A stretch of 64,000 nucleotides of DNA, from contig NZ_PGEX01000001.1 in assembly GCF_002797675.1 (NCBI RefSeq), positions 1,426,001 through 1,490,000 on the forward strand. The letters are read 5' to 3'. Positions 1-64,000 of this stretch are shown in pieces. A model generated the notes under the pieces. That model was given only the letters and a program-made list of their open reading frames with translations, ran no database searches and was not told the DNA's origin. How positions within the stretch are numbered: position 1 is the first letter of the stretch; each line of letters opens with the position of its first letter. This DNA is from Hallerella succinigenes. Lineage in GTDB: Bacteria > Fibrobacterota > Fibrobacteria > Fibrobacterales > Fibrobacteraceae. A program made the position numbers and the translations under genes.

Positions 1-679
1 CATAAATATGATGTAAATCTCTTGTAGAAACTCTACCAGTATTCGTAATCTTGGAGATAGACAAGCCATTCCTATTAACCGCACAAGGAACACATACCTT
101 TTCTTGGGACAAGCCTCTGATATGTGTAGAATGACCACGCTTATGAGCCTTGCGTGGCATAGCAAATGTCTTACTCTTGCTATGATTGCCCTTGTACGAG
201 ATGGCGAAAAAAGTTTCGTCAGCCTCAATAATGCCGTCAAGGGTAACATCGTCTGCCATATTCTGAAGTGCATCCAAAATCTTGTGTCTCCAAAGGAATG
301 CGGTGTTTCTGTGAATCCCACAAGCAACAGCAGTCTTACGAATGGATAAGCCATTCATCATACAATCAATGTACTGCTCCCACACGGACAAGTCTTTTCT
401 TGTACCAGACACAATGGAGTTCGTAGCAATCACGAAGGACTTGCCACAATCCTTACATACATATCGCTGTGTGCCATCTTTACGATGACCATTGCGAACC
501 ACATGGATACAGCCACAAAGAGGGCATACACGACCATTTGCAAAGCGTTCCTTTGCTACGAAATCTTCAATATTCAAAGACTTTACAAAGGCAGGACTTA
601 AAAGCATTGTTTTAAGGCTTTCCTGCTCTGCGACAGTCAACTTACCGATAATATCTAATGCGTCTTTGATAGTAGGCAT
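1..679 (-). CDS. IS1595-family transposase, C-terminus beyond window
   Basis: This is the N-terminal part of a DDE transposase, with its 3' end off the left edge. The start is the ATG at 679, nine bases after GGAGG; a TTG at 685 sits too close to that site. A zinc-ribbon (CPLCG and CKDCG pairs) covers roughly residues 36-60. It is followed by a helix-turn-helix segment and the first catalytic Asp in the segment EADETFF. The same protein is complete at 26,138-27,175. The upstream leader is short and lies inside the element. The assignment to the IS1595 (ISXO2-like) family rests on the zinc-ribbon plus DDE layout and on the 8-bp target duplication of the other copy. Confidence 0.88.
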   Translation of the reverse strand, partial: MPTIKDALDIIGKLTVAEQESLKTMLLSPAFVKSLNIEDFVAKERFANGRVCPLCGCIHVVRNGHRKDGTQRYVCKDCGKSFVIATNSIVSGTRKDLSVWEQYIDCMMNGLSIRKTAVACGIHRNTAFLWRHKILDALQNMADDVTLDGIIEADETFFAISYKGNHSKSKTFAMPRKAHKRGHSTHIRGLSQEKVCVPCAVNRNGLSISKITNTGRVSTRDLHHIY

Positions 680-767
680 ATCCAATTACCTCCTTCGGTG
701 GTACTGTTTCTTACTATTATTATACGCTATTTCTCGTCAAAAATCAACCATTTGTTGTGACAGAGCC
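1..767 (-). mobile_element. IS1595-family element, partial copy cut by window edge
   Basis: Positions 1-767 match 26,497-27,263 of the complete element later in the window, with no difference found by eye. Only the transposase N-terminal part and one end are inside the window. The visible end reads GGCTCTGTCACAACAAA on the minus strand and stops at 767. The next 8 bases (768-775, TTCTAAAA) would be the target duplication, but the partner flank is outside the window. Whether this copy also carries lnu(C) cannot be seen here. Confidence 0.85.
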
Positions 768-2151
768 TTCTAAAATTTAATCGCCAAAAAAAACAGAAGA
801 AAAAGCCCATGTCAAAATTATACAAATCCATCTTCAATGTCAACGGCTGTTCAGTCGTCAAGCAGGAGCAAACCGACACCACGGTCACCATCACGGTAAG
901 ACTCACCAAGGGCAACGCCAGCAGGTGCGGCTGTTGTGGGCGAAAAGGGAAGCTCTACGACAACGGCCGGGAACAGAGGGTATGGCGGACGCTCGATCTC
1001 GGCACGAAGATGGGCTTCATCAGGATGGACACCTACAGGGTGAAGTGCAAGAAATGCGGCGTAAAAACGGTGAAGGTGCCGTGGGCAAGCCACAGGTCAG
1101 GCTTCACCGACGCCTTCGAGCAGCAGGTCGCATGGGCCGTATGCAGCATGTCGAAAAAGGCTGTCGCAAAGCAGCTACGCATCGCCTGGAATACCGTGGG
1201 GGAAATTGCCGACCGCGTATGGGATCGCCTGGACACAAGGCCGATCAAGGCAGGCTGCATCTTCAGGCGCATAGGCATCGACGAGACCAGCTACAAGAAA
1301 GGGCACAAGTACATAACGGTGGTAGTGGATCACGACAGGCGCTGCGTGATCTGGGTCCACGAGGGCTACGGGAAGGAGGTGCTGGACCTCTTCATGAGGG
1401 AACTCAGCGAAGAGCAGCGCAAGGGCGTGGAGCTTGTGACTTGTGACGGAGCCAAGTGGATAAGGTCAAGCATCGAGGAGTTCCTGCCCAATGCCGAACG
1501 GTGCGTGGACAGCTTCCATGTCGTACAGTGGGCGACAGAAGCCCTGGACAAGGTCCGTGTGGAAGCCTGGAAGGAGGCCCGCAAGGAAAACCGCAATCAG
1601 AAACGGGGCCGAGGCAGGCCCACGAAGGATAGCGTCCCGAAGGACCGCACCGCGGAGGGGATAAAGAACTCCAGGTACGCTCTGGGCAAGGCTCCAGAGA
1701 ACCTTAACGAAAGCCAGCAGAGAAAAATAGAACTCATAGCAAGCCGCTATCCGCGTCTCTACAGGGCATACCAGCTCAAGGAGGAACTGCGCATCATCCT
1801 GAAGATGGGCTATGACGATGCCAGGGAAAATCTGGACAGGTGGCTGTGGCGTGCAAGCCACTCACGCATCGGCTCAGTAAAGGATCTGTACGCAAAGATC
1901 AAGCGTAACTACGACGGAATCCTCAACACAATCAGGCTGGGCGTGTCAAACGCAAGGATCGAGGCGACGAACAACAAGATAAAGCTACTGATACGGACTG
2001 CCTATGGCTTCAGGAACATGAACAACATGCTGTCGCTGATAATGTTGAGCTGTTCCTATGTCGATGTAAAGATAGCCTACGAATGGGAATCGGAATCGAG
2101 AGAATCATCTAGCAAGGCTGCCTAAATGCTACCACACATATTGATGATGCC
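768..2151 (+). mobile_element. ISL3-type insertion sequence, left end not identified
   Basis: The transposase at 809-2125 defines this element. A plausible right end lies at 2128-2151, where the minus strand reads GGCATCATCAATATGTGTGG. I could not find its inverted partner in the 41 bases between the IS1595 copy and the transposase start. The left end was therefore either separated by the IS1595 insertion or the boundary guess is wrong. Both outer coordinates are approximate. Confidence 0.45.
809..2125 (+). CDS. ISL3-family transposase
   Basis: This is a 438-residue transposase. The N-terminal zinc-binding region has CGCCG near residue 40 and CKKCG near residue 80. An HTH region follows, then a DDE catalytic core with GIDETSYKKG near residue 155 and VTCDGAKW near residue 212. 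The C-terminal NARIEATNNKIK segment is typical of ISL3 transposases. Length and domain order fit the family. The ORF is intact. It starts only 41 bases from the end of the IS1595-type copy, so the element's own promoter and left repeat may have been displaced. Codon use is GC-rich compared with the AT-rich defence genes later in the window. Confidence 0.85.
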   Translation: MSKLYKSIFNVNGCSVVKQEQTDTTVTITVRLTKGNASRCGCCGRKGKLYDNGREQRVWRTLDLGTKMGFIRMDTYRVKCKKCGVKTVKVPWASHRSGFTDAFEQQVAWAVCSMSKKAVAKQLRIAWNTVGEIADRVWDRLDTRPIKAGCIFRRIGIDETSYKKGHKYITVVVDHDRRCVIWVHEGYGKEVLDLFMRELSEEQRKGVELVTCDGAKWIRSSIEEFLPNAERCVDSFHVVQWATEALDKVRVEAWKEARKENRNQKRGRGRPTKDSVPKDRTAEGIKNSRYALGKAPENLNESQQRKIELIASRYPRLYRAYQLKEELRIILKMGYDDARENLDRWLWRASHSRIGSVKDLYAKIKRNYDGILNTIRLGVSNARIEATNNKIKLLIRTAYGFRNMNNMLSLIMLSCSYVDVKIAYEWESESRESSSKAA

Positions 2152-2164
2152 TCATTTTTAAAGC

Positions 2165-2198
2165 AAAAAATAGCCGGGAAAAAAGCCCAGCTATTTTT
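2165..2198 (-). terminator. Terminator of metY
   Basis: An AAAAATAGC arm and a GCTATTTTT arm flank a CGGG/CCC inner stem with one bulge. The minus-strand reading ends in a T run. It lies directly after the metY stop and could also act on the plus strand, after the ISL3 transposase. Confidence 0.7.
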
Positions 2199-2214
2199 CA
2201 AAACTGTGAACAAA

Positions 2215-3498
2215 TTAAATCTGTTCGAAAGCTTGTTGAATATCCGCGATGATATCGTCTGCATTTTCGATGCCGACGGAAAGACGGATCAGGTCCGGAC
2301 GAATGCCTGCTTCCATGAGCTGTTCATCAGAAAGCTGACGGTGGGTGTGGCTTGCAGGGTGAAGCACGCAGCTACGCGCATCGGCTACGTGAGTTACGAT
2401 GGCGATGAACTTGAGAGAATCCATAAATTTGATGGATTCTTCACGACCACCCTTGATGCCAAAGGCCATTACGCCGCAAGGAATCCCTCCCTTGAACTGC
2501 TTCTGGGCAAGAGCGTGTTCCGGATTGCTTTCGAGGCCGGCAAAGTTCACCCAGGCAACCTTCGGATGGTTTTCGAGGAACTTGGCAACCTTCAAAGCGT
2601 TTTCGCAATGCTTTGGCATACGGAGAGCGAGAGTTTCGATACCCATATTCAGAAGGAATGCGTTCTGCGGAGACTGGATGCTGCCGAAGTCGCGCATGAG
2701 CTGAGCCGTCGCCTTCACAATGTAAGCCTTCTTGCCGAAAGCCTTGCTGTATGCGAGGCCGTGGTAAGACGGATCCGGTTCAGTCAATCCCGGGAACTTG
2801 TCGTGATGAGCTTCCCAGTCAAAATTACCGCTATCGATGATAGCGCCGCCGACGGTCATGGCGTGACCATCGAGATACTTGGTGGTGGAGTGCGTTACAA
2901 TGTCTGCGCCATACTGGAACGGCTTGCAGAGAACCGGAGTGGCGAACGTGTTGTCTATGATGAACGGAACGCCGTGCTTATGAGCTATATCCGCAAACTT
3001 CTTGATGTCCGTGATATGGCAGGTCGGGTTAGAAATCGTTTCGCCGAAGAAAGCCTTGGTGTTCGGGCGGAAAGCTTTGCCGATTTCTTCTTCGCTAGCG
3101 TTCGGATCGACGAATGTAACTTCGATGCCGAGTTTTTTCATGGTCACTGCAAAAAGGTTGTAAGTACCACCGTAGATAGTGGAAGAGCTTACGAAGTGAT
3201 CGCCACTTTCGCAAATGTTGAAAATGGCGAAAAAGTTTGCAGCTTGACCTGAGCTCGTGAGCATGCCTGCGACACCGCCTTCGAGTTCCGTGATCTTTGC
3301 AGCGACGAAATCGTTTGTCGGGTTCTGGAGCCGAGTGTAGAAGTAACCATCCGCCTTGAGGTCGAACAGGTCGGCCATCTGATCGCTTGTGTCGTACTTG
3401 AAAGTGGTGCTCTGGTAAATCGGGAGAATACGCGGTTCACCCTTCTTCGGTTTCCAGCCACCTTGAACACATACGGTTTGGTCATCAAGATTCTGCAT
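2215..3498 (-). CDS. metY: O-acetylhomoserine sulfhydrylase (Cys/Met metabolism PLP enzyme)
   Basis: A 427-residue cytosolic PLP enzyme that makes homocysteine from O-acetylhomoserine and sulfide. The PLP-binding lysine lies in [11 protein letters not shown]. Other family marks are [10 protein letters not shown] near residue 55, SSGQAA near residue 85, and [10 protein letters not shown] at the C-terminus. Length matches the MetY/Met17 group rather than cystathionine synthases. The ATG at 3498 is chosen over 3519 because AAGGAAG sits eight bases before it. The gene is followed by a terminator at 2165-2198 and preceded by an inverted repeat (3533-3561). ahcY, which regenerates homocysteine from S-adenosylhomocysteine, is about 27 kb away in the same window. 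Cystathionine gamma-synthase is a less likely alternative. Confidence 0.9.
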
Positions 3499-3532
3499 GT
3501 CAGATACTTCCTTTTGCATAGATGTAAATTTA

Positions 3533-3561
3533 CGCTATAGATAGAATTTATCTATTTAGCG
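3533..3561. promoter_or_regulatory. Inverted repeat upstream of metY
   Basis: CGCTA-TAGATA and TATCTA-TAGCG arms pair with a two-base bulge around a five-base spacer. No strong T run follows on either side, so an operator or leader hairpin for metY is more likely than a terminator of the Fic gene. The function is inferred from position only. Confidence 0.4.
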
Positions 3562-3595
3562 AGGCTTTTCTATTAAAAATCTAGCAAAGTGTGGG

Positions 3596-4549
3596 TTATT
3601 TGTTCAAGAGGTAACGTGTACTGCGCCCGCGTCCGTTGGACTTGAGAAGCACCTTCTTTTGAACGAGACCGTTTAAGTCCCGCAAAGCGGAATCGTGCGA
3701 AATTTCGGCAAGGCTTGCCCATTCCGAAGAAGAAATCGGATGTTTCGGATTTTTGCGCAGCTGCCCGACGAGTTTCTGTTCGCGTTCGCTCAAAGCGATT
3801 CCGCTAATCGAAAGCTGCTGTTTGGTATCTTCAAACTGCGTTGTCATTTTTTGAGAAGTTTTGGCGAGCGCTTCCTGCATTTTTTCTAGGAACCAAAGGA
3901 TCCAACTGGTGATTTCCCCATTCGAAGTCTGTGCTTTGTATAGGGCTTCAAAATAAGAATCCTTATTTTCGAGAAGAGTTTCGTTAAAAGTGTAATAGCA
4001 ACGAGAAGTGTTTTCACTTTGTGCAAGGAGCATTTCGGAAAGCAGTCGCGCCAAGGCTCCATTCCCGGAATCAAAAGGACGGATTGTGACAAAGTGAAAA
4101 TGGACAATTGCCGCCTTTAACACAGAATCAGTCGAATCTTCGTTAAAGTATTGGATAAACTTTGCGACTTCACGCGGAATGCGTTCGCTTGAAACGCCTT
4201 TGAATCCGCGGAGAATCTGGGAATGATAAAGTTCGCCGCTTTCTCGAAAATGTCCGCCTCCCGGAACGAGCGAAGCGTGCAAGGCGAGCAAACGCTTTTC
4301 GGTCATCGGCAAGGAATAGTTGCGCACCGCGGATTTGAAAACTCCGGGAACTTCGAAGCGGCCATCGATTCGAACGAGTGCCTCGAAATCCTTTTGACTC
4401 AAGGATTCGGCGAGTTCTTTTGAAGCGGCAAAGGAAGCTTTTCCCTGGAGCAGGCCCTGTAAAAATCTCACTTGGCAAAGCGGATTAATAATCTTAGAAC
4501 GGAGATATCTGAAGTTCGTCCAGTCGGGATATTGATGAATAAAAAGCAT
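3596..4549 (-). CDS. Fic-domain protein with degenerate catalytic motif
   Basis: A 317-residue protein with the layout of DUF4172-Fic proteins. The N-terminus HQYPDWTNFRY matches the DUF4172 opening. The Fic core comes next, then a C-terminal winged-helix-like region (about residues 225-315) containing the SEWASLAEIS and RDLNGLVQKK segments. Active Fic enzymes transfer AMP or similar groups and use an HPFxxGNGR loop. Here the loop, near residue 156, reads IRPFDSGNGALAR. The catalytic His is Arg (codon CGT) and the nucleotide-binding Arg after GNG is Ala. Fic chemistry is therefore unlikely, while DNA binding through the C-terminal domain remains possible. The ORF has no stop or frameshift. 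A palindrome sits just upstream (4592-4606), which would suit autoregulation. Confidence 0.75.
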   Translation of the reverse strand: MLFIHQYPDWTNFRYLRSKIINPLCQVRFLQGLLQGKASFAASKELAESLSQKDFEALVRIDGRFEVPGVFKSAVRNYSLPMTEKRLLALHASLVPGGGHFRESGELYHSQILRGFKGVSSERIPREVAKFIQYFNEDSTDSVLKAAIVHFHFVTIRPFDSGNGALARLLSEMLLAQSENTSRCYYTFNETLLENKDSYFEALYKAQTSNGEITSWILWFLEKMQEALAKTSQKMTTQFEDTKQQLSISGIALSEREQKLVGQLRKNPKHPISSSEWASLAEISHDSALRDLNGLVQKKVLLKSNGRGRSTRYLLNK

Positions 4550-4591
4550 ATCTGTAATATAGAATAGGAAATTGCGTATGTCATCTAATTA

Positions 4592-4606
4592 ACGCATAAT
4601 TTGCGT
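4592..4606. promoter_or_regulatory. Palindrome ACGCA-N5-TGCGT upstream of fic-like gene
   Basis: A perfect 5-bp inverted repeat with spacer TAATT lies 43-57 bases before the Fic-like start. A lone TGCGT half-site lies at 4573-4577. The same palindrome with a different spacer is at 4761-4775. Operator function is inferred from the repetition and position. Confidence 0.4.
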
Positions 4607-4760
4607 AGAAATTAAAAAAGGAAAAGACGTCTGTAATTGATAGGTGGATTTAATTGAATAACTTTACAGAGGAGAGGAAGATTTTGAGCAAATTAGACTC
4701 ATTAAACATTGTTGTTTTTTTTATTTATTTAATTAAAAATCAATGGTTTAGATATAAATA

Positions 4761-4775
4761 ACGCAAAATATGCGT
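4761..4775. promoter_or_regulatory. Palindrome ACGCA-N5-TGCGT upstream of aldolase gene
   Basis: This is the second copy of the perfect inverted repeat, with spacer AAATA, about 100 bases before the aldolase start. It shares its half-site with 4592-4606 and with the ahcY leader repeat at 30,169-30,196. Confidence 0.4.
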
Positions 4776-4877
4776 ATAAAATAAGGGTTTTAAAGAAAGT
4801 TTTGATTTTACCGTTGGATTCGCCAAAAACGAATGCTAACTTATGAAAAAAACGTTTAGTGAAAAAAGGAATACAAA

Positions 4878-5828
4878 ATGTACTACCCATCTATTAAAGT
4901 TCTCGACTGCACCATCCGCGATGGTGGCCTTGTCAACAAGCACGACTTTAGCTTGGAATTCGTCCGTCGTCTTTTCCAGCTTCTCACCGCTGCAGGCGTC
5001 GACTATATGGAAATGGGTTATAAGAACTCTCCGGAACTCTTCGACGCGAAGGAATACGGTCCGTGGAAGTTCTGCGAAGACGATCTTCTTTGGAAGGTGC
5101 GTGACGGAATCGATAGCAACCTCAAGATGGCTGTGATGGCTGACGTAGGCCGTGTGAATCTCGCCGCTATCAAGCCGGCTTCCGAATCCCCGTACCAGAT
5201 GTTCCGCGTGGCAAGCTACGTGAAGAACATCGACAAGGGTATCGAACTTGTCAATACATTCCACGATATGGGCTATGAAACGACTTTGAACATCATGGCC
5301 GTAAGCCGAGACCGAGGTCCGGAACTCGACGAAGCTCTCGACCAGGTGGAAAACGAATGCAAGGCAGACGTCCTTTACCTCGTGGATTCCTTCGGTCACT
5401 TCTACCAGGAAGATATCGACCAGTGCATCAATCGCTATCGTCAGCATGTGAAGTCGAAGAAGTTCGGTTTCCATGGTCACAACAACCAGCAGCTCGCTTT
5501 CAGCAACACGATCCAGGCTGTCATCGACCACGTCGATTACCTCGACTGTACAGTCACCGGCATGGGCCGCGGCGCTGGTAACTGTACCACGGAACTTCTC
5601 CTCTCCTTCCTCAAGAATCCGAAGTTCGACGTTCGCCCGATTCTCGAAGCGATTACCGAACTCTTCGTTCCGCTCCGTCAAAAATACGAATGGGGCTACA
5701 TCATTCCGCAGATGATCACCGGTTCCTTGAATCTTCATCCGTCGTCCGCTATTGAATTCCGCAAGGGTGCAGAAAAGGATAACTACCGCAAGTTCTACGA
5801 AATGATGCAGAACGAAATCAACATTTAA
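4878..5828 (+). CDS. DRE-TIM metallolyase / aldolase-domain protein
   Basis: A 316-residue HMGL-like TIM-barrel protein. The N-terminal LDCTIRDGG motif supplies the metal- and substrate-binding residues of the DRE-TIM superfamily (citramalate and isopropylmalate synthases, HMG-CoA lyase, 4-hydroxy-2-oxovalerate aldolases). The second metal site is the GFHGHNN segment near residue 197, and GMGRGAGN near residue 230 is a typical late barrel loop. At this length it lacks the C-terminal regulatory domain of isopropylmalate synthase, which points to an aldolase-like member. The substrate cannot be assigned. The start follows AAAAGGAATACAAA. The gene stands alone, with a strong terminator after it and a palindrome-bearing promoter region before it. 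Confidence 0.75.
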   Translation: MYYPSIKVLDCTIRDGGLVNKHDFSLEFVRRLFQLLTAAGVDYMEMGYKNSPELFDAKEYGPWKFCEDDLLWKVRDGIDSNLKMAVMADVGRVNLAAIKPASESPYQMFRVASYVKNIDKGIELVNTFHDMGYETTLNIMAVSRDRGPELDEALDQVENECKADVLYLVDSFGHFYQEDIDQCINRYRQHVKSKKFGFHGHNNQQLAFSNTIQAVIDHVDYLDCTVTGMGRGAGNCTTELLLSFLKNPKFDVRPILEAITELFVPLRQKYEWGYIIPQMITGSLNLHPSSAIEFRKGAEKDNYRKFYEMMQNEINI

Positions 5829-5860
5829 GCCTTTTAGCTTTTATGGATAACTGACTTCCA

Positions 5861-5890
5861 AATGCCGGGCAGCACTGCCCGGCATTTTCT
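5861..5890 (+). terminator. Rho-independent terminator after aldolase
   Basis: AATGCCGGGCA pairs perfectly with TGCCCGGCATT around a short loop and is followed by TTCT. It lies 33 bases after the stop. Confidence 0.85.
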
Positions 5891-5902
5891 ATCTTTTGCG
5901 CT

Positions 5903-7087
5903 GTGAACGAAAAAGCTTATTTCCCTGCGATTGACGGTCTGCGCCTTTTGGCATCGATCAATATTGTGATGCTGCACTTGGCGTCGTCTTCGGCTCTTGG
6001 CTATATGTCGAACTGGGGATACGTTTTTCCGATTATTACGGCGCCTGCGTTTGCGGCGGGCCTTTTCTTTATTCTCGCAGGATTTTTGTTCGCTTCCAAG
6101 TTCAACGATCCGGACCGTCGGATGCCTGTGATTCCGTTCATGTTTGCGCGCATTGCAAAGCTTTACCGTTGCCACTTTGTAATGACGCTTTTGATGTTTG
6201 CCGCCACTCTTTTTAAGCTGAGTCATTGGACGCATATCCCCGCCTGGGGAGAATGGATGGATTGCATTTCGACGGGTCTTGGGAACATGTTCCATCCGAT
6301 CCGTTCTTTAGTTATGCACCTGACTTTGACGTGGTCGCTCTTTCCTCAGCAGGGAATGAAACTGAATGAACCGAGCTGGTCGCTCACCGCATTCTTCATT
6401 TGCTATGCGATTACGCCTTTCTGTGCGCGTCAATTGGCGAAGATTTCTGACAAGAAAACGCTCTGGATTTTGTGCGGTCTTGTATTTTTGCCGGGAATTG
6501 CTTGGGGTATTTTCTTTGAACGTGCGGGATTCCTTGGGGAACTTCCGCTGCTCGGAAATTTTGCGAACTACGATTTGCGTTATCAGTATTTTCACATGTT
6601 CCCGCTGGTGCGCATTTTCGAATACCTCTTTGGCATGATTCTCTTCCGGTTGTACCGCTCGGGTGCATTCGACTTTTTGCAGAAGAATTACCTCGCCGGC
6701 ATTTTGCAGATTTTCCTTCTTGTTATTTTGTATGTAAGCCTCTTTACGATGAAATCGAATTCCGTCGCCTGGAATTTCATTTGTCATCACACGGTGGCCG
6801 TAATGATCTACGGCGGACTGATCATTAGCATCACGACTTCCAAAGGCTGGCTCTGCAAAATTTTCTGCGTCCCGATCATCCGTTCTGTCGGTCGTGCTTC
6901 TTTCTATCCGTATTTGATTCATCTTCCGTTGATTACGATCGCCTGGTCGTTCTGCAACATGAACAAGCCTCTTTCGACGGTCGTATTCCTTGTCTTTATC
7001 TATACGATTAGCACCTTGTACCAAAAGCATAAAGATCATCTGCATCGCTTGAAAAAGCAGGCGCATTCTCTTCCGCCGCAGAAATAA
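5903..7087 (+). CDS. Membrane acyltransferase, acyltransferase-3 (OafA/YrhL) family
   Basis: A 394-residue integral membrane protein. The N-terminal segment FPAIDGLRLLASINIVMLH matches the acyltransferase-3 signature, with the catalytic-type His in VMLH. About ten hydrophobic segments follow. The NEPSWSLTAFFICY stretch near residue 155 corresponds to the conserved family segment around the second loop. Members O-acetylate surface polysaccharides, peptidoglycan or lipids using acyl-CoA. The substrate is unknown here. The start is a GTG at 5903, right after the previous gene's terminator, with no clear ribosome-binding site. The C-terminus is Lys/His-rich and cytosolic. No glycosyltransferase or other polysaccharide gene is adjacent. 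Confidence 0.8.
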   Translation: MNEKAYFPAIDGLRLLASINIVMLHLASSSALGYMSNWGYVFPIITAPAFAAGLFFILAGFLFASKFNDPDRRMPVIPFMFARIAKLYRCHFVMTLLMFAATLFKLSHWTHIPAWGEWMDCISTGLGNMFHPIRSLVMHLTLTWSLFPQQGMKLNEPSWSLTAFFICYAITPFCARQLAKISDKKTLWILCGLVFLPGIAWGIFFERAGFLGELPLLGNFANYDLRYQYFHMFPLVRIFEYLFGMILFRLYRSGAFDFLQKNYLAGILQIFLLVILYVSLFTMKSNSVAWNFICHHTVAVMIYGGLIISITTSKGWLCKIFCVPIIRSVGRASFYPYLIHLPLITIAWSFCNMNKPLSTVVFLVFIYTISTLYQKHKDHLHRLKKQAHSLPPQK

Positions 7088-7281
7088 GAAAAAAATCCAA
7101 AAAATTTTCAAAATTTTGAAATTTTGCAAGTTGTTGATTTCAAACTGTTTGCAAAATCTGTACTCCGTTTATCCACATTTGACAGTTCCAAACTGTGAGT
7201 TTCCTCACTTGAGAAAACGGGAATATGTGAACTATTTTTTTTCGCGGGTCATGGAGAGTAAGACTCTTCGGGAAGGTTTGA

Positions 7282-8082
7282 ATGAGGGAATTTAGTTTTT
7301 TACTTGCAGTCGTTTTGACGACACTGGCCGTGATTTCTTGTGCAGGCGAGAATGCGGTGAGCGGCGAAAGAACGATTACGGTGGAAGAAAATTCTCCGGT
7401 TGCTGCGCTTAGCTCTTCAAAGTTTTTTTACCACGCAAAGAGCGCGTACGAGATAGACATGGAGAAGTCGATGCTCGTCACGTATGAACCTGTCTGCAGG
7501 GAGCAGGGGGATTCTCTTTACTGGTCTTTGAAGGGTGAAAAGCGCATAGCGACATACAAGTTCCACAGCCAGCAGAAAAAAGTGAGTTTGGACTTTGGCA
7601 AGGAAAAGCATTCCTTGCATTACGAAGGAAATGTTTTCCCGTTCGGCAAGTGGAAGGATACCGCTTCGACAGACGGTGTCGTGAAAGGCTTTGCCTTGGA
7701 CGATGCAGGCGTGATTTCCCGTTCGAGTTTCTTTGAAACCTCTTGTGCGATTTCCAATTTGAAGAGCTTCCGCTTTTTTGAAACCTTCTTTGGCGATGGG
7801 AATTTCACAGCGGAAGATTGCGAGGTGGCAATTTCTTCCCACGGCTATGCGGTAAAGGTGGAAAATGTCGTAGAAAATGAAATCGATATTTTGGTTTTGA
7901 AAGATAAAGAACGTTGTGCCCTTTCGCTTTCTCCCCGTTTTGCGGTAAACAAGTCCGATTGCGAAGCCGCCTATGCGGAATATAAACAGGGAAATGGCGG
8001 TGAAGCGTTTTCTTTTGAGGATTACAATCTTGAAATTTCCGGTGATACGGAATGCTTTGTGAATCTGATGAAGTCTCTATAG
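7282..8082 (+). CDS. Hypothetical lipoprotein
   Basis: A 266-residue protein with an N-terminal signal and a lipobox around AVISC (Cys about residue 20), so an exported lipid-anchored protein is expected. The mature part has several Cys residues (CREQGD, TSCAIS, AEDCEV, KERCALS, KSDCEAA, DTECFV) that could form disulfides. I recognise no enzymatic domain. It sits in the same direction as secA but is separated from it by a terminator-like hairpin at 8116-8155, so it is probably monocistronic. The 190-base upstream gap is AT-rich and has an exact TTATCCACA near 7169. Nothing else there looks functional. Confidence 0.65.
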   Translation: MREFSFLLAVVLTTLAVISCAGENAVSGERTITVEENSPVAALSSSKFFYHAKSAYEIDMEKSMLVTYEPVCREQGDSLYWSLKGEKRIATYKFHSQQKKVSLDFGKEKHSLHYEGNVFPFGKWKDTASTDGVVKGFALDDAGVISRSSFFETSCAISNLKSFRFFETFFGDGNFTAEDCEVAISSHGYAVKVENVVENEIDILVLKDKERCALSLSPRFAVNKSDCEAAYAEYKQGNGGEAFSFEDYNLEISGDTECFVNLMKSL

Positions 8083-8115
8083 TCCGCATGAAGGTTAATT
8101 TTTGAAAACGGCTTG

Positions 8116-8155
8116 AAAAGGTGGCTGAAACCGGTGAATGGTAGGTCGCCTTTTT
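8116..8155 (+). terminator. Terminator between lipoprotein gene and secA
   Basis: AAAAGGTGGC pairs with GTCGCCTTTT (two G-T wobbles) and is followed by a T-rich tract. It lies 34 bases after the lipoprotein stop. Confidence 0.65.
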
Positions 8156-8203
8156 CGTTTTTGTTAAATTTGAACGGTAATTTCAAAAAGGATTTGAACA
8201 TCT

Positions 8204-11113
8204 ATGAGCATTTTGGATTCTCTCCTCCATAAGGTTTTCGGTACTCCGCACGAGCGCAAGGTGAAGTCGCTCCGTCCGGTTATCGCGCAGATTCACGAAG
8301 CGCGCAAAAAACTGGAAGTTTTGGACGATAAGGATCTCGCTGCAAAGTCGGCAGAATTCCGCGAAGCGTTGAACAACGGAAAGACCCTGGAAGACATCAA
8401 AGTGGAAGCCTTTGCAGTTTGCCAGGAAGCTTGCGACCGCCGTCTCGGTATCTTCAACATTTTCAAGCCGAAGTTTGAATTTGATTTCGCCACTCTCGGA
8501 AATGATCCGGAAATCCTTTCCGCTGTGGAAGCGGCCAAGGCGGATCTCGCAGCGGGCAAGCCGGAATGGGAAATCTTTATGCCGGCAAAGTTCTATGCCA
8601 AGGTGCGTGAACTTTATCCGGAATCTGTGAAGCCGTTCCGTATGCTTCCGTTCGATGTGCAGCTCATTGGCGGTCTCGTTTTGCATGAAGGCGCTATCGC
8701 TGAAATGGCGACGGGTGAAGGTAAGACCTTGGCAGCTGTCTGCCCGGTGTACCTGAACGGTCTTTCGGGTAAGGGCGTGCACGTGGTGACGGTGAACGAT
8801 TACCTCGCCGGTCGTGACGCAGAACAGATGGGCTACGTTTACAAGTTCCTCGGTTTGACCGTGGGCTTGATTGTTCACGATCTGACTTCGGAACAGCGCC
8901 GCATCAGCTATAACTCCGATGTGACGTACGGTACGAACAACGAATTCGGCTTCGACTATCTCCGTGACAACATGGCTGTGGATCCGAAGGATGTCGTTCA
9001 GCGCGAACCGAACTTCTGCATTGTTGACGAAGTGGACTCCATTTTGATCGATGAAGCACGTACGCCGCTCATCATCAGCGGTCCTGCAGAAGATGCGACG
9101 GACAAGTATCAGAAGGCTCGTGAACTCGTTTCGCAGCTCGTGCGCGGCAAGGATTACACGGTTGACGAAAAGGACAAGCTCGTTCAGCTGACCGAACGCG
9201 GTACGAACCATGTGGAGCAGCTCATGGGCTTCACGAACCTTTACGGCGAACATGCAGAATGGGTTCACTTCATTCAGCAGGCCTTGAAGGCGGAAAACCT
9301 CTTTATCCGCGACCGCGACTACATTGTGCGCGACGGCGAAGTGGTGATTGTAGATGAAAACACGGGCCGCTTGATGGAAGGCCGTCGCTACTCCGACGGT
9401 ATCCATCAGTCCATCGAAGCGAAGGAAGGCGTGCAGATTCGTCGCGAAAACCAGACGCTCGCAACGATCACGTTCCAGAACTACTTCCGCATGTACAAGA
9501 AGCTTTCCGGTATGACCGGTACTGCCGAAACGGAAGCGACGGAATTCATCAAGATTTATAATATGAACACGTGGGTCATTCCCACGAACAAGCCTTGCAT
9601 CCGTAAGGATATGCAGGACATGGTTTACAAGACCGAAGACGCGAAGTGGAAAGCGATCGTCGCCGAAATCAAGAAGCGTCATGAACTCGGTCAGCCGATT
9701 CTTGTCGGTACCGCCTCGGTGGAACGTTCCGAAAAGATGCACCAGTTGCTTTTGAAGGAAGGCATTCCGCACGATGTGTTGAACGCAAAAAATCACAGTC
9801 GCGAAGCGGAAATCATCCAGTACGCGGGTTACAAGGGCAAGGTCACGGTGGCGACGAACATGGCTGGTCGTGGTACGGACATCGTTCTTGGACCGGGCGT
9901 TCGTGAGCTTGGCGGTTTGCACGTGCTCGGTACGGAACGTCACGAAAGCCGTCGTATCGATAACCAGTTGCGCGGTCGTTCCGGCCGTCAGGGTGACCCG
10001 GGTTCTTCCCAGTACTTCCTTTCTCTCGACGATGACCTGATGCGCATCTTCGGCGGTAGCAATGTCAAGCAGTTGATGGACCGCTTTGGAGTCGGCGATG
10101 ACGAAGTGATTACGCACCCGATCGTTTCCCGTTCGATCCGTGGCGCCCAGAAGCGCGTGGAAAGCCAGAGCTTCGATACCCGTAAGTATTTGCTCGACTA
10201 CGATAATGTGATGAACGAACAGCGTAAGGTGATTTACGGTTTGCGTCGTCGCATTCTGAACGGCGACGATATCCGCAGCGATATTTGGGCAAACGTTCAG
10301 GACGCTTGCGATATCAAGGTCTCCCAGTTTGTTTCCAAGGATCGCTTTGCCGATGAATGGAACTGGGAAGGTCTTTCGACCGCTGTCAAGTTGAGCTTTG
10401 CTGTCGAATACAATCCGAGCGAAGAAGAACGCGCTCAGAAGTCTGCCGACCAGGTTCTCGACGACGTCATCGAACTTTGCCAAAAAAAGTACGACAAGCT
10501 CGTGGAAATCATTCCGGAAAATGATTTCCGCAATATCGAACGTCGCATCTTCCTCTACACGATCGACCAGCATTGGAAGGAAAACCTTTACGCAATGGAC
10601 CAGCTGAAGGACGCAATCCGCTACCAGGGTTACGCCCAGAAGGATCCGCTGGTGATGTACAAGAACCAGGCGTTCACCACGTTCCAGAACTGTCTCGAAA
10701 CGATCGCAACGCTTACCGCTCAGCGCATCTTGAACATTCGCATTCAGCTCGGTAACGGCATTTCCGTTGCACCGGAACAGATCCAGAAGGTAAACCGTCC
10801 GGCTCCGCAGAACGCAGAAAACGCACTGTCCGCTCAGCCGATCGAAGCCGCCAAGGTTCCTTCCCAAGATGCTTCGACCGCAGAACAGCCGGCTGAAGAA
10901 GCTCCGAAGGCCGTGGATCCGGTGCCGGAAGCGCCGACTTCGAGCGCGATTCCGAGTTCCGCACTTCCGGGCACGCGTCCGCAGGCTCTGCGCCGTCGCA
11001 CGATCCCGGCTGCCCAGGTGAAGAGCGCAGGTCCAAAGCTTGGACGTAACGATCTTTGCTGGTGCGGTTCGGGTCTCAAGTACAAGAAGTGCCACGGTAA
11101 GAATCTCGATTAA
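8204..11113 (+). CDS. secA: Preprotein translocase ATPase SecA
   Basis: A 969-residue motor of the Sec pathway that drives unfolded precursors through SecYEG at the inner membrane. Walker A (ATGEGKT) is near residue 170. The DEAD-type Walker B (DEVDSILIDEAR) is near 275. The preprotein cross-linking domain follows, and NBD2 has VATNMAGRGTDI and QLRGRSGRQGD. A long Pro/Ala/Glu-rich linker (about residues 850-945) leads to a C-terminal SEC-C zinc motif, CWCGSGLKYKKCHG. That motif normally binds zinc, SecB and ribosomes. Length is slightly above the common 900 residues because of the linker. tmk follows after five bases and is probably cotranscribed. Confidence 0.97.
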   Translation: MSILDSLLHKVFGTPHERKVKSLRPVIAQIHEARKKLEVLDDKDLAAKSAEFREALNNGKTLEDIKVEAFAVCQEACDRRLGIFNIFKPKFEFDFATLGNDPEILSAVEAAKADLAAGKPEWEIFMPAKFYAKVRELYPESVKPFRMLPFDVQLIGGLVLHEGAIAEMATGEGKTLAAVCPVYLNGLSGKGVHVVTVNDYLAGRDAEQMGYVYKFLGLTVGLIVHDLTSEQRRISYNSDVTYGTNNEFGFDYLRDNMAVDPKDVVQREPNFCIVDEVDSILIDEARTPLIISGPAEDATDKYQKARELVSQLVRGKDYTVDEKDKLVQLTERGTNHVEQLMGFTNLYGEHAEWVHFIQQALKAENLFIRDRDYIVRDGEVVIVDENTGRLMEGRRYSDGIHQSIEAKEGVQIRRENQTLATITFQNYFRMYKKLSGMTGTAETEATEFIKIYNMNTWVIPTNKPCIRKDMQDMVYKTEDAKWKAIVAEIKKRHELGQPILVGTASVERSEKMHQLLLKEGIPHDVLNAKNHSREAEIIQYAGYKGKVTVATNMAGRGTDIVLGPGVRELGGLHVLGTERHESRRIDNQLRGRSGRQGDPGSSQYFLSLDDDLMRIFGGSNVKQLMDRFGVGDDEVITHPIVSRSIRGAQKRVESQSFDTRKYLLDYDNVMNEQRKVIYGLRRRILNGDDIRSDIWANVQDACDIKVSQFVSKDRFADEWNWEGLSTAVKLSFAVEYNPSEEERAQKSADQVLDDVIELCQKKYDKLVEIIPENDFRNIERRIFLYTIDQHWKENLYAMDQLKDAIRYQGYAQKDPLVMYKNQAFTTFQNCLETIATLTAQRILNIRIQLGNGISVAPEQIQKVNRPAPQNAENALSAQPIEAAKVPSQDASTAEQPAEEAPKAVDPVPEAPTSSAIPSSALPGTRPQALRRRTIPAAQVKSAGPKLGRNDLCWCGSGLKYKKCHGKNLD

Positions 11114-11118
11114 TTTCG

Positions 11119-11751
11119 ATGCAGACTGCCGAGCGTTTCTTTTGCCTTGAAGGCATTGATGGCTGCGGAAAGAGCACGCAGCTGAAGCGCCTTGCCGAAT
11201 TCTTGACTGGCAAGGGCTATGACGTGCTCACGATTCGCGAACCGGGTGGCTCCGAAATCTCGGAAAGCATCCGGAGCCTTCTGCTAGATATCCGCTATAA
11301 AGGCGTGATGGATTCCAGAACGGAACTCTTGTTGTACAATGCCGCTCGTGCACAGGTCATTGCCGAAAAGATAGCTCCGGCTCTTGCCGCAGGTAAAGTT
11401 GTCCTTGCCGATCGCTTTGCCTGGAGCACTCTCGCTTATCAAGGTTACGGTCGAGAAATTGACCCGCAGATGGTTTTGAATCTTTCAAACATCACATGTG
11501 GAAAATTCAACCCCGCTTTGACGATTGTTCTCGACGTTTCTCTCGAAGAAAGCCGTCGCCGTCAGGCGGGGGAAAACCGTGTCGCGGACCGGCTCGAAAG
11601 CGAAGCGGTCAGCTTCTTTGAACGTGTCCGTAACGGTTACTTGAAAATTGCGGAAGTTTTTCCGGATTGCGTGAATGTTGTGGATGCAAACGGCGACATG
11701 GACAAAATCCAGGATCGGATTCGCGATTTGATCTTAAAGCGTCTCGCTTAA
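11119..11751 (+). CDS. tmk: Thymidylate kinase
   Basis: A 210-residue cytosolic kinase that phosphorylates dTMP to dTDP. The P-loop GIDGCGKST is at residues 12-20. REPGGSEISE near residue 41 is the conserved dTMP-binding segment. DRFAWSTLAYQGYGR near residue 95 matches the family DRxxxSxxAYQ motif, and the lid contains RRQAGENRVADR. Length is typical of bacterial Tmk. It follows secA by five bases, so translation and transcription are probably linked. It converges with the gene at 11,764-13,212, with only 12 bases between stops and no clear terminator. Confidence 0.95.
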   Translation: MQTAERFFCLEGIDGCGKSTQLKRLAEFLTGKGYDVLTIREPGGSEISESIRSLLLDIRYKGVMDSRTELLLYNAARAQVIAEKIAPALAAGKVVLADRFAWSTLAYQGYGREIDPQMVLNLSNITCGKFNPALTIVLDVSLEESRRRQAGENRVADRLESEAVSFFERVRNGYLKIAEVFPDCVNVVDANGDMDKIQDRIRDLILKRLA

Positions 11752-11763
11752 ACTTTCAAAATT

Positions 11764-13212
11764 TTAGAGGGTATAACGCACATACGCGCCAATGGCGTGC
11801 ATGGAGCGCGACATCGGTTCGACGCGTTCGTAGGCGGCGATCTTTGCGTAGGAATTCAGGCGAAGTCCCACGGCGAAGTCGAGTGGCAGATTCACTTCGA
11901 GGCCTAGATTGTTGAGAAAAACAAAGTCATAGCCGTTCGTGCCGTAGTGAGGCTCGGTATTCGGCCAGCTGCGGAAGAGGTAAGCGGCGGCGTAGTTGTA
12001 AAAGCGTCCGATGTTTTTCCATTCGAGCTGGAGCGTCGCCTTGTAGCTTCCACCCAGGCTGTATTGGTAATTTCGGGTTACTTTGTAGTTGGAATCCGCG
12101 GAGGCAAGGACATTGTCGTAGTTGAAGTCCGAAGATCCGAGGAGCACGTAAGAAGGCATGTGGATCATGCGGAAGTTGAAGCGGTCCGAAAGATCCACGC
12201 TTACGTCTGCGCCAAGGCCGATCGAAAGGGCGGACATTTCGACGAGGTCACCGTAGAAGGTATCGAAATGCAGGTAAGCGGCGAGGTCCATCCAGTTCGT
12301 GTTGTTGTGCCGCATATTCAAGTTCTTGAGTTTTCCGACCGAGGAAACGCGCATCAACATACCGTCTTCGCTCTGATCCTGGACAAAGCTAAAGGTGAAG
12401 TATTCGAAAGGTTCCTTGATCTTTCTGTCAGGGCGTCCATAGACAAGGTTAAGTCCATAGAAGGCCGATGGGGAATCCCAGTCGTTGTCGGAGCGGTCGT
12501 CGGCGTCCTGGTCGTAGCGGTATTCGTCGCCGAAACGGTGCCCTACGCCTGTGTAGATAGACCATTCCATTGGGGCATAGCCTGGGTTTGTTAAGCTAGG
12601 TCCGTTGATCCATTCCTGGAAAGTCGCGACCGGGCTTGCTGCAAAGGCGAAGAGGTTTTCTAGGAGTCCTGCTCCGGGTTTTGAAACGGCCCGGGTCGCA
12701 ATGCGGTAAAGCATTTCACCGTAGATCGTACCGCCGACGCTCGTCGCGATCAGGTCGTTCGGCGCTGGATATTCCGTTTCGCAGAATTCTTCCCACATCC
12801 ATGAGCCTGTCAGGGCAAAGAAGAAGCTCGCGTAGAAGTCGTAGCCCGCGGAACGTGCCGCAGCGTAGTACATGGAACCTTGGTACGGGTGACCGAAGAA
12901 GTTGATCGCGAAGTGGTTGTCGTCCCACTTCCAGCCTTCCTTAAAGTTGCGTTCCCAGTAAGAAGGTCCGGTCTTTGCATAGTCTTTTTGCAGAACGTAG
13001 CGGTCCCAGCCCCAGACGAACAGGTTTAAGAAGGTGACTTCTCCAAACGGAACGATTACCGGCAAGCGACTGCCGGTAGGGCTTCGAGGGGTGAATTCCG
13101 GCATCGCGGAAGAGGTAGAATCCTGCTTTAAGGAGTCTGCAACAGCGCCTTCGTTTGCAAAAACGTGGGCTGTAAGAAGTGTAAAACAGAGGATGCCTAT
13201 CAATTTTTTCAT
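11764..13212 (-). CDS. DUF3943-type outer-envelope protein
   Basis: A 482-residue exported protein whose function I do not know. A signal peptide (MKKLIGILCFTLLTAHVFA) begins at the ATG at 13,212. A longer frame to 13,296 is open but lacks a ribosome-binding site and would bury the signal. The segment NHFAINFFGHPYQGSMYYAAARS near residue 120 is characteristic of DUF3943 proteins. The C-terminal half alternates aromatic and polar residues in a beta-barrel-like pattern and ends in YVRYTL, as many outer-membrane proteins end in an aromatic residue. It is divergent from the nucleotidyltransferase-like gene at 13,363, sharing a 150-base promoter region. Confidence 0.65.
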   Translation of the reverse strand: MKKLIGILCFTLLTAHVFANEGAVADSLKQDSTSSAMPEFTPRSPTGSRLPVIVPFGEVTFLNLFVWGWDRYVLQKDYAKTGPSYWERNFKEGWKWDDNHFAINFFGHPYQGSMYYAAARSAGYDFYASFFFALTGSWMWEEFCETEYPAPNDLIATSVGGTIYGEMLYRIATRAVSKPGAGLLENLFAFAASPVATFQEWINGPSLTNPGYAPMEWSIYTGVGHRFGDEYRYDQDADDRSDNDWDSPSAFYGLNLVYGRPDRKIKEPFEYFTFSFVQDQSEDGMLMRVSSVGKLKNLNMRHNNTNWMDLAAYLHFDTFYGDLVEMSALSIGLGADVSVDLSDRFNFRMIHMPSYVLLGSSDFNYDNVLASADSNYKVTRNYQYSLGGSYKATLQLEWKNIGRFYNYAAAYLFRSWPNTEPHYGTNGYDFVFLNNLGLEVNLPLDFAVGLRLNSYAKIAAYERVEPMSRSMHAIGAYVRYTL

Positions 13213-13362
13213 TGCATATACAAAAATGCTCTTTTTTGTAAAGTTTTGTAGGCTATTATAAGATAAAGAGTGCGAAATATTGATAAAAAGGGTCATCGGG
13301 TTCGAATTCGCTTAAAAGCGACTGTTTGTGATTCGGATTCGATTTTCTATATTTGGGGCACA

Positions 13363-13686
13363 ATGCAGTTATGCTTGGAAAAAGATCAGCTGGAAAAGAT
13401 TCAGCGTATATTAAAAGTCCACTTCTCCGGTTTGGAAGTGGATGCCTATGGTTCGCGTGTGACGGGAGTCGAACTGACTCCGGATTCCGCTCTGGATATT
13501 GTAGTGCTTTCTCCTAAGCCGATCTCCTTTGAAGAAATGGTCAGCGTCGAGAAGGCGTTTGCCGATAGTGGACTTCCGTTCCGCGTTGACATCGTGGACT
13601 GGGCCAAGCTCACGGAGAACATGCAAAAGAACATTAAGAAAGAGCATATCGTTATCCAGGAAGCGAATGTCTCTGAAACTCGATAG
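13363..13686 (+). CDS. Small nucleotidyltransferase-domain protein, degenerate active site
   Basis: A 107-residue protein with a minimal Pol-beta-like nucleotidyltransferase fold. The GSR motif (AYGSRVTG) near residue 28 is the usual phosphate-binding turn. The expected SDxD metal site reads DSALDIVVL, so the first Asp is Ala and only the second remains. A third acidic position is present in FRVDIVDW. Catalysis is therefore uncertain. MNT-type proteins of this size usually pair with a HEPN partner, but none is adjacent. The ATG at 13,363 is chosen because it matches the domain start; an upstream extension to 13,270 is not supported. The periplasmic-protein gene follows after three bases. Confidence 0.6.
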   Translation: MQLCLEKDQLEKIQRILKVHFSGLEVDAYGSRVTGVELTPDSALDIVVLSPKPISFEEMVSVEKAFADSGLPFRVDIVDWAKLTENMQKNIKKEHIVIQEANVSETR

Positions 13687-13689
13687 ATT

Positions 13690-15495
13690 ATGGTAAAAAA
13701 CGTCATCTTCCCCATGATTTCGGCAGTTTTGTTTTCTGCCGTCGTTGCAAGTGCAGCTTCTGCAGAACTTTCCAAGGCTGAAACCGCGATTCAGAACGGC
13801 GACTGCGCTACGGCGATGCCGCTGCTCCAGCCGCTCGCCGAAAAGAAGATTCACAAGGAAGACGGCGCCAAGGCTGCAGAACTTTTGGCCCACTGCTACG
13901 TAAAGACAAACGACACTGCGAACTTGGATCGTTTGACGAGTCGCTATCTGGAATACTATGCAGGCAACCCGAAGCGTTCTCGCATGGAAGTGATTGCCGC
14001 AGAACGCATGCTCCACTCGGATTCCCAGATGGTGAAGGGCGTGGAAACGCTTTTGAACGTGCTCGTCTACAGCAAGAACGGCGAAATCAAGGAAATGGCA
14101 CAGAACCTCCTCGCTCAGACAATTTCAAAGGACAAGCGTTTGACGATTAGCCAGCTGACCGCATTTGCGGACAAGGCTGTGGTCAGCAAGAAAGTGTCGA
14201 ACGTGACCTGGCTCCGCTTGGGCAGGGAACTTGCCGAAAAGAAAAATTACAAGGCTGCCCGTTACTGGTATAAGAAGGTCCTTGTTGCAAATGAAAATGA
14301 AGAATGGGTGGAACTAGCAAAGGATGCGATGGGAGCTCTCGAAGGCAAGTCTTCGATTCCGACGGTTCTTGTGCTCGCTCCGGTTTCCGGGGACTTTGCA
14401 GAATTCGGCTTGGACGCTGTGAAGGGTGTCCGCCTCGCTTTGGAAAAGGCGAACCTGAACGGTAAGGTGAACCTTCGAGTTGCCGATACCCGTGCAGATG
14501 CCGTGGAAGCTCTTCGCCGCACAAGACAGGTCGTGGCGCAGGACAGCGTCATTGCGATTGTCGGTCCGATCATGAGCGCTCCGGCTGCAACGGTCGCCGC
14601 TTGGCTCTCTTCGACACATTCGAATATCCCGATGCTCACCCCGACAGCGACGGATGCTGGCATTTCCCGCATGGGCTGGAATATTTTCCAGGTGAACGTC
14701 AGCATGGACAACCTCGCGACGGGCATTGCGAACTATGCAGTGGACTGCCTCGGCATTCGTGAATTCGCCGTGCTTTCTCCGATCGGGGATTTTGGAACGG
14801 CGATGACGCAGAGCTTTAGCCGCGCTGTGGAAAGCCGTGGTGGCGTGATTCTTGCCACGCAGGAATTTGAAGAAGGCCGTCCGGATTATACGACGGAGTT
14901 TCGCAAGCTCCGAGCGGAACGTTTTGATCAGATTTTGCACAAGATGAATATTGCCCGCGGCGCGAAGAATTTGGATGCGATGGGTGCGAAGGAAAAGCGT
15001 TCCTTCATGAAGGATTCCGTCTTTAAGGTTCCGGGAATCTTTATTCCGAGCTCTAGCCCGTCGGATGCAGGCTTGATCGCTCGTCAGGTCGCTTATCACA
15101 AGCTGGACGGTACGCTGCTCGGTACTTCGGGTTGGTATGGTCAGGACTTGATCGATGAAGGTAAGAAGCTCGTCGAAGGTTCTTACTTTAGTGTTTCCTT
15201 TGGAAATGCCGATACGAACCAAACTTATAAAGACTTCAAGAGCGCTTACAAGGCAAAGTGGAATGAAGAACCGAAGGCAGACAAGGTCAGTGGTTTGAGC
15301 TACAGCGCAGCAAGTATTGTCTTCTCGCTCATCGCTTCCGGTGAAACGGATCTGGTGAAGAAAATCTATTCGCAGAAGGTGTTCCGCGGCGTATATGGCG
15401 ATATCCGCTTTGAAAAGGGCGCAAACGCAAACGTCCAGATTATGAGCGTGGATTCGAGCGCCTTTGTGAACAAGACGGTTTGCCCGTCCAAGTAA
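13690..15495 (+). CDS. Periplasmic TPR plus type-1 ligand-binding fold protein
   Basis: A 601-residue exported protein. A signal peptide covers residues 1-25, ending in ASA. The N-terminal 200 residues are helical TPR-like repeats, with six-Leu/Ala periodicity and YKAARYWYKKVLV near residue 190. From about residue 220 a type-1 periplasmic-binding fold begins (IPTVLVLAPVSGDFAEFG, then VIAIVGPIMSAPAATVAAWL). The order TPR then branched-chain amino-acid receptor-like fold is that of LpoA-type activators of penicillin-binding proteins, and also of some orphan receptors. No ABC transporter genes are nearby, which favours an orphan or LpoA-like role. It is probably cotranscribed with the upstream nucleotidyltransferase-like gene. 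Confidence 0.7.
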   Translation: MVKNVIFPMISAVLFSAVVASAASAELSKAETAIQNGDCATAMPLLQPLAEKKIHKEDGAKAAELLAHCYVKTNDTANLDRLTSRYLEYYAGNPKRSRMEVIAAERMLHSDSQMVKGVETLLNVLVYSKNGEIKEMAQNLLAQTISKDKRLTISQLTAFADKAVVSKKVSNVTWLRLGRELAEKKNYKAARYWYKKVLVANENEEWVELAKDAMGALEGKSSIPTVLVLAPVSGDFAEFGLDAVKGVRLALEKANLNGKVNLRVADTRADAVEALRRTRQVVAQDSVIAIVGPIMSAPAATVAAWLSSTHSNIPMLTPTATDAGISRMGWNIFQVNVSMDNLATGIANYAVDCLGIREFAVLSPIGDFGTAMTQSFSRAVESRGGVILATQEFEEGRPDYTTEFRKLRAERFDQILHKMNIARGAKNLDAMGAKEKRSFMKDSVFKVPGIFIPSSSPSDAGLIARQVAYHKLDGTLLGTSGWYGQDLIDEGKKLVEGSYFSVSFGNADTNQTYKDFKSAYKAKWNEEPKADKVSGLSYSAASIVFSLIASGETDLVKKIYSQKVFRGVYGDIRFEKGANANVQIMSVDSSAFVNKTVCPSK

Positions 15496-15717
15496 TCAGT
15501 ATTCGTCGACAGCGCACCCGCAGAGAGCGTCCATGACGTAGTTCTCGGGTTCGCCTCGTAAATAGAATGTGTAAAGGTCTTCGTCGTCTGTGCAATCTTC
15601 TAGATTGACGCCCTTGCGGAGCATCAATTCTTGAGAGATGCGTCTTTTGAAAGTTTGAAAACCGGAGCTTAAAAGGGTCAGGGAAAGCGAGGCCGGTTTG
15701 TGAAGAATCTTCATCAT
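15496..15717 (-). CDS. Small hypothetical protein
   Basis: A 73-residue protein that begins MMKILHKP and ends in a CGC-containing acidic tail. I recognise no domain. The start at 15,717 follows AGAAGG by six bases, which is better than the longer open frame to 15,795. Its stop abuts the stop of the convergent gene before it. The central segment ELMLRKGVNLEDCTDDEDLY resembles a short acidic, cytosolic domain. It may be a lineage-specific small protein. Confidence 0.45.
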   Translation of the reverse strand: MMKILHKPASLSLTLLSSGFQTFKRRISQELMLRKGVNLEDCTDDEDLYTFYLRGEPENYVMDALCGCAVDEY

Positions 15718-16026
15718 AGGTTGCCTTCTTTGTTTGACTTTGGGCTCGGGACTTTGACGGAATTTGTCAAGCGTCTCTATTTTGGATATACACAAATTGC
15801 AAAAAGCTGTGAAATTACAAATTTATTATTTTGAACTTTCAGATTGTTAATTTATATGTAGAAAATGATGGATAGGACTGAATGTTACGGGGCAAAAATC
15901 GCATGACAGATGGTTCCACGCTAAAATTTTTGGAGAGCGTAAAATGATAAGTCTTTGATTCCGAATGCTTTACAATTTTTTCGCCCTTTAGAAATCGTTC
16001 CTGCTTTTTGGTATATTTAAAATCAA

Positions 16027-16977
16027 ATGTTATTGCATGTTGGAATAAAAACTGTCGCTTTCGCTACGCTTTTCGGCGCGGCGCATGCTTTTGCGGGCTC
16101 TTCGCTCTTTGCTTTGCCCGGTGATTTGCAGTCCGAAGCCAAGCGTTCCGTGAAGCTCGCTCTGAATGCGGATTATAAAACTTCTTACCAGGTTTCGGAA
16201 AAGATTCGGGCAAAGAATCCCGGCGCGGCCTGTGTGCTGCGGAATGTGGTGCGCCTAAGTGAATTCGATGACGTCGGGGATACGCTTGCCTTGGAAAAGG
16301 CGGCGAAAGAACTTTCGGAGTGCACGGCAGAGGGCGCCTGGGATGTGCTGCGCGCCTTTGAACTAGGCTATGCGCAGTCAGCGCTCGGAAGCTCTTTGAA
16401 AGGCGCTCTCGGTACGCGGAGTGCGGCAAAGAAGTTTGAAGATTCCGAGGACAAGGATGCGAAAGCCTTTTATTCAATCTACGCTTACTATGTAGACGAT
16501 GGCCTGAGTTTTTTGCCGTTCGTTTCAGACGATCGGGATGCTTACTTGAAAATCTTGGAAGAGCGTTCGGCGAATTCCGAGCTGTTCTGGGCGCTGTTCG
16601 CGACGCCGCTCGCCTGGATGTATTACGACAAGCAGGAATACGGCAAGGCGTTGAAGGTGGTGGAACGGGCCATTTCGAAGGCGCCTGCAAACCCTGTTTT
16701 TTGGCAGATGAAGGCCGATATGCTGTACAAGCAGAAGAAGTACGCGGAAGCGGCGAAGATCTACGAGAAAAGCGCTGCGGAGTATTTGAAGCGCACGGGA
16801 AAGTCGGTCCGCTATTTTTGCGCGATCGGTAACCTCTCGCGGATCTATTTGGATGCGGGCGACAAGGAAAAGTCCAAATTCTATGCGGATAAGCTTTTAG
16901 ATCCGGATTATGAAAAGATCGAAAAGTGGATGCCCGGATCGCTTGTGAAGGATTTGGAGAAAAAAGATCTTTTATAA
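16027..16977 (+). CDS. Exported TPR-repeat protein
   Basis: A 316-residue protein with an N-terminal signal peptide (cleavage probably after AHAFA, near residue 23). At least two clear TPR units occur near residues 195-275 (KQEYGKALKVVERAISKAPANP, then KKYAEAAKIYEKSAAEYLK, each split here only for description). TPR arrays mediate protein-protein contacts, so a periplasmic scaffold or assembly role is plausible but unproven. It stands alone between a 230-base upstream gap and a bidirectional terminator. The upstream gap (15,796-16,026) shows no gene. Confidence 0.65.
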   Translation: MLLHVGIKTVAFATLFGAAHAFAGSSLFALPGDLQSEAKRSVKLALNADYKTSYQVSEKIRAKNPGAACVLRNVVRLSEFDDVGDTLALEKAAKELSECTAEGAWDVLRAFELGYAQSALGSSLKGALGTRSAAKKFEDSEDKDAKAFYSIYAYYVDDGLSFLPFVSDDRDAYLKILEERSANSELFWALFATPLAWMYYDKQEYGKALKVVERAISKAPANPVFWQMKADMLYKQKKYAEAAKIYEKSAAEYLKRTGKSVRYFCAIGNLSRIYLDAGDKEKSKFYADKLLDPDYEKIEKWMPGSLVKDLEKKDLL

Positions 16978-17025
16978 GATTTCTGTTTTGAAAATGCCTC
17001 TTTAGAAATTTCCTATTTGCAAATA

Positions 17026-17055
17026 AAAAATCCCGCTCGCACCGAGCGGGATTTT
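17026..17055. terminator. Bidirectional terminator between TPR gene and GH45 gene
   Basis: AAAAATCCCGCTCG and CGAGCGGGATTTTT form a perfect stem with a four-base loop and A/T tracts on both sides. It serves the convergent genes ending at 16,977 and 17,078. Confidence 0.9.
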
Positions 17056-17077
17056 TCAGAGTTCATGAAGACTCGGA

Positions 17078-18937
17078 TTAATACTTCGCCTTGAGTACAT
17101 TCGGGCATTCGACTTCGGTGTAAGTATGGTTCGGGTTGCCTGCGGCTTCCATGAAGTTCGCGAGGAAGAGGCAACCTTCCTTGGCCTGAGCGTCGCTGCT
17201 GAAGCTGGCGTTGCACTTTTTCACCAAACAAGCCTTACGATCGGTGAGGTAATTGACACCATCGGAGTATCCCACTTCTTTTTCGCATTCGCTAAGGAGA
17301 CCGCCGTATTGGGCGCCCTGGCTACCCCAGCCGTAGCCGGCGGTTCCGTTGAAGATACCGACGCCGCCGCCTGGGATCATGATGTCGAACTGGCCTTGGT
17401 TCACATCTGAACCGATATTTGTCACCATGACAATCAGCTTTTTGCCGACGAGAGCCTTGTGGTTGGCCTTGGTTTCGTATTTGCCCGTACCCGTGAAGGT
17501 CAGTTGGAAGCACTTTCCGCATTGGCCACCATTGGACGCGGGGACAGCCGCAAAGGCGAAGCCGATGTTGTCGCAACCGCTAATCGTAAATGGAATTTGG
17601 CTTGTGCAAGTAGCAGCGGAACCGCCATCACAGACGCTCTTGGCGTTGAAGTCGCTGAGTTCGGTTTTTCCGTTGGCGTTGCACTGCTTTGCTTCGTTTC
17701 CGTTGCCCGCATTTGCGGACCAAGAACAGCTTGGCTTACAGCCGTCCCAATAGCGGGTTGCCCAGCCGGAGCCGCTAGATCCGCTCTTTGTGACGATAGT
17801 CGGGCAGCCGGTAGAGATGCTGACAGAACTCGAAGAAGCGACAGAACTCGAAGAAGCGACTGAGCTCGAGGAACGCACGCTCGAAGAAGACGATCTAGCG
17901 GAGCTTGAGCTAACAATCTGCTGAACGCTCGAAGAGCTGACAAACGTGGCGTTGCCGACATTTATCGTTAGGGAGAAAGCTCCATCGCTGAATGTGAAGG
18001 TTTCTGTAGAAGTTCCATCGGCAAAGTAATCAGGAACTGTACCCGTTACGGTATAGGTCTTCGCGTTTTCGTCAAATTTTGTCGTGAGCCAATAGAGCGT
18101 CCAGTTGCGGGACGGTTCTGCTGTAACGCCGCTAAAGACGATGGTCGAAATCGAAGCGTTCTTGGCAACGGTCTGGGTCAGATTTCCGGTTACGGTAATG
18201 CTCCCGCTTTGCTGCTGACTTGCAGAAGAAAGGATAACGGATGCGGAGGAGTTGGTAACGACAGAAGTGGAAGACTTTCCGGTAGAAGTGGAAGACTTTT
18301 CGGAAATGATTGTGCCGTTGGTATCCACAACAGTTCCGTCTGTAAGAGTAATGTTGCCCGAATCGGAGTCAAAAGTTCCGATAATGTTGCCATTTGCATC
18401 CCGGACGGTCATGTCGGAATAGATATCGCCGACCACAACACTTGCGACGAGAGTCGCACTTGAATCTACAGAAATCGAAGAACTGCTAGCGACAGTTGCA
18501 CTCGAAGTTTTGGTCGCTTCGGAAATCACGTTACCGGAAAGATCCTGAACGGAACCGTCGGTGAGGGTGATGCTCTTGCCGTCTTCATTGAGAATGCCGA
18601 TGATGCTTCCGCTCAAGTCGGTGACGTTGCCATTATTGTCGATGAGGTAGCCGATTGAGGTGATGTTCGGAAGCAGAGTCGTATCTGCAGCAAGGAAAGT
18701 GTTGCCGGCAGCATCGGTAATGGTTCCGTCTGCGTTCAACTGACCGGCAGTTTCGCCCGTGGCAAGGTTGTAAACGATGCCTGTCGCCGGGTCAATGGTG
18801 TAACCGCCGACGTAATATGGCAGTTCCGAAACCCTCGGTGTGTCGTTATCGGAAGATTCGTTGGACGAACTTTCTCCGCAGTTCCATGTAAAGAGAGCTG
18901 CGGAGAGGGTGATAATAGATAAGTAACGTTTTTTCAT
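17078..18937 (-). CDS. GH45 endoglucanase lipoprotein with repeated N-terminal modules
   Basis: An approximately 619-residue secreted lipoprotein. The signal and lipobox (LFTWNC) suggest anchoring to the envelope, with the catalytic part at the cell surface. The N-terminal half holds repeats of a short beta motif (GNIIGTFDSDSG, LTDGTVVDTNG and variants). Polyserine linkers lead to a C-terminal GH45 domain of about 220 residues. Both catalytic Asp positions are present, in RYWDGCKPSC and in GQFDIMIPGGGVG. Numerous Cys residues would form disulfides. GH45 enzymes cleave internal beta-1,4-glucan bonds with inversion. The start is 18,937, with AGAGGA six bases before it; ATG 18,940 is the alternative. 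A paralogue lies directly upstream. Confidence 0.88.
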   Translation of the reverse strand: MKKRYLSIITLSAALFTWNCGESSSNESSDNDTPRVSELPYYVGGYTIDPATGIVYNLATGETAGQLNADGTITDAAGNTFLAADTTLLPNITSIGYLIDNNGNVTDLSGSIIGILNEDGKSITLTDGSVQDLSGNVISEATKTSSATVASSSSISVDSSATLVASVVVGDIYSDMTVRDANGNIIGTFDSDSGNITLTDGTVVDTNGTIISEKSSTSTGKSSTSVVTNSSASVILSSASQQQSGSITVTGNLTQTVAKNASISTIVFSGVTAEPSRNWTLYWLTTKFDENAKTYTVTGTVPDYFADGTSTETFTFSDGAFSLTINVGNATFVSSSSVQQIVSSSSARSSSSSVRSSSSVASSSSVASSSSVSISTGCPTIVTKSGSSGSGWATRYWDGCKPSCSWSANAGNGNEAKQCNANGKTELSDFNAKSVCDGGSAATCTSQIPFTISGCDNIGFAFAAVPASNGGQCGKCFQLTFTGTGKYETKANHKALVGKKLIVMVTNIGSDVNQGQFDIMIPGGGVGIFNGTAGYGWGSQGAQYGGLLSECEKEVGYSDGVNYLTDRKACLVKKCNASFSSDAQAKEGCLFLANFMEAAGNPNHTYTEVECPNVLKAKY

Positions 18938-18983
18938 CATGATTCCTCTGCTTGGATCCAAACACACACACCGTTAAGTTCTA

Positions 18984-20390
18984 TTACTTATTGCAACCCT
19001 GCGGATAACTGTCGGAAAGACATTCGAGGGTGTCCAAGGCGCCGCCCGTATAGGTAGACCAGTCGTCCTTCCAAGCAATGCGAGTATCCTTGGTGGTGTT
19101 GATGGTTGTTTTATACTTGTCGATCAGGTATTGCGGGCATTCGATTTCTTCCCAGTTGTAAGTCGGGTTGTCGGCGGCCATGTACCAGTCGGCAAACCAA
19201 TTACAGCCCTTGAGAAGGTTGTCGTAGCCGGTAAATGCCGCTGCGCACATATCCTTCACGCATTCCTGATACTTGGCGACCGTATTATCGTAACCGAGAG
19301 ACTGCTGGCAGTAAGTCAGGAAGCCACCGTACTGAGCGCCCCATTGTACGTTGGAACCGCTCACCATGGTAGAAAGAGCGTCATAAAGACCGACGCCACC
19401 ACCCGGGACCATCATGTCGAACTGGCCTTCTTCCACGTCATAACCGATGTTCGAAGCCATCACGATCATGTGCTTGCCGGCAAGAGCCTTGTGCGTTGCC
19501 TTGACATCGTTTGCATGGTTTCCACCATTGAATTGAATGTGGTAGCACTTACCGCAACCCGCATTTCCGCTACCCGGTGCGGCGACAAAGCCATAAGAAA
19601 GCGTATCGTTCACGGCGACAGGAGCCATATCCGTGCAGGCGAATGCGCCGCTACTTCCACCGCCACGATCGCTCGAGCAGGCGCTGGTTGTGCCCTGATA
19701 GCCCATCCAATACTGCTGAACGTTATAGCTCAAGGTGTAAGTCGGAATTTCAACGTCGTGAATGTTGCAGTTGCGGGCCGTGGTGTAGCTTGCCTGGTAG
19801 GTCGCTTCGCTCGTGGTGTCCACGTTACCCGGCCAAGAGCAGTGCGGTTTGCAAGCATCCCAGTAGCGGGAGCTCCAACCGGTGGCACCATTGTTCAAAA
19901 GGGAGTTCAAAACAGGAACTTCGTAACCGCTCGGGTCCATGACACCGCTACCGCTAAAACCGGCTGTGCTGCTCGAAGAAACGGTTTCTACAGCTTCGCT
20001 GCTCGAACTAGCGATGTCTCCGCTGGCCGAAGACGTTACGTCGCCCGTTGTTGCTGAAGACGTGATGTCGCCTGTCGCGGCAGAAGATGTCGGGCCGGAA
20101 ATCACCGTGCCGTTCGTATCGACAACGCTTCCGTCGATCAAGGTAATTGTACCAGTGGCCGAATCAAATGTACCGATGACGTTGCCGCTTGCATCGCGTA
20201 CGGTCATATCGGAATAAATTTCGCCAACTGTCACGGTGGCGACCAAAGTGGCGCTCGGATCTGCGGTAATCGCTGCGCTCGAAGACGAAGCGTCTGCGGG
20301 GTCTAAACCGCTCGAAGAATCACTCGAACAGTTCCATGTAAAGACAGCTGCACATACAAGCAGAGCGGCTTTTGCAAAAGGAAATTTCAT
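18984..20390 (-). CDS. GH45 endoglucanase lipoprotein, paralogue of the next gene
   Basis: A 468-residue secreted lipoprotein. The lipobox is FTWNC, near residue 21. One copy of the IYSDMTVRDASGN module precedes Ser/Thr-rich linkers. The GH45 domain starts near residue 165. Catalytic Asp residues are in SSRYWDACKPHCSW and GQFDMMVPGGGVG. The domain contains an insertion (about residues 195-245, TYTLSYNVQQYWMGY region) that the downstream paralogue lacks. A C-terminal extension ends in CLSDSYPQGCNK. The two genes run in the same direction with 46 bases between them and are probably one transcription unit. The shared module and lipobox context indicate tandem duplication followed by divergence. 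Confidence 0.88.
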   Translation of the reverse strand: MKFPFAKAALLVCAAVFTWNCSSDSSSGLDPADASSSSAAITADPSATLVATVTVGEIYSDMTVRDASGNVIGTFDSATGTITLIDGSVVDTNGTVISGPTSSAATGDITSSATTGDVTSSASGDIASSSSEAVETVSSSSTAGFSGSGVMDPSGYEVPVLNSLLNNGATGWSSRYWDACKPHCSWPGNVDTTSEATYQASYTTARNCNIHDVEIPTYTLSYNVQQYWMGYQGTTSACSSDRGGGSSGAFACTDMAPVAVNDTLSYGFVAAPGSGNAGCGKCYHIQFNGGNHANDVKATHKALAGKHMIVMASNIGYDVEEGQFDMMVPGGGVGLYDALSTMVSGSNVQWGAQYGGFLTYCQQSLGYDNTVAKYQECVKDMCAAAFTGYDNLLKGCNWFADWYMAADNPTYNWEEIECPQYLIDKYKTTINTTKDTRIAWKDDWSTYTGGALDTLECLSDSYPQGCNK

Positions 20391-20638
20391 AGAAACCTCG
20401 TCCCGTCGGACTTGATCAAATTTGACGGATTTAAAATAATTTCGGCCGTCTTATTTTTCTTGTAAAATTCTCTTCACTGTGATTAAGTGTTCTTTAATCG
20501 TTCCCAAGGAATCTTTTTTGTATTTTATGTAAGAAAAAGAAAACAAAGTTTTGAGCGGGAAAAAAGTTGGAAACAAAAAGGGTGTGGAATATCATTCGGG
20601 GACGCTTGATTTGTAAATAGTTAGTATTTTTATAGAAA

Positions 20639-22111
20639 ATGAACAAGCATTTATTAACTCTGATTTTGATGGGATCTAGCCTTGCGCTGTCCGAGCCTCT
20701 TTCTTTACAAGATGCGATGCAGAAAGCGAAGCAGAAGAATCCCCAGTTGGTGGCGAGTAAAACGCACCTCGACAAGGCAGAAGCGCAAAAGACTTCTGCA
20801 CGTTCTCTTTTTATGCCAAAGCTTTCGATTACCGGTAAGGTGACAAAGATCGATGACGATATCACGATCGACCTTCGCGATATGCGCACGGCGATTCTCG
20901 GGTCGAATTACGCTTCGACTTACACGAGCGTTTACGCGCTCGCCAGTCAGCAATATGCCGCTTATGGAGACGAGGGGAAGGCGATGGCTCAGAAGGCAGC
21001 TGGAACTGCAGCTACTCAGGGACAGCAGACTTTGGCGGCACAGATGCCCGAAGACAAGTTCAAGTTAAAAGTTCAGGATGACCTCTTCTTCAATGCGACG
21101 GCGACTCTTGTATGGCCGATCTTCACCGGTGGCAAGATTTATTCCGCCTACAAGGCTTCGACGGAAAACGTAGAAGCGGAAAAGGCGGCATACAATCTCG
21201 TCGAAAACACCGTGATGATGGAAGTCTGCACGCGGTACTTTACCGTGCGCCTCGCCGAAGAAATGGTTTCGCTTCGCACGGAAGCCTACAATACGATTCA
21301 GGCGCACGTCGATCAGGCGAAGAAGCTTGAAGAAGGCGGTCAGATCTCTCGAGCCGAGCGTTTGCGCGCTGAAGTCGCTTTTGTCGAAGCGGAAACGGAA
21401 AAGGACAATGCGGAACGCGACCTTTCGCTTGCCCGTCTCGCCTTGGCGAATACGCTCGGTGAAAGTGATACCGCTCTCACAACGACCACTTCGATCGTGC
21501 CGAAGGAACTTTCGGAAAGCCTTGAAGAATACAAGAAGCGCGCGATTGAAAATTACCCCGGCATGAAACAGCTTGAACAGGCGAAAAAGCGCAGCGAACG
21601 AGCCGTGACCGCAGCCCGTGGCGACTACTTCCCGACGATAGCGCTCTTCGGCAAAAAGGAGCTTTACACAAAGGATCTGACGATTCTTGAACCGGAATGG
21701 GCCGTGGGCGTTGTCGCCGAATGGAACATTTTCCATGGGGGAGAAACCGCAGGTAAAGTCGCCGAAGCGAAGGCGACTCAGCGCGAAGTCTTGAGCTTGC
21801 AGAATCAGGCGGTGCAAAACATTTCGTTGCTCGTCGAAAAGCGTTACCGCGAATATCAACATGCAAAGGGACGTCTTGAGTCGTTGAAGAAAACGGAAGA
21901 GCTGGCCAAGGAATCCTTGGAAGATCAGCAGAAGGTTTTTAATGCGGGCATGGGAACAAGCTTGGACGTGGTGGATGCCCAGCTTTCCTTGGAACGCCTT
22001 CGCATTGCGATGCTCAAGGCGAATTACGATGCGACGATGGCTTTGGCTGGACTGTTGGAAACCAGCGGTCAGGTAGAAAAGATTCAAGATTATCTGGAGA
22101 GTGGAAAATGA
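20639..22111 (+). CDS. TolC-family outer-membrane efflux protein
   Basis: A 490-residue exported protein with a signal peptide (about residues 1-19) and two outer-membrane-efflux repeats rich in long amphipathic helices. The family's periodic Ala/Glu/Lys helices are visible near residues 170-260 and 385-470. TolC proteins form trimeric channels across the outer membrane and periplasm. The next gene (HlyD family) overlaps its stop by four bases, and two membrane permeases follow, so this is the outer component of one export machine. A large Gln/Ala-rich segment near residues 100-140 is unusual. The start at 20,639 leaves a 248-base divergent gap to the GH45 gene, in which I see no further gene. 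Confidence 0.85.
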   Translation: MNKHLLTLILMGSSLALSEPLSLQDAMQKAKQKNPQLVASKTHLDKAEAQKTSARSLFMPKLSITGKVTKIDDDITIDLRDMRTAILGSNYASTYTSVYALASQQYAAYGDEGKAMAQKAAGTAATQGQQTLAAQMPEDKFKLKVQDDLFFNATATLVWPIFTGGKIYSAYKASTENVEAEKAAYNLVENTVMMEVCTRYFTVRLAEEMVSLRTEAYNTIQAHVDQAKKLEEGGQISRAERLRAEVAFVEAETEKDNAERDLSLARLALANTLGESDTALTTTTSIVPKELSESLEEYKKRAIENYPGMKQLEQAKKRSERAVTAARGDYFPTIALFGKKELYTKDLTILEPEWAVGVVAEWNIFHGGETAGKVAEAKATQREVLSLQNQAVQNISLLVEKRYREYQHAKGRLESLKKTEELAKESLEDQQKVFNAGMGTSLDVVDAQLSLERLRIAMLKANYDATMALAGLLETSGQVEKIQDYLESGK

Positions 22112-23097
22112 AAAAGATTCCCGCTGTTTTGACTTTGGTGATGATTGTCATGCTGCTTGTGGCTGCATTCCTCACGATTCGAAATTTTGCATTGACTCCG
22201 CAGCAGGAATATCTGCAAGGTCAGATCGAAGCCCGCCGTGTGATGGTGGCAGGAAAGCTCCCGGGCCGCATCAGTTCGATTGCGGTGCATGAAGGAGACG
22301 CCGTGAAGAAGGGCGATATCATCGCCGAAATTTCAAGCCCGGAAGTCGAAGCGAAGAAGATTCAGGCGGAAGGCGCTTACAAGGCGGCAAAGGCCCAGGC
22401 GAAGAAGGCTAAAAACGGTGCCCGCTCGGAGCAGATCGATGCCGCGAAGGCAGTGCTTACCCGTGCTGAACAAGCCGCTAGTCTCGCAAAGACGACTTAC
22501 GAACGTGTGCAAAAGCTCTATGATGAAGGCGTGATTCCGGTGCAGAAACGCGACGAAGCGGAAACCCAGATGAACGCCGCTAACGCTCAGGTGGAAGCGG
22601 CCAAGGCTCAGTACACGCAGGCGGTGAACGGTGCCCGTGAAGAAGATAAGGCCGCTGCAAACGCTCTCGTTTTGCAGGCGGACGGTGCGAAGGCAGAAGT
22701 CAAGGCTTACCTCGATGAAACCCGCATCATCGCTCCGATTACGGGTGAAGTTACCCTTAAGATTTCAGAAGAAGGGGAAGTCGTGGGTGCAGGTATGCCG
22801 GTTGTGGCGATTACCGATTTGAAGGACGCTTGGGCGGTCTTCAATGTGCGTGAAGATGAACTGAAGGACATTCAAAAAGGCAAGGCTTTTGAACTCCAGG
22901 TTCCGGCTCTCGACAAGGTGGTTCCGATGGAAGTCTATTACATTGCAAGCGCTGGCAACTATGCGGTTTGGAAGAGCAGCAAGGAAAGCGGAGGCTTTGA
23001 CCTGAAAACCTTCGAAGTGCGCTTGCGTCCGCAGACTCCGGTGGAAGGACTTCGCCCGGGTATGACTGTTCTTTGGAAACGCAATCTGGAGAAGTAA
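22108..23097 (+). CDS. HlyD-family membrane fusion protein
   Basis: A 329-residue periplasmic adaptor. One N-terminal membrane anchor (about residues 6-26) is followed by the lipoyl half-motif VAGKLPGRISSIAVHEGDAV. A coiled-coil hairpin (about residues 80-190, Ala/Lys/Glu-rich) and the returning lipoyl half (TRIIAPITGEVTLKISEEGEVV) come next. It bridges the TolC channel and inner-membrane permeases. Its ATG overlaps the tolC-like stop (ATGA), so translation is coupled. The next start codon is one base after its stop. Confidence 0.87.
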   Translation: MKKIPAVLTLVMIVMLLVAAFLTIRNFALTPQQEYLQGQIEARRVMVAGKLPGRISSIAVHEGDAVKKGDIIAEISSPEVEAKKIQAEGAYKAAKAQAKKAKNGARSEQIDAAKAVLTRAEQAASLAKTTYERVQKLYDEGVIPVQKRDEAETQMNAANAQVEAAKAQYTQAVNGAREEDKAAANALVLQADGAKAEVKAYLDETRIIAPITGEVTLKISEEGEVVGAGMPVVAITDLKDAWAVFNVREDELKDIQKGKAFELQVPALDKVVPMEVYYIASAGNYAVWKSSKESGGFDLKTFEVRLRPQTPVEGLRPGMTVLWKRNLEK

Positions 23098-23098
23098 G

Positions 23099-24241
23099 TT
23101 GCTCCGCAATATTTGGGCAGTTGCTTGGAATGCGTACGCACGGAAGGACCTTCCGACGGTCCTTTTGCTGTTTGTATTCCCGATTGCGCTCTGCACGATG
23201 ATGGTTTCCATGTTTTCGGCAGAGGCTCCGTACAACCTCCCGGTGGGCATTGTCGCGGAAGGCGGGGGAGAACTTCAGGGAAGAATTTTACGCGCGATTG
23301 AAACCACTAAGGCTGCAACGATTACCGTGCGCTGCAAGGACATTTCGGAATGTTCCTCGGCAATGCGCAGTGGGGAAATTCTTGCGTTCGTCTATGTGCC
23401 GCATGACTTGGAAGAAAAGGCGATCCGTTACGAGACGCCCGCGGTTACCGTTTATACGAATGGACAGTCCTTGCTCACGAGCAAGGTGATAACGAACGAC
23501 ATCCGTATGGCCGTGGCGACGCAGGGTGCGGTCCTTGTTCAAAATACGATTCAGAACCCGATCGGCGTAGAAGTTCACATTGTGGGAAATCCGACGGGAA
23601 ATTATGAACATTTTTTGGGCATCGGTCTTGTAATCGCTCTTTTCCATGTGATTGCGATGCTCTTTGGCGCTTACTTCTTTGCGTTTCCGATTCGCGAAAG
23701 GGAAGTGGGAACCTGGCTTTCGGCAGCGGGAAATTCGATGATTGCCGCCTATTTGGGAAGGCTCTTGCCCGCCGTATTTGTGCTTGGAACGGAAATGATG
23801 AGCGTTCTTTTGCTTGTGCGCATGGGAATGCCTGCGCTAGAACCGATAGACCGTGCGGTGCTTTTTGGCGGTGGCTATTTGATGGTGGCGACGTGCATGG
23901 CGCTTGGAGCTTCCTTTGTGGGAATTGTCGGCGAAATGCGCGTTGCGTTGAGTGCGGCGGCGGTTGTTGGCGGGCCTGCTTTTGCGTTTTGCGGTCAAAC
24001 GTTCCCGGTATTTGCAATGCCATTTGTGATTCGTTGCTGGACGTTTATCCTGCCGATTACGCAGATGATGAAGCTCCAGTCGGCATTCTTCTTTGGGCAC
24101 TTGGGGATAGAACGCGCGTTCTGGTCGTTTGAAGTTCTCGCGGTGTTTTTTGTATTTTGGTCGCTTGTGGCGATGCTTACGTTGGGAATTCGTTTGCCGA
24201 GGGCCTTGCGTAAAGAGGAGGCTGAATTATGTTCCGCATGA
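23099..24241 (+). CDS. ABC-2 type permease subunit
   Basis: A 380-residue inner-membrane protein. One N-terminal helix, a periplasmic domain of about 150 residues, and five to six C-terminal helices form the ABC2_membrane_3 layout (as in YhhJ and YbhS/R). It starts at a TTG, one base after the HlyD stop. It would form half of the transmembrane part of an exporter. No ATP-binding subunit is encoded in the operon, so either a distant ATPase serves it or the pair works differently. The substrate is unknown. Confidence 0.78.
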   Translation: MLRNIWAVAWNAYARKDLPTVLLLFVFPIALCTMMVSMFSAEAPYNLPVGIVAEGGGELQGRILRAIETTKAATITVRCKDISECSSAMRSGEILAFVYVPHDLEEKAIRYETPAVTVYTNGQSLLTSKVITNDIRMAVATQGAVLVQNTIQNPIGVEVHIVGNPTGNYEHFLGIGLVIALFHVIAMLFGAYFFAFPIREREVGTWLSAAGNSMIAAYLGRLLPAVFVLGTEMMSVLLLVRMGMPALEPIDRAVLFGGGYLMVATCMALGASFVGIVGEMRVALSAAAVVGGPAFAFCGQTFPVFAMPFVIRCWTFILPITQMMKLQSAFFFGHLGIERAFWSFEVLAVFFVFWSLVAMLTLGIRLPRALRKEEAELCSA

Positions 24242-25452
24242 TCAACCTTCTTTTTAAAGTGGCGCTCACCGAATGGAAAGCTCTCTTAAAGGATCCTGCT
24301 GTGATGCTCGTTGTCGTCTTCGGCGTGATCTTCTATTCGTTCTATTATCCGTATCCGTACAAGAACCAGATTGCGGACAAGGCTCCGGCGGCGATTGTGG
24401 ATTTGGATCATTCCGTGATGTCTCGGCAAATCATTCGTGCGGCTTCCGCGATGCAAGAAGATACGATTGTCGCCATTTATGAAAACGAACTCGAAGCGCA
24501 AAAGGCTCTTGCCGACGAAAAGATTTACGGCTACATGAAGATTCCAAAAGGTCTTGAAAGGGATCTGCGGAACGGTCAGAATGTGTCTGTGGGCGTTTAC
24601 TGCCACGGGGGATTCATTCTTTTGTACGGAAACGTGGCGACGGCTTTTACGACTGCCGCCATGACGGTCGGGGCGACGACACAGGTGAAGCGCATTGTGA
24701 TGCAGGGACATTCCCTGAACGAAGCGATGGCGATCCGCGATCCGGTGTCGACGCGTTTCTTTAGAATGTTCAACGCTTCGGGCGGCTACGGGATTTATGC
24801 GGTGAGTGCCGTGCTGATGATTATTTTACAGCAGACATTACTCGTAGGTGTCGGTGTGATGGGCGGCCCGCGCAAAAACCGTCATTTCAAAGTTTTGAAG
24901 GGCGCCGAAGAAACGGAGAGCGCTCCGCTTTTGATCCGCTACTTTGGGCGTTCGCTTGCGTACATTCTGCACTACATGCTTGCTCTTTTCTTCTTTAAGT
25001 ATGTGATTTATCACGTCTTCGAGTTCCCGGACCGTGGCGATGACGGACTTGTGCTTTTGTTCGGCCTTTTCTTCTTTGGAGCGACGGTGAATATGGGTAT
25101 GTGGATGGCGCAGTTCTTTAAGCACCGTGAAACGGCGTTGTTCGTATTCGCAAGCGTTCCGATTTTTGTCGTGTTCGCTTCGGGCTTTAGCTGGCCTTCG
25201 GGGAATATGCCGCGCTGGATTCAGATGATTGCGTCGTTCATTCCTTCGACGTATGCGATTCCGACGTGGCTCAGTATTCAGAATCTGGGTGCGAACTTCC
25301 ACGAAGTCGCCCCGAACCTGATCAAGCTTTTTCAGCTTTCCGTGTTCTATCTGTCCCTTGCGCTGATACACGCCAAACGGGATGATCTCCTCGCTCCGAT
25401 TTTCCACAGGGCGAAGCGTTTCCGTGCACGGTGGCGCTGCAAGGAACTTTAA
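24229..25452 (+). CDS. ABC-2 type permease subunit
   Basis: A 407-residue paralogue of the preceding permease with the same layout: one N-terminal helix, a soluble periplasmic domain, then several C-terminal helices. The second permease starts inside the first (13-base overlap), indicating tight translational coupling and probable heterodimer assembly. A conserved-looking segment, VDLDHSVMSRQIIRA near residue 62, is typical of ABC2_membrane_3 proteins. It ends the export operon. The lnu(C) transposon begins 87 bases after its stop, so the insertion did not interrupt the operon. Confidence 0.78.
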   Translation: MFRMINLLFKVALTEWKALLKDPAVMLVVVFGVIFYSFYYPYPYKNQIADKAPAAIVDLDHSVMSRQIIRAASAMQEDTIVAIYENELEAQKALADEKIYGYMKIPKGLERDLRNGQNVSVGVYCHGGFILLYGNVATAFTTAAMTVGATTQVKRIVMQGHSLNEAMAIRDPVSTRFFRMFNASGGYGIYAVSAVLMIILQQTLLVGVGVMGGPRKNRHFKVLKGAEETESAPLLIRYFGRSLAYILHYMLALFFFKYVIYHVFEFPDRGDDGLVLLFGLFFFGATVNMGMWMAQFFKHRETALFVFASVPIFVVFASGFSWPSGNMPRWIQMIASFIPSTYAIPTWLSIQNLGANFHEVAPNLIKLFQLSVFYLSLALIHAKRDDLLAPIFHRAKRFRARWRCKEL

Positions 25453-25530
25453 GGCAGCTTCCAGCTTCGATTATTTCGGACGTTTCATTCCGCAGGCGGG
25501 CCCGCAAAGGCTCGCCGGTGGATGTTCCTT

Positions 25531-25538
25531 TTATAAAT
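25531..25538. repeat. Target-site duplication, left
   Basis: TTATAAAT directly before the element's first base. The identical copy is at 27,264-27,271. An 8-bp duplication is typical of IS1595-family transposition. Confidence 0.85.
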
Positions 25539-25619
25539 GGCTATGTCACAACAAACAGTTGATAAATAGCCATTTTTATAGGGGAGTATCAGAACTCCCC
25601 TACAAACTGTTATTTGCAG

Positions 25620-26114
25620 TTATCTATACTCATTTGGAATTTCGATATGAAATGTCTCACACAATAACTTCACATCATGTGCATCATTTTCATCAAACTC
25701 GTATCCCAGATGGAACATTACTTGACTATATGGTTCAATACAGGAAACCTCTATTTCCTCAATTCTTCCTTTACCCGAAAAAGTTTCTACCGGAAAACAA
25801 TCCCCATCATAAAGAATTTCACCTTCGTCCGTATATTCAAAACAATGCAAATCAATAATTCTGTTTTTCAAATCTTCCCATACAGTATGGTTCAATGTTG
25901 TATATTCCATCTTAATCTCATAAAAGCCATTAGCTTTCATTATTTCTATAAAGTTCTGATAATCGTTCTTTTCTACAAGAATGTCAATATCATTATGGGC
26001 TCTTGACTGATATCCAAGAAGAGCATCTACACCCCAGCCACCATCAAGAAAGACTTTAATCTCCGCATCTATTGCAAATTGAAGAATCTGTTTTACATCT
26101 GTTATATTGACCAT
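25620..26114 (-). CDS. lnu(C): Lincosamide nucleotidyltransferase Lnu(C)
   Basis: A 164-residue nucleotidyltransferase that inactivates lincomycin and clindamycin by adding a nucleotide to a hydroxyl. The nucleotide-binding and metal motif GGWGVDALLG...HNDIDI lies near residues 24-45. The sequence from MVNITDVKQIL to IPNEYR and the length agree with my memory of Lnu(C). The ATG at 26,114 is used because it gives the family N-terminus; an extension to 26,183 would overlap the transposase end. It lies inside the IS1595-type element, downstream of the transposase, and is probably transcribed from the element. AT-rich base use, unlike the neighbouring chromosomal genes, fits a Firmicutes source. 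Confidence 0.9.
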   Translation of the reverse strand: MVNITDVKQILQFAIDAEIKVFLDGGWGVDALLGYQSRAHNDIDILVEKNDYQNFIEIMKANGFYEIKMEYTTLNHTVWEDLKNRIIDLHCFEYTDEGEILYDGDCFPVETFSGKGRIEEIEVSCIEPYSQVMFHLGYEFDENDAHDVKLLCETFHIEIPNEYR

Positions 26115-26137
26115 CTTATCATCTCCACAAATTCTAA

Positions 26138-27175
26138 TTAGGCGACCAGAGGAACTGCTGGTCTGTTTGATAAATCTCTGCATTTAGCAGTTTTCAATGT
26201 TGCCAAAACAAAAGTTAAGAAGATGTTCCTTTTCTCCATGTCGCTTTCTTTGGCGTAATTTACAAGGTTATTCCACACAAGATAGTTGTTCAGATACTTG
26301 GTAGAAACACCGTTAAAGCCACGCATAAACCTCTTTAGCTGGCTATGGTAGCTATTGATATGTTGGATATTATAAATGCCTTTCTTGGCTTTGCCAGTCT
26401 TTAACTGCACAAGGTCAATACCATTGGCATTTGTAAATCTCACATAGGAGTTCATCTTGTCCGTAACAAGAGTGGAATTGGTCTTAATCCTACCATCATA
26501 AATATGATGTAAATCTCTTGTAGAAACTCTACCAGTATTCGTAATCTTGGAGATAGACAAGCCATTCCTATTAACCGCACAAGGAACACATACCTTTTCT
26601 TGGGACAAGCCTCTGATATGTGTAGAATGACCACGCTTATGAGCCTTGCGTGGCATAGCAAATGTCTTACTCTTGCTATGATTGCCCTTGTACGAGATGG
26701 CGAAAAAAGTTTCGTCAGCCTCAATAATGCCGTCAAGGGTAACATCGTCTGCCATATTCTGAAGTGCATCCAAAATCTTGTGTCTCCAAAGGAATGCGGT
26801 GTTTCTGTGAATCCCACAAGCAACAGCAGTCTTACGAATGGATAAGCCATTCATCATACAATCAATGTACTGCTCCCACACGGACAAGTCTTTTCTTGTA
26901 CCAGACACAATGGAGTTCGTAGCAATCACGAAGGACTTGCCACAATCCTTACATACATATCGCTGTGTGCCATCTTTACGATGACCATTGCGAACCACAT
27001 GGATACAGCCACAAAGAGGGCATACACGACCATTTGCAAAGCGTTCCTTTGCTACGAAATCTTCAATATTCAAAGACTTTACAAAGGCAGGACTTAAAAG
27101 CATTGTTTTAAGGCTTTCCTGCTCTGCGACAGTCAACTTACCGATAATATCTAATGCGTCTTTGATAGTAGGCAT
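26138..27175 (-). CDS. IS1595-family transposase
   Basis: A 345-residue complete transposase. An N-terminal zinc ribbon (CPLCG and CKDCG) is followed by an HTH (SIRKTAVACGIHRNTAFLWRH, near residue 105) and a DDE-type core. Acidic positions are visible in IIEADETFF and TLVTDKMNSY, and the third region is HINSYHSQLKRFMRGF. The start is ATG 27,175, nine bases after GGAGG. The leader runs to the element end at 27,263. lnu(C) follows 23 bases after its stop. No frameshift is present, so it should be active. Confidence 0.9.
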   Translation of the reverse strand: MPTIKDALDIIGKLTVAEQESLKTMLLSPAFVKSLNIEDFVAKERFANGRVCPLCGCIHVVRNGHRKDGTQRYVCKDCGKSFVIATNSIVSGTRKDLSVWEQYIDCMMNGLSIRKTAVACGIHRNTAFLWRHKILDALQNMADDVTLDGIIEADETFFAISYKGNHSKSKTFAMPRKAHKRGHSTHIRGLSQEKVCVPCAVNRNGLSISKITNTGRVSTRDLHHIYDGRIKTNSTLVTDKMNSYVRFTNANGIDLVQLKTGKAKKGIYNIQHINSYHSQLKRFMRGFNGVSTKYLNNYLVWNNLVNYAKESDMEKRNIFLTFVLATLKTAKCRDLSNRPAVPLVA

Positions 27176-27263
27176 ATCCAATTACCTCCTTCGGTGGTAC
27201 TGTTTCTTACTATTATTATACGCTATTTCTCGTCAAAAATCAACCATTTGTTGTGACAGAGCC

Positions 27264-27271
27264 TTATAAAT
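27264..27271. repeat. Target-site duplication, right
   Basis: TTATAAAT, identical to 25,531-25,538, directly after the last base of the element and next to the yidC terminator T tract. Confidence 0.85.
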
Positions 27272-27299
27272 AAAAAAAGGACTGGCGAATTGCCAGTCC
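27272..27299 (-). terminator. Terminator of the rpmH-rnpA-yidD-yidC operon
   Basis: GGACTGGC and GCCAGTCC pair perfectly around GAATT, followed on the minus strand by seven T. The transposon inserted immediately beyond it, so the terminator is preserved. Confidence 0.88.
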
Positions 27300-27321
27300 G
27301 ATTTCCAAAAGACCGTGTGAA

Positions 27322-29175
27322 TTACTTTTTCTTCACAATGACGGCGTCTTGGACCTTTTTGCCCTTGAGCTTTGTCGATCCCTGTTCTTCTTCAAGACGG
27401 CGGGAACGGTTCACGAGAGCGTACTGTCCAATGCCCCAGAGGTTCGAGACGATCCAGTAGAGCACAAGGCCCGACGGCATCACGGCGCTGAAGAGGAACA
27501 TCATGATCGGCATCATCCAGACCATCATCTTCTGCTGGGCCGGGTCCGTCATCGAAGCCATGGACTGCTTCGTCTGGAAGTAAGTCGTAAACACCATGAT
27601 AATCGGAAGGATTGCGATACCATCCGGCATCACGAACGGAATCGTAATGCCGTTCCAGATTACGTCGGAACGGGAAAGGTCGGTAATCCAGCCCATGAAC
27701 GGCTGACCGCGGAGTTCAATCGCACGACCGAAGACCATGAAGAGACCGAAGAATACCGGCATCTGAATGAGCATCGGGAGGCAGCCGCCCGTGCAGGATG
27801 CCATCGGGTTTACGCCGTTCTTCGCATAGAGTTCCATGATCGCAGCCTGCTTCTTTTGCGGATCGCTGCGGTACTTCACATTGATTTCATCGATCTGCGG
27901 TTTGAGCTTGCTCATGCTACGGGTCGAACGGAGCTGCTTCAAGGTGAGCGGCGTCGTAATGGAACGCACGACGATCGTCAAAAGGATGATGCCCACGCCG
28001 TAATTCGGAATGATCGAGTAGAAGAACTTGAGAAGCCAGAGCAGGAAGCCGCAGATGGCGACGAACCAGACGTCTGCACCGCACCAGGTCCAGCCGCTCA
28101 CGATTATCTTTTCAAATCCGAGATCGAAGCTCTTGATTTCGCTCCAACTCAGCGGAAGAATCATAAAGTCGAAGTCGATCGTTTCGTTGTCGTTCATGTA
28201 ATCGGAAAGCTTGATACGATAAGTTCCCGGATCCTTCGAGTTTTCTTTGTTCGTATCGAAATGTTCAGCCGTCAAAGTGGCTTCGGAAGCTTCCGGATAC
28301 TTGATCACGGCGGCGACGTACTTGCGGCGCATACCTGCCCAAAGAATCTTGCCATCCTTTTCGTTGAACTTTTCTTTTTCGCGGACCGTTTCGCGTTCCA
28401 CGTTCACCATGTCGTTGAAGATCACTTCGCTGAAGAAGTATGCGCCACCGCCAAAGCTTTTGCCCTTCGGGAACTCTTCGGTTTCTTTCATACCGCCGTC
28501 CCAGATGATTTCATAGTCGTTCGGGCGGAATCCTTCGAACTTCACCGACTGCTGAATCGAAACGCCTTTTTGGGTGAAGCTGTAAATACGAATGACCTTG
28601 TTGCCGTTTGGATCGCTAAAGGTAAAGGTCAAAGACTGGTCGCTATCGACGAGAATCTTTTCCGGAGTATTTTCCGGCAGGGCAAAAAGCTGGTTCGAAA
28701 GGTCCACGCCGTCGATCTTGAGACCGAGAGCGCCTTTCGCTGTGTCGGCGATAATTTCCGGATAGGCGCCGGTCGAATCCGGGAGAGCCTTGACGATGAT
28801 GCTCGAAATCTTTGCGCCGAGGTTATCGAAAGTGGCGGTGAAGTGATCGGTTTCGACGGTCACCTTTTTGCGTTCGATCGGCTTCGGAGCTTCGGCGACC
28901 TTGGTCGAATCCTTGGCGGAATCGGTGACCGCGACTTCAGCTGGCTTGCTTGCGGCCGGTGCGAGTGTTGCCGGGACGAGCTTTGTCGAATCGAAAGAGG
29001 TAAGTTCAGGAACCTGGAGGGAGCCGGAGCGAGCCTTTGCCGTTTGGGCGACTTCTGCCTTGGCTCTTTGGGCCGCAGCCTGTTCTTCGGCGCGACTGGT
29101 GGACATTGTCATCGACCAGACGAAAAGACCGACGAGGAGGATGAGACCGATGAGAGTGGAGGGTTTCATTTTCAT
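27322..29175 (-). CDS. yidC: Membrane protein insertase YidC
   Basis: A 617-residue inner-membrane insertase. One N-terminal helix (residues 5-22) precedes a long periplasmic domain with an Ala/Lys-rich linker and a beta-sandwich region (about 100-360). Five C-terminal helices form the catalytic hydrophilic groove. The conserved Arg-containing helix segment is [20 protein letters not shown] near residue 405. [22 protein letters not shown] and the last helix [16 protein letters not shown] are typical. The tail is basic ([16 protein letters not shown]), as in YidC proteins that bind ribosomes. Its start overlaps the yidD stop by four bases (ATGA). It works with SecYEG and alone. Confidence 0.95.
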
Positions 29176-29417
29176 AGTTTTTCTTTCTTAGGCGGTACCG
29201 GGTCGTAACCTCCCCGGCAGAAGGGATTGCAACGTAACACTCGAAAAACTGCAAGATAGAAACCTTTGAAGATTCCGTGTACGCGGATCGCTTCGATTGC
29301 ATACTCAGAACACGTCGGTGTGAATCTGCAGACACCGTGGAAAAAAAACGGATGAACTTTTCGGTAAATACGAATGGGGAAGATCAGGGCCTCTTCCAGG
29401 ACGTGCTGGATGCTCAT
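29172..29417 (-). CDS. yidD: Membrane protein insertion efficiency factor YidD
   Basis: An 81-residue protein of the YidD family. It has the conserved [14 protein letters not shown] segment near residue 33 and [18 protein letters not shown] near residue 60. An amphipathic N-terminal helix is thought to sit at the inner membrane beside YidC. It overlaps both neighbours by four bases (rnpA upstream, yidC downstream), the usual coupled order in bacteria. Confidence 0.95.
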
Positions 29418-29752
29418 AGCCAGCCCATTTTTTCAAATAGCTTCTCGGCACTGCGGTGCATACGCTTGGAAGTCATTTCCCCTTCTTTGTCTTTGACGAT
29501 AATCATAGCCCAAACGGGAGCAAGAACGTTTGGAGCCTTCTCGAAGAAGATCGGGCGTAAAATACGACGACAACGGTTCCTGTATACGGCACTGCCATTT
29601 TTTTTGCGTGCTAAAAAACAAAAACGACAAACCCCATCCGGGCTTTCGATCCATTGCATCATCAAGGATGGTGAATGAACTCGTTTTCCGTGGTGGGCGA
29701 TTTGTCGATAATCGGACTCGGATTCGAGTCTAAAAGAGCGGAGACTGGGAAT
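29414..29752 (-). CDS. rnpA: Ribonuclease P protein component, apparent ATT start
   Basis: The protein subunit of RNase P, which assists the catalytic RNA in maturing tRNA 5' ends. The RNA-binding RNR-type motif is [16 protein letters not shown]. The reading frame is open from the in-frame TAA at 29,768-29,770, yet no ATG, GTG or TTG occurs before the TTG at 29,665. That TTG would remove about 29 residues, including [19 protein letters not shown], which aligns with the conserved RnpA N-terminus. The ATT at 29,752 follows AAGG by six bases and gives a family-like 112 residues. I take ATT as the likely start. An upstream sequence error is the main alternative. Confidence 0.8.
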
Positions 29753-29760
29753 ACCTAGCC

Positions 29761-29916
29761 TTACTTCTTATAGATGGTATCACTGACCGTGAGACGCTTA
29801 CGGCCCTTAGCGCGGCGACGGCTGAGAACTGCGCGGCCCCAACGATCTTCCATACGAGCGCGGAAGCCATGAGTATTGTGACGCTTGCGGTTGTGCGGCT
29901 GGAATGTTCTTTTCAT
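29761..29916 (-). CDS. rpmH: 50S ribosomal protein L34
   Basis: A 51-residue basic protein beginning [19 protein letters not shown], the universal L34 pattern, with the [11 protein letters not shown] tail. It binds 23S rRNA in the large subunit. It starts the rpmH-rnpA-yidD-yidC operon. Its stop lies eight bases before the rnpA ATT start. A leader hairpin (29,932-29,948) precedes the start. The ORF is too short for many automated length cut-offs. Confidence 0.95.
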
Positions 29917-29931
29917 AGTTCTAAACCTTTA

Positions 29932-29948
29932 GGTAACAATAGGTTACC
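29932..29948 (-). promoter_or_regulatory. Inverted repeat in rpmH leader
   Basis: GGTAAC and GTTACC flank a five-base loop about 16 bases before the rpmH start, so it would be in the mRNA leader. Any regulatory role is a guess. Confidence 0.35.
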
Positions 29949-30043
29949 ATTGAAAAAACTTTTTGGAGTCCCAAAAATAACAATATTTCGAAATTTCACA
30001 AGGGAAAGGAGCGGCTCTCTCCTACACAACGGGGTGGATTCCT

Positions 30044-30072
30044 TGTGGATAAATTGTTAAAAATGTGGATTT
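30044..30072 (-). promoter_or_regulatory. DnaA-box-like motifs beside rpmH
   Basis: An exact DnaA box (TTATCCACA on the minus strand) lies at 30,044-30,052. A weaker TGTGGATTT occurs exactly 20 bases further on (30,064-30,072), and a GGTGGATT lies at about 30,031. rpmH is often near the chromosome origin. dnaA and dnaN are not in this window, so origin function is only a possibility. Confidence 0.3.
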
Positions 30073-30168
30073 GTTACAAAAGGCTAGCAAAAGTATGGAA
30101 AGTGGCGGATTCTCGACCACAGGGCCGTTTTTTTAAAAAGGTTCTGGGACAAAATCATTGAAAAAATC

Positions 30169-30196
30169 TTATGCGTTTTTTTATATTTACGCATAA
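30169..30196 (+). promoter_or_regulatory. Inverted repeat upstream of ahcY
   Basis: TTATGCGT and ACGCATAA are perfect 8-bp inverted arms with a 12-base spacer, 31 bases before the ahcY start. The half-site matches the palindromes near 4592 and 4761, but in opposite orientation. It could be an operator or a leader hairpin. Confidence 0.4.
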
Positions 30197-30227
30197 AAAT
30201 AAAACTCAGATCATCCAAGAGGATAAT

Positions 30228-31688
30228 ATGGAATACAAGATTAAGGATATCAACCTGGCTATCGAAGGCCGTAAGGAACTCGATCTCGCCGAAACCGAAA
30301 TGCCGGGCCTCATGGCTCTCCGCAAGGAATATGAAGGGAAAAAACCGCTCGCTGGAGCTCGCATCATGGGCAGCCTCCACATGACGGTGCAGACCGCTAT
30401 CCTTATCGAAACTCTCGTTGACCTTGGCGCAGATGTTCGCTGGGTGAGCTGCAACATTTTCAGTACGCAGGATAACGCTGCTGCTGCAGTCGTCGTCGGT
30501 AAGAAGGGCTCGGTTGAAAATCCGCAGGGTGTTCCGGTGTTCGCTTGGAAAGGTGAATCCCTTGAAGACTATTGGGAAAATACCGCGCGCGCTCTCGTGT
30601 GGCCGGACGGCAAGACCGCCGACTTGATCGTGGACGACGGAGGCGATGCTACGATGCTCGTGACCTGTGGCGCCGAATTTGAAGATGCAGGCAAAGTGCC
30701 GGAATTCAACCCGGAAAAGGATTCCGAAGAATGGGGTGCCTTCCTCGCTACCTGCAAGAAGGTGTTCGACAAGGATCCGAAGCAGTGGACCCGCGCGCGA
30801 GAAGCTTTGAAGGGAGTTTCCGAAGAAACGACAACCGGTGTTCACCGTCTTTATCAGATGGCTCAGGCCAAACGTCTCAAGTTCCCGGCGATTAACGTGA
30901 ACGATTCCGTCACTAAGTCCAAGTTCGATAACCTCTACGGCTGCCGTCATTCCTTGATCGATGGAATCAACCGTGCAACGGACGTGATGATGGCTGGCAA
31001 GATAGCTGTCGTCTGCGGTTACGGCGATGTGGGTAAGGGCTGCGCGCAGTCCCTCCGCGGTCAGGGCGCCCGCGTGATCATCACCGAAATCGACCCGATC
31101 TGCGCTCTCCAGGCTGCCATGGAAGGCTATGAAGTGAAGACCCTCGACGAAGTCGTGAGCATGGCCGACATCTTTGTGACCACCACCGGTAACACCGGCA
31201 TCATCAGCGCATCACAGATGAGCAAGATGAAGCACCGCGCCATCGTCGGTAACATCGGCCACTTCGACAACGAAATCGACATGGCTGGCCTCAAGAAGGT
31301 TCCAGGCATTGTTCGCAACGAAATCAAGCCGCAGTATGATGAATGGATTTTCCCGGATGGCCACAGCATTCTCGTTCTCGCGGAAGGTCGCTTGCTGAAC
31401 CTCGGCTGCGCTACCGGTCACCCGAGCTTTGTGATGAGTGCAAGCTTCACGAACCAGACGATTGCGCAGGTGGACCTCTGGCTTTCCGCAACGGGCAAGC
31501 AGACGGTTTCCGGTCTCAAGTATGAAACCGGTGTCGTGTACACGCTCCCGAAGATCCTCGACGAGAAGGTCGCACGCCTGCACCTTGAAAAACTCGGTGT
31601 TCACCTGACGAAGCTTTCTCAGGCCCAGGCCGACTACATCGGCGTGCCTGTGGAAGGTCCGTACAAGGCAGATCACTACAGATATTAG
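30228..31688 (+). CDS. ahcY: Adenosylhomocysteinase
   Basis: A 486-residue cytosolic enzyme that hydrolyses S-adenosylhomocysteine to adenosine and homocysteine, using tightly bound NAD. The NAD-binding turn is [19 protein letters not shown] near residue 270. Active-site stretches include [14 protein letters not shown] near 222 and [10 protein letters not shown] near 340. The C-terminal KADHYRY contributes to the neighbouring subunit's NAD site. Length includes the insertion found in many bacterial enzymes. ATG 30,228 follows AGAGGATAAT; the frame is open upstream to 30,171 but that part is leader. It links functionally with metY. A terminator follows. Confidence 0.95.
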
Positions 31689-31901
31689 TGATTAGTGGTT
31701 GGTGGTTAGTGGTTAGGAATAACTGCCAACCGCGCGATTGTCATCCCGGCCCCAGTGCCGGAATCACCTTTAAAAAATTTCCCCGTGCAATTAAAATGCG
31801 CGGGGAGTTTTTTTAGGGCGAAGAATCGACAAAATGTCATTTTATCGCCCTGAAGTCATTCAATTGTCATCTCAAAAATTAATGTTTATCAAGTCATTCA
31901 A
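31689..31901. other. Repeat-rich spacer after ahcY
   Basis: The spacer begins with short tandem units of the type TTAGTGGTTGGTGG (31,689-31,715). A GTCATCCCGGCCCCAGTGCC stretch with GGC/GCC arms (31,739-31,770) resembles a dispersed intergenic palindrome. The ahcY terminator follows. Then comes an AT-rich part with TCATTCAAT repeated at about 31,855 and 31,894. I see no gene. Confidence 0.45.
31781..31814 (+). terminator. Terminator after ahcY
   Basis: CCCCGTGCA pairs with TGCGCGGGG around a short AT loop and is followed by a run of seven T. It lies about 95 bases after the ahcY stop. Confidence 0.8.
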
Positions 31902-32027
31902 TCATTGAATTGCCGTTTTTTCTTTCCAGCAATAAATTCTCTGATAAGCAGGTATTTTCAATGTTTTATCAACTAGTACCTGTTTTAATGATAACTGTTC
32001 TAATTCAACTGATTCTTTTGTACTCAT
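31902..32027 (-). pseudogene. DUF262 (GmrSD-type) N-terminal fragment
   Basis: A 41-codon frame starts at ATG 32,027 after AAGAGGGTGAA and stops at 31,902. Its product ends KIPAYQRIYCWKEKTAIQ. The IPxYQRxYxW pattern is the signature N-terminus of DUF262 proteins, the nucleotide-hydrolysing half of GmrSD-type modification-dependent restriction systems. Everything downstream in the gene is missing, so this is a relic of a defence gene. It lies directly before the DUF4143 ATPase end. Confidence 0.6.
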
Positions 32028-32066
32028 TTCACCCTCTTGCTATATTTGTTAATTCGAATAATCCTC

Positions 32067-33404
32067 TCAAACCTCTGTCAACAAAAATCCCATGTACATG
32101 GGCAGCGTGAGCGTTTCACCGTTGCGACCGACATTGTAGTCGCCCAGTTTCAGGGCTTGTTCCACATGGTATTTTTCTTTGTTCTTGAGCACGGTCCGCA
32201 TGGATTTGGCATTCCCGTTTCGAGCCTTGCATTCTACCGGCGTACATTTGCCGCGGTAGCGCATGACAAAATCAAGTTCGACTCCGCTGTCCTTATGATA
32301 GTAATAAAGCTTGCGTCCCATCTTGCCAAATATGTCGGCAATCAGGTTTTCAAAAATGGCTCCCTTGTAACCAAGCAAGTCGCCGCTCAGAATGCTCGAC
32401 TGCGTTCCATCTTCGAGCATAGAAATCAGCAGCCCGATATCAGCCATATAAACCTTGAACTCGCTTGGAATCTTGCTGCCGTCTAAAGGCAGTTCTGTCT
32501 TTTCAATATTATAGCAACGCCGGATGATTCCCGCGTCCTCGATCCATTGCAGGCTTCCGGCGTAATCACGCCCACGACCGCCCTTCTTTACAACGCTATA
32601 CGAAAATTTTTTGTATTCACGCGCAAGTTGCGAGGGGATTGATTCAAAGCATTCGCGAATACGCGCCTTGTCCTCTTTCGCGGCATACTTGACCATGTCG
32701 GCCTTGTATTCGTCAACAATCCGCTTTTGTATGGCTAGTGCCTTGCCAACTAGCCCGCTTTCTAAAAATGTTGTCACCACTTCCGGCATGCCGCCGACAA
32801 TCACATACTGGTTGAGCAGTTCCCTGAATCGATCGTGAATCGCTACATCAACAGGCGTTTCACTTTGCAGACATTCCTTGAGGTAATCGAAATGCATCGG
32901 CTTGATTCCGTTAGCCCAGAGCCATTCCTCAAAATCCATCGGGAACATTTCGACAATGTGTTCGAAACCCACCGGGATAGATGACTCCTGTTCACCCCCC
33001 TTCTCGTCTTTTGTCTTGTAGCCATGCACTCCAAGTAGCGAGCCCGTACACATCACCTCGTATTGACCGTCCAGAAAAAAATACTTGAGGGAACTGCGGG
33101 CCAGCGGGCAATCCTGAATTTCGTCAAACACAAAGCACGTTTCATGGGGCACGATTTCTGCCGCAGGGAGCGCTGCAGAAATGCGCATGATGATAGACGC
33201 TACGGAAACATTGGGTTCGAAGAATTTCTTGTAATCCGGGTGCTCCCGAAAATCCAGGTACACCACGTGCTTGAAATGACTTTCCGCAAAAGCCCTAATG
33301 CTGCTGGTTTTGCCACACTGGCGAACCCCTTTTACCACAAGGGGCTTGTGCTTCGGTTCGTCCAGCCAGTTTTCCAGAATTTGGTCAATTTTTCTCTTAA
33401 ACAC
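32067..33404 (-). CDS. AAA_14 / DUF4143 ATPase
   Basis: A P-loop ATPase of about 445 residues. The N-terminal AAA domain has Walker A GVRQCGKTS and Walker B CFVFDEIQDC. A central helical part and a C-terminal DUF4143 region (restriction-endonuclease-like fold) contain VELDFVMRY and CTPVECKAR, a D...ExK arrangement. The cellular role of this family is unclear. The start is uncertain: a 33-bp tandem duplication repeats GGGCAGGAAAAC-GTG. GTG 33,404 and GTG 33,437 each have the same ribosome-binding site, and a TTG lies at 33,458. I use the innermost because the AAA domain begins there. The C-terminus appears complete. Confidence 0.75.
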   Translation of the reverse strand: MFKRKIDQILENWLDEPKHKPLVVKGVRQCGKTSSIRAFAESHFKHVVYLDFREHPDYKKFFEPNVSVASIIMRISAALPAAEIVPHETCFVFDEIQDCPLARSSLKYFFLDGQYEVMCTGSLLGVHGYKTKDEKGGEQESSIPVGFEHIVEMFPMDFEEWLWANGIKPMHFDYLKECLQSETPVDVAIHDRFRELLNQYVIVGGMPEVVTTFLESGLVGKALAIQKRIVDEYKADMVKYAAKEDKARIRECFESIPSQLAREYKKFSYSVVKKGGRGRDYAGSLQWIEDAGIIRRCYNIEKTELPLDGSKIPSEFKVYMADIGLLISMLEDGTQSSILSGDLLGYKGAIFENLIADIFGKMGRKLYYYHKDSGVELDFVMRYRGKCTPVECKARNGNAKSMRTVLKNKEKYHVEQALKLGDYNVGRNGETLTLPMYMGFLLTEV

Positions 33405-33453
33405 GTTTTCCTGCCCAATTTTTTTATAAACATACACGTTTTCCTGCCCAATT
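33402..33453 (-). repeat. 33-bp tandem duplication covering a translation start
   Basis: The stretch ACGTTTTCCTGCCCAATTTT occurs twice, at a 33-bp offset. On the minus strand each copy contains GGGCAGGAAAAC followed by GTG, so the ribosome-binding site and start codon of the ATPase are duplicated in frame. Confidence 0.7.
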
Positions 33454-33458
33454 TTCAA

Positions 33459-33833
33459 GAAAATTGCACATTTTTACAAAAAACTATTTACTGAGTGTTT
33501 TTGCGGCATTTGATCAGGCGTTTTACCCCCCACTCCTCAAAAACATTCCACCCACTTGCCGCGGGCGAGGGCGTGAATGGGTCCGGGCATTCGGCTGCCT
33601 TCCAGCGCCCAGAACACGAGGTAGCTCGATGCGAGGTCGACCATGTGCATGCAGTACCTGGCAGTCGCGAGGTTGTGCCGTTCGCGGGTTGTTCTTTGTG
33701 CCGAAGACGATGCGTTTCATCACAAATTCTTCATTTGTAAACTTAAATTTACCCAAAATGGGGGGTATTATTAAATTTACATTCATTGAGGAAACGTACT
33801 TATCCACAAAAATCAGCGATGAGGAAAATAAAC
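33459..33833. other. Intergenic region with a decayed coding fragment
   Basis: On the minus strand 33,543-33,715 reads as a coding-like C-terminus (RYCMHMVDLASSYLVFWALEG, then GPIHALARGKWVECF and stop). It lacks a start and an in-frame upstream part, so it is probably a gene fragment of unknown identity. The plus-strand end carries the lipoprotein promoter and an exact TTATCCACA near 33,800. No RNA gene was seen. Confidence 0.35.
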
Positions 33834-35483
33834 ATGCCGATGATGCGTGACACTCGAATTGCCTTCCCTTTAGTTTCTCTTGCTTGCGCGGCGGGGCTTG
33901 CCGTATTCGGCTGCGGAGGGGATTCCGGCAGCGGTCCTAGCGCTGCTCAAAATGATGTGTGTTCTGTAACCAAGACGACAAATTCGGTTACCGTAAAAAC
34001 ATCTGTCGATGGAGCATCGGTCACTACCGTCTACGTGTTTGACACGGAAGGCAATATGGCGTCTCAAACGACCGTTTCGGATTATTCCGCCATGGGTGAC
34101 GAGACAACTGCTAAGGCTGTTTGTGAAGCGAACGGTTCCGTGGAAGGCTTTACGGCGACTTTTGAAAATGGCCTGTGCACGGTGGTTCAGAAGGTGGGCC
34201 TTTCTGGTTCGCTTGAAGATATTTATGAAGCGCAGAACTCTGCTTGCGAGGCGGCAAATGAAGTGGCGAAATCGTCTAGCAGTTCTATCGGCGGTCTTTT
34301 AGGAAAAAGTAGTTCTTCTGCAGAAGAAACGACTTTGACCGAAGTCGATGATTTGGACGCATTGATGGAAATCGAGTGCGCTGACAATGTGCTTGGCAAC
34401 AAGGTTTTTGTGAAGTCTAAAGAGAAGGATTATATCTGCGCAAGTTATGTAAGCTCGGGCATGTCCTTTACGCTTTGGCTTCCCACGATTGATGACATCA
34501 AGAAAGCTCCGACGTGTACTGCGGAACTGATTCTTGGTGACGATGATGCGACCTATTACTCGGAAAAGGACAATGCCGTTTATGCCTGCGTCTTGGATAT
34601 TACGGATCCTTACAATTATGACGACGCAGAATATGTCTGGAAAAAATATGGCTCATTAGATGTTTCGAGCAGCTCATCGGCGGTCTCGTCTTCTTCTAAA
34701 AATTCGAGTGAGGTTTCGTCGAGTTCGGTGGCTGTAGTTTCTTCCTCTTCTGCGACAAAGGAAAAGGTGGTGACTTTTAAGGATGGTATCATTTGGGAAC
34801 CGTCTTATCAGTCTCGCGCGAGAACGTTCTTTAATACGGTTGATGAATACAACTTCTTGGACAGCAACTCTGCAACTGGCGATAGTTCGGGCTGGTGGTT
34901 CAAATATTTGGATGCGGCAGATGGCGGAATTTCGACTGCGGTAGGAATTTTTGGATCTACGGCGCTCGACCTTTCGATTACGCTGGAATATATTAACTGG
35001 TATGTCGCTTATGATGGCTCGTATTATTACAACGCTCCGGATCCGTATCCGTATGCGGGCTTTGGATTTAATTGGTCTACCGATGGTGAAAATGAAAGTG
35101 TGGATCTTTCGGATTGGACGGGCATTTGCCTGACGTATGAATCGACTAAATCTTTTGAAGTCGCGATTCCGGCTGTGGGCGATGGAGACTTCTCTTATTA
35201 CTATCCAGTCACTTACAGTTCGTCGCCCAAGACGATCGATATCCCGTTCTCCAGTTTAACGCGTTCTAAATATGCGACGACGAGCTTCTCTAGGTCCAGT
35301 GCGCTTAAGAATGCCACAGCTTTGCACATCAAGTATACAAATGACGAAACAAAGGTGGAATGTGACAGAACCTATTATTCGGCAAGTGAATGCCGCTATT
35401 ACTTCAATTCGTATTCCAATTCCATCCAGATTTATAGAATTGGAAAGTATGGTACTTGCAACGATACCGGAACGATTCTTTAA
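33834..35483 (+). CDS. Polyserine-linker surface lipoprotein with C-terminal beta domain
   Basis: An exported lipoprotein of about 549 residues. The signal ends in a lipobox (LAVFGC). Ser-rich linkers at about residues 148-175 and 280-315 separate three parts. These are an N-terminal region with Cys pairs, a middle region (SGMSFTLWLP, Cys-containing), and a C-terminal domain of about 220 residues with many Trp and Tyr (WWFKYLDAADGG, YAGFGFNW). The last domain looks like a beta-sandwich carbohydrate-binding module, but that is inferred from composition. ATG 33,834 is preceded by GAGGAAAATAAAC. A terminator follows at 35,504-35,539, within an 83-bp sequence repeated 5 kb away. Confidence 0.7.
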   Translation: MPMMRDTRIAFPLVSLACAAGLAVFGCGGDSGSGPSAAQNDVCSVTKTTNSVTVKTSVDGASVTTVYVFDTEGNMASQTTVSDYSAMGDETTAKAVCEANGSVEGFTATFENGLCTVVQKVGLSGSLEDIYEAQNSACEAANEVAKSSSSSIGGLLGKSSSSAEETTLTEVDDLDALMEIECADNVLGNKVFVKSKEKDYICASYVSSGMSFTLWLPTIDDIKKAPTCTAELILGDDDATYYSEKDNAVYACVLDITDPYNYDDAEYVWKKYGSLDVSSSSSAVSSSSKNSSEVSSSSVAVVSSSSATKEKVVTFKDGIIWEPSYQSRARTFFNTVDEYNFLDSNSATGDSSGWWFKYLDAADGGISTAVGIFGSTALDLSITLEYINWYVAYDGSYYYNAPDPYPYAGFGFNWSTDGENESVDLSDWTGICLTYESTKSFEVAIPAVGDGDFSYYYPVTYSSSPKTIDIPFSSLTRSKYATTSFSRSSALKNATALHIKYTNDETKVECDRTYYSASECRYYFNSYSNSIQIYRIGKYGTCNDTGTIL

Positions 35484-35558
35484 CGATCGTCAAATGTGAA
35501 AATGAATGCGTCCGGGCCTGTTTGGCTCGGACATTTTTTGATTGGGGTGTTAGCTAGA
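35476..35558. repeat. 83-bp direct repeat, copy 1
   Basis: It covers the last codons of the lipoprotein gene and its terminator hairpin (GTCCGGGCC / GGCTCGGAC, then T run). Copy 2 at 40,543-40,625 differs at two positions by eye. Confidence 0.9.
35504..35539 (+). terminator. Terminator after polyserine lipoprotein
   Basis: GTCCGGGCC and GGCTCGGAC pair around TGTTT, followed by ATTTTTTG. Confidence 0.8.
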
Positions 35559-35956
35559 AAATATTCATTAACAGCCAAATCTTCCTATGATTTTATTCAG
35601 TATTTAGACACTAGCAGTTTGACTGAAAATGCTTTAAAATCTGTGCAAAGATACGAGTCCATTGCTGAGTGTCCTAGCCGAGCTAAAAGAACTTGATAAA
35701 ATTAAGTGCTATTGCCGATTCCAATGCCTCATCGTATCCGTCGTTGACGCCTCCATCGTGGAGGCCCCGCGCCAGCGTGCACGACAGCAACGTATACGGC
35801 AAGCTCGCCAAGGGCGACAAGAACGAAATGAAGTGTGCCCAGCCCGCGTAGCGGCGGCCCTCCGGGGCAAACACCGGGCGGAAACGCCCGGGAACCGGGG
35901 TCGAAAAGACCCGTCGAACGGCTAAGTTACGAATCAATCGACATTAAAATGCCGGA
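35559..35956. other. Non-coding stretch with compositionally odd GC-rich part
   Basis: The first 130 bases are AT-rich with no supported gene. From about 35,730 to 35,930 the sequence becomes GC-rich. Short open frames run on both strands (for example VYGKLAKGDKNEMKCAQPA on plus), but none has a start context or a family I recognise. I treat it as debris from a gene end. Confidence 0.35.
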
Positions 35957-36196
35957 ATGACGGCGTTCTATGCTATTTTTAGGGGTGGCCTTAAGATAAA
36001 CGCCTATGAAAAAATCCTCCTGATGGCGATTTGCCTTTTTCTTCTCTTGCCTTTCGGAATCCAGTTCAAGAAAAGCTTGGACGAAAACAAGAAAATTGAA
36101 ATCCACAACCAACGCGTGAAAAATGCACAGGAATGTATGGATGTCAGACAATGGAAATGCGCCGAAAATTCCTCCTGCAAAAATCCAGACAGCTGA
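35957..36196 (+). CDS. Small membrane protein, hypothetical
   Basis: A 79-codon frame with one hydrophobic segment (KILLMAICLFLLLPFGIQF, about residues 19-37) and a charged C-terminus. It may be the signal-anchor remnant of the broken metallophosphoesterase that follows, or a separate small protein. No ribosome-binding site is convincing. Confidence is low. Confidence 0.3.
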   Translation: MTAFYAIFRGGLKINAYEKILLMAICLFLLLPFGIQFKKSLDENKKIEIHNQRVKNAQECMDVRQWKCAENSSCKNPDS

Positions 36197-36943
36197 TCCG
36201 CGAAAATCAAGAGCTGGGCATTGAAAATTCGGGACATTTCCGTTTGGAATTCGAAGGCAACCCGACACGGATGGATGTGATGGAAGCCCTTTCCGTTTTG
36301 GAAGTCGCCTAAAAGCCCGGAATACCAGGGAATCGGTTTGCGCCCCGATTTGATTCTTTTTGGGGGCGACTTGGCGGACATTTCCGATTCGGCGCTGGAT
36401 GCCGCCGGTTACGATTCGCTGTTTCGCCGGTTGACTTCCGCAGCTAAAGCGGGGGCATTCGCCGTCGTGGGAAATCACGAAGCCTTTATGGAAAGAAACG
36501 GTTCGAATCCCGTGCAATGGATGCAAAAAAACGGCATGGCCGTTCTAAACGACGAAACGGTTTGCACGCCTCTCGCCTGCATAACGGGCAGGACGGATTT
36601 TCAAATGGCGCGCGCCCGCGACATTCCCCGGAAAAATCTGGAGGAGATGCTCCCCACGGATACGAGCCTTCCCTGGATTTTGCTAGACCATCAACCCAGA
36701 GGGATTGAAAAAGATTATTCCGGAGCGCTTCCGGACTTGGCGCTTTCCGGACACACCCACAACGGGCAATTTTTCCCGGGAACGGCGATTATCCACCTCG
36801 TGTGGGAACATGCTTACGGGCCGGGAAAACTCGACGGCATCCCGTGGCTAGTTTCCTCGGGTTTGGGTTCCTGGGGGCCGCCCGTGCGCATCGGCAGCGA
36901 TACCGAATTCTGGATAATCCGATTCCAAGCGGAAAGCGATTGA
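36150..36943 (+). pseudogene. Metallophosphoesterase (YkuE-like), N-terminally broken
   Basis: The frame 36,338-36,943 encodes a calcineurin-like phosphoesterase from LILFGGDLAD onward. The later metal motifs AVVGNHE and LSGHTHNGQF are intact. The first metal motif (DxH) and the N-terminus are missing in frame. A separate short frame (about 36,150-36,310, ending SVLEVA and stop) lies just upstream in another phase. The only start at 36,338 is a TTG inside the domain. Frameshift or deletion has therefore destroyed the gene. Members usually act on phosphodiesters or lipid A precursors. Confidence 0.65.
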
Positions 36944-38350
36944 TTATTCCATCAAATCCCGGTGGATTTTCGCTGCGGTTTCACGCCCGGTGCGAATGGC
37001 AAGCACGACCGTTTTAGGGCCATACAGGGCGTCTCCGCCGACATAAACTTTCTTTTTGGATTCTTCGCTGGCGGATTCCAGCACATCCGGTGCCGTTTTG
37101 CTGCCAATCGCCATCACGACCGTATCGCAGTCGATGACCTCCGACGCGCCTTCTACTTTAACCGGAGTCGGGCGGCCTTTTTCATCCGGCTCGCCCAAAG
37201 TGAACACGTCCAGTCTGGCGCCCTTCACTCGCCCTTCTTCATCGGCAATCAATTCGCAGGGGTTGCGGAGTTCCACAATTTGCACCCCCTCGCTTGTCGC
37301 ATCGAGAACCTCCGCACGGCAGGCCGGCATTTCATTCCGGGTGCGGCGATAGACCAAACGAACCGTTTCCGCTCCCAGACGATACGCCATGCGGGTCGCA
37401 TCCATCGCCACATTGCCGCCACCGACGACAATGACGTTCTTGCCGGAAGAGAGCTCCGCCCCGCGATTCGCCCGTTCCAAATAATCCTTGGCGTTGAATA
37501 CGCCTTTTAAATCGATTCCCGGAATTTTGGGAACCGAGGGGACGCTCGCCCCGTTTGCGACAAAAATCGCATCGAATCCTTGCAGCAAAAGCTCGTCTAT
37601 CGAAACATCCTTGCCCACATGGACTTTGGTATGGCAAACAACGCCCATCTGTTGAAGCGTCGCAATTTCATAATCCAGAATTTTCTTGGGAAGTCGGAAT
37701 TCCGGGATACCGTAGCGCAGGACTCCGCCGAGCAAATCGTATTCCTCAAAAATTTCCACCTGATGCCCGTAAGCCCGCAAATCAATTGCCGCTCCGATTC
37801 CCGCAGGCCCCGAACCGACAATTGCGATTTTCTTGCCGGAGCTTTCTCCGACCGGAATCGGTTTTTTGCCTCCCAAATGCTCGCGCTCGTAATCCGCGCA
37901 AAAACGTTCCATATTCCCAAGATGTACGCCCTTTGCGGGATCTTTCAAGAGTTTTCCCAACGTGCAATTGGACTGGCACTGGCGTTCATGCGGACAGACG
38001 CGGCTGCAAATCGACGGGATAAGCGAAGTCCGCCGGATAATATCGATGGCACCCTGAAAATCGCCCGCCGCCACCCGTTCCAGGTATTCCGGAATCGGCA
38101 TTCCTATCGGGCAAGCCGGAGTGCAAGTCGGCTTCTTGCATTTCAAACAACGGTTCGCTTCCAAGCGGGCCTGGGCTTCGGTAAACCCCAACGAGGATTC
38201 GTCCATGGAAGTCCGGCGGGAAATCGGATCCAGCTCCGCAGCTTCCTGCGGAGAAATCGTTCTCTTTTCTTTCACGGTCACTTCAGGGAGCCGGGCGAGT
38301 TGCGCAAGTTCCTCTTTGGCCGCCATATCCAATGCGACGATATTTTCCAT
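36944..38350 (-). CDS. NAD(P)-dependent FeS flavoprotein oxidoreductase, glutamate-synthase small-subunit type
   Basis: A 468-residue cytosolic protein. The N-terminal domain carries two Cys clusters for [4Fe-4S] centres, CLKCKKPTCTPACPIG near residue 70 and CSRVCPHERQCQSNC near residue 113. An FAD-binding fold (IAIVGSGPAGIGAAIDL) starts near residue 173, and an NAD(P)-binding fold (VIVVGGGNVAMDATRMA) near 312. This is the layout of GltD, of archaeal-type homotetrameric glutamate synthase, and of NfnB/SudA. The large GOGAT subunit is absent nearby, so a stand-alone enzyme is likely and the electron acceptor cannot be fixed. The ORF is intact although the genes around it are broken. Its end abuts the metallophosphoesterase relic. 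Confidence 0.82.
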   Translation of the reverse strand: MENIVALDMAAKEELAQLARLPEVTVKEKRTISPQEAAELDPISRRTSMDESSLGFTEAQARLEANRCLKCKKPTCTPACPIGMPIPEYLERVAAGDFQGAIDIIRRTSLIPSICSRVCPHERQCQSNCTLGKLLKDPAKGVHLGNMERFCADYEREHLGGKKPIPVGESSGKKIAIVGSGPAGIGAAIDLRAYGHQVEIFEEYDLLGGVLRYGIPEFRLPKKILDYEIATLQQMGVVCHTKVHVGKDVSIDELLLQGFDAIFVANGASVPSVPKIPGIDLKGVFNAKDYLERANRGAELSSGKNVIVVGGGNVAMDATRMAYRLGAETVRLVYRRTRNEMPACRAEVLDATSEGVQIVELRNPCELIADEEGRVKGARLDVFTLGEPDEKGRPTPVKVEGASEVIDCDTVVMAIGSKTAPDVLESASEESKKKVYVGGDALYGPKTVVLAIRTGRETAAKIHRDLME

Positions 38351-38771
38351 AAATGGCCTTTTCCAAACGCTAAAACAACGAAAATGTATCGGTTTAAAAA
38401 ATATAAAAATAGACGGAAATCCGGGATATGCGTGATGAGAGGTTCGTGGCTAGCGGGAAAAATCCCCCTTTTAAAACAGCGTGAGGCACGCGAAAGGTTT
38501 CGCAGATTCTGCGAAAGTGCGCAGCACCGACCGGAGGGTAGCCTGTAGCACGCCGACAGCCGATGGCTGGCACGCCCAGGAATTCAACGACGTTATTGCA
38601 TTTCCGTCCAATAAACCCATGTAAAAACCGCCTCGGCCAACTTTTTTAACTAAAATTCATTTATAAATAAATCAAAATTCATTTATATATAATAAATTGC
38701 TTGCAAGTCAGAGACATCCTTTAAAAATACTTTTCCATTAACTAGTGTATCTCCACTTTTTGAACATCGGT
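38351..38771. other. Intergenic region with palindromes and a 22-bp tandem repeat
   Basis: The stretch 38,475-38,590 is rich in short palindromes (CGAAAGGTTTCG, GCAGATTCTGC, GCCGACAGC/GATGGCTGGC) and may be a dispersed structured repeat. At 38,652-38,687, AAAATTCATTTATA occurs twice, 22 bp apart. I see no gene or tRNA. Confidence 0.4.
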
Positions 38772-39100
38772 TAATTTATGCACCTTACCAAAATAATCCC
38801 TTTTTCTCGGTAGCCGCTTTTGCCGAAGACGGTCTCTATGTTTCCGCGCACAGCCAGACCGTTTGGCAGACTCGCGAAATCGAAACGGATGCACTGGGAG
38901 ATTACGAGGGAGAATCCTTCGTGCCTTTCATGCCCAGCTTCCTGGTGAACTGGCACCACAAGCAATTCGCGATTTCCGGCGGCTTTTTCATTATCGGTGG
39001 CGGCGGCGAAGCGAAATTCAACGACGGCCTTCCCATGATAGATCAATTTATTTCGGGCACCCGCGCTTTGCCGAATGGAAAAAGCGGTAATCGGCACTAA
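38772..39100 (+). pseudogene. Outer-membrane protein fragment (FadL-like)
   Basis: The plus frame from 38,772 reads YAPYQNNPFFSVAAFAEDGL and continues open to the TAA at 39,098-39,100. It is rich in aromatic and Gly residues (FAISGGFFIIGGGGEAKFND), like a beta-barrel of the FadL/OmpP1 type. There is no start codon, no signal peptide and no downstream barrel, so it is an internal gene piece. Its stop overlaps the convergent lipoprotein stop by four bases. Confidence 0.5.
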
Positions 39101-39678
39101 TCGCAGTCGAGGCAAATCCACTCCACAATTCCCGAACCGTAATTATTGAATCGTTCCCGGGTGTATTTTTCGATATCGATTAAAAAGCCGACCGTGCCCG
39201 CGTTCTTGGTGCAACAACCATCGCAATCGCTGTCGGAGCACATATCGTAAACGACGGCGTCGACCGTGTAACCGTTTCGGCGAAGGCGGAATGTTTTCAA
39301 TTTGTAAATGTCCCAATCCTTTTCATGGACGGCGATAATATTGTGTTCTCGAACCCATTCTTCCGTTTGCTGCTCTTCGAGGCCGGCAAACCAGCCAGCC
39401 CAAGTGCAACCGTTGTATTCAATACATTCTTCGCTCTCCGGAGCCGGATAGGATTCATACCACGTCAGCTTTGCACGATTCCACAATGTATCTTCAGCAA
39501 AAGAGGTGCTAGACGAGGATTCGGGAATCACAACACTCGCCGAATCGCTGGAACTGGATTCCACATACTTGTTTTCGTTGGCATTGCTAGAATTGTCGTC
39601 GCTGCAGCAGACCCAAAACGCACTTACCGACAATAGAGCGAGAATTTGAATGGATTTTAGAAATAATCTAGACTTCAT
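39097..39678 (-). CDS. Lipoprotein with possible expansin-like (double-psi barrel) domain
   Basis: A 193-residue lipoprotein. The signal ends in a lipobox (AFWVCC), then a Ser-rich linker (about residues 40-60). The Cys-rich domain contains YNGCTWAGWF, then VYDMCSDSDCDGCC followed by a hydrophobic GFLIDIEKYTRERF, and ends WICLDCD. The pattern of a Cys-flanked VxDxC strand followed by a DL-type helix recalls RlpA/expansin/GH45 double-psi barrels. That is an inference, not a firm match. The start at 39,678 is the ATG just before KSRLFLKS; the frame is open to 39,705. The gene is intact within a decaying neighbourhood. Confidence 0.5.
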   Translation of the reverse strand: MKSRLFLKSIQILALLSVSAFWVCCSDDNSSNANENKYVESSSSDSASVVIPESSSSTSFAEDTLWNRAKLTWYESYPAPESEECIEYNGCTWAGWFAGLEEQQTEEWVREHNIIAVHEKDWDIYKLKTFRLRRNGYTVDAVVYDMCSDSDCDGCCTKNAGTVGFLIDIEKYTRERFNNYGSGIVEWICLDCD

Positions 39679-39702
39679 GTATTTCAATATAACACCTAGA
39701 GA

Positions 39703-40505
39703 CACTAGTGTCCTCTAAGAATTTAACATAAAAAGAGAAATTCCCAGAATCTGGAGAATTTCGTACAGGGGGGGGCAATTTCATGTCGTGGTGGACAATC
39801 GCGACGAGGCAATAGGTGATGATGGCGCTACATGGATCTGAATCTTCACGGAATTTTCCGACGTGCCCCAGAACTTCTTGATTTTCAGGTGCTGTTTTAG
39901 CCACTTGAAGAACAGCTCCACCAGCCAGCGATTCTTGTAGAGTTCGGCCACGCGGCTTGTCATAGAGTTTCTTCTGGCCCTAATGATAAAGAAACAGCCC
40001 AAGGAATCAATCAGCGCATGACGCCCGAAATCATTGTAGGCCCTGTCAAATACGTAATAGGAACTTGTCTCGTAGGGGATGAAGTCCACTACCGTTTACG
40101 TCGTTCACCTTGGCCTCCGTAATCAACAGGAACGAGGGAACTTGAGTTTCGACATCAAGAAGCGTATGGACTGTGACGCCGCCCTTTGTCAAGCGAAACT
40201 TCGCCCACTCAAACAGTTCCAGACAGAGGTCTATAGTCGTCGAGTCAAACGCATAGACATGTCCCCCGAACCCGAAAATTTTCTTTGCCCGTTTTTTGCG
40301 GGCGAGTTCAATCATGTAATAGGCGAAATCCTCGAAGATACGGAAATCCCTGTTCTCGTTAGCCTTCGCCAGGTTGCTTCTGGTTACATGACGAGCGACA
40401 CCGAGATGGTAGCATTTTGAGCGGTGCGCATCAAAAGCGACAATCAGGGCGCGCAGCCCATCGCGATTGGAAAGTTGCTTCATTTTTTAGTGGACAGCAG
40501 TGAAT
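39703..40505 (-). mobile_element. Decayed IS4-type insertion sequence
   Basis: Holds the broken transposase at 39,716-40,483. Possible ends are CACTAGTGTCC at 39,703 and GGACAGCAGTG at about 40,494, an inverted match at 9 of 11 positions. No target duplication was recognised. The outer limits are approximate. Confidence 0.4.
39716..40483 (-). pseudogene. IS4-family transposase, frameshifted
   Basis: Pieces in different frames assemble into one IS4-type transposase. From 40,483 the frame covers an N-terminal part (LSNRDGLRALIVAFDAHRSK, then the first catalytic Asp in VYAFDSTTIDL). A shift near 40,085 changes phase into VDFIPYETSSYYVFDRAYNDF. A further shift near 39,835 changes phase at KIQIHVA/AIITYCLVAIVHHDMKL. 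A run of C at about 39,770 causes a third shift before LYEILQILGISLF and stop. The YREK signature is recognisable in YKNRWLVELFFKWLKQ. It is unrelated in detail to the intact IS4-type copies at 54-55 kb. Confidence 0.75.
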
Positions 40506-40625
40506 TTACATAAAATAGGAGGGGATTTTAAATTTGCAATGGTTCTTTAACGATCGTCAAATGTGAAAATGAATGTGTCCGGGCCTGTTTGGCTCGGACG
40601 TTTTTTGATTGGGGTGTTAGCTAGA
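40503..40625 (+). other. Promoter-to-terminator relic of a deleted lipoprotein-like gene
   Basis: The leader at 40,503-40,542 resembles the leader of the polyserine lipoprotein gene (33,755-33,795), and it joins directly to the 83-bp repeat that carries the end of that gene and its terminator. The coding body is missing. See the repeat entry. Confidence 0.4.
40543..40625. repeat. 83-bp direct repeat, copy 2
   Basis: It matches 35,476-35,558 with two differences by eye and contains the same GTCCGGGCC / GGCTCGGAC terminator hairpin. It also supplies the stop codon of the small minus-strand gene ending at 40,617. Confidence 0.9.
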
Positions 40626-40793
40626 TTGGTCAGAGATTTTGACTAGAATTTGAATGTCTAGTAATTTTTCCCAATCGGTGCGAGTCCTTTGATCGCTAGG
40701 GATGCTCCAAAAATGATTCCATATTTGATGGTTTTTGGATTTAATTTGTTCAGCTTTTTCATCGGAGATAATTTTGTTCTCGACGTAGTACAT
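40617..40793 (-). CDS. Small hypothetical protein
   Basis: A 58-residue frame. It begins at ATG 40,793 with a strong GAAAGGAG five bases before it. It is charged (MYYVENKIISDEKAEQIKSK) and has Trp residues (QIWNHFWSIP). No domain is recognised. The last three codons and the stop lie inside the 83-bp repeat, so the natural C-terminus may have been replaced when the repeat was formed. An overlapping 79-codon frame in another phase (40,658-40,897) has no ribosome-binding site and is disfavoured. Confidence 0.45.
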   Translation of the reverse strand: MYYVENKIISDEKAEQIKSKNHQIWNHFWSIPSDQRTRTDWEKLLDIQILVKISDQSS

Positions 40794-40990
40794 GCTTGCT
40801 CCTTTCTGCGTACATGCGAATTGGTTATTTGTGAATAACGCAGATATTTTGGTTGATATGTGTCATTAATATAACACATTTCTACTCTGCAAGTCAATGG
40901 GCTTCCAACTTTTTAATTGTCATTTTTTGCGACGGATAAAAAATTATATTCATGTAAGAGCGTTTTATACACACAAGCGATATTGTTTTT

Positions 40991-43900
40991 ATGCCAGGTC
41001 TTTTTACGGAAGCGACACGCGTTCAACTGACTGCGATTCAACATTTGGCTCGCATCGGCTATACGTATTTGGGAAAAATTCCGGAGTCTGACGCAACGCC
41101 GGCGATTCCCTACGACCCAGAGACGAACATCCTTGTGGACATTTTTGCGGAGCAGTTCAAGAAGCTGAATCCGGCTGCGACTGTTTCTGCGCAGAGCGTA
41201 CTTTCGGACATTCAGAAGGAACTGGATGACGACGATTTGGGCCAGCAGTTCTACAAGCGCTTGACTAGCTATTCTCCACTTCGCCTGGTCGATTTTGAAC
41301 ACCCGGAAAACAACACGTACCATTGCACGGCGGAATTCACTTGCAAGAACGGCGATGAAAGCTTCCGCCCCGACATTACGTTGTTCATCAACGGGCTCCC
41401 GCTCGTGTTTATCGAGGTTAAGAAGCCGAATAACGTAGGCGGCATGGTGGCCGAAAGCAAGCGGATGAACGATGAGCGGTTCCCGAAGAAAAAGTTCCGC
41501 CGCTTTATCAACATCACGCAGTTGATGATTTTCTCCAACAACATGGAGTACGATGCCAAGGGCGGTGTTGTTCCGATTGAAGGCGTGTTCTATTGCACGG
41601 CAGCGAAAAACGAAGCGCGTTTCAACTGCTTCAGGGAAGAGAACCCCAAGCGTGCGGCAATCGCGCCGTTCCACGCCAATTATCCTTATTTGCCGATTCC
41701 TGCGGATCTCGAAAAGAGAGTCCTGATGGATTTCAATGTTCCGGTCTTGAAAGAGAATCCGGAATACAAAACGAATCTAGACATCAACACGCCCACGAAC
41801 CGCGTGCTTACTTCGATGGTGAGCCCGGAGCGTTTGCTCTTTTTGCTCAAGTATGGCATCGCTTACTTGCATGTTGAAAAGGAGAAGGACGGCCAAATCG
41901 AGAGCCGCCACGAAAAACACATCATGCGTTACCAGCAATTTTTTGCGGCCATGATTATCCGTGAAAAACTGGCAGCGGGGGCGACATCCGGCATTGTATG
42001 GCATACGCAGGGTTCGGGCAAGACGGCGCTTTCTTTCCACTTGAGCAAAGTCCTCAAGGACTATTACGCCAAGCAGAACAAAGTCGCGAAATTCTACTTT
42101 ATTGTGGACCGTCTGGATTTGCTGGAGCAGGCGACCGAAGAATTGAGCAATCGCGGCCTCAAGGTGACAACGGCAAATTCCCGCACGGAACTCATGGAGC
42201 AGTTCCGCACGCAGCAGGCCTTGCAGGGCAACGCCGGTGTCGATGAAATTACTGTGGTGAATATCCAGAAGTTTGAAAATGACACCGAGAAAGTGGAAAT
42301 CCCGAATTACGCCACGAATTTGCAACGCGTGTTCATTATGGACGAAGCGCATCGTGGTTACAAGCCGGGCGGATGCTTCCTTTCGAACCTTTTCAATGCC
42401 GACAAGAATGCCATCAAGATTGCACTTACCGGCACACCGCTCATCGGGAGTGAAAAGGCGAGCTGCAAGGTCTTTGGCGATTACTTCCACACGTATTATT
42501 ACGACCGTTCCATTCAAGACGGCTACACGTTAAAGATTATCCGCGAAGATATCGAAACCAGTTACCGCAAAAAGCTGAACGATGCTTACGAAAGCGTGCA
42601 GAAACTGGTGGAGAAGGGTTCTGTCTCGAAGGACATGATTATTCGGCACCCCACATACGTGAAGGCGCTGCTCCGCTACATCATCAATGATTTGGCGAAG
42701 TTCCGTGCCATGCAGGGCGACAACGACCTTGGCGGCATGATTATTGCAGAATCTTCGGAACAGGCGCGAAACTTGTACAAGTTCTTCAACGAGATTCAGG
42801 ACGAACTCAATGAAAACCGCATCCAGAAAATTAACTTGAAAGCGGGATTGATTCTCTTCGATAGCGACGACAAGGAAACCCGCAAGCAGATTATCAACGA
42901 TTTCAAGAAGAATTACACGATTGATGTTCTGATTGTCTTCAACATGTTGCTGACGGGCTTTGACGCACCGCGCCTTAAGCGTTTGTATTTCGGTCGCAAA
43001 ATCGAAGATCATAATTTGTTGCAGGCAATTACACGCGTGAATCGCCCGTACAAGAATATGAAACGCGGATTCCTGATTGACTTTGCCGACATCAAGAAAA
43101 ATTTCGACGAGACCAATGCCGCGTATTTGCAGGAATTGAACCGCTACAACGATGCCGATACTGACTCAGACGATAACTTGCCCGACATGTACAATCAAGT
43201 CATGGAAGACAAGGAAGCCCTTATCAATCACATGAAGGTGGCACGTCAGGCTCTGTTCAGTTACACCACCGACAACGCGGAAGTTTTCTCTACGGAGATT
43301 TCTAGCCTTGAAGACAAGAAGGTTTTGATTGAACTGCGCAAGGCGTTGGAACTCGCCAAGGACGCGTTGAACCTTGTGCGTACTTTCGGTGACGACGCCC
43401 TTAAAAAGGACTTTGAAAAGCTGAACATCGAAAAGTTGCCGCTTATGCTTTCGGAAGTGAACCACCGCATTGCGATGATTAACCAGAAAGAGGCATGGAC
43501 CAATAGCGAAGTGACTCAGTTTGCAGTGAACGAAGCCATGATGAACATCGAGTTCAACTTTAGCTGCATTGGCACGGAAGAACTGAAAATCATCGACAAT
43601 GGTACGGAACTGCGAGAAAAATACAAGCGCGCACTTCGCGGATTCCTGGATAACTTCGATCACGAAGACCCTGTATTTGTTGAACTAGAACAGGAGTTCA
43701 AGCGCATCTTTGACAAGCATGGCTTTACCCCGGAAAATCTTGCCGTTTATAACGAGCAGAACCAGGCGATGAACGACATCCTGAAACGCCTCGAAGATCT
43801 TCGCAAATCAAACGACGCCCTTTTGCGCAAGTACAACGGCGACACGAAATTTGCCTACGTTCACAAGCGCATCCGCGAAGAGAACAAGGCCCGCGAACCC

Positions 43901-44167
43901 AAGCACCAGGCACCGATTATCTCGAAGTTTGACGAAGAAATCGTGCAGGCGCTCTTGACCATCAAGGGAACGATTGACGCGAAGGTTTTCGACCGCAACG
44001 ACATTCTGAAGCAGGACGCCTACTTCGGCAAAACCGTGATGAAAGAAATTGCAGATGGGCTCGCGCAATTCCCGCAAATCAAGCCCGAAATGCCCGATTA
44101 CCTGTTTATCCAGCAGCGCATCGCCAAGCAGTATATAAACCAGTATAACGCCTATTATGGAAATTAG
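40991..44167 (+). CDS. hsdR: Type I restriction enzyme R subunit
   Basis: A 1,058-residue motor and nuclease of a type I restriction complex. The N-terminal PD-(D/E)XK nuclease shows RPDITLF near residue 127 and IEVKKPNN near 140. The helicase core follows, with Walker A TQGSGKTALS near 339, Walker B IMDEAHRG near 449, LTGTPLI near 479 and the late helicase motif DVLIVFNMLLTGFDAPRL near 643. The C-terminal helical region contacts the modification subunits. Its partners are hsdM (46,092) and hsdS (50,843), separated here by other genes rather than adjacent. ATG 40,991 is used. The 5' flank has a 200-base gap with no strong ribosome-binding site. Confidence 0.95.
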   Translation: MPGLFTEATRVQLTAIQHLARIGYTYLGKIPESDATPAIPYDPETNILVDIFAEQFKKLNPAATVSAQSVLSDIQKELDDDDLGQQFYKRLTSYSPLRLVDFEHPENNTYHCTAEFTCKNGDESFRPDITLFINGLPLVFIEVKKPNNVGGMVAESKRMNDERFPKKKFRRFINITQLMIFSNNMEYDAKGGVVPIEGVFYCTAAKNEARFNCFREENPKRAAIAPFHANYPYLPIPADLEKRVLMDFNVPVLKENPEYKTNLDINTPTNRVLTSMVSPERLLFLLKYGIAYLHVEKEKDGQIESRHEKHIMRYQQFFAAMIIREKLAAGATSGIVWHTQGSGKTALSFHLSKVLKDYYAKQNKVAKFYFIVDRLDLLEQATEELSNRGLKVTTANSRTELMEQFRTQQALQGNAGVDEITVVNIQKFENDTEKVEIPNYATNLQRVFIMDEAHRGYKPGGCFLSNLFNADKNAIKIALTGTPLIGSEKASCKVFGDYFHTYYYDRSIQDGYTLKIIREDIETSYRKKLNDAYESVQKLVEKGSVSKDMIIRHPTYVKALLRYIINDLAKFRAMQGDNDLGGMIIAESSEQARNLYKFFNEIQDELNENRIQKINLKAGLILFDSDDKETRKQIINDFKKNYTIDVLIVFNMLLTGFDAPRLKRLYFGRKIEDHNLLQAITRVNRPYKNMKRGFLIDFADIKKNFDETNAAYLQELNRYNDADTDSDDNLPDMYNQVMEDKEALINHMKVARQALFSYTTDNAEVFSTEISSLEDKKVLIELRKALELAKDALNLVRTFGDDALKKDFEKLNIEKLPLMLSEVNHRIAMINQKEAWTNSEVTQFAVNEAMMNIEFNFSCIGTEELKIIDNGTELREKYKRALRGFLDNFDHEDPVFVELEQEFKRIFDKHGFTPENLAVYNEQNQAMNDILKRLEDLRKSNDALLRKYNGDTKFAYVHKRIREENKAREPKHQAPIISKFDEEIVQALLTIKGTIDAKVFDRNDILKQDAYFGKTVMKEIADGLAQFPQIKPEMPDYLFIQQRIAKQYINQYNAYYGN

Positions 44168-44185
44168 AATGCTATAAAATAAGGA

Positions 44186-44649
44186 GCCACACGGATTCGA
44201 TTTTCCTAACGGAAAATCAAGGAAAATGTATGATAATTAACGAGAAAGAAACGGGAAATATAATAAAGGCTTGTTTTGAAGTCCATAATGAATTAGGTCA
44301 TGGATTTCTTGAAGCCGTATATCAAGAAGCGTTGGAAGAAGAATTTAAATTGCAAGGCATCCCGTATGAGAGAGAAAAACTGCTCCCTGTATTTTACAAA
44401 GGAAAAGCTCTTAAGAAAGAGTATTATGCGGATTTCATCTGCTATGATAAAATAATTGTTGAATTAAAATCTGTGAGTGTTTTGTCTAAGCCACATAAGG
44501 CTCAGGTGCTAAATTATTTGAATGCAGCAAAAAAGGATATCGGATTGTTGGTAAATTTTGGTGAAACATCGTTAAAATGGGAAAGGATAACGAATTTTAA
44601 AAAGGAAAATTAATCAGGAAAATCGTTAGATTTTCCAAATCCGTGTGGC
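44186..44649 (+). mobile_element. GxxExxY cassette with hairpin terminal repeats, copy 1
   Basis: A 464-bp unit bounded by inverted ends GCCACACGGATT (44,186) and its complement ending at 44,649. Inside each end is a hairpin with a four-base loop: GATTTTCC-TAAC-GGAAAATC on the left and GGAAAATC-GTTA-GATTTTCC on the right. The single gene inside (44,230-44,613) takes its ribosome-binding site (AAGGA) from the left end. A second copy is at 50,349-50,813 and a solo end at 48,786. No target duplication is visible. Mobility is inferred from the repeated, bounded structure. Confidence 0.65.
44230..44613 (+). CDS. GxxExxY-family protein, PD-(D/E)XK nuclease-like, copy 1
   Basis: A 127-residue protein of the GxxExxY family. 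The name motif appears as GFLEAVY near residue 24. A restriction-endonuclease-like active-site pattern follows: YYADFICYDK near 64 supplies the Asp, and IIVELKS near 76 supplies ExK. Members are widespread and often multi-copy, and their function is not established. The start follows AAGGAAAATGT. The gene sits between hsdR and an AlbA-type gene, inside hairpin-bearing inverted repeats. Copy 2 (50,393-50,776) differs by four residues, while the DNA has many more, mostly silent, differences, suggesting that the protein is under selection. Confidence 0.82.
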   Translation: MIINEKETGNIIKACFEVHNELGHGFLEAVYQEALEEEFKLQGIPYEREKLLPVFYKGKALKKEYYADFICYDKIIVELKSVSVLSKPHKAQVLNYLNAAKKDIGLLVNFGETSLKWERITNFKKEN

Positions 44650-44668
44650 CAAAAGAAAGGATTTAAAG

Positions 44669-46087
44669 ATGACGATAGATGAAATCAAGCAGGGGGAATC
44701 CGACACCCTTGAATTCAAAAGAGAGATGCCTTCGAAAGACTCGAAGCTTTTGAAAACTATTGTCGCCTTTTCTAACGGCAGGGGCGGTCGGATTGTATTT
44801 GGTGTTGACAACAGAACGCTTGACATTGTTGGAATTGAAGCCAGCAAAGTTTTTAAGTTTATGGACGGTCTTGCGAACATGATTAGCGATGCAATTTATC
44901 CGCAGGTTAATCCGCGTATCACGTTTGAAACCATAGATGACAAGACCATTGTAATCGCTGATATTTTGCCCGGTCAAAACCAGCCGTATTGCCTTAAAGC
45001 CGAAGGTAGCCTTGATGGTGTATATATCCGCGTGGCCGCTACCACAAGAAAAGCAGAACGGGAGAAAATAAGGGAACTGGTTCTTTTAGGCGAAGGGAAA
45101 TCATACGACAAGCTTTTCGAAAGGCATGCCCCCGCGAGTGAACAGGCTATAAAGAATCTTTGCAAAGTCATCGAGCAGTATAGCCATAAACGCTTTGTTC
45201 GGCTTGAAAACATGCTTGGATGGGGACTCCTTAAAGAGGAAAGTGGCAAATTATTTCCCTCTATTGCCTTTAGGCTGTTGGCTGAAAACGACCTGCATTT
45301 TGCCCGTATCCAGTGCGGACTTTTCAAGGGAACTGACAAAGTATATTTTCTCGACCGCAAGGAATTTGACGGCCCGCTTAACGAACAAATCGATAACGCT
45401 TACAACTTTATTTTGCAGCATATAAACATCGGTGCCGAAATTAAGGGTTTGTATCGCAAAGATGTCCCGGAAATTCCCACTGAAGTAATTCGTGAACTCA
45501 TCGTAAATGCTGTGATGCACAGAAATTATCTGGCTCATTCGAATATTCAGGTTTGCATTTTTGACGATCGTATCGAAATTACGAATCCGGGCGGTCTTTA
45601 TGGCGGATTGACCCTTGAAAAGATGCTGTCGGGAATTTCGAGCATCCGAAACGAACTGATTGCCGATATTTTCTTGAAGATGGGAATCGTTGAAAAATGG
45701 GGGACTGGAGTAAAGCGAGTCAGGGAACTCTGCAAGGAAAATGGCTTGGCCGATGTTGAATATTCTGCGGATGAAGACTTCTTTACCGTTGTAATTCGCA
45801 GACGCAAAAAGTTCCCCAAAAGTTCCCCGAAAGTTCCCCGAAAGTTCCCCGAAAGAATTCACCCAAAAAGTTCCCCAGAACTCCCCGAAACACTATCCGA
45901 AGGGGCTGTGAAAACATTTAAGGAATTAAAAAAGAATCCCAGTGCGTCTTCTACAGAAATCGGCAAAATTATTGGCCTTACTTCAAGGGCCGTGAAGAAA
46001 CATTTCGCGATTCTTAAGGAACACGGCTTAATTGAGTATGTTGGCAGCCAGAAGGGCGGCCACTGGATTATAAAGGATGGTAAATAA
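44669..46087 (+). CDS. AlbA_2/Schlafen-domain ATP-binding protein with winged helix
   Basis: A 472-residue protein. The N-terminal AlbA_2 (Schlafen-like) domain contains DTLEFKREM and TIVAFSNGRGGRIVFGVDN. A central GHKL-type ATP-binding domain has the N-box RELIVNAVMHRNY near residue 276 and WGTGVKRVRELC near 344. A C-terminal winged helix (ASSTEIGKIIGLTSRAVKKH) is near 430. The linker between the last two is built from a four-unit 11-bp tandem repeat (45,807-45,851) that is read in all three phases. ATG 44,669 follows AAAGGATTTAAAG. It is embedded in the type I restriction locus, and its end overlaps the hsdM start region. A regulatory or defence role is likely. Confidence 0.8.
   Translation: MTIDEIKQGESDTLEFKREMPSKDSKLLKTIVAFSNGRGGRIVFGVDNRTLDIVGIEASKVFKFMDGLANMISDAIYPQVNPRITFETIDDKTIVIADILPGQNQPYCLKAEGSLDGVYIRVAATTRKAEREKIRELVLLGEGKSYDKLFERHAPASEQAIKNLCKVIEQYSHKRFVRLENMLGWGLLKEESGKLFPSIAFRLLAENDLHFARIQCGLFKGTDKVYFLDRKEFDGPLNEQIDNAYNFILQHINIGAEIKGLYRKDVPEIPTEVIRELIVNAVMHRNYLAHSNIQVCIFDDRIEITNPGGLYGGLTLEKMLSGISSIRNELIADIFLKMGIVEKWGTGVKRVRELCKENGLADVEYSADEDFFTVVIRRRKKFPKSSPKVPRKFPERIHPKSSPELPETLSEGAVKTFKELKKNPSASSTEIGKIIGLTSRAVKKHFAILKEHGLIEYVGSQKGGHWIIKDGK
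45807..45851 (+). repeat. 11-bp tandem repeat in coding sequence
   Basis: AAAGTTCCCCG-type units place GTTCCCC at 45,811, 45,822, 45,833 and 45,844, exactly 11 bp apart. A diverged unit follows at about 45,870. Because 11 is not a multiple of three, gain or loss of one unit shifts the frame and leads to a stop within about 70 codons, removing the winged helix. Confidence 0.85.
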
Positions 46088-46091
46088 TACC

Positions 46092-47744
46092 ATGAACATC
46101 AAAGACAAGACCATTGCCCTTATCGACTCCCTCAAGGCCACTTGCCAAACGTATGGCATGGGCAATGACGGCAACGAATACAAGATTATCACCCAGGTGT
46201 TTTTGTATAAGTTTATGGCCGACAAGTTCGGCTACGAACTCAAGAAAATCAATGACCCTTGTTTGAAGGCCCTCAAAAAATCTGACAAGTGGGAAGAGGA
46301 ATACGCGAAACTCTCCAAGGCCGACCGCGAAAAGGTGAGCCTCTTCTTGCCGCCCGAAGTCCCGGTGTTCAAGCCCGACTACCTGATTGCAAACCTCTGG
46401 AACAAGCAGGCCAAGGGCGATTTCGACGTCATCTTTGACGAGACCATGGTCGCCATCGCGAAGGACAACCTGGACGTATTCTACACCAAGACCGCGCAAG
46501 AAACGAAAATTCCCATCTTCGAAAAGCTCACCATCTTTGTGACCGACGACGCCCAGCGTGCAAACTTCGCCCGCGCCCTTGTCGATAAACTCGTGAACTT
46601 CAGCTTCGAAGACGCCTTTGCCGAACATTACGACTTTTTCTCGGACATCTTTGAATACCTGCTCAAGGACTACAACACCGCAGGCGGCGGCAAGTACGCC
46701 GAATATTACACCCCCAAGGCCATCGCGAAAATCATGGCCCGCCTCTTGGTGGGCGATGGCGCCGACCTGCACAACGTAGAATGCTACGACCCCAGCGCAG
46801 GCACCGGCACCTTGCTCATGGCGCTCAGCCATCAGATTGGCGAAGACCGCTGCACCATCTTTGCGCAAGACATCTCGCAGCGCAGTAACAAGATGCTCAA
46901 GCTGAACCTGCTGCTGAACGGACTCGTTTCGAGCCTCGATCACGCCGTGCAGGGCGACACCCTCCTGGAACCCTACCACAAGAGCGACGACGGCAAGAGC
47001 CTCAAGCAGTTCGATTACGTGGTGAGCAATCCGCCCTTCAAGATGGATTTCAGCGACACACGCGACGACATCGAAAAGAAATGGAATGCCCGTTTTTGGG
47101 CTGGCGTGCCTAAAGTCCCGAACAAGAAAAAGGAGAGCATGGCTATCTACACCTGCTTTATCCAGCACGTGGTAAACAGCATCAAGGCAGGCGGCAAGGG
47201 CGCCATCGTAATCCCCACCGGGTTCATCACCGCGAAATCCGGCATCGAGCACAAAATCCTCGAACGCATCGTTGACGAACACATCGTCTATGGCGTGGTC
47301 AGCATGCCGAGCAACGTATTCGCGAACACCGGCACCAACGTGAGCGTGCTCTTCTTCGACAAGACCCGCAAAAAGACCGACAACGACAAAGTCACACTCG
47401 TTGACGCAAGCAAACTCGGCAAGGAATACAAGGACGCGAACGGCCTCAAGAAAGTCCGCCTCGAAGATGACGAAATCGAGAAAATCGTGACCACCTTCCG
47501 CAGGGCCAAAGCCGTCGAAGACTTCAGCGTAGTCGTGACCTACAGCGAAGTCAAGGAAAAAGGCTACAGCCTGAGCGCCGGCCAGTATTTCGACATCAAG
47601 ATAGACTACGTGGATATCACCGAGGACGAATTCAACGCCCAGATGAAAGCCGACACCGAAGAACTCGCCGCCATGTTCGCCGAAAGCCACAAACTCGAAA
47701 AGGAAATCCAGAAACAGTTGAGCAACCTGAAATTTGTAAAGTAA
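46092..47744 (+). CDS. hsdM: Type I restriction-modification M subunit (adenine-N6 methyltransferase)
   Basis: A 550-residue DNA methyltransferase. A helical N-terminal HsdM domain (about residues 1-150) precedes the catalytic domain. The SAM-binding motif is DPSAGTGTLL near residue 233 and the catalytic motif is NPPF near 314. With HsdS it methylates the recognition site and with HsdR it forms the restriction complex. ATG 46,092 gives the usual MNIKDKTIALIDSL opening. ATG 46,077 in the same frame is an alternative that would overlap the upstream stop and lies too close to any ribosome-binding site. Base composition is GC-richer than the AT-rich genes later in the island. Confidence 0.93.
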   Translation: MNIKDKTIALIDSLKATCQTYGMGNDGNEYKIITQVFLYKFMADKFGYELKKINDPCLKALKKSDKWEEEYAKLSKADREKVSLFLPPEVPVFKPDYLIANLWNKQAKGDFDVIFDETMVAIAKDNLDVFYTKTAQETKIPIFEKLTIFVTDDAQRANFARALVDKLVNFSFEDAFAEHYDFFSDIFEYLLKDYNTAGGGKYAEYYTPKAIAKIMARLLVGDGADLHNVECYDPSAGTGTLLMALSHQIGEDRCTIFAQDISQRSNKMLKLNLLLNGLVSSLDHAVQGDTLLEPYHKSDDGKSLKQFDYVVSNPPFKMDFSDTRDDIEKKWNARFWAGVPKVPNKKKESMAIYTCFIQHVVNSIKAGGKGAIVIPTGFITAKSGIEHKILERIVDEHIVYGVVSMPSNVFANTGTNVSVLFFDKTRKKTDNDKVTLVDASKLGKEYKDANGLKKVRLEDDEIEKIVTTFRRAKAVEDFSVVVTYSEVKEKGYSLSAGQYFDIKIDYVDITEDEFNAQMKADTEELAAMFAESHKLEKEIQKQLSNLKFVK

Positions 47745-47784
47745 AATCTTGATATTAGGCCTTTTATTATGTATATTTATGAAC

Positions 47785-47838
47785 AAGAAAACCCTGCACG
47801 CCTCTTTGCAATGCGCAACCAGCGGGGTTCTTTTTTTT
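47785..47838 (+). ncRNA. Structured leader of Abi_2 gene, abiF-RNA-like
   Basis: AAGAA and CCCTGC (with a two-base bulge between them) pair with GCGGGG and TTCTT, giving 11 pairs including one wobble. An internal hairpin TTGC-AATGC-GCAA sits in the loop, and eight T follow, as in an intrinsic terminator. It lies 14 bases before the abi start. A loop CCTC (47,801-47,804) could pair with GAGG in the ribosome-binding site. I recall a published abiF RNA motif upstream of Abi_2 genes, and this fits in position and form. Confidence 0.55.
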
Positions 47839-47851
47839 AGGGGAGGGTTAG

Positions 47852-48763
47852 GTGTCGCTAATTGCTTACAACAAACCTCCCTTGTCGTTGCAGGATCAGG
47901 CGAGACTTTTGATTTCCAGAGGACTTCAAGGAATTACGGAGTCGGAACTTGTACAGGTCCTTTCAAATATCAGTTATTACCGCCTGCGTGGATATACATA
48001 TCCATATCAGAATAATGCCGTGCCGGGGAGCCCATTCCTTACTGGGGTCTGTTGGGCTTATATCAAGAACGATTACGAGTTTGATGCGGGTCTAAGGACC
48101 ATTGTTTCGGAGGCTTTATCTTACATTGAAATAGCTGTTCGCACACAGATGGAATATCATCTTTCGTTATCCCATGGTTCGCGCTGGTATGAAGATTCGG
48201 CCCTGTGCAATAGCCAGAATATTTTCCGGGACAACTTGGACGAACTGCGTAAGCACTGGAACCGTTCGCGGGAGGTTTTTAAGGAGCATTATCTAAACAA
48301 ATATGATTCCTCTGTTTCGCCGCCTGCATGGATGATTTTTGAAACGACCACTTTTGGTACTGTATCAAAGACCTTCTCTAACCTCAAAAACAACATTCCC
48401 GCCAAAACCGCCGTGGCCCAATATTTTGGATTCAGCCGCAATACCATGCGTGTCCTGGTAAGCTGGTTTCAGCATTTAAACCTTGTCCGTAACATTTGTG
48501 CCCATTATTCGCGACTTTTCACTAGAAGTTTTATCGTGCGACCGATGATACCGACTCACAGGCCTACAAAATGGGTTGATAGCATTCCACGACAGGACCG
48601 GATTTATTTTTCTTTGTGTATCATTACAAAGTTGTTGGATAGTTGTGCGCCAAATTATCAGTTCAAGGAAAAATTGAAAGAACTGATGAAAAAAGTTCGT
48701 CGTGATCAGCTGCCTTCATTGGGATTCCCAGAGAACTGGCGAGAACAGGATTTATTTACATAA
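47852..48763 (+). CDS. Abi_2 (AbiD/AbiF-like) abortive-infection protein
   Basis: A 303-residue cytosolic protein of the Abi_2 family. YNKPPLSLQDQARLLISRGL at the N-terminus and YYRLRGYTYPYQ near residue 43 are typical. The HEPN-type RxxxxH motif is RNICAHYSRLF near residue 214, suggesting ribonuclease activity used to stop infected cells. The start is GTG at 47,852, four bases after GGGAGGG. A terminator-like structured RNA stands immediately upstream, so expression may depend on antitermination or on the RNA itself acting as antidote. It sits between hsdM and a second AlbA-type gene inside the restriction locus. Confidence 0.85.
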   Translation: MSLIAYNKPPLSLQDQARLLISRGLQGITESELVQVLSNISYYRLRGYTYPYQNNAVPGSPFLTGVCWAYIKNDYEFDAGLRTIVSEALSYIEIAVRTQMEYHLSLSHGSRWYEDSALCNSQNIFRDNLDELRKHWNRSREVFKEHYLNKYDSSVSPPAWMIFETTTFGTVSKTFSNLKNNIPAKTAVAQYFGFSRNTMRVLVSWFQHLNLVRNICAHYSRLFTRSFIVRPMIPTHRPTKWVDSIPRQDRIYFSLCIITKLLDSCAPNYQFKEKLKELMKKVRRDQLPSLGFPENWREQDLFT

Positions 48764-48785
48764 AGAGGAAATTGAAGTTATTGAT

Positions 48786-48823
48786 GCCACACGGATGCGA
48801 TTTCCCTAACGGAAAATCAAGGA
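48786..48823 (+). repeat. Solo end of GxxExxY cassette
   Basis: GCCACACGGATGCGATTTCC continues with TAACGGAAAATCAAGGA, matching the left ends at 44,186 and 50,349 with a few changes. The hairpin has one mismatch. No GxxExxY gene or right end follows; a second AlbA-type gene does. It may be what remained after cassette loss, or an end that has not gained a cassette. Confidence 0.75.
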
Positions 48824-48837
48824 GAATTGATAACAAC

Positions 48838-48873
48838 GTCATTGCGAGGACCCTGTAAGGGGACGAAGCAATC
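48838..48873. repeat. Dispersed palindromic repeat (GTCATTGCGAGG type)
   Basis: GTCATTGCGAGG at one side and CGAAGCAATCT at the other contain inverted ATTGC/GCAAT and CCC/GGG arms. Similar intergenic palindromes are common in several bacterial phyla. It has no coding capacity. Confidence 0.5.
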
Positions 48874-48906
48874 TAAGTGAATGTTTAATTAAAGATGGGA
48901 ATAAAT

Positions 48907-50322
48907 ATGAGTTTGGAAAAAGAAATCAAACTGGGTGAAAGCCGGACCTTGGAGTTCAAACAGGAACTCCCTAGGGAATCCCACAAGTGGCTGAAGACAA
49001 TCGTCGCCTTTGCAAATGGTGCCGGTGGCAGGTTTGTTGTAGGCGTCAATGATGAACGACAGGTTGTCGGCCTGCCCGCCCATGCGGACATTTTTAAACT
49101 CAAGGACTCAATCGCAGATGCCATTGCTCAGGCCTGCAACCCGCAAATTGTATTCGACATCTATCAGGAATCGGTAAATGACCGCGTTGTCTTGGTAGCG
49201 GAAGTTTTTCCTGGTAATAGCACGCCTTATTATCTCAAAAAACTTGGTATTGAAAGCGGGACATTTATTCGCCTTGGAGCCACGACCCGATTGGCCGATG
49301 CCAACACGCTGTTTGAACTGAATTTAAAGAAACAGCGCCGCTATTATGATGAACTCCCTCGTGCAGAACTGAAAGTATCCAGAAGGGATGTGCAGCGACT
49401 GTGCCGGAATTTTGAAAGTCATAGCGGAAAAAGGATTCCCAAGGATTTTCTTTTCAATACGGGCCTACTCCGTGAAGACGGCGGGTCTTTGGTTGCCACT
49501 AATGCCTATGCGATTTTTGCAGGAATCCCTGATTTCTTTTGCAAGATTCAATGTGCTCGTTTCCGCGGAAAGGACCGGGTTGAATTTTTAGACAAGAAGG
49601 ACTTTGAAGGCCCCTTGCTGGATCAAGTTGACGGAGCGTTTAAGTTTGTACAAACTTATCTCAAGACGATTGTCAAGTTTGAAGGACTTTACCGTCGGGA
49701 ATCTTGCGAATTGCCGGAGAAGGCTTTGCGTGAACTAATCTTAAATGCGGTTATCCACCGCAATTACATGATGAGTTCCTGCGTGCAAGTCGCGGTTTAC
49801 GATGACCGCGTGGAGATTTCGTCACCTGGGGCCTTGTATGGAACGCTGACTCTGGAAGAGGCTCTTTCTGGACGGTCTTCTATTCGGAATAAACTCCTGG
49901 CATCGGTCTGCGAAAAACTGGGCGTGGTCGAAGGTTGGGGAACTGGACTCAAAAAGATTATTGATACTTGCAAGGAACTCAAGATCCGACCGCCCGAATT
50001 CCTTGAAATCGGTGATTTGCTTAGGGTCAACTTTTATAGGGCAAAAATGAGTGACCCTAATAATGACACAATAAATGACACAATAAATGACACAATAAAT
50101 GATACAATAAATGACACAATAAAAACGACCAAATCGGAATCAAAGGTTTTAAAGCAGATTGAAAAAAATAATGAAATTACACGTGAACAATTGGTTGCAA
50201 ATACAAACCTTTCTGATAGTACCGTTGCCAGGGCACTCAAAACTTTGCAGGAAAAAGGAATTATTGAACGAGAAGGAAGCAAGAAAATAGGCTTTTGGAA
50301 AATTCTCAATCAAGGAAAATAG
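48907..50322 (+). CDS. AlbA_2/Schlafen-domain ATP-binding protein with winged helix, second copy
   Basis: A 471-residue protein with the same architecture as the gene at 44,669. The AlbA_2 domain holds RTLEFKQEL and TIVAFANGAGGRFVVGVND. The GHKL-like domain has RELILNAVIHRNY near residue 278 and WGTGLKKIIDTC near 344. The C-terminal winged helix (ITREQLVANTNLSDSTVARAL) is near 425. The two proteins are clearly paralogous but diverged throughout. The linker before the winged helix is five NDTI units from a 12-bp tandem repeat, so copy-number change would alter linker length but not phase. ATG 48,907 is preferred over 48,895. GxxExxY cassette 2 begins 27 bases after the stop. Confidence 0.8.
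   Translation: MSLEKEIKLGESRTLEFKQELPRESHKWLKTIVAFANGAGGRFVVGVNDERQVVGLPAHADIFKLKDSIADAIAQACNPQIVFDIYQESVNDRVVLVAEVFPGNSTPYYLKKLGIESGTFIRLGATTRLADANTLFELNLKKQRRYYDELPRAELKVSRRDVQRLCRNFESHSGKRIPKDFLFNTGLLREDGGSLVATNAYAIFAGIPDFFCKIQCARFRGKDRVEFLDKKDFEGPLLDQVDGAFKFVQTYLKTIVKFEGLYRRESCELPEKALRELILNAVIHRNYMMSSCVQVAVYDDRVEISSPGALYGTLTLEEALSGRSSIRNKLLASVCEKLGVVEGWGTGLKKIIDTCKELKIRPPEFLEIGDLLRVNFYRAKMSDPNNDTINDTINDTINDTINDTIKTTKSESKVLKQIEKNNEITREQLVANTNLSDSTVARALKTLQEKGIIEREGSKKIGFWKILNQGK
50062..50121 (+). repeat. 12-bp tandem repeat in coding sequence
   Basis: Five units of AATGACACAATA (the fourth has one change) encode five NDTI tetrapeptides. They are at the same domain junction as the 11-bp repeat in the paralogous gene. 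Confidence 0.9.
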
Positions 50323-50348
50323 ATGACAGTGTTGATCAGAACGCTATA

Positions 50349-50813
50349 GCCACACGGATTCGATTTTCCTAACGGAAAATCAAGGAATATGTATGATAAT
50401 TAACGAAAACGAAACGGGAAATATAATAAAGGCTTGTTTTGAAGTCCATAATGAATTAGGTCATGGATTCCTTGAAGCCGTGTATCAAGAAGCCTTGGAA
50501 GAAGAGTTTAAAATGCAAGGTATCCCGTATGAGAGAGAAAAACTGCTCCCTGTATTTTATAAGGGAAAACCGCTGAAGAAAGAATACTATGCGGATTTCA
50601 TCTGTTATGACAAAATAATCGTTGAACTAAAATCAGTGAGTGTATTGTCGAAACCGCACAAAGCTCAAGTATTGAATTATTTGAACGCTGCAAAAAAAGA
50701 TGTTGGATTGTTGGTGAACTTTGGGGAAACCTCGTTAAAATGGGAACGTATAACGAATTTCAAAAAGGAAAATTAACCAAGAAATTGCGTTAGCAATTTC
50801 GAATCCGTGTGGC
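50349..50813 (+). mobile_element. GxxExxY cassette with hairpin terminal repeats, copy 2
   Basis: A 465-bp unit with ends GCCACACGGATTCGATTTTC (50,349) and the complement ending at 50,813. The left hairpin equals copy 1. The right hairpin is GAAATTGC-GTTA-GCAATTTC: the stem sequence differs from copy 1 but pairing and loop are kept. It lies between the second AlbA-type gene and hsdS and breaks neither. Confidence 0.65.
50393..50776 (+). CDS. GxxExxY-family protein, PD-(D/E)XK nuclease-like, copy 2
   Basis: A 127-residue near-copy of the protein at 44,230. Differences are Lys to Asn near residue 6, Leu to Met near 39, Ala to Pro near 56 and Ile to Val near 105. The GFLEAVY motif and the Asp...ExK active-site pattern are unchanged. 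The DNA shows numerous third-position changes. The ribosome-binding site again comes from the cassette end (AAGGA). The right inverted repeat ends 30 bases before the hsdS start, so hsdS may be transcribed through the cassette. Confidence 0.82.
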   Translation: MIINENETGNIIKACFEVHNELGHGFLEAVYQEALEEEFKMQGIPYEREKLLPVFYKGKPLKKEYYADFICYDKIIVELKSVSVLSKPHKAQVLNYLNAAKKDVGLLVNFGETSLKWERITNFKKEN

Positions 50814-50842
50814 AATAAAAAAGAATCTTGGTGAACTTGAAT

Positions 50843-52144
50843 ATGGAATTGAAAGAGTATAAATTAGGTGATTTGATTGAAGTGACTCGTGGCATGAGTT
50901 TGCCTGGGGAGTTCTATTCTACAGAAGGCGAATACATTCGCTTGACATGTGGAAACTTCGACTATGTGAATAATTCCTTTAAGGAAAATAAATCAAAAGA
51001 CGATTTATATTATGTTGGAAAGATAAAGCCTGAATTTATAATGGAAAAGGGTGATATTATTACTCCGTTGACCGAACAGGCTATTGGATTGCTTGGATCT
51101 ACGGCGATTATCCCTGAAAGCGGTAAGTATATTCAGAGCCAGGATGTGGCAAAGGTTACTTGCAAAAAAGGAATGATTGACCATGATTTTGCGTATTATT
51201 TAATTCCTTCTAAATGCGTAAAGGAACAACTTAGTGCTGCCGCTCAGCAAACAAAAATTCGTCATACATCTCCAGATGCGATAAAGGCATGCAAAGTATT
51301 TGTTCCTCCATTATCAGAGCAAAAGAAAATCGCTGCTGTTCTTTCCGCATTAGACGACAAAATCGCCCTGAACAAAAAAATGAACCAGAAACTTGAAGCA
51401 ATGGCAAAACGCCTATACGACTACTGGTTCGTCCAATACGACTTCCCCGACAAAAACGGCCTCCCCTACAAAACCACCGGCGGACCCATGACCTACAACC
51501 CAACCCTCAAACGCGAAATCCCTGTGGGTTGGGAAGTGGTTCGCTTGGGAGATTTGTTTAAGACTAATCGTGGCGTTTCTTATAGCACTCCGACATTAGG
51601 TGCTGAAGGCGACGGCGTTCCCATGATAAATTTGGCATCGTTTTCTCCTAATGAATCCTATAATGAAAAGGGGATCAAATACTATAAAGGCGAATATACC
51701 GATGAAAAGGTGCTGAAACCATTTGATTTTGTCATGTGTAATACCCAGCAAACGGCAATAGATCCGCAAAAGGATATTATCGGTAGGTCTATGCTTGTGC
51801 CTGATATCTTTGATGGCGACATTGTATCTTCACACCACGTCAATACAATCAAACTTGAAAAAGAAAATTTAAAATTTTATTTGAATAGACTTTTCAATAC
51901 AAAGTTCTATCATGCGTATATTTCCAAGTTCGCCAACGGCACTAATATCTTGGGACTAATATTCTCTGGTGTTGAAGATTACATGTGCGAAATTCCTTCA
52001 GATGACTTGTTAGAAAAATTTGCAAAAATTTCTTTGGATATTGAAAAGAAAAAATCTAAGATTATCAAAGAAAATCAAAAACTCACCGCCCTCCGCGACA
52101 AACTCCTTCCGCTCCTCATGAACGGCCAAGTTGTGGTAGAGTAA
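50843..52144 (+). CDS. hsdS: Type I restriction specificity subunit
   Basis: A 433-residue protein with two target-recognition domains, each preceded by a typical opening (YKLGDLIEVTRGMSLPGEF near residue 5, WEVVRLGDLFKTNRGVSY near 232). They are separated by conserved helical spacers (SEQKKIAAVLSALDDKIALN near 158, and a matching C-terminal helix ending LRDKLLPLLMNGQV). It determines the bipartite DNA site for methylation and cleavage. The ATG at 50,843 is chosen; a TTG frame start at 50,828 lies upstream. The recognition domains are AT-richer than the spacers, the usual sign of domain exchange. Confidence 0.93.
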   Translation: MELKEYKLGDLIEVTRGMSLPGEFYSTEGEYIRLTCGNFDYVNNSFKENKSKDDLYYVGKIKPEFIMEKGDIITPLTEQAIGLLGSTAIIPESGKYIQSQDVAKVTCKKGMIDHDFAYYLIPSKCVKEQLSAAAQQTKIRHTSPDAIKACKVFVPPLSEQKKIAAVLSALDDKIALNKKMNQKLEAMAKRLYDYWFVQYDFPDKNGLPYKTTGGPMTYNPTLKREIPVGWEVVRLGDLFKTNRGVSYSTPTLGAEGDGVPMINLASFSPNESYNEKGIKYYKGEYTDEKVLKPFDFVMCNTQQTAIDPQKDIIGRSMLVPDIFDGDIVSSHHVNTIKLEKENLKFYLNRLFNTKFYHAYISKFANGTNILGLIFSGVEDYMCEIPSDDLLEKFAKISLDIEKKKSKIIKENQKLTALRDKLLPLLMNGQVVVE

Positions 52145-52202
52145 GATAAATTATATTTTTGTAAAGGTCTCACTTTAAGAAAATTATTAGCAAAGTAATA
52201 AA

Positions 52203-53366
52203 ATGTCGATTATTGATAATACTGCCATTGGAAGCTGGTCAGGCTTCGTATATCAAGGTTTATGTGCATTATATCATTGCTTAAGACTTATAGAGTCAAC
52301 TTCAGGCGGAATATGCCCTGATTATTTTTTGAACCTTGATTCATTTGAGGATTTTTCCATACTTGATGCAAATGATGATATTGTCAGTATGCATCAATGT
52401 AAAAATGAAAAAAAAATAAAGAATTATACTGATGAATTCAATAAAATGGTGGATAAGAAAAATGCATCCCCTAAAGCAATTCATGCAATCTTATATTTTC
52501 ATACAAATAAAAATGTTAACGTAAATAGTCCAATTATTGCATATCAGTTTACGTCGACAGCAACTTTTTGTACGTCAAAAGATTTAATTCAATTAATAGA
52601 GGCTTTAGTAAAAAAGTTAGCTTGTTGCGATGAAGCTACATGTCAAAAAAAATCAGCATCTTTGTACAAGTTGATTGATGATAGGGTTCTGCAAATACAT
52701 CAAATGTCATTTGGACTTGATTATCCATTGAGAGATGTTGCAAGAAGAGATCGGATTCCTTTGCAAGATATTTATGAAATTGTGCACAGAGAAGAAAAAA
52801 TAATTTTACTTGATAAAAGTAGTATTGTTCAATATGCGAGAATTTGGTTGATTAACGATTTGCTTGAATTCTTGCAATTTGAAGAAGATGATATTTTAGA
52901 AAAGAAAATCAATGAGACTGTCACTAATATTCAACGCTTTGATGATGATTCTTTTTTTGATTTTTTAACTCGACTTCATCCTAGACAGAATTTTAATCAA
53001 CGAGATGTTCGCTTGTTAGCAAATATCATTAATGAGGATACAAATTCGAGTGTTTATGAAGTTGTTTCCAAAACTCCAAAATTAAATGATGAATTAAACT
53101 GGATTTCTCCAAAAAAAGAAACTCCTGCAGCATTTTCGCGATCAATGCGCCCAGAACTCATTTGCAGTAAAATCTATGAAAATGCGCCAAATTTAAACGT
53201 CTTATATGAATATGATTGGCTTGTTGGAGACATCCAAAAAACAGTTCAAGATGTATGTAATCAGTATAGCATTTTTAATTATGTGCAAAAAAATGAAAGC
53301 AATATTTTTCATCAGAAAAAGGTTGGTCTTTTAAGCATCGAGGATAAAATTAATGGAAACTATTAA
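52203..53366 (+). CDS. Probable ABC-3C effector with PD-(D/E)XK-like N-terminus
   Basis: A 387-residue protein. The opening IGSWSGFVYQGLCALYHCLRL and the later FEDFSILDANDDIVSMHQCKN show the helix, acidic strand and QxK arrangement of Cap4/DUF4297-like endonucleases. The C-terminal two-thirds are helical with no motif I recognise, as in the C-terminal parts of ABC-three-component effectors. It is followed by a middle-component-like protein (overlap 14 bases) and a Rad50-like ATPase. That order is the known layout of ABC-3C defence systems. Base composition is markedly AT-rich compared with the restriction genes before it, suggesting a separate origin. Confidence 0.65.
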   Translation: MSIIDNTAIGSWSGFVYQGLCALYHCLRLIESTSGGICPDYFLNLDSFEDFSILDANDDIVSMHQCKNEKKIKNYTDEFNKMVDKKNASPKAIHAILYFHTNKNVNVNSPIIAYQFTSTATFCTSKDLIQLIEALVKKLACCDEATCQKKSASLYKLIDDRVLQIHQMSFGLDYPLRDVARRDRIPLQDIYEIVHREEKIILLDKSSIVQYARIWLINDLLEFLQFEEDDILEKKINETVTNIQRFDDDSFFDFLTRLHPRQNFNQRDVRLLANIINEDTNSSVYEVVSKTPKLNDELNWISPKKETPAAFSRSMRPELICSKIYENAPNLNVLYEYDWLVGDIQKTVQDVCNQYSIFNYVQKNESNIFHQKKVGLLSIEDKINGNY

Positions 53367-53991
53367 ATCGTACATTGAAAAAATATTCAAGAGATATGGA
53401 TATAAAACTCTGATAGCTAAGGATGAGTATTTAATATTATCAGGCCTAAATAATAATGATTTTTGGATTGTAACACATTCTTTTGATGTCAACAATCAGG
53501 ATCTTTTTTTTAAGATTTGTGAAAAAGAAATCGAAGAAAAACGTTATGAAGCTTTTGAAAAAAATGTATCACTATTATATTTAAATGAGGTTGATTCAAT
53601 TACAACAGAAATTCGGAATGAATCTGTAAAAATAGAAAATAATCCCTTTTATTTCAAAAAATATGTTTTACTTTATGAAAAAAGTGCTTGGGATGATTTG
53701 GCTACAAAGATATCAGATGATATAAACACCTGTCTTTTAAATCCCCTATATTTTGATGAATTGAAAACAGATAATTGCAGCCCATTTTCTCTGCTATATG
53801 AAATAGCTCATAAACTTCCTTTTTTTAAAATACAAGTCGAAAGTTCTGAAAATATTGAGGTGGAAAAGAATTTTTCCACAAGCAACGAACAAATAAATGA
53901 TACGTATAAATGGTTGACTTCGTTAAAAAACGACAAAGACACAATTGAACATTGCATTGAAAAAGAATTGGAGGCAATTTCCAATGATTAA
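53353..53991 (+). CDS. Probable ABC-3C middle component
   Basis: A 212-residue AT-rich protein between the nuclease-like gene and the Rad50-like ATPase, overlapping both (14 bases and 8 bases). It has no enzymatic motif. Size, position, and the mixed alpha/beta look with aromatic-rich strands (DEYLILSGLNNNDFWIVTHSF) fit the middle-component-1 type of ABC-three-component systems. The assignment depends mainly on context. Confidence 0.6.
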   Translation: METIKSYIEKIFKRYGYKTLIAKDEYLILSGLNNNDFWIVTHSFDVNNQDLFFKICEKEIEEKRYEAFEKNVSLLYLNEVDSITTEIRNESVKIENNPFYFKKYVLLYEKSAWDDLATKISDDINTCLLNPLYFDELKTDNCSPFSLLYEIAHKLPFFKIQVESSENIEVEKNFSTSNEQINDTYKWLTSLKNDKDTIEHCIEKELEAISND

Positions 53992-54188
53992 TATTAAAAT
54001 CCTGTCTATAGAAATGATTAATTTTAAGGGATTTGAAAATAAAACTATTTTTTTTAACAATGCGAATAGTGTGATTTTAGGCGGAAAAAATGGATTTGGG
54101 AAGACTACCATTTTTGATGCCGTGGAACTCGCTTTTACTAATCAAATAAAGCGCCTGTCAAATTACGAAGGGCTGCATGATAAAAAAT

Positions 54189-55621
54189 TATTAGTGTCCG
54201 GAGAAAATTTTCAAAGCGTCTAGACCCCAGAATTTACGCGGTCTAGACTTTGATTTTGCCGTTGCAAGCCCCCTCCCTAGAAATTTGGACGCTACGATGG
54301 GCAAGGTGGATGCTGCAGCATGCGTTCCCAGTCCCTTGTGGGATGTTCAAAAAAGTCAAACATGTCAATGTAGAGCATCAGGATTATTCGCATCATTGTC
54401 GCAAGTCCGGAAAAGCTCCAGCGCCGTTCAAGGCTGCGCTGCACAAGGGTCAGGAGAAGGTTCGCGATGAGGGTTACCCAGATCTGGGTCTTGATGGCGT
54501 TCTCGCTTACCCCATAGAAGTAGCGCAGGGGAAAGTTCTGCTTAAGTTGCTTGAAAAGCGATTCGATCTGCCAGCGCCTTTGATAGATGGCGATAACTTC
54601 ATCCACGCCGAGGTCGTGGCTGTTTGTCAGCAGCTGGACCTCCTGCTCCTTGCTCCCTCTCCTCGAAGTCTTGGTCTCGGTGTACGAGATAATCCGGGCC
54701 CTATGCGTTGTAGCGCCCTTGTGGAACACGACGTCCCTGACCGACCTGTTCCGGTACCTGCCATCGTCGAGCAGGACGCTCTCCGAGATCGTCTCGTAGG
54801 TCAGGTTTCTTTTCATCTTGGTCACGTAGGTAACGCCATGCTGCGTCAGATCCTCCAGCTTTTCATAGTCGATGTAGGCGCGGTCCATGGCGAGCACGTC
54901 GCCGTCGTCAAAGTCGCATGGCTTGAGCATGAAGCTGTCGTGGGTGGCCGCGGAAGTAAACTTGATGTCGCCGGGAACCCCCTCGTTCGCGCTGATGACT
55001 GTATGGACCTTTATGCCGCCTTTCTTCTTTCCAATTTTCGGGTCCCTGCCGACACCCCTGAAAACCAGGTTGGAGAACAGCGTCACCGTTGTGGAATCGA
55101 TGATTTTGAGCCGTCCCAGCCATCCGGGCAGCCCGTTGAGGCGGCTGTCCGGTAAAAGTCGGCTTCTGTGCGCTCTTAGCAGGCTGAAATAGGTGTCCCC
55201 GAAGATGGACTCGCTTCTCTTCGCGTTGGCGTCCCCCAGCGTACTCCGCTTGGGCACGCAGCTCATCTGCAGGTGCGGCATTCTGCTCACGAATGTCAGC
55301 GCAGACGCCTCTATCTCCCGCAGGGAATCGAACCGCATCACGACCGCATAGAGCATCGAAAGCAGGTGAGTCCATGCGTCAAAGGACTTTCTGTAGCGTT
55401 CTCCGCCGGATTCCGTGCTGATTCTGAGGATTTCGTCCCTGTCGAGATACTTGCAGAGTTGCGCGAAGACCGGCTGTCCGGTAAAAAATGTACTTTTGGC
55501 CATAGCGTTTTGTTTCCCTTTGTTTTGTGGTAATTACAAGGTAAAAACAAAACGGGCAGGTTCTTCGTCTGAGGAGCCTGCCATTTTTATTTTTGGCTAT
55601 ATTTTTTATCGGACACTAATA
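54189..55621 (-). mobile_element. IS4-type insertion sequence in the ABC-3C ATPase gene
   Basis: A 1,433-bp element with ends TATTAGTGTCCG on both sides (inverted). Nine-base target duplications ATAAAAAAT lie at 54,180-54,188 and 55,622-55,630. It carries one transposase on the minus strand and an internal GGCAGG/CCTGCC hairpin (55,557-55,584) before it, which probably shields it from outside transcription. A second copy starts at 60,666. Confidence 0.92.
54292..55503 (-). CDS. IS4-family transposase
   Basis: A 403-residue transposase. The N-terminal part (STFFTGQPVFAQLCKYLDRDE) is DUF4372-like. Catalytic positions include LKIIDSTTVTLFS near residue 137 and VLAMDRAYIDYEKL near residue 208. 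The YREK signature YQRRWQIESLFKQLKQNF is near residue 318. The ORF is complete and the element has intact ends, so it may be active. The start is the ATG at 55,503. Confidence 0.88.
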   Translation of the reverse strand: MAKSTFFTGQPVFAQLCKYLDRDEILRISTESGGERYRKSFDAWTHLLSMLYAVVMRFDSLREIEASALTFVSRMPHLQMSCVPKRSTLGDANAKRSESIFGDTYFSLLRAHRSRLLPDSRLNGLPGWLGRLKIIDSTTVTLFSNLVFRGVGRDPKIGKKKGGIKVHTVISANEGVPGDIKFTSAATHDSFMLKPCDFDDGDVLAMDRAYIDYEKLEDLTQHGVTYVTKMKRNLTYETISESVLLDDGRYRNRSVRDVVFHKGATTHRARIISYTETKTSRRGSKEQEVQLLTNSHDLGVDEVIAIYQRRWQIESLFKQLKQNFPLRYFYGVSENAIKTQIWVTLIANLLLTLVQRSLERRWSFSGLATMMRIILMLYIDMFDFFEHPTRDWERMLQHPPCPS

Positions 55622-57295
55622 ATAAAAAATACAATTATAACCATGATACGGTTCCTTTGGCGTGGAATAGCGCGCTGCCTATTGTGAAGGTATGTGTAAA
55701 AACTCTGTTAAATGGAGAAATAGTTTTATTTTCCAGTGAATCAAAAACAAGTGAAATAAAGAATCCTCTTAATTTTTCTTCTTTTATTCAGAAAATTTGT
55801 TTAGAAGATGGAAGCTGCATTGCAAAAGAAAAAGAGCAGAGCATAAGAAAAATCTTGTCAAATTATAATTTGTTGAATTATGTAAGTCAAGAGGATGCAA
55901 CAGCGTTTTTAAAATGTAAAGATGCTGAAAAAACAAGGATTATTGACTCTTTTTTCAATACAGATTGGATGGATGAATATATTGAAAAAGCCGAAAAAGC
56001 TCAAAAAATATTTAGTGTGAAGGAAAAACAGTTCGAGAAAGAAATAGATGGATTGCAAAAAGAACAAGCGACATTAAAAAAATCTGAAAGTCAATCCTCT
56101 TGCGAATACATTAAACTATGTAAATCAGATCAGCTCTGGGATATTGAAAATACTGCGCTGTCATACGAAGAGTATGATGCTTTTTTACGCAAAGACGGTG
56201 TTTTAGATAAAATTCAGGAATTCATAAAAAATCGGGATTTGTTTAATCAATGGAAATTGAATACAGAAATTCGAGAGATATTAAATCATCATGATTTAAA
56301 CAATATTGTCTTTTATTCCTGGGCTCAGCGAAATAAGGCGAATATTCCTCGTATAAAAGAGTATAAAGATTTAATCAAGCCCTCAATAAGATCTTTTTCC
56401 GTTTCCCAAAGCAATATAGATTTTCTTGAATCAATAAAAAATTTTTTCACAGATATTGTCCGCAATGATGATATGGAAGAAATTCAAAATGCTTTTGAGA
56501 TTCTTCGATCAACAGTCGAATCTGGAAATGAGTTGCAAAAAATCATTGTAAGGCTGCAAAATGCAAGAGAAGAAATAAATGAAATTATAAAAGGCGATGT
56601 CGTTTTAATTGCTCTTAATGAATGCCCGATTTGTGGTACGAATTTCAAAAGTCCAGAATTACTTATAGAACATGTGGACAAATATAAACCTGAATTTAAA
56701 ACATCACAGGGCCTTCTTTACGACAATGCAAAAAAAATAGCGGACAAAATCCAAATTCTACTTGAAGAAAAAATTGTAAAACCAATAGAGTTCTTTTTTA
56801 ATAAGGACAACTCCTTTGATATGTACGAGAGTTGTAAGAGTAAAAATTTAGATGATACAGCGACTCTTTTGAAAAGAATAAAAAAAATCCTCAAATTAGA
56901 TGAAAATGTCGTTTTTAATGAAGAGTCATTACAAAATTTAATTATAGCTCCACTTGAAGCTAAAATAAAGGATGTTCCTGAAAATATAAACTTTGCAAGT
57001 ATAAATAAAATATATGATACTTATGTAAAATATATTGAAGACATAAAGCTTAATTTGGATACAATTGAAAAGAAACGAAATTATCTTGCTTATTGTTGGA
57101 ATAAATCTGAATCTGAGCGATATCAAAAATTATCATCTCGAATAAAACTCGCTCAAAAAAAATGTGAGTATTGTAAAAGTCAAATTCAGCATCTAAAAGT
57201 AATAAAAAATAATTTAAATGAAAAAAGAAAAGAACATTTGAAAAAGGTTGTGAGTGAAATAGAAATTTTATTCTATATAGTTGACCCTTAAAAAG

Positions 57296-58648
57296 TCACT
57301 TCGCGAGCGCAGGATAAGGAGGTTCGCCGTTTTTATTCACCCCTTCCCGGCAAAGGAAGCAACAGTATAGCCATTCCAACAGGACAAAAAAGCGCCTCAT
57401 GGCCCTCTTGAAGTTGAACGCCGCTGCTGCAAGCTTTGCATTGAGCATGTCGCCAAAGATTCCCTTGTAGAAATTTCTACCCATACGGTGGTCGCTTTTC
57501 AGGTGGCCGTTGATAGGCTCGATGCCTGCCCTCTTGCAAAAAAGCTTGTGAGCCTTTTCCTTCTGGTAGTAAGTCGCGTTTTTCTTCGGGACGTCCGGTA
57601 TCACGATCTTTGTCGTTCCGGATTCCTTTTGTCCGCGGTAGCCTCGGTCGCATGCGGCCTGGCTCGGCCTGAATCCAAGCATTTGTTCAACATGGTCAAG
57701 CGTATCGTCTATCGTATGTCCGTCATACTCGTCCCGGAACGAGACCGCGCCGACAATGATGCCGCTGTAGCTCCGGGCGATTGACACCTTGTTGCCGAAC
57801 TCGTATTTCTTGTGTTCCTTGCCCTTGCCGATGCATTTTACTTCGGGTTCGTGAAGCGAATAGACCTTGTCCTTGTCGCATTTCTTCTGTGCCAGAACTT
57901 TTTTGAAAAGCTCGATTTTTTCTTTGTACGTGTTCAACAAGTTCTTGCTGGCGAGATTTCGCTCTAATTCACGGACGAGCCGTCCCGCGATTGTCTTCAG
58001 CCTGCGATCTGCCTTGTGAGCCTTCTTGCCGTTCTTCGGGTGATTGCGGAAACGCTGGTCACGATGGACCTTCTTCAAGGTTCTCTTGTAGGACTGTCTT
58101 TGCGGAAGATCATGCTCTTCCACGATCCTCTGTACCTGTTCTATTATCTTGTTCGCAAGTTTGGCGTCTGTAGGGAACGTGATGTTCTTTTCCTGCACGG
58201 TCGTGTCAAGAAAGACCGTGCCGCATCCTGTCGGTCCTTGTTTATCGTGGTCATCGTTGACGAGGATACTTTCCTTGAGGATCATGTCCATGCCCGCTTC
58301 GCCAATCATGTGCCGGAAGTGAACAAGTTCGCTCGGGTCGCAGGGTTGCTCCGTCGAGAAGAACCGTTCTCCGCAAAAATACTGGTAATAGGCGTTTTCC
58401 TGAAACTGCTCCACGACGGACTCGTCCGATACGTTGCGGATGTGCTTCAGGATGATGAGCCCGGTCATGAGACGGATCGGCTTGTTCGGCGCACCCATTT
58501 TGTCGTCAAACCGTTTCGAAAACTCGGTCTCGAACTTGTTCCAGTCAATCTTGTTCGCGAGAACGTAGAGGGAATGCTTGTGGTTCAACTGCTCCTCAAG
58601 GGAACAGAAAAGGCTTGTCTGTGCGTGGGATTTTGGCGGTCTGTACAT
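57296..58648 (-). CDS. IS5-family (DUF772-type) transposase
   Basis: A 450-residue transposase. The N-terminal DUF772 region has SVVEQFQENAYYQYFCGERF near residue 72 and CDPSELVHFRHMIGE near 97. DDE-type core motifs include TVFLDTTVQEKNITFP near 140, a late AACDRGYRGQKES near 330, and the C-terminal INGHLKSDHRMGRNF. Between them is a basic helical insertion. ATG 58,648 is preferred to a TTG at 58,669, which lies in the leader hairpin. The ORF is intact. Confidence 0.83.
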   Translation of the reverse strand: MYRPPKSHAQTSLFCSLEEQLNHKHSLYVLANKIDWNKFETEFSKRFDDKMGAPNKPIRLMTGLIILKHIRNVSDESVVEQFQENAYYQYFCGERFFSTEQPCDPSELVHFRHMIGEAGMDMILKESILVNDDHDKQGPTGCGTVFLDTTVQEKNITFPTDAKLANKIIEQVQRIVEEHDLPQRQSYKRTLKKVHRDQRFRNHPKNGKKAHKADRRLKTIAGRLVRELERNLASKNLLNTYKEKIELFKKVLAQKKCDKDKVYSLHEPEVKCIGKGKEHKKYEFGNKVSIARSYSGIIVGAVSFRDEYDGHTIDDTLDHVEQMLGFRPSQAACDRGYRGQKESGTTKIVIPDVPKKNATYYQKEKAHKLFCKRAGIEPINGHLKSDHRMGRNFYKGIFGDMLNAKLAAAAFNFKRAMRRFFVLLEWLYCCFLCREGVNKNGEPPYPALAK

Positions 58649-58653
58649 AAAAA

Positions 58654-58693
58654 ATTGCAAGGTTTTCAATCATATTTTAGAAAACCTTGCAAT
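58654..58693. repeat. Perfect 14-bp inverted repeat at IS5-type transposase leader
   Basis: ATTGCAAGGTTTTC and GAAAACCTTGCAAT flank a 12-base loop, with the transposase start just beyond. It probably blocks read-through from flanking genes or hides the transposase ribosome-binding site in long transcripts. Confidence 0.7.
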
Positions 58694-59187
58694 ATTTTCA
58701 CAGGGTAGAAATCAGTTTTTCCCAATAGTTATGCGGGCTGGGCGGGATTTTAAGGGACGACTATATATATACAGGACGAATCATGCAAGATAACTTTTAT
58801 GGCAGAGGTTTGTTCATGAAATATAGTCCTGATCAAAAGAGGGTTCTGTTTGTTACCGAATACAAATCTGATGTAGACGCGCTTTATAATTTGAGTTCGG
58901 GTCAGCTGGTTGCTGTTATTTTTTCATTTATTTTGTCACTAAATCAATTGTATAGTAAAGTCAATTTGTTAGCAATTGATGATCCAATCCAAACTATTGA
59001 TGATATCAATGTTTGGGGATTTACTGAAACATTACGTCATTCTTTTAGCGACCTCTTTTTGTTGCTCTCAACACATGAAGAACAATATTCTTCATTAATT
59101 CGCTATAAGTTTGATAAGAAAGGAATGGGACCGATACCTATTAATATGGCAGACGAACACTAAATGTGATTGTATAGGAAGGTTTAT

Positions 59188-60639
59188 ATGGTAGATGAAT
59201 TTGATGAAATGCTAAAAGAATATGTGAAATCCAAAAATGGGGATTCCGTAAAATCAAAAGATTTACTAAAAAGAGATGTGGTCGTTAATGATATTTGCGA
59301 TATTATACGCGAACGCAGAGCATCCCGTTTAGGTGCTGCCATAGCTTTGGATGGTGAATGGGGTTGTGGAAAAACCTTTATTTTACGGCAAATCGAAGAA
59401 AAATTAAAGAATGAATTCCTGATATTTCATTATGATTCTTGGGAAAATGATTTTTACGAGGAGCCTTTAGTTGGAATTTTAACGGTTTTTGCAAATTCTT
59501 TGAATAAAAAGGAGCGTGACAATCCTGATGTGCAAAGAAAAAAATATTATAAAGCAATGCGAAAAGTTTTTTCTTTGGTAGCAAAGGGACTTGTAAAAAA
59601 GTACACATCCATTGATATTAATGCAATCAATTCTGCAATAGGAGATGTTAAGACTATTTATGGAGAGCCTTATATTGATTTAAAGGCGTTTAATTCTTTT
59701 TTGGGTGTGCGAGAAACAATCGATCGTGTTAATGATATGCTTTGTTCGTATATGGCATATGAACATAAATACATACTTTTTGTTGTAGATGAATTAGATC
59801 GTTGCCTTCCTAATTACGCACTGAAAGTTTTGAACAGATTGCATCATATCTGTGCGGATGCTCCCATAATTCAATTGCTGGCGATGAATAAAAAAGAATT
59901 GTATGGAAATATCTGTGATGCTTTTGGTCGTTCAAAGAATGATGAATCATTTTTTGCAGAAAAATATCTTGATCGTTTTGTTACGAGTACATATAAAATT
60001 GATAATGGTTTTATTGCATCTAATTTGATAGAACCTTGGGAAAAACTTGCAGGAAATATAGATGAAGCGGTTGTTTCAAAACAATTTGCTCAAGTATTCT
60101 GTCATTCAGTTTTATCACAAATTCCTATTAGGGAATGGAAACGAATTATAGATAAGGTCTGCTTATTGCACAATAGAATTGTAAATGTTATTGGTGATGA
60201 TGTGAAAATATCATTGGCTTTACTTTGTGCAGAGCTAATGGAATTTTTAAATAGGTTATATTATAAAAAAGAGTATATATGGAATTTCGAATGGTATCCA
60301 GAAATGGATTATAACGAAGAGGTCGATGAACATTACGAAACTGGCAATTATTTTTATACAATGATTGTTGTGAACTACAAAAAAGATGATGATTGGAAAT
60401 ATAAAAGTTTTGTCGAAAGTGTAGCGCGGCTATTGTCTTCTCCATATAGAAAACCTGAAGATGGAAACTGTTTTCATATAGAACTTAATAAAGAGGCCGA
60501 TTGTATAAAGGCTCTATTTGCAAAACCTTCTGATTATCCTGATCACGAACATTTTGTATTTGATAGTGACAATGATGTATATAAGGCTGATAGTAGAATT
60601 TTGGCGAGTTTTGTAGTAGATCTTCGTAAGATTGTTTAA
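59188..60639 (+). CDS. KAP-family P-loop NTPase
   Basis: A 483-residue AT-rich protein of the KAP NTPase family (relatives include PifA-like phage-exclusion proteins and KAP-type defence ATPases). Walker A is DGEWGCGKTFIL near residue 53. Walker B is YILFVVDELDRCLP near 198. A conserved IQLLAMNKKEL stretch follows near 232. Typical KAP transmembrane insertions are not obvious, so it is probably cytosolic. ATG 59,188 follows AGGAAGG by six bases. It starts 24 bases after the ABC-3C ATPase stop and shares its base composition, so it probably belonged to the same transferred block or transcript. The next feature is an IS4-type copy. Confidence 0.82.
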   Translation: MVDEFDEMLKEYVKSKNGDSVKSKDLLKRDVVVNDICDIIRERRASRLGAAIALDGEWGCGKTFILRQIEEKLKNEFLIFHYDSWENDFYEEPLVGILTVFANSLNKKERDNPDVQRKKYYKAMRKVFSLVAKGLVKKYTSIDINAINSAIGDVKTIYGEPYIDLKAFNSFLGVRETIDRVNDMLCSYMAYEHKYILFVVDELDRCLPNYALKVLNRLHHICADAPIIQLLAMNKKELYGNICDAFGRSKNDESFFAEKYLDRFVTSTYKIDNGFIASNLIEPWEKLAGNIDEAVVSKQFAQVFCHSVLSQIPIREWKRIIDKVCLLHNRIVNVIGDDVKISLALLCAELMEFLNRLYYKKEYIWNFEWYPEMDYNEEVDEHYETGNYFYTMIVVNYKKDDDWKYKSFVESVARLLSSPYRKPEDGNCFHIELNKEADCIKALFAKPSDYPDHEHFVFDSDNDVYKADSRILASFVVDLRKIV

Positions 60640-61224
60640 ACATCATCAAAGGAAAATAAATTTATTATTAGTGTCCGGTAAAAAATATAGCCAAAAATAA
60701 AAATGGCAGGCTCCTCAGACGAAGAACCTGCCCGTTTTGTTTTTACCTTGTAATTACCACAAAACAAAGGGAAACAAAACGCTATGGCCAAAAGTACATT
60801 TTTTACCGGACAGCCGGTCTTCGCGCAACTCTGCAAGTATCTCGACAGGGACGAAATCCTCAGAATCAGCACGGAATCCGGCGGAGAACGCTACAGGAAG
60901 TCCTTCGACGCATGGACTCACCTGCTTTCGATGCTCTATGCGGTCGTGATGCGGTTCGATTCCCTGCGGGAGATAGAGGCGTCTGCGCTGACATTCGTGA
61001 GCAGAATGCCGCACCTGCAGATGAGCTGCGTGCCCAAGCGGAGTACGCTGGGGTGATTATTCCGGCGTACTTTGAGCCACCAGTCCGGTGCTAGAGAGCC
61101 ACCCTTCCGGAAAATGCGGAGCCACCGTTCCGGTCGAACAGAGCCACCCCACAAACGGTCAAGAAAAACTCTATAATGGGATAGCCCGTCGCAATGTCGC
61201 GACGGGTTTTCCAATGGAGGTCAC

Positions 61225-62766
61225 ATGACCAAATACCGCGAAATCCTCCGGCTGAAGCATCTCGGCTTCAGCGAGAGGAACATCGCAAGGACGGCGGGCG
61301 TATCCCGCAACACGGTGAAACGTGCCGTGGAGGCGGCGAACGCGGCCAGGATCGACTGGACGCATGCCGAAAGCATGGACGACGCGACAATCGAGAAGGC
61401 GCTCTTCCCCGACAGGAAACCGGCACAGCCGAGCCACTCGATAGACTTCGAGTACATCCGCAAGGAGCTGCTCCGGAACGGCGTGACGAAGAAACTGCTT
61501 TGGACCGAATACTGCGAGAGCTGCCGGCTCTGCAACCGCGAGCCGCTCATGTACTCGCAGTTCTGCCACTACATCCAGCAGGAGGAACAGAAACGCAGGG
61601 CGACAATGCGCATCCCCCGCCGCCCCGCGGAAACCGTGGAGGTGGACTGGGCCGGGGACCCGGCGCACGTCATCGACCCGGACACGGGTGAACTCATGGA
61701 CGCCCACCTGTTCGTCGCGACTCTGCCGTACAGCCAGTACACCTACGTGGAGGCGTTCACCGACGAGAAGACGAGGAACTGGATCAGGGCGCACGTGCAC
61801 ATGTACGACTACTTCGGCGGGGTGACCACGATGCTCGTGCCCGACAACTGCACGACGGCGGTAAACCACTCCCGCAGCGACTGGTACACGGCGCAGCTGA
61901 ACCGGACCTACGGCGAGATGGCGGAACACTACGGGACGGCCGTCGTCCCTGCAAGGGTGCGCCACCCCAAGGACAAGGCGAGCGTCGAGGGCAACGTCGG
62001 CAAGATATCCTCGTGGATAACGGCCGCGCTGCGCGACGAGGAGTTCTTCTCGCTCGCGGAACTGAACGAAGCCATAAGGGAACGGCTGGAGACGTTCAAC
62101 GCGCGCCAGTTCCAGAAGAAGGAATGCAGCAGGCGGGAAATCTTCGAGAGCGAGGAACGCCCCCTGCTGAAGCCCCTTCCCGCCACACCCTTCGAAGTGG
62201 CGGAGTGGAAAACGTCGACGGTCCAGTTCAACTACCACATCGCCCTGGACGGGATGTACTACTCCGTACCCTACCAGTATATAAAAAAACAGGTGGAATC
62301 GCGCCTGACCGACACCGCCGTGGAGGTCTTCTACGGGCACGAACGCATCGCGAGCCACGCGCGGCTGCGCGGAAGGCCCGGCCAGTACTCCACGGTGAAG
62401 GCGCACATGCCCGAGGGCCACCGGGAATACCTCGAGTGGGACGGCGACCGGTTCCGCCGCTGGGCTTCCGGGATAGGCGAAAAGACCGCCGCCGTGATAG
62501 ACGCCCTGCTCAGGGCGGGGAGCGTGGAACAGCAGTCGTACAGGGCGTGCATGGGAGTGCTCAAGCTCGGCAAGCGCCACGGCGAGGCGATGCTGGAATG
62601 GGCCTGCGGCAAGGCGCTCGGGTTCACGAGCCGGCCCAGCTACAAGAACATCCGCGACATACTCCAGTACGGGAAGGGGAAGTCCGCAAGCCCGCCGCCT
62701 ACCGAAGCACGGCGGCCCGCCCGCGGAATCACTCGCGGAGCCAGGAACTACGGAGGCGAAAGATGA
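61225..62766 (+). CDS. istA: IS21-family transposase IstA
   Basis: A 513-residue transposase. An N-terminal HTH (SERNIARTAGVSRNTVKRAV, near residue 17) is followed by an integrase-type DDE core. Acidic positions are visible in VEVDWAGDPAH near residue 138, LVPDNCTTAV near 207 and KDKASVEGNVG near 248. A C-terminal beta-barrel-like region follows. Its stop overlaps the istB start (ATGA), the typical translational coupling of IS21 elements. The gene is intact and GC-rich. Confidence 0.93.
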   Translation: MTKYREILRLKHLGFSERNIARTAGVSRNTVKRAVEAANAARIDWTHAESMDDATIEKALFPDRKPAQPSHSIDFEYIRKELLRNGVTKKLLWTEYCESCRLCNREPLMYSQFCHYIQQEEQKRRATMRIPRRPAETVEVDWAGDPAHVIDPDTGELMDAHLFVATLPYSQYTYVEAFTDEKTRNWIRAHVHMYDYFGGVTTMLVPDNCTTAVNHSRSDWYTAQLNRTYGEMAEHYGTAVVPARVRHPKDKASVEGNVGKISSWITAALRDEEFFSLAELNEAIRERLETFNARQFQKKECSRREIFESEERPLLKPLPATPFEVAEWKTSTVQFNYHIALDGMYYSVPYQYIKKQVESRLTDTAVEVFYGHERIASHARLRGRPGQYSTVKAHMPEGHREYLEWDGDRFRRWASGIGEKTAAVIDALLRAGSVEQQSYRACMGVLKLGKRHGEAMLEWACGKALGFTSRPSYKNIRDILQYGKGKSASPPPTEARRPARGITRGARNYGGER

Positions 62767-63539
62767 GCGTCAGCACGACAATCGACAAGCTGGTGGAGAT
62801 GCGCATGACGACCATGTCGGAGATGTTCAGGAACCAGCAGAACGACCCGAAAATGAAGGACGTCCCCTTCGAGGAGAGGTTCGCCATGCTCGTGGACGCC
62901 GAACACGCCAGCCGCAAGAGCCACGCCTTCGAACGGCTCGTCAAGAAGGCCGAGCTCGAGCAGAACGACGCGGGAGTCGCTACGATCGACTACCACTCGG
63001 GACGCAAGCTGAACAAGGCGCTGATCCAGAAACTCGCCAGCTGCGAGTACATATCGCAGTGCCGCAACATCTTCATCACGGGCGCTACCGGAAGCGGCAA
63101 GACGTATCTGGCCTGCGCGTTCGGGATGGAGGCCTGCAAGCGGTTCTACTCGGTAAGGTTCACCAGGCTGCCCGACCTGCTGATGGACCTGTCCGCCGCG
63201 GAAGACAGGCACGCCCTCGAAAACGCGTTGCAGAAGTACACCAAGCCGACGCTCCTCATCATCGACGAATGGCTGCTGTTCAAGCTCCGCGAGAACGAGG
63301 CCAGGTTGCTGCTGGAGGTAATCCACAAGAGACGCAAGAAATCGTCGACCATATTCTGTTCCCAGTACGAGGAAAAGGACTGGTACAACCAGATATGCGA
63401 CGGCGAAAGCACCCTTGCTGACGCCATCATGGACCGGATATCGTTCGACTCGTACAAGATAAACATCGAGTACATCGACAAGTCGGTTGACAAGTCCATG
63501 AGGGAAGTGTATGGGCTGAACCCGTCGGAAGCCCAGTAG
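62763..63539 (+). CDS. istB: IS21-family helper ATPase IstB
   Basis: A 258-residue AAA+ ATPase that aids IstA in target selection. Walker A is TGATGSGKTYLACA near residue 108 and Walker B is LLIIDEWLLF near 164. The first part holds the DnaA-like helical domain, and the C-terminal region has DRISFDSYKINIE. ATG 62,763 overlaps the istA stop. The ORF is intact. Confidence 0.93.
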   Translation: MSVSTTIDKLVEMRMTTMSEMFRNQQNDPKMKDVPFEERFAMLVDAEHASRKSHAFERLVKKAELEQNDAGVATIDYHSGRKLNKALIQKLASCEYISQCRNIFITGATGSGKTYLACAFGMEACKRFYSVRFTRLPDLLMDLSAAEDRHALENALQKYTKPTLLIIDEWLLFKLRENEARLLLEVIHKRRKKSSTIFCSQYEEKDWYNQICDGESTLADAIMDRISFDSYKINIEYIDKSVDKSMREVYGLNPSEAQ

Positions 63540-64000
63540 GGCAAAAAACAGGTGGCTCCGTCAGGCCGGACTAGTGGCCCTCACTTCTCCGGACTGGCGG
63601 CTCCGCCGCTCCGGAATAATCACTGGGGGACGCCAACGCGAAGAGAAGCGAGTCCATCTTCGGGGACACCTATTTCAGCCTGCTAAGGGCGCACAGAAGC
63701 CGACTTTTACCGGACAGCCGCCTCAACGGGCTGCCCGGATGGCTGGGACGGCTCAAAATCATCGATTCCACAACGGTGACGCTGTTCTCCAACCTGGTTT
63801 TCAGGGGTGTCGGCAGGGACCCGAAAATTGGAAAGAAGAAAGGCGGCATAAAGGTCCATACAGTCATCAGCGCGAACGAGGGGGTTCCCGGCGACATCAA
63901 GTTTACTTCCGCGGCCACCCACGACAGCTTCATGCTCAAGCCATGCGACTTTGACGACGGCGACGTGCTCGCCATGGACCGCGCCTACATCGACTATGAA

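Follow-up and report, generated by a model that had tools for sequence, protein, structure and literature searches.

A tandem repeat array in a defence-locus gene of Hallerella succinigenes very probably represents a row of binding sites for the winged helix-turn-helix (wHTH) domain encoded directly behind it; these predicted sites would sit in the DNA coding for the interdomain linker of the same protein. This reading was reached by sequence comparison within the gene family. We showed computationally that the arrays are a feature of those family members that possess a wHTH, and that the repeat unit covaries with two parts of this domain, recognition helix and wing, and not with the enzyme domains.

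The array was found in the window, i.e. the whole 64-kb stretch of DNA analysed, at positions 45807..45877 (+) (TRF: 45807-45877, period 11, 6.1 copies, score 85). Its unit can be written as (C)GAAAGTTCCCC / AAAAGTTCCCC. Five exact matches to AAAGTTCCCC occur in the 64-kb window, all of them inside one 70-bp stretch; with at most one mismatch allowed, 11 matches were counted vs. 5.3 expected. The original prediction had listed four GTTCCCC blocks, and these were indeed present at 45811, 45822, 45833, and 45844, with a spacing of exactly 11 bp. The repeat is longer than was then recognized: four perfect 11-bp units (45808-45851) are followed by one degenerate unit and a fifth perfect core at 45867-45876, which had been overlooked. 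The placement of the repeat between the ATP-binding and winged-helix domains was correct, since it lies between HATPase_c_4 (residues 299-384) and HTH_24 (residues 426-464). The same unit is translated as F-P, S-S-P, or V-P, depending on the frame. All three frames are open across the array, as had been claimed, and frame reading places early stops behind it, namely a TGA closing one shifted frame (45909..45911, +) and a TAA closing the other (45919..45921, +). The number of 11-bp units therefore sets the reading frame of the following sequence.

The window gene (44645..46087, +) encodes a 480-aa protein with the Pfam architecture SLFN_AlbA_2 - HATPase_c_4 - wHTH. The SLFN_AlbA_2 domain (PF04326; residues 18-137; 44696..45055, +), a Schlafen-type putative RNase or nucleic-acid-binding domain, scored 81.4 bits against a gathering cut-off of 25.3, and HATPase_c_4 (PF13749; 45539..45796, +) scored 95 bits against a cut-off of 26. 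The C-terminal wHTH, comprising about residues 416-480 (45890..46084, +), was recognized by HTH_24 (22.6 bits; cut-off 21.9) and by the wHTH fold of the AlphaFold model. The latter has helices at residues 419-430, 436-443, and 447-459 plus a wing; pLDDT is 84-88 through residue 460 and drops to about 70 after it, and residues 390-410 form a low-confidence linker. Alignment mapping assigned the recognition helix to residues 447-459 (SRAVKKHFAILKE; 45983..46021, +). Of the family alignment columns, the one tied most strongly to the array unit by column z corresponds to K452 in this helix (codon 45998-46000, +), and the second-strongest to G471 in the wing (codon 46055-46057, +).

The gene is flanked by a PDDEXK_3 gene and hsdM and is part of a type I RM locus with the order hsdR, PDDEXK_3, window gene, hsdM, AbiD/Abi_2, a paralog of the window gene, a second PDDEXK_3, hsdS, and two ABC-3C components. 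The restriction subunit gene hsdR (40991..44167, +) was identified by HSDR_N, ResIII, and SWI2_SNF2; hsdM (46077..47744, +) by N6_Mtase (227 bits); and hsdS (50828..52144, +) by Methylase_S. Translation of hsdM starts at 46077 or 46092, and the gene thus overlaps or abuts the 3' end of the window gene. The paralog (48895..50322, +) has the same Pfam domains but another wHTH, with the recognition helix SDSTVARALKTLQE. A repeat search located its own array at 50062..50123 (+), made up of five copies of the 12-bp unit AATGACACAATA and encoding NDTI repeats; a unit different from that of the window gene is expected here because the recognition helices differ. The two PDDEXK_3 genes (44230-44613 and 50393-50776) are 97% identical (123/127 residues), and each adjoins a Schlafen/HATPase/wHTH gene, with one copy on each side of hsdM. 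PDDEXK_3 and regulator are a duplicated module, whose two regulators differ in wHTH and array. Also, directly 3' of hsdS (52203-53991) is an ABC-three-component pair consisting of CTD1, which resembles LmuA, and MComp1.

The original prediction treated the array as a feature of a single gene and missed that most family members possess one. Our survey included 231 distinct HATPase_c_4 genes, mostly from Fibrobacterota. Tandem arrays were detected in 184 of these genes. The linker held 163 of them, 12 straddled the stop codon or came after it (some of these in genes with a frame shift or at a contig end), and 9 lay elsewhere in the tail. Among the 195 genes with an intact wHTH, 173 contained an array and 22 had no detectable one, vs. 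0/16 genes ending after the HATPase domain (Fisher p 5e-14). The commonest period is 12 bp, periods of 10, 11, and 21-42 bp are also present, and unit sequences are many and different. Linker or stop-codon arrays also occur in relatives from Campylobacterota, Bacteroidota, Rhodothermota, Spirochaetota, and Pseudomonadota. Viral contigs, which were searched widely, yielded almost nothing.

Several arrays deserve separate mention. Those of 11 bp (or about 10 bp) that straddle the stop codon or lie directly behind it were seen in L105, L112, L132, L139, L147, L156, L011, L012, L302, and L304, and many of the wHTHs in this group (L105, L112, etc.) have a recognition helix of the T-A-x-x-[DEY]-L type. 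The gene L301, with a 12-bp array, belongs to a BREX locus on an Azotobacter plasmid, where it is flanked by brxC and pglX. In two assemblies, runs of N fall inside the arrays (L068 and L198), and for this reason arrays may be under-reported or collapsed in draft assemblies. Strict helical phasing was considered as well, as periods of 10-12, 21-24, 30-33, and 42 bp stood out at first. This pattern is partly shared by the remaining tandem repeats of these loci, so strict phasing was rejected and the periods argue only weakly for a binding array: near-helical ones are only moderately commoner in the arrays (174/198) than in those repeats (80/121).

The relationship between unit and protein was analysed in all pairs of 174 genes, with unit similarity taken as the best match of 10 bases. 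Unit similarity follows the identity of the wHTH and not that of the Schlafen and HATPase part. Where the enzyme parts are >70% but the wHTHs <30% identical, the unit was shared in 0/34 pairs; where the enzyme parts are <30% and the wHTHs 50-70% identical, it was shared in 41% of pairs. Matches to the reverse complement of the unit stayed at background level, so the array has a fixed orientation with respect to the gene. When single alignment columns were analysed, the unit was associated most strongly with one position midway along the recognition helix (z 12.0) and with one position of the wing (z 11.5).

For Mantel tests and regression, 99 representatives with wHTHs <60% identical were used. 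Correlations with unit similarity were low for the N-terminus (0.03, reached in 116/1000 permutations), helix 1 (0.08), and helix 2 (0.09), and higher for the recognition helix (0.24, reached in 0/1000) and the wing (0.21, 0/1000). These permutations ignore phylogeny, which is partly replaced by the controls, i.e. helices 1 and 2, the N-terminus, and flanking DNA. In a joint regression, two terms were retained, recognition helix (z 6.0) and wing (z 3.4); the N-terminal enzyme domains had a z of 0.2, and helices 1 and 2 dropped out. The link to the recognition helix holds with other cut-offs, with 8-mers, in 12-bp arrays alone, and in random halves of the data; that to the wing is weaker in the smallest sets.

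These data bear on the view that the repeats arose by neutral expansion of a weakly selected, flexible linker and that the unit follows the wHTH by mere co-inheritance of neighbours. The linker is disordered in the AlphaFold model, repeat number is variable, and 12-bp tandem repeats are common elsewhere in the loci of this family, all of which would fit such an origin. Co-inheritance, however, leaves unexplained that the unit is linked to the recognition helix and the wing rather than to helices 1 and 2, which are encoded nearer to the array. DNA immediately flanking the array lacks such a link: 24-bp stretches upstream, downstream, and at the gene end gave z values of 0.2, -0.8, and 1.5, respectively, with the recognition helix, while gene-end DNA tracks its own encoded C-terminus (z 8.7), as it should. 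Moreover, among pairs with 50-70% wHTH identity, 46% have at least 9 of the 10 unit bases in common, although identity at third codon positions (0.35) is close to background. We therefore regard a neutral origin of the link as very unlikely.

The residue at the key position of the recognition helix, which is K452 in the window protein, goes along with particular unit cores. With R at this position, the core AAAATG was found in 17/34 cases vs. 1/82; with K, AAAAGT in 11/24 vs. 2/92; with D, AATCGG in 4/7 vs. 0/109; and with Y, ACTACC in 4/7 vs. 0/109. In the window protein, K452 is combined with AAAAGTTCCCC in the array. The array of another paralog in the same genome, with 28% identity in the enzyme part and the helix SDRAVRKHIKELKA (vs. 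SRAVKKHFAILKE), consists of 11-bp AGAAAGTTCC units; the paralog next to the window gene is closer to it (43%) but has the SDSTVARALKTLQE helix and the different unit described above. Across phyla, the 12-bp unit TGAGGGAGTAAG is identical in a gene of a gammaproteobacterial plasmid (VERWL) and in the Fibrobacterota gene L231 (IERWI). The single-residue rule holds clearly within Fibrobacterota but is patchy outside this phylum; it fails in L298, L301, L304, and L307, and a cross-phylum nearest-neighbour test gave a modest result overall.

An association of this kind could also arise at the protein level, if the repeat peptide of the linker touched the recognition helix, perhaps in the role of an autoinhibitory pseudo-DNA, and peptide and helix coevolved. 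Array and helix do reside within one polypeptide, and most arrays encode tetrapeptide repeats. Against this, one and the same core gives unrelated peptides: it is read in at least two frames within a single gene in 28/157 linker arrays, and between genes, L144 (KSSE) and L143 (KFVE) combine similar helices and a common core with different frames. Arrays situated 3' of the stop codon in several lineages, which are wholly or partly non-coding, also speak against a peptide function, and we consider coevolution of peptide and helix very improbable. As far as can be judged from sequence, the conserved entity is the DNA and not the peptide, because the core is read in several frames, can follow a stop codon, and once survives without a gene.

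The last case comes from the hsdR-hsdM site of a related genome. In G076 (L200 / L328, contig 145), a bare, non-coding GTTCCCC array lies between hsdR and hsdM and the gene is gone. We rejected this orphan array as proof of a gene-independent function, as nine sister genomes with nearly the same hsdM have hsdR followed directly by hsdM, with no array. Although intact, the G076 array is probably a leftover of gene loss. In two further sister genomes (L322 and L333), the same site is occupied by a Fic-wHTH gene with a 12-bp AAATGTCGTAAT array in its linker and R at the key position of the helix. Additional Fic genes with arrays were found in L037 (linker) and L361 (3' of the stop codon).

The original prediction interpreted the array as a contingency locus, in which slippage by 11 bp toggles the wHTH and which exists for that purpose. 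The sequence features behind this reading are real: the unit is not a multiple of three, every frame is open, and stops follow soon after. A length change of 11 bp would alter the frame and eliminate the wHTH, and a sibling with a 10-bp array (L208) illustrates this, being exactly two units (20 bp) short in comparison with about 99% identical relatives and having its wHTH out of frame. Other frame-off alleles are L185, L194, and L161; all are known from assemblies, partly metagenomes. Array length also varies between close relatives. As an account of why the array exists, however, switching is contradicted by several observations. Sister strains with three or five units had been proposed as a check, but the three genomes compared, which are 2-4% apart, share one copy number: both sister genomes (97.5% and 95.9% identical over the 788 bp before the array) have the spacing 11-11-11-26, as in the window. 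In the F. intestinalis ortholog (80% protein identity), AAAGTTCCCC is kept with spacings of 12-12-12-12-11; gain or loss of its 12-bp units leaves the frame unshifted, and 12-bp units are also the rule in most arrays.

Length steps between close relatives are 12, 21, 24, or 36 bp, and near-identical full-length genes thus differ in a frame-neutral way. Frame-off alleles are not clearly commoner in arrays with non-3n units (2/31, leaving aside L068, whose array is N-masked) than in the others (2/140). A 5'-truncated gene, L010, with mostly 10-bp spacing and out of frame, was examined as a frame-off allele of the window gene and rejected, as its N-terminal half is missing and it represents a remnant. 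Finally, a frame switch predicts no association between unit and recognition helix and leaves the observed one unexplained. A contingency function as the reason for the array is accordingly unlikely. Removal of the wHTH by gain or loss of units is more likely a side effect than a purpose, and switching, which may occur at a low rate in the window gene, is probably a by-product.

If the array is a series of operators for its own wHTH, protomers would be placed side by side on it, at about one site per helical turn. Binding may repress or tune the gene itself or the adjoining defence operon, or it may tether the protein at the locus. A classical promoter operator was rejected: within the 300 bp upstream, a gene's own unit is not enriched (18.3% vs. 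16.8% for unrelated units). As no second operator is found upstream, intragenic autoregulation or tethering is favoured, and as a first guess we give these two about equal weight. Since the sites adjoin the sequence that encodes the DNA-binding domain, the two would move together, and a new wHTH would bring the matching sites with it. Changes in array length would tune the number of sites, and where units are 10 or 11 bp long the same process can put the wHTH out of frame.

The closest counterpart is the Rep protein of plasmid pSK41 (RepA_N). Its wHTH binds four sites that lie centrally in the rep gene itself, within the sequence encoding an interdomain linker, and the chimeric initiator of pPR9 shows a joint swap of DNA-binding domain and origin (PMC5703833). 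As in the internal origin of RepA_N initiators, the proposed tandem sites of the window gene lie in the interdomain-linker DNA of the binding protein itself. In contrast to these replication initiators, in which the wHTH is N-terminal to the sites, the window protein is a Schlafen/HATPase protein of a defence locus with its wHTH on the C-terminal side of the array. Nothing points to a role in replication, and the arrays may also follow the stop codon. The RepA_N domain (PF06970) had no match in the window protein, the gene of which is chromosomal and belongs to the type I RM locus.

A published account treats proteins combining a Schlafen RNase, a minimal histidine kinase, and a wHTH as auxiliary effectors that occur near BREX and related systems (PMC12839542). 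The proteins studied here, whose genes were found next to hsdR and between brxC and pglX, resemble them in domain order and in their defence-island setting. A search of that account for tandem repeats and linkers found neither linker arrays nor a link between array and wHTH (PMC12839542). RdfS, a recombination directionality factor, is an oligomeric wHTH protein on direct repeats (PMC11963761); the wHTHs considered here may line up on their arrays in a similar manner, as iteron binders also do. Simple-sequence contingency loci share with the window array an intra-ORF repeat with a unit that is not a multiple of three; the latter differs from them in its longer unit, few copies, invariance in the sister genomes seen, and 12-bp form in the ortholog. 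In the journal literature searched, we found no description of a site array in the own gene of Schlafen/HATPase/wHTH defence proteins. The domain architecture is already known, and the array-wHTH design has one documented precedent, the RepA_N initiators.

Beyond the window gene, there may be a portable cassette of tandem operators and the wHTH that reads them, common to unrelated defence enzymes (Schlafen/HATPase and, at the same hsdR-hsdM site, Fic) of several phyla, with a recognition code readable from genomes and proteins arranged in rows on their own genes; we give this wider reading an even chance. Schlafen/HATPase/wHTH proteins are widespread in defence islands, and we know of no binding target for any of them. 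To our knowledge, operator and DNA-binding domain inherited as one piece are so far known from plasmid initiators. If our interpretation is true, this one-piece design extends to defence proteins, and the target of any member of the family could be read from its own gene and tested directly. The family would then provide a natural library that pairs recognition helices with DNA sites, and the design would explain why its linkers are built of short repeats with ever-changing sequence.
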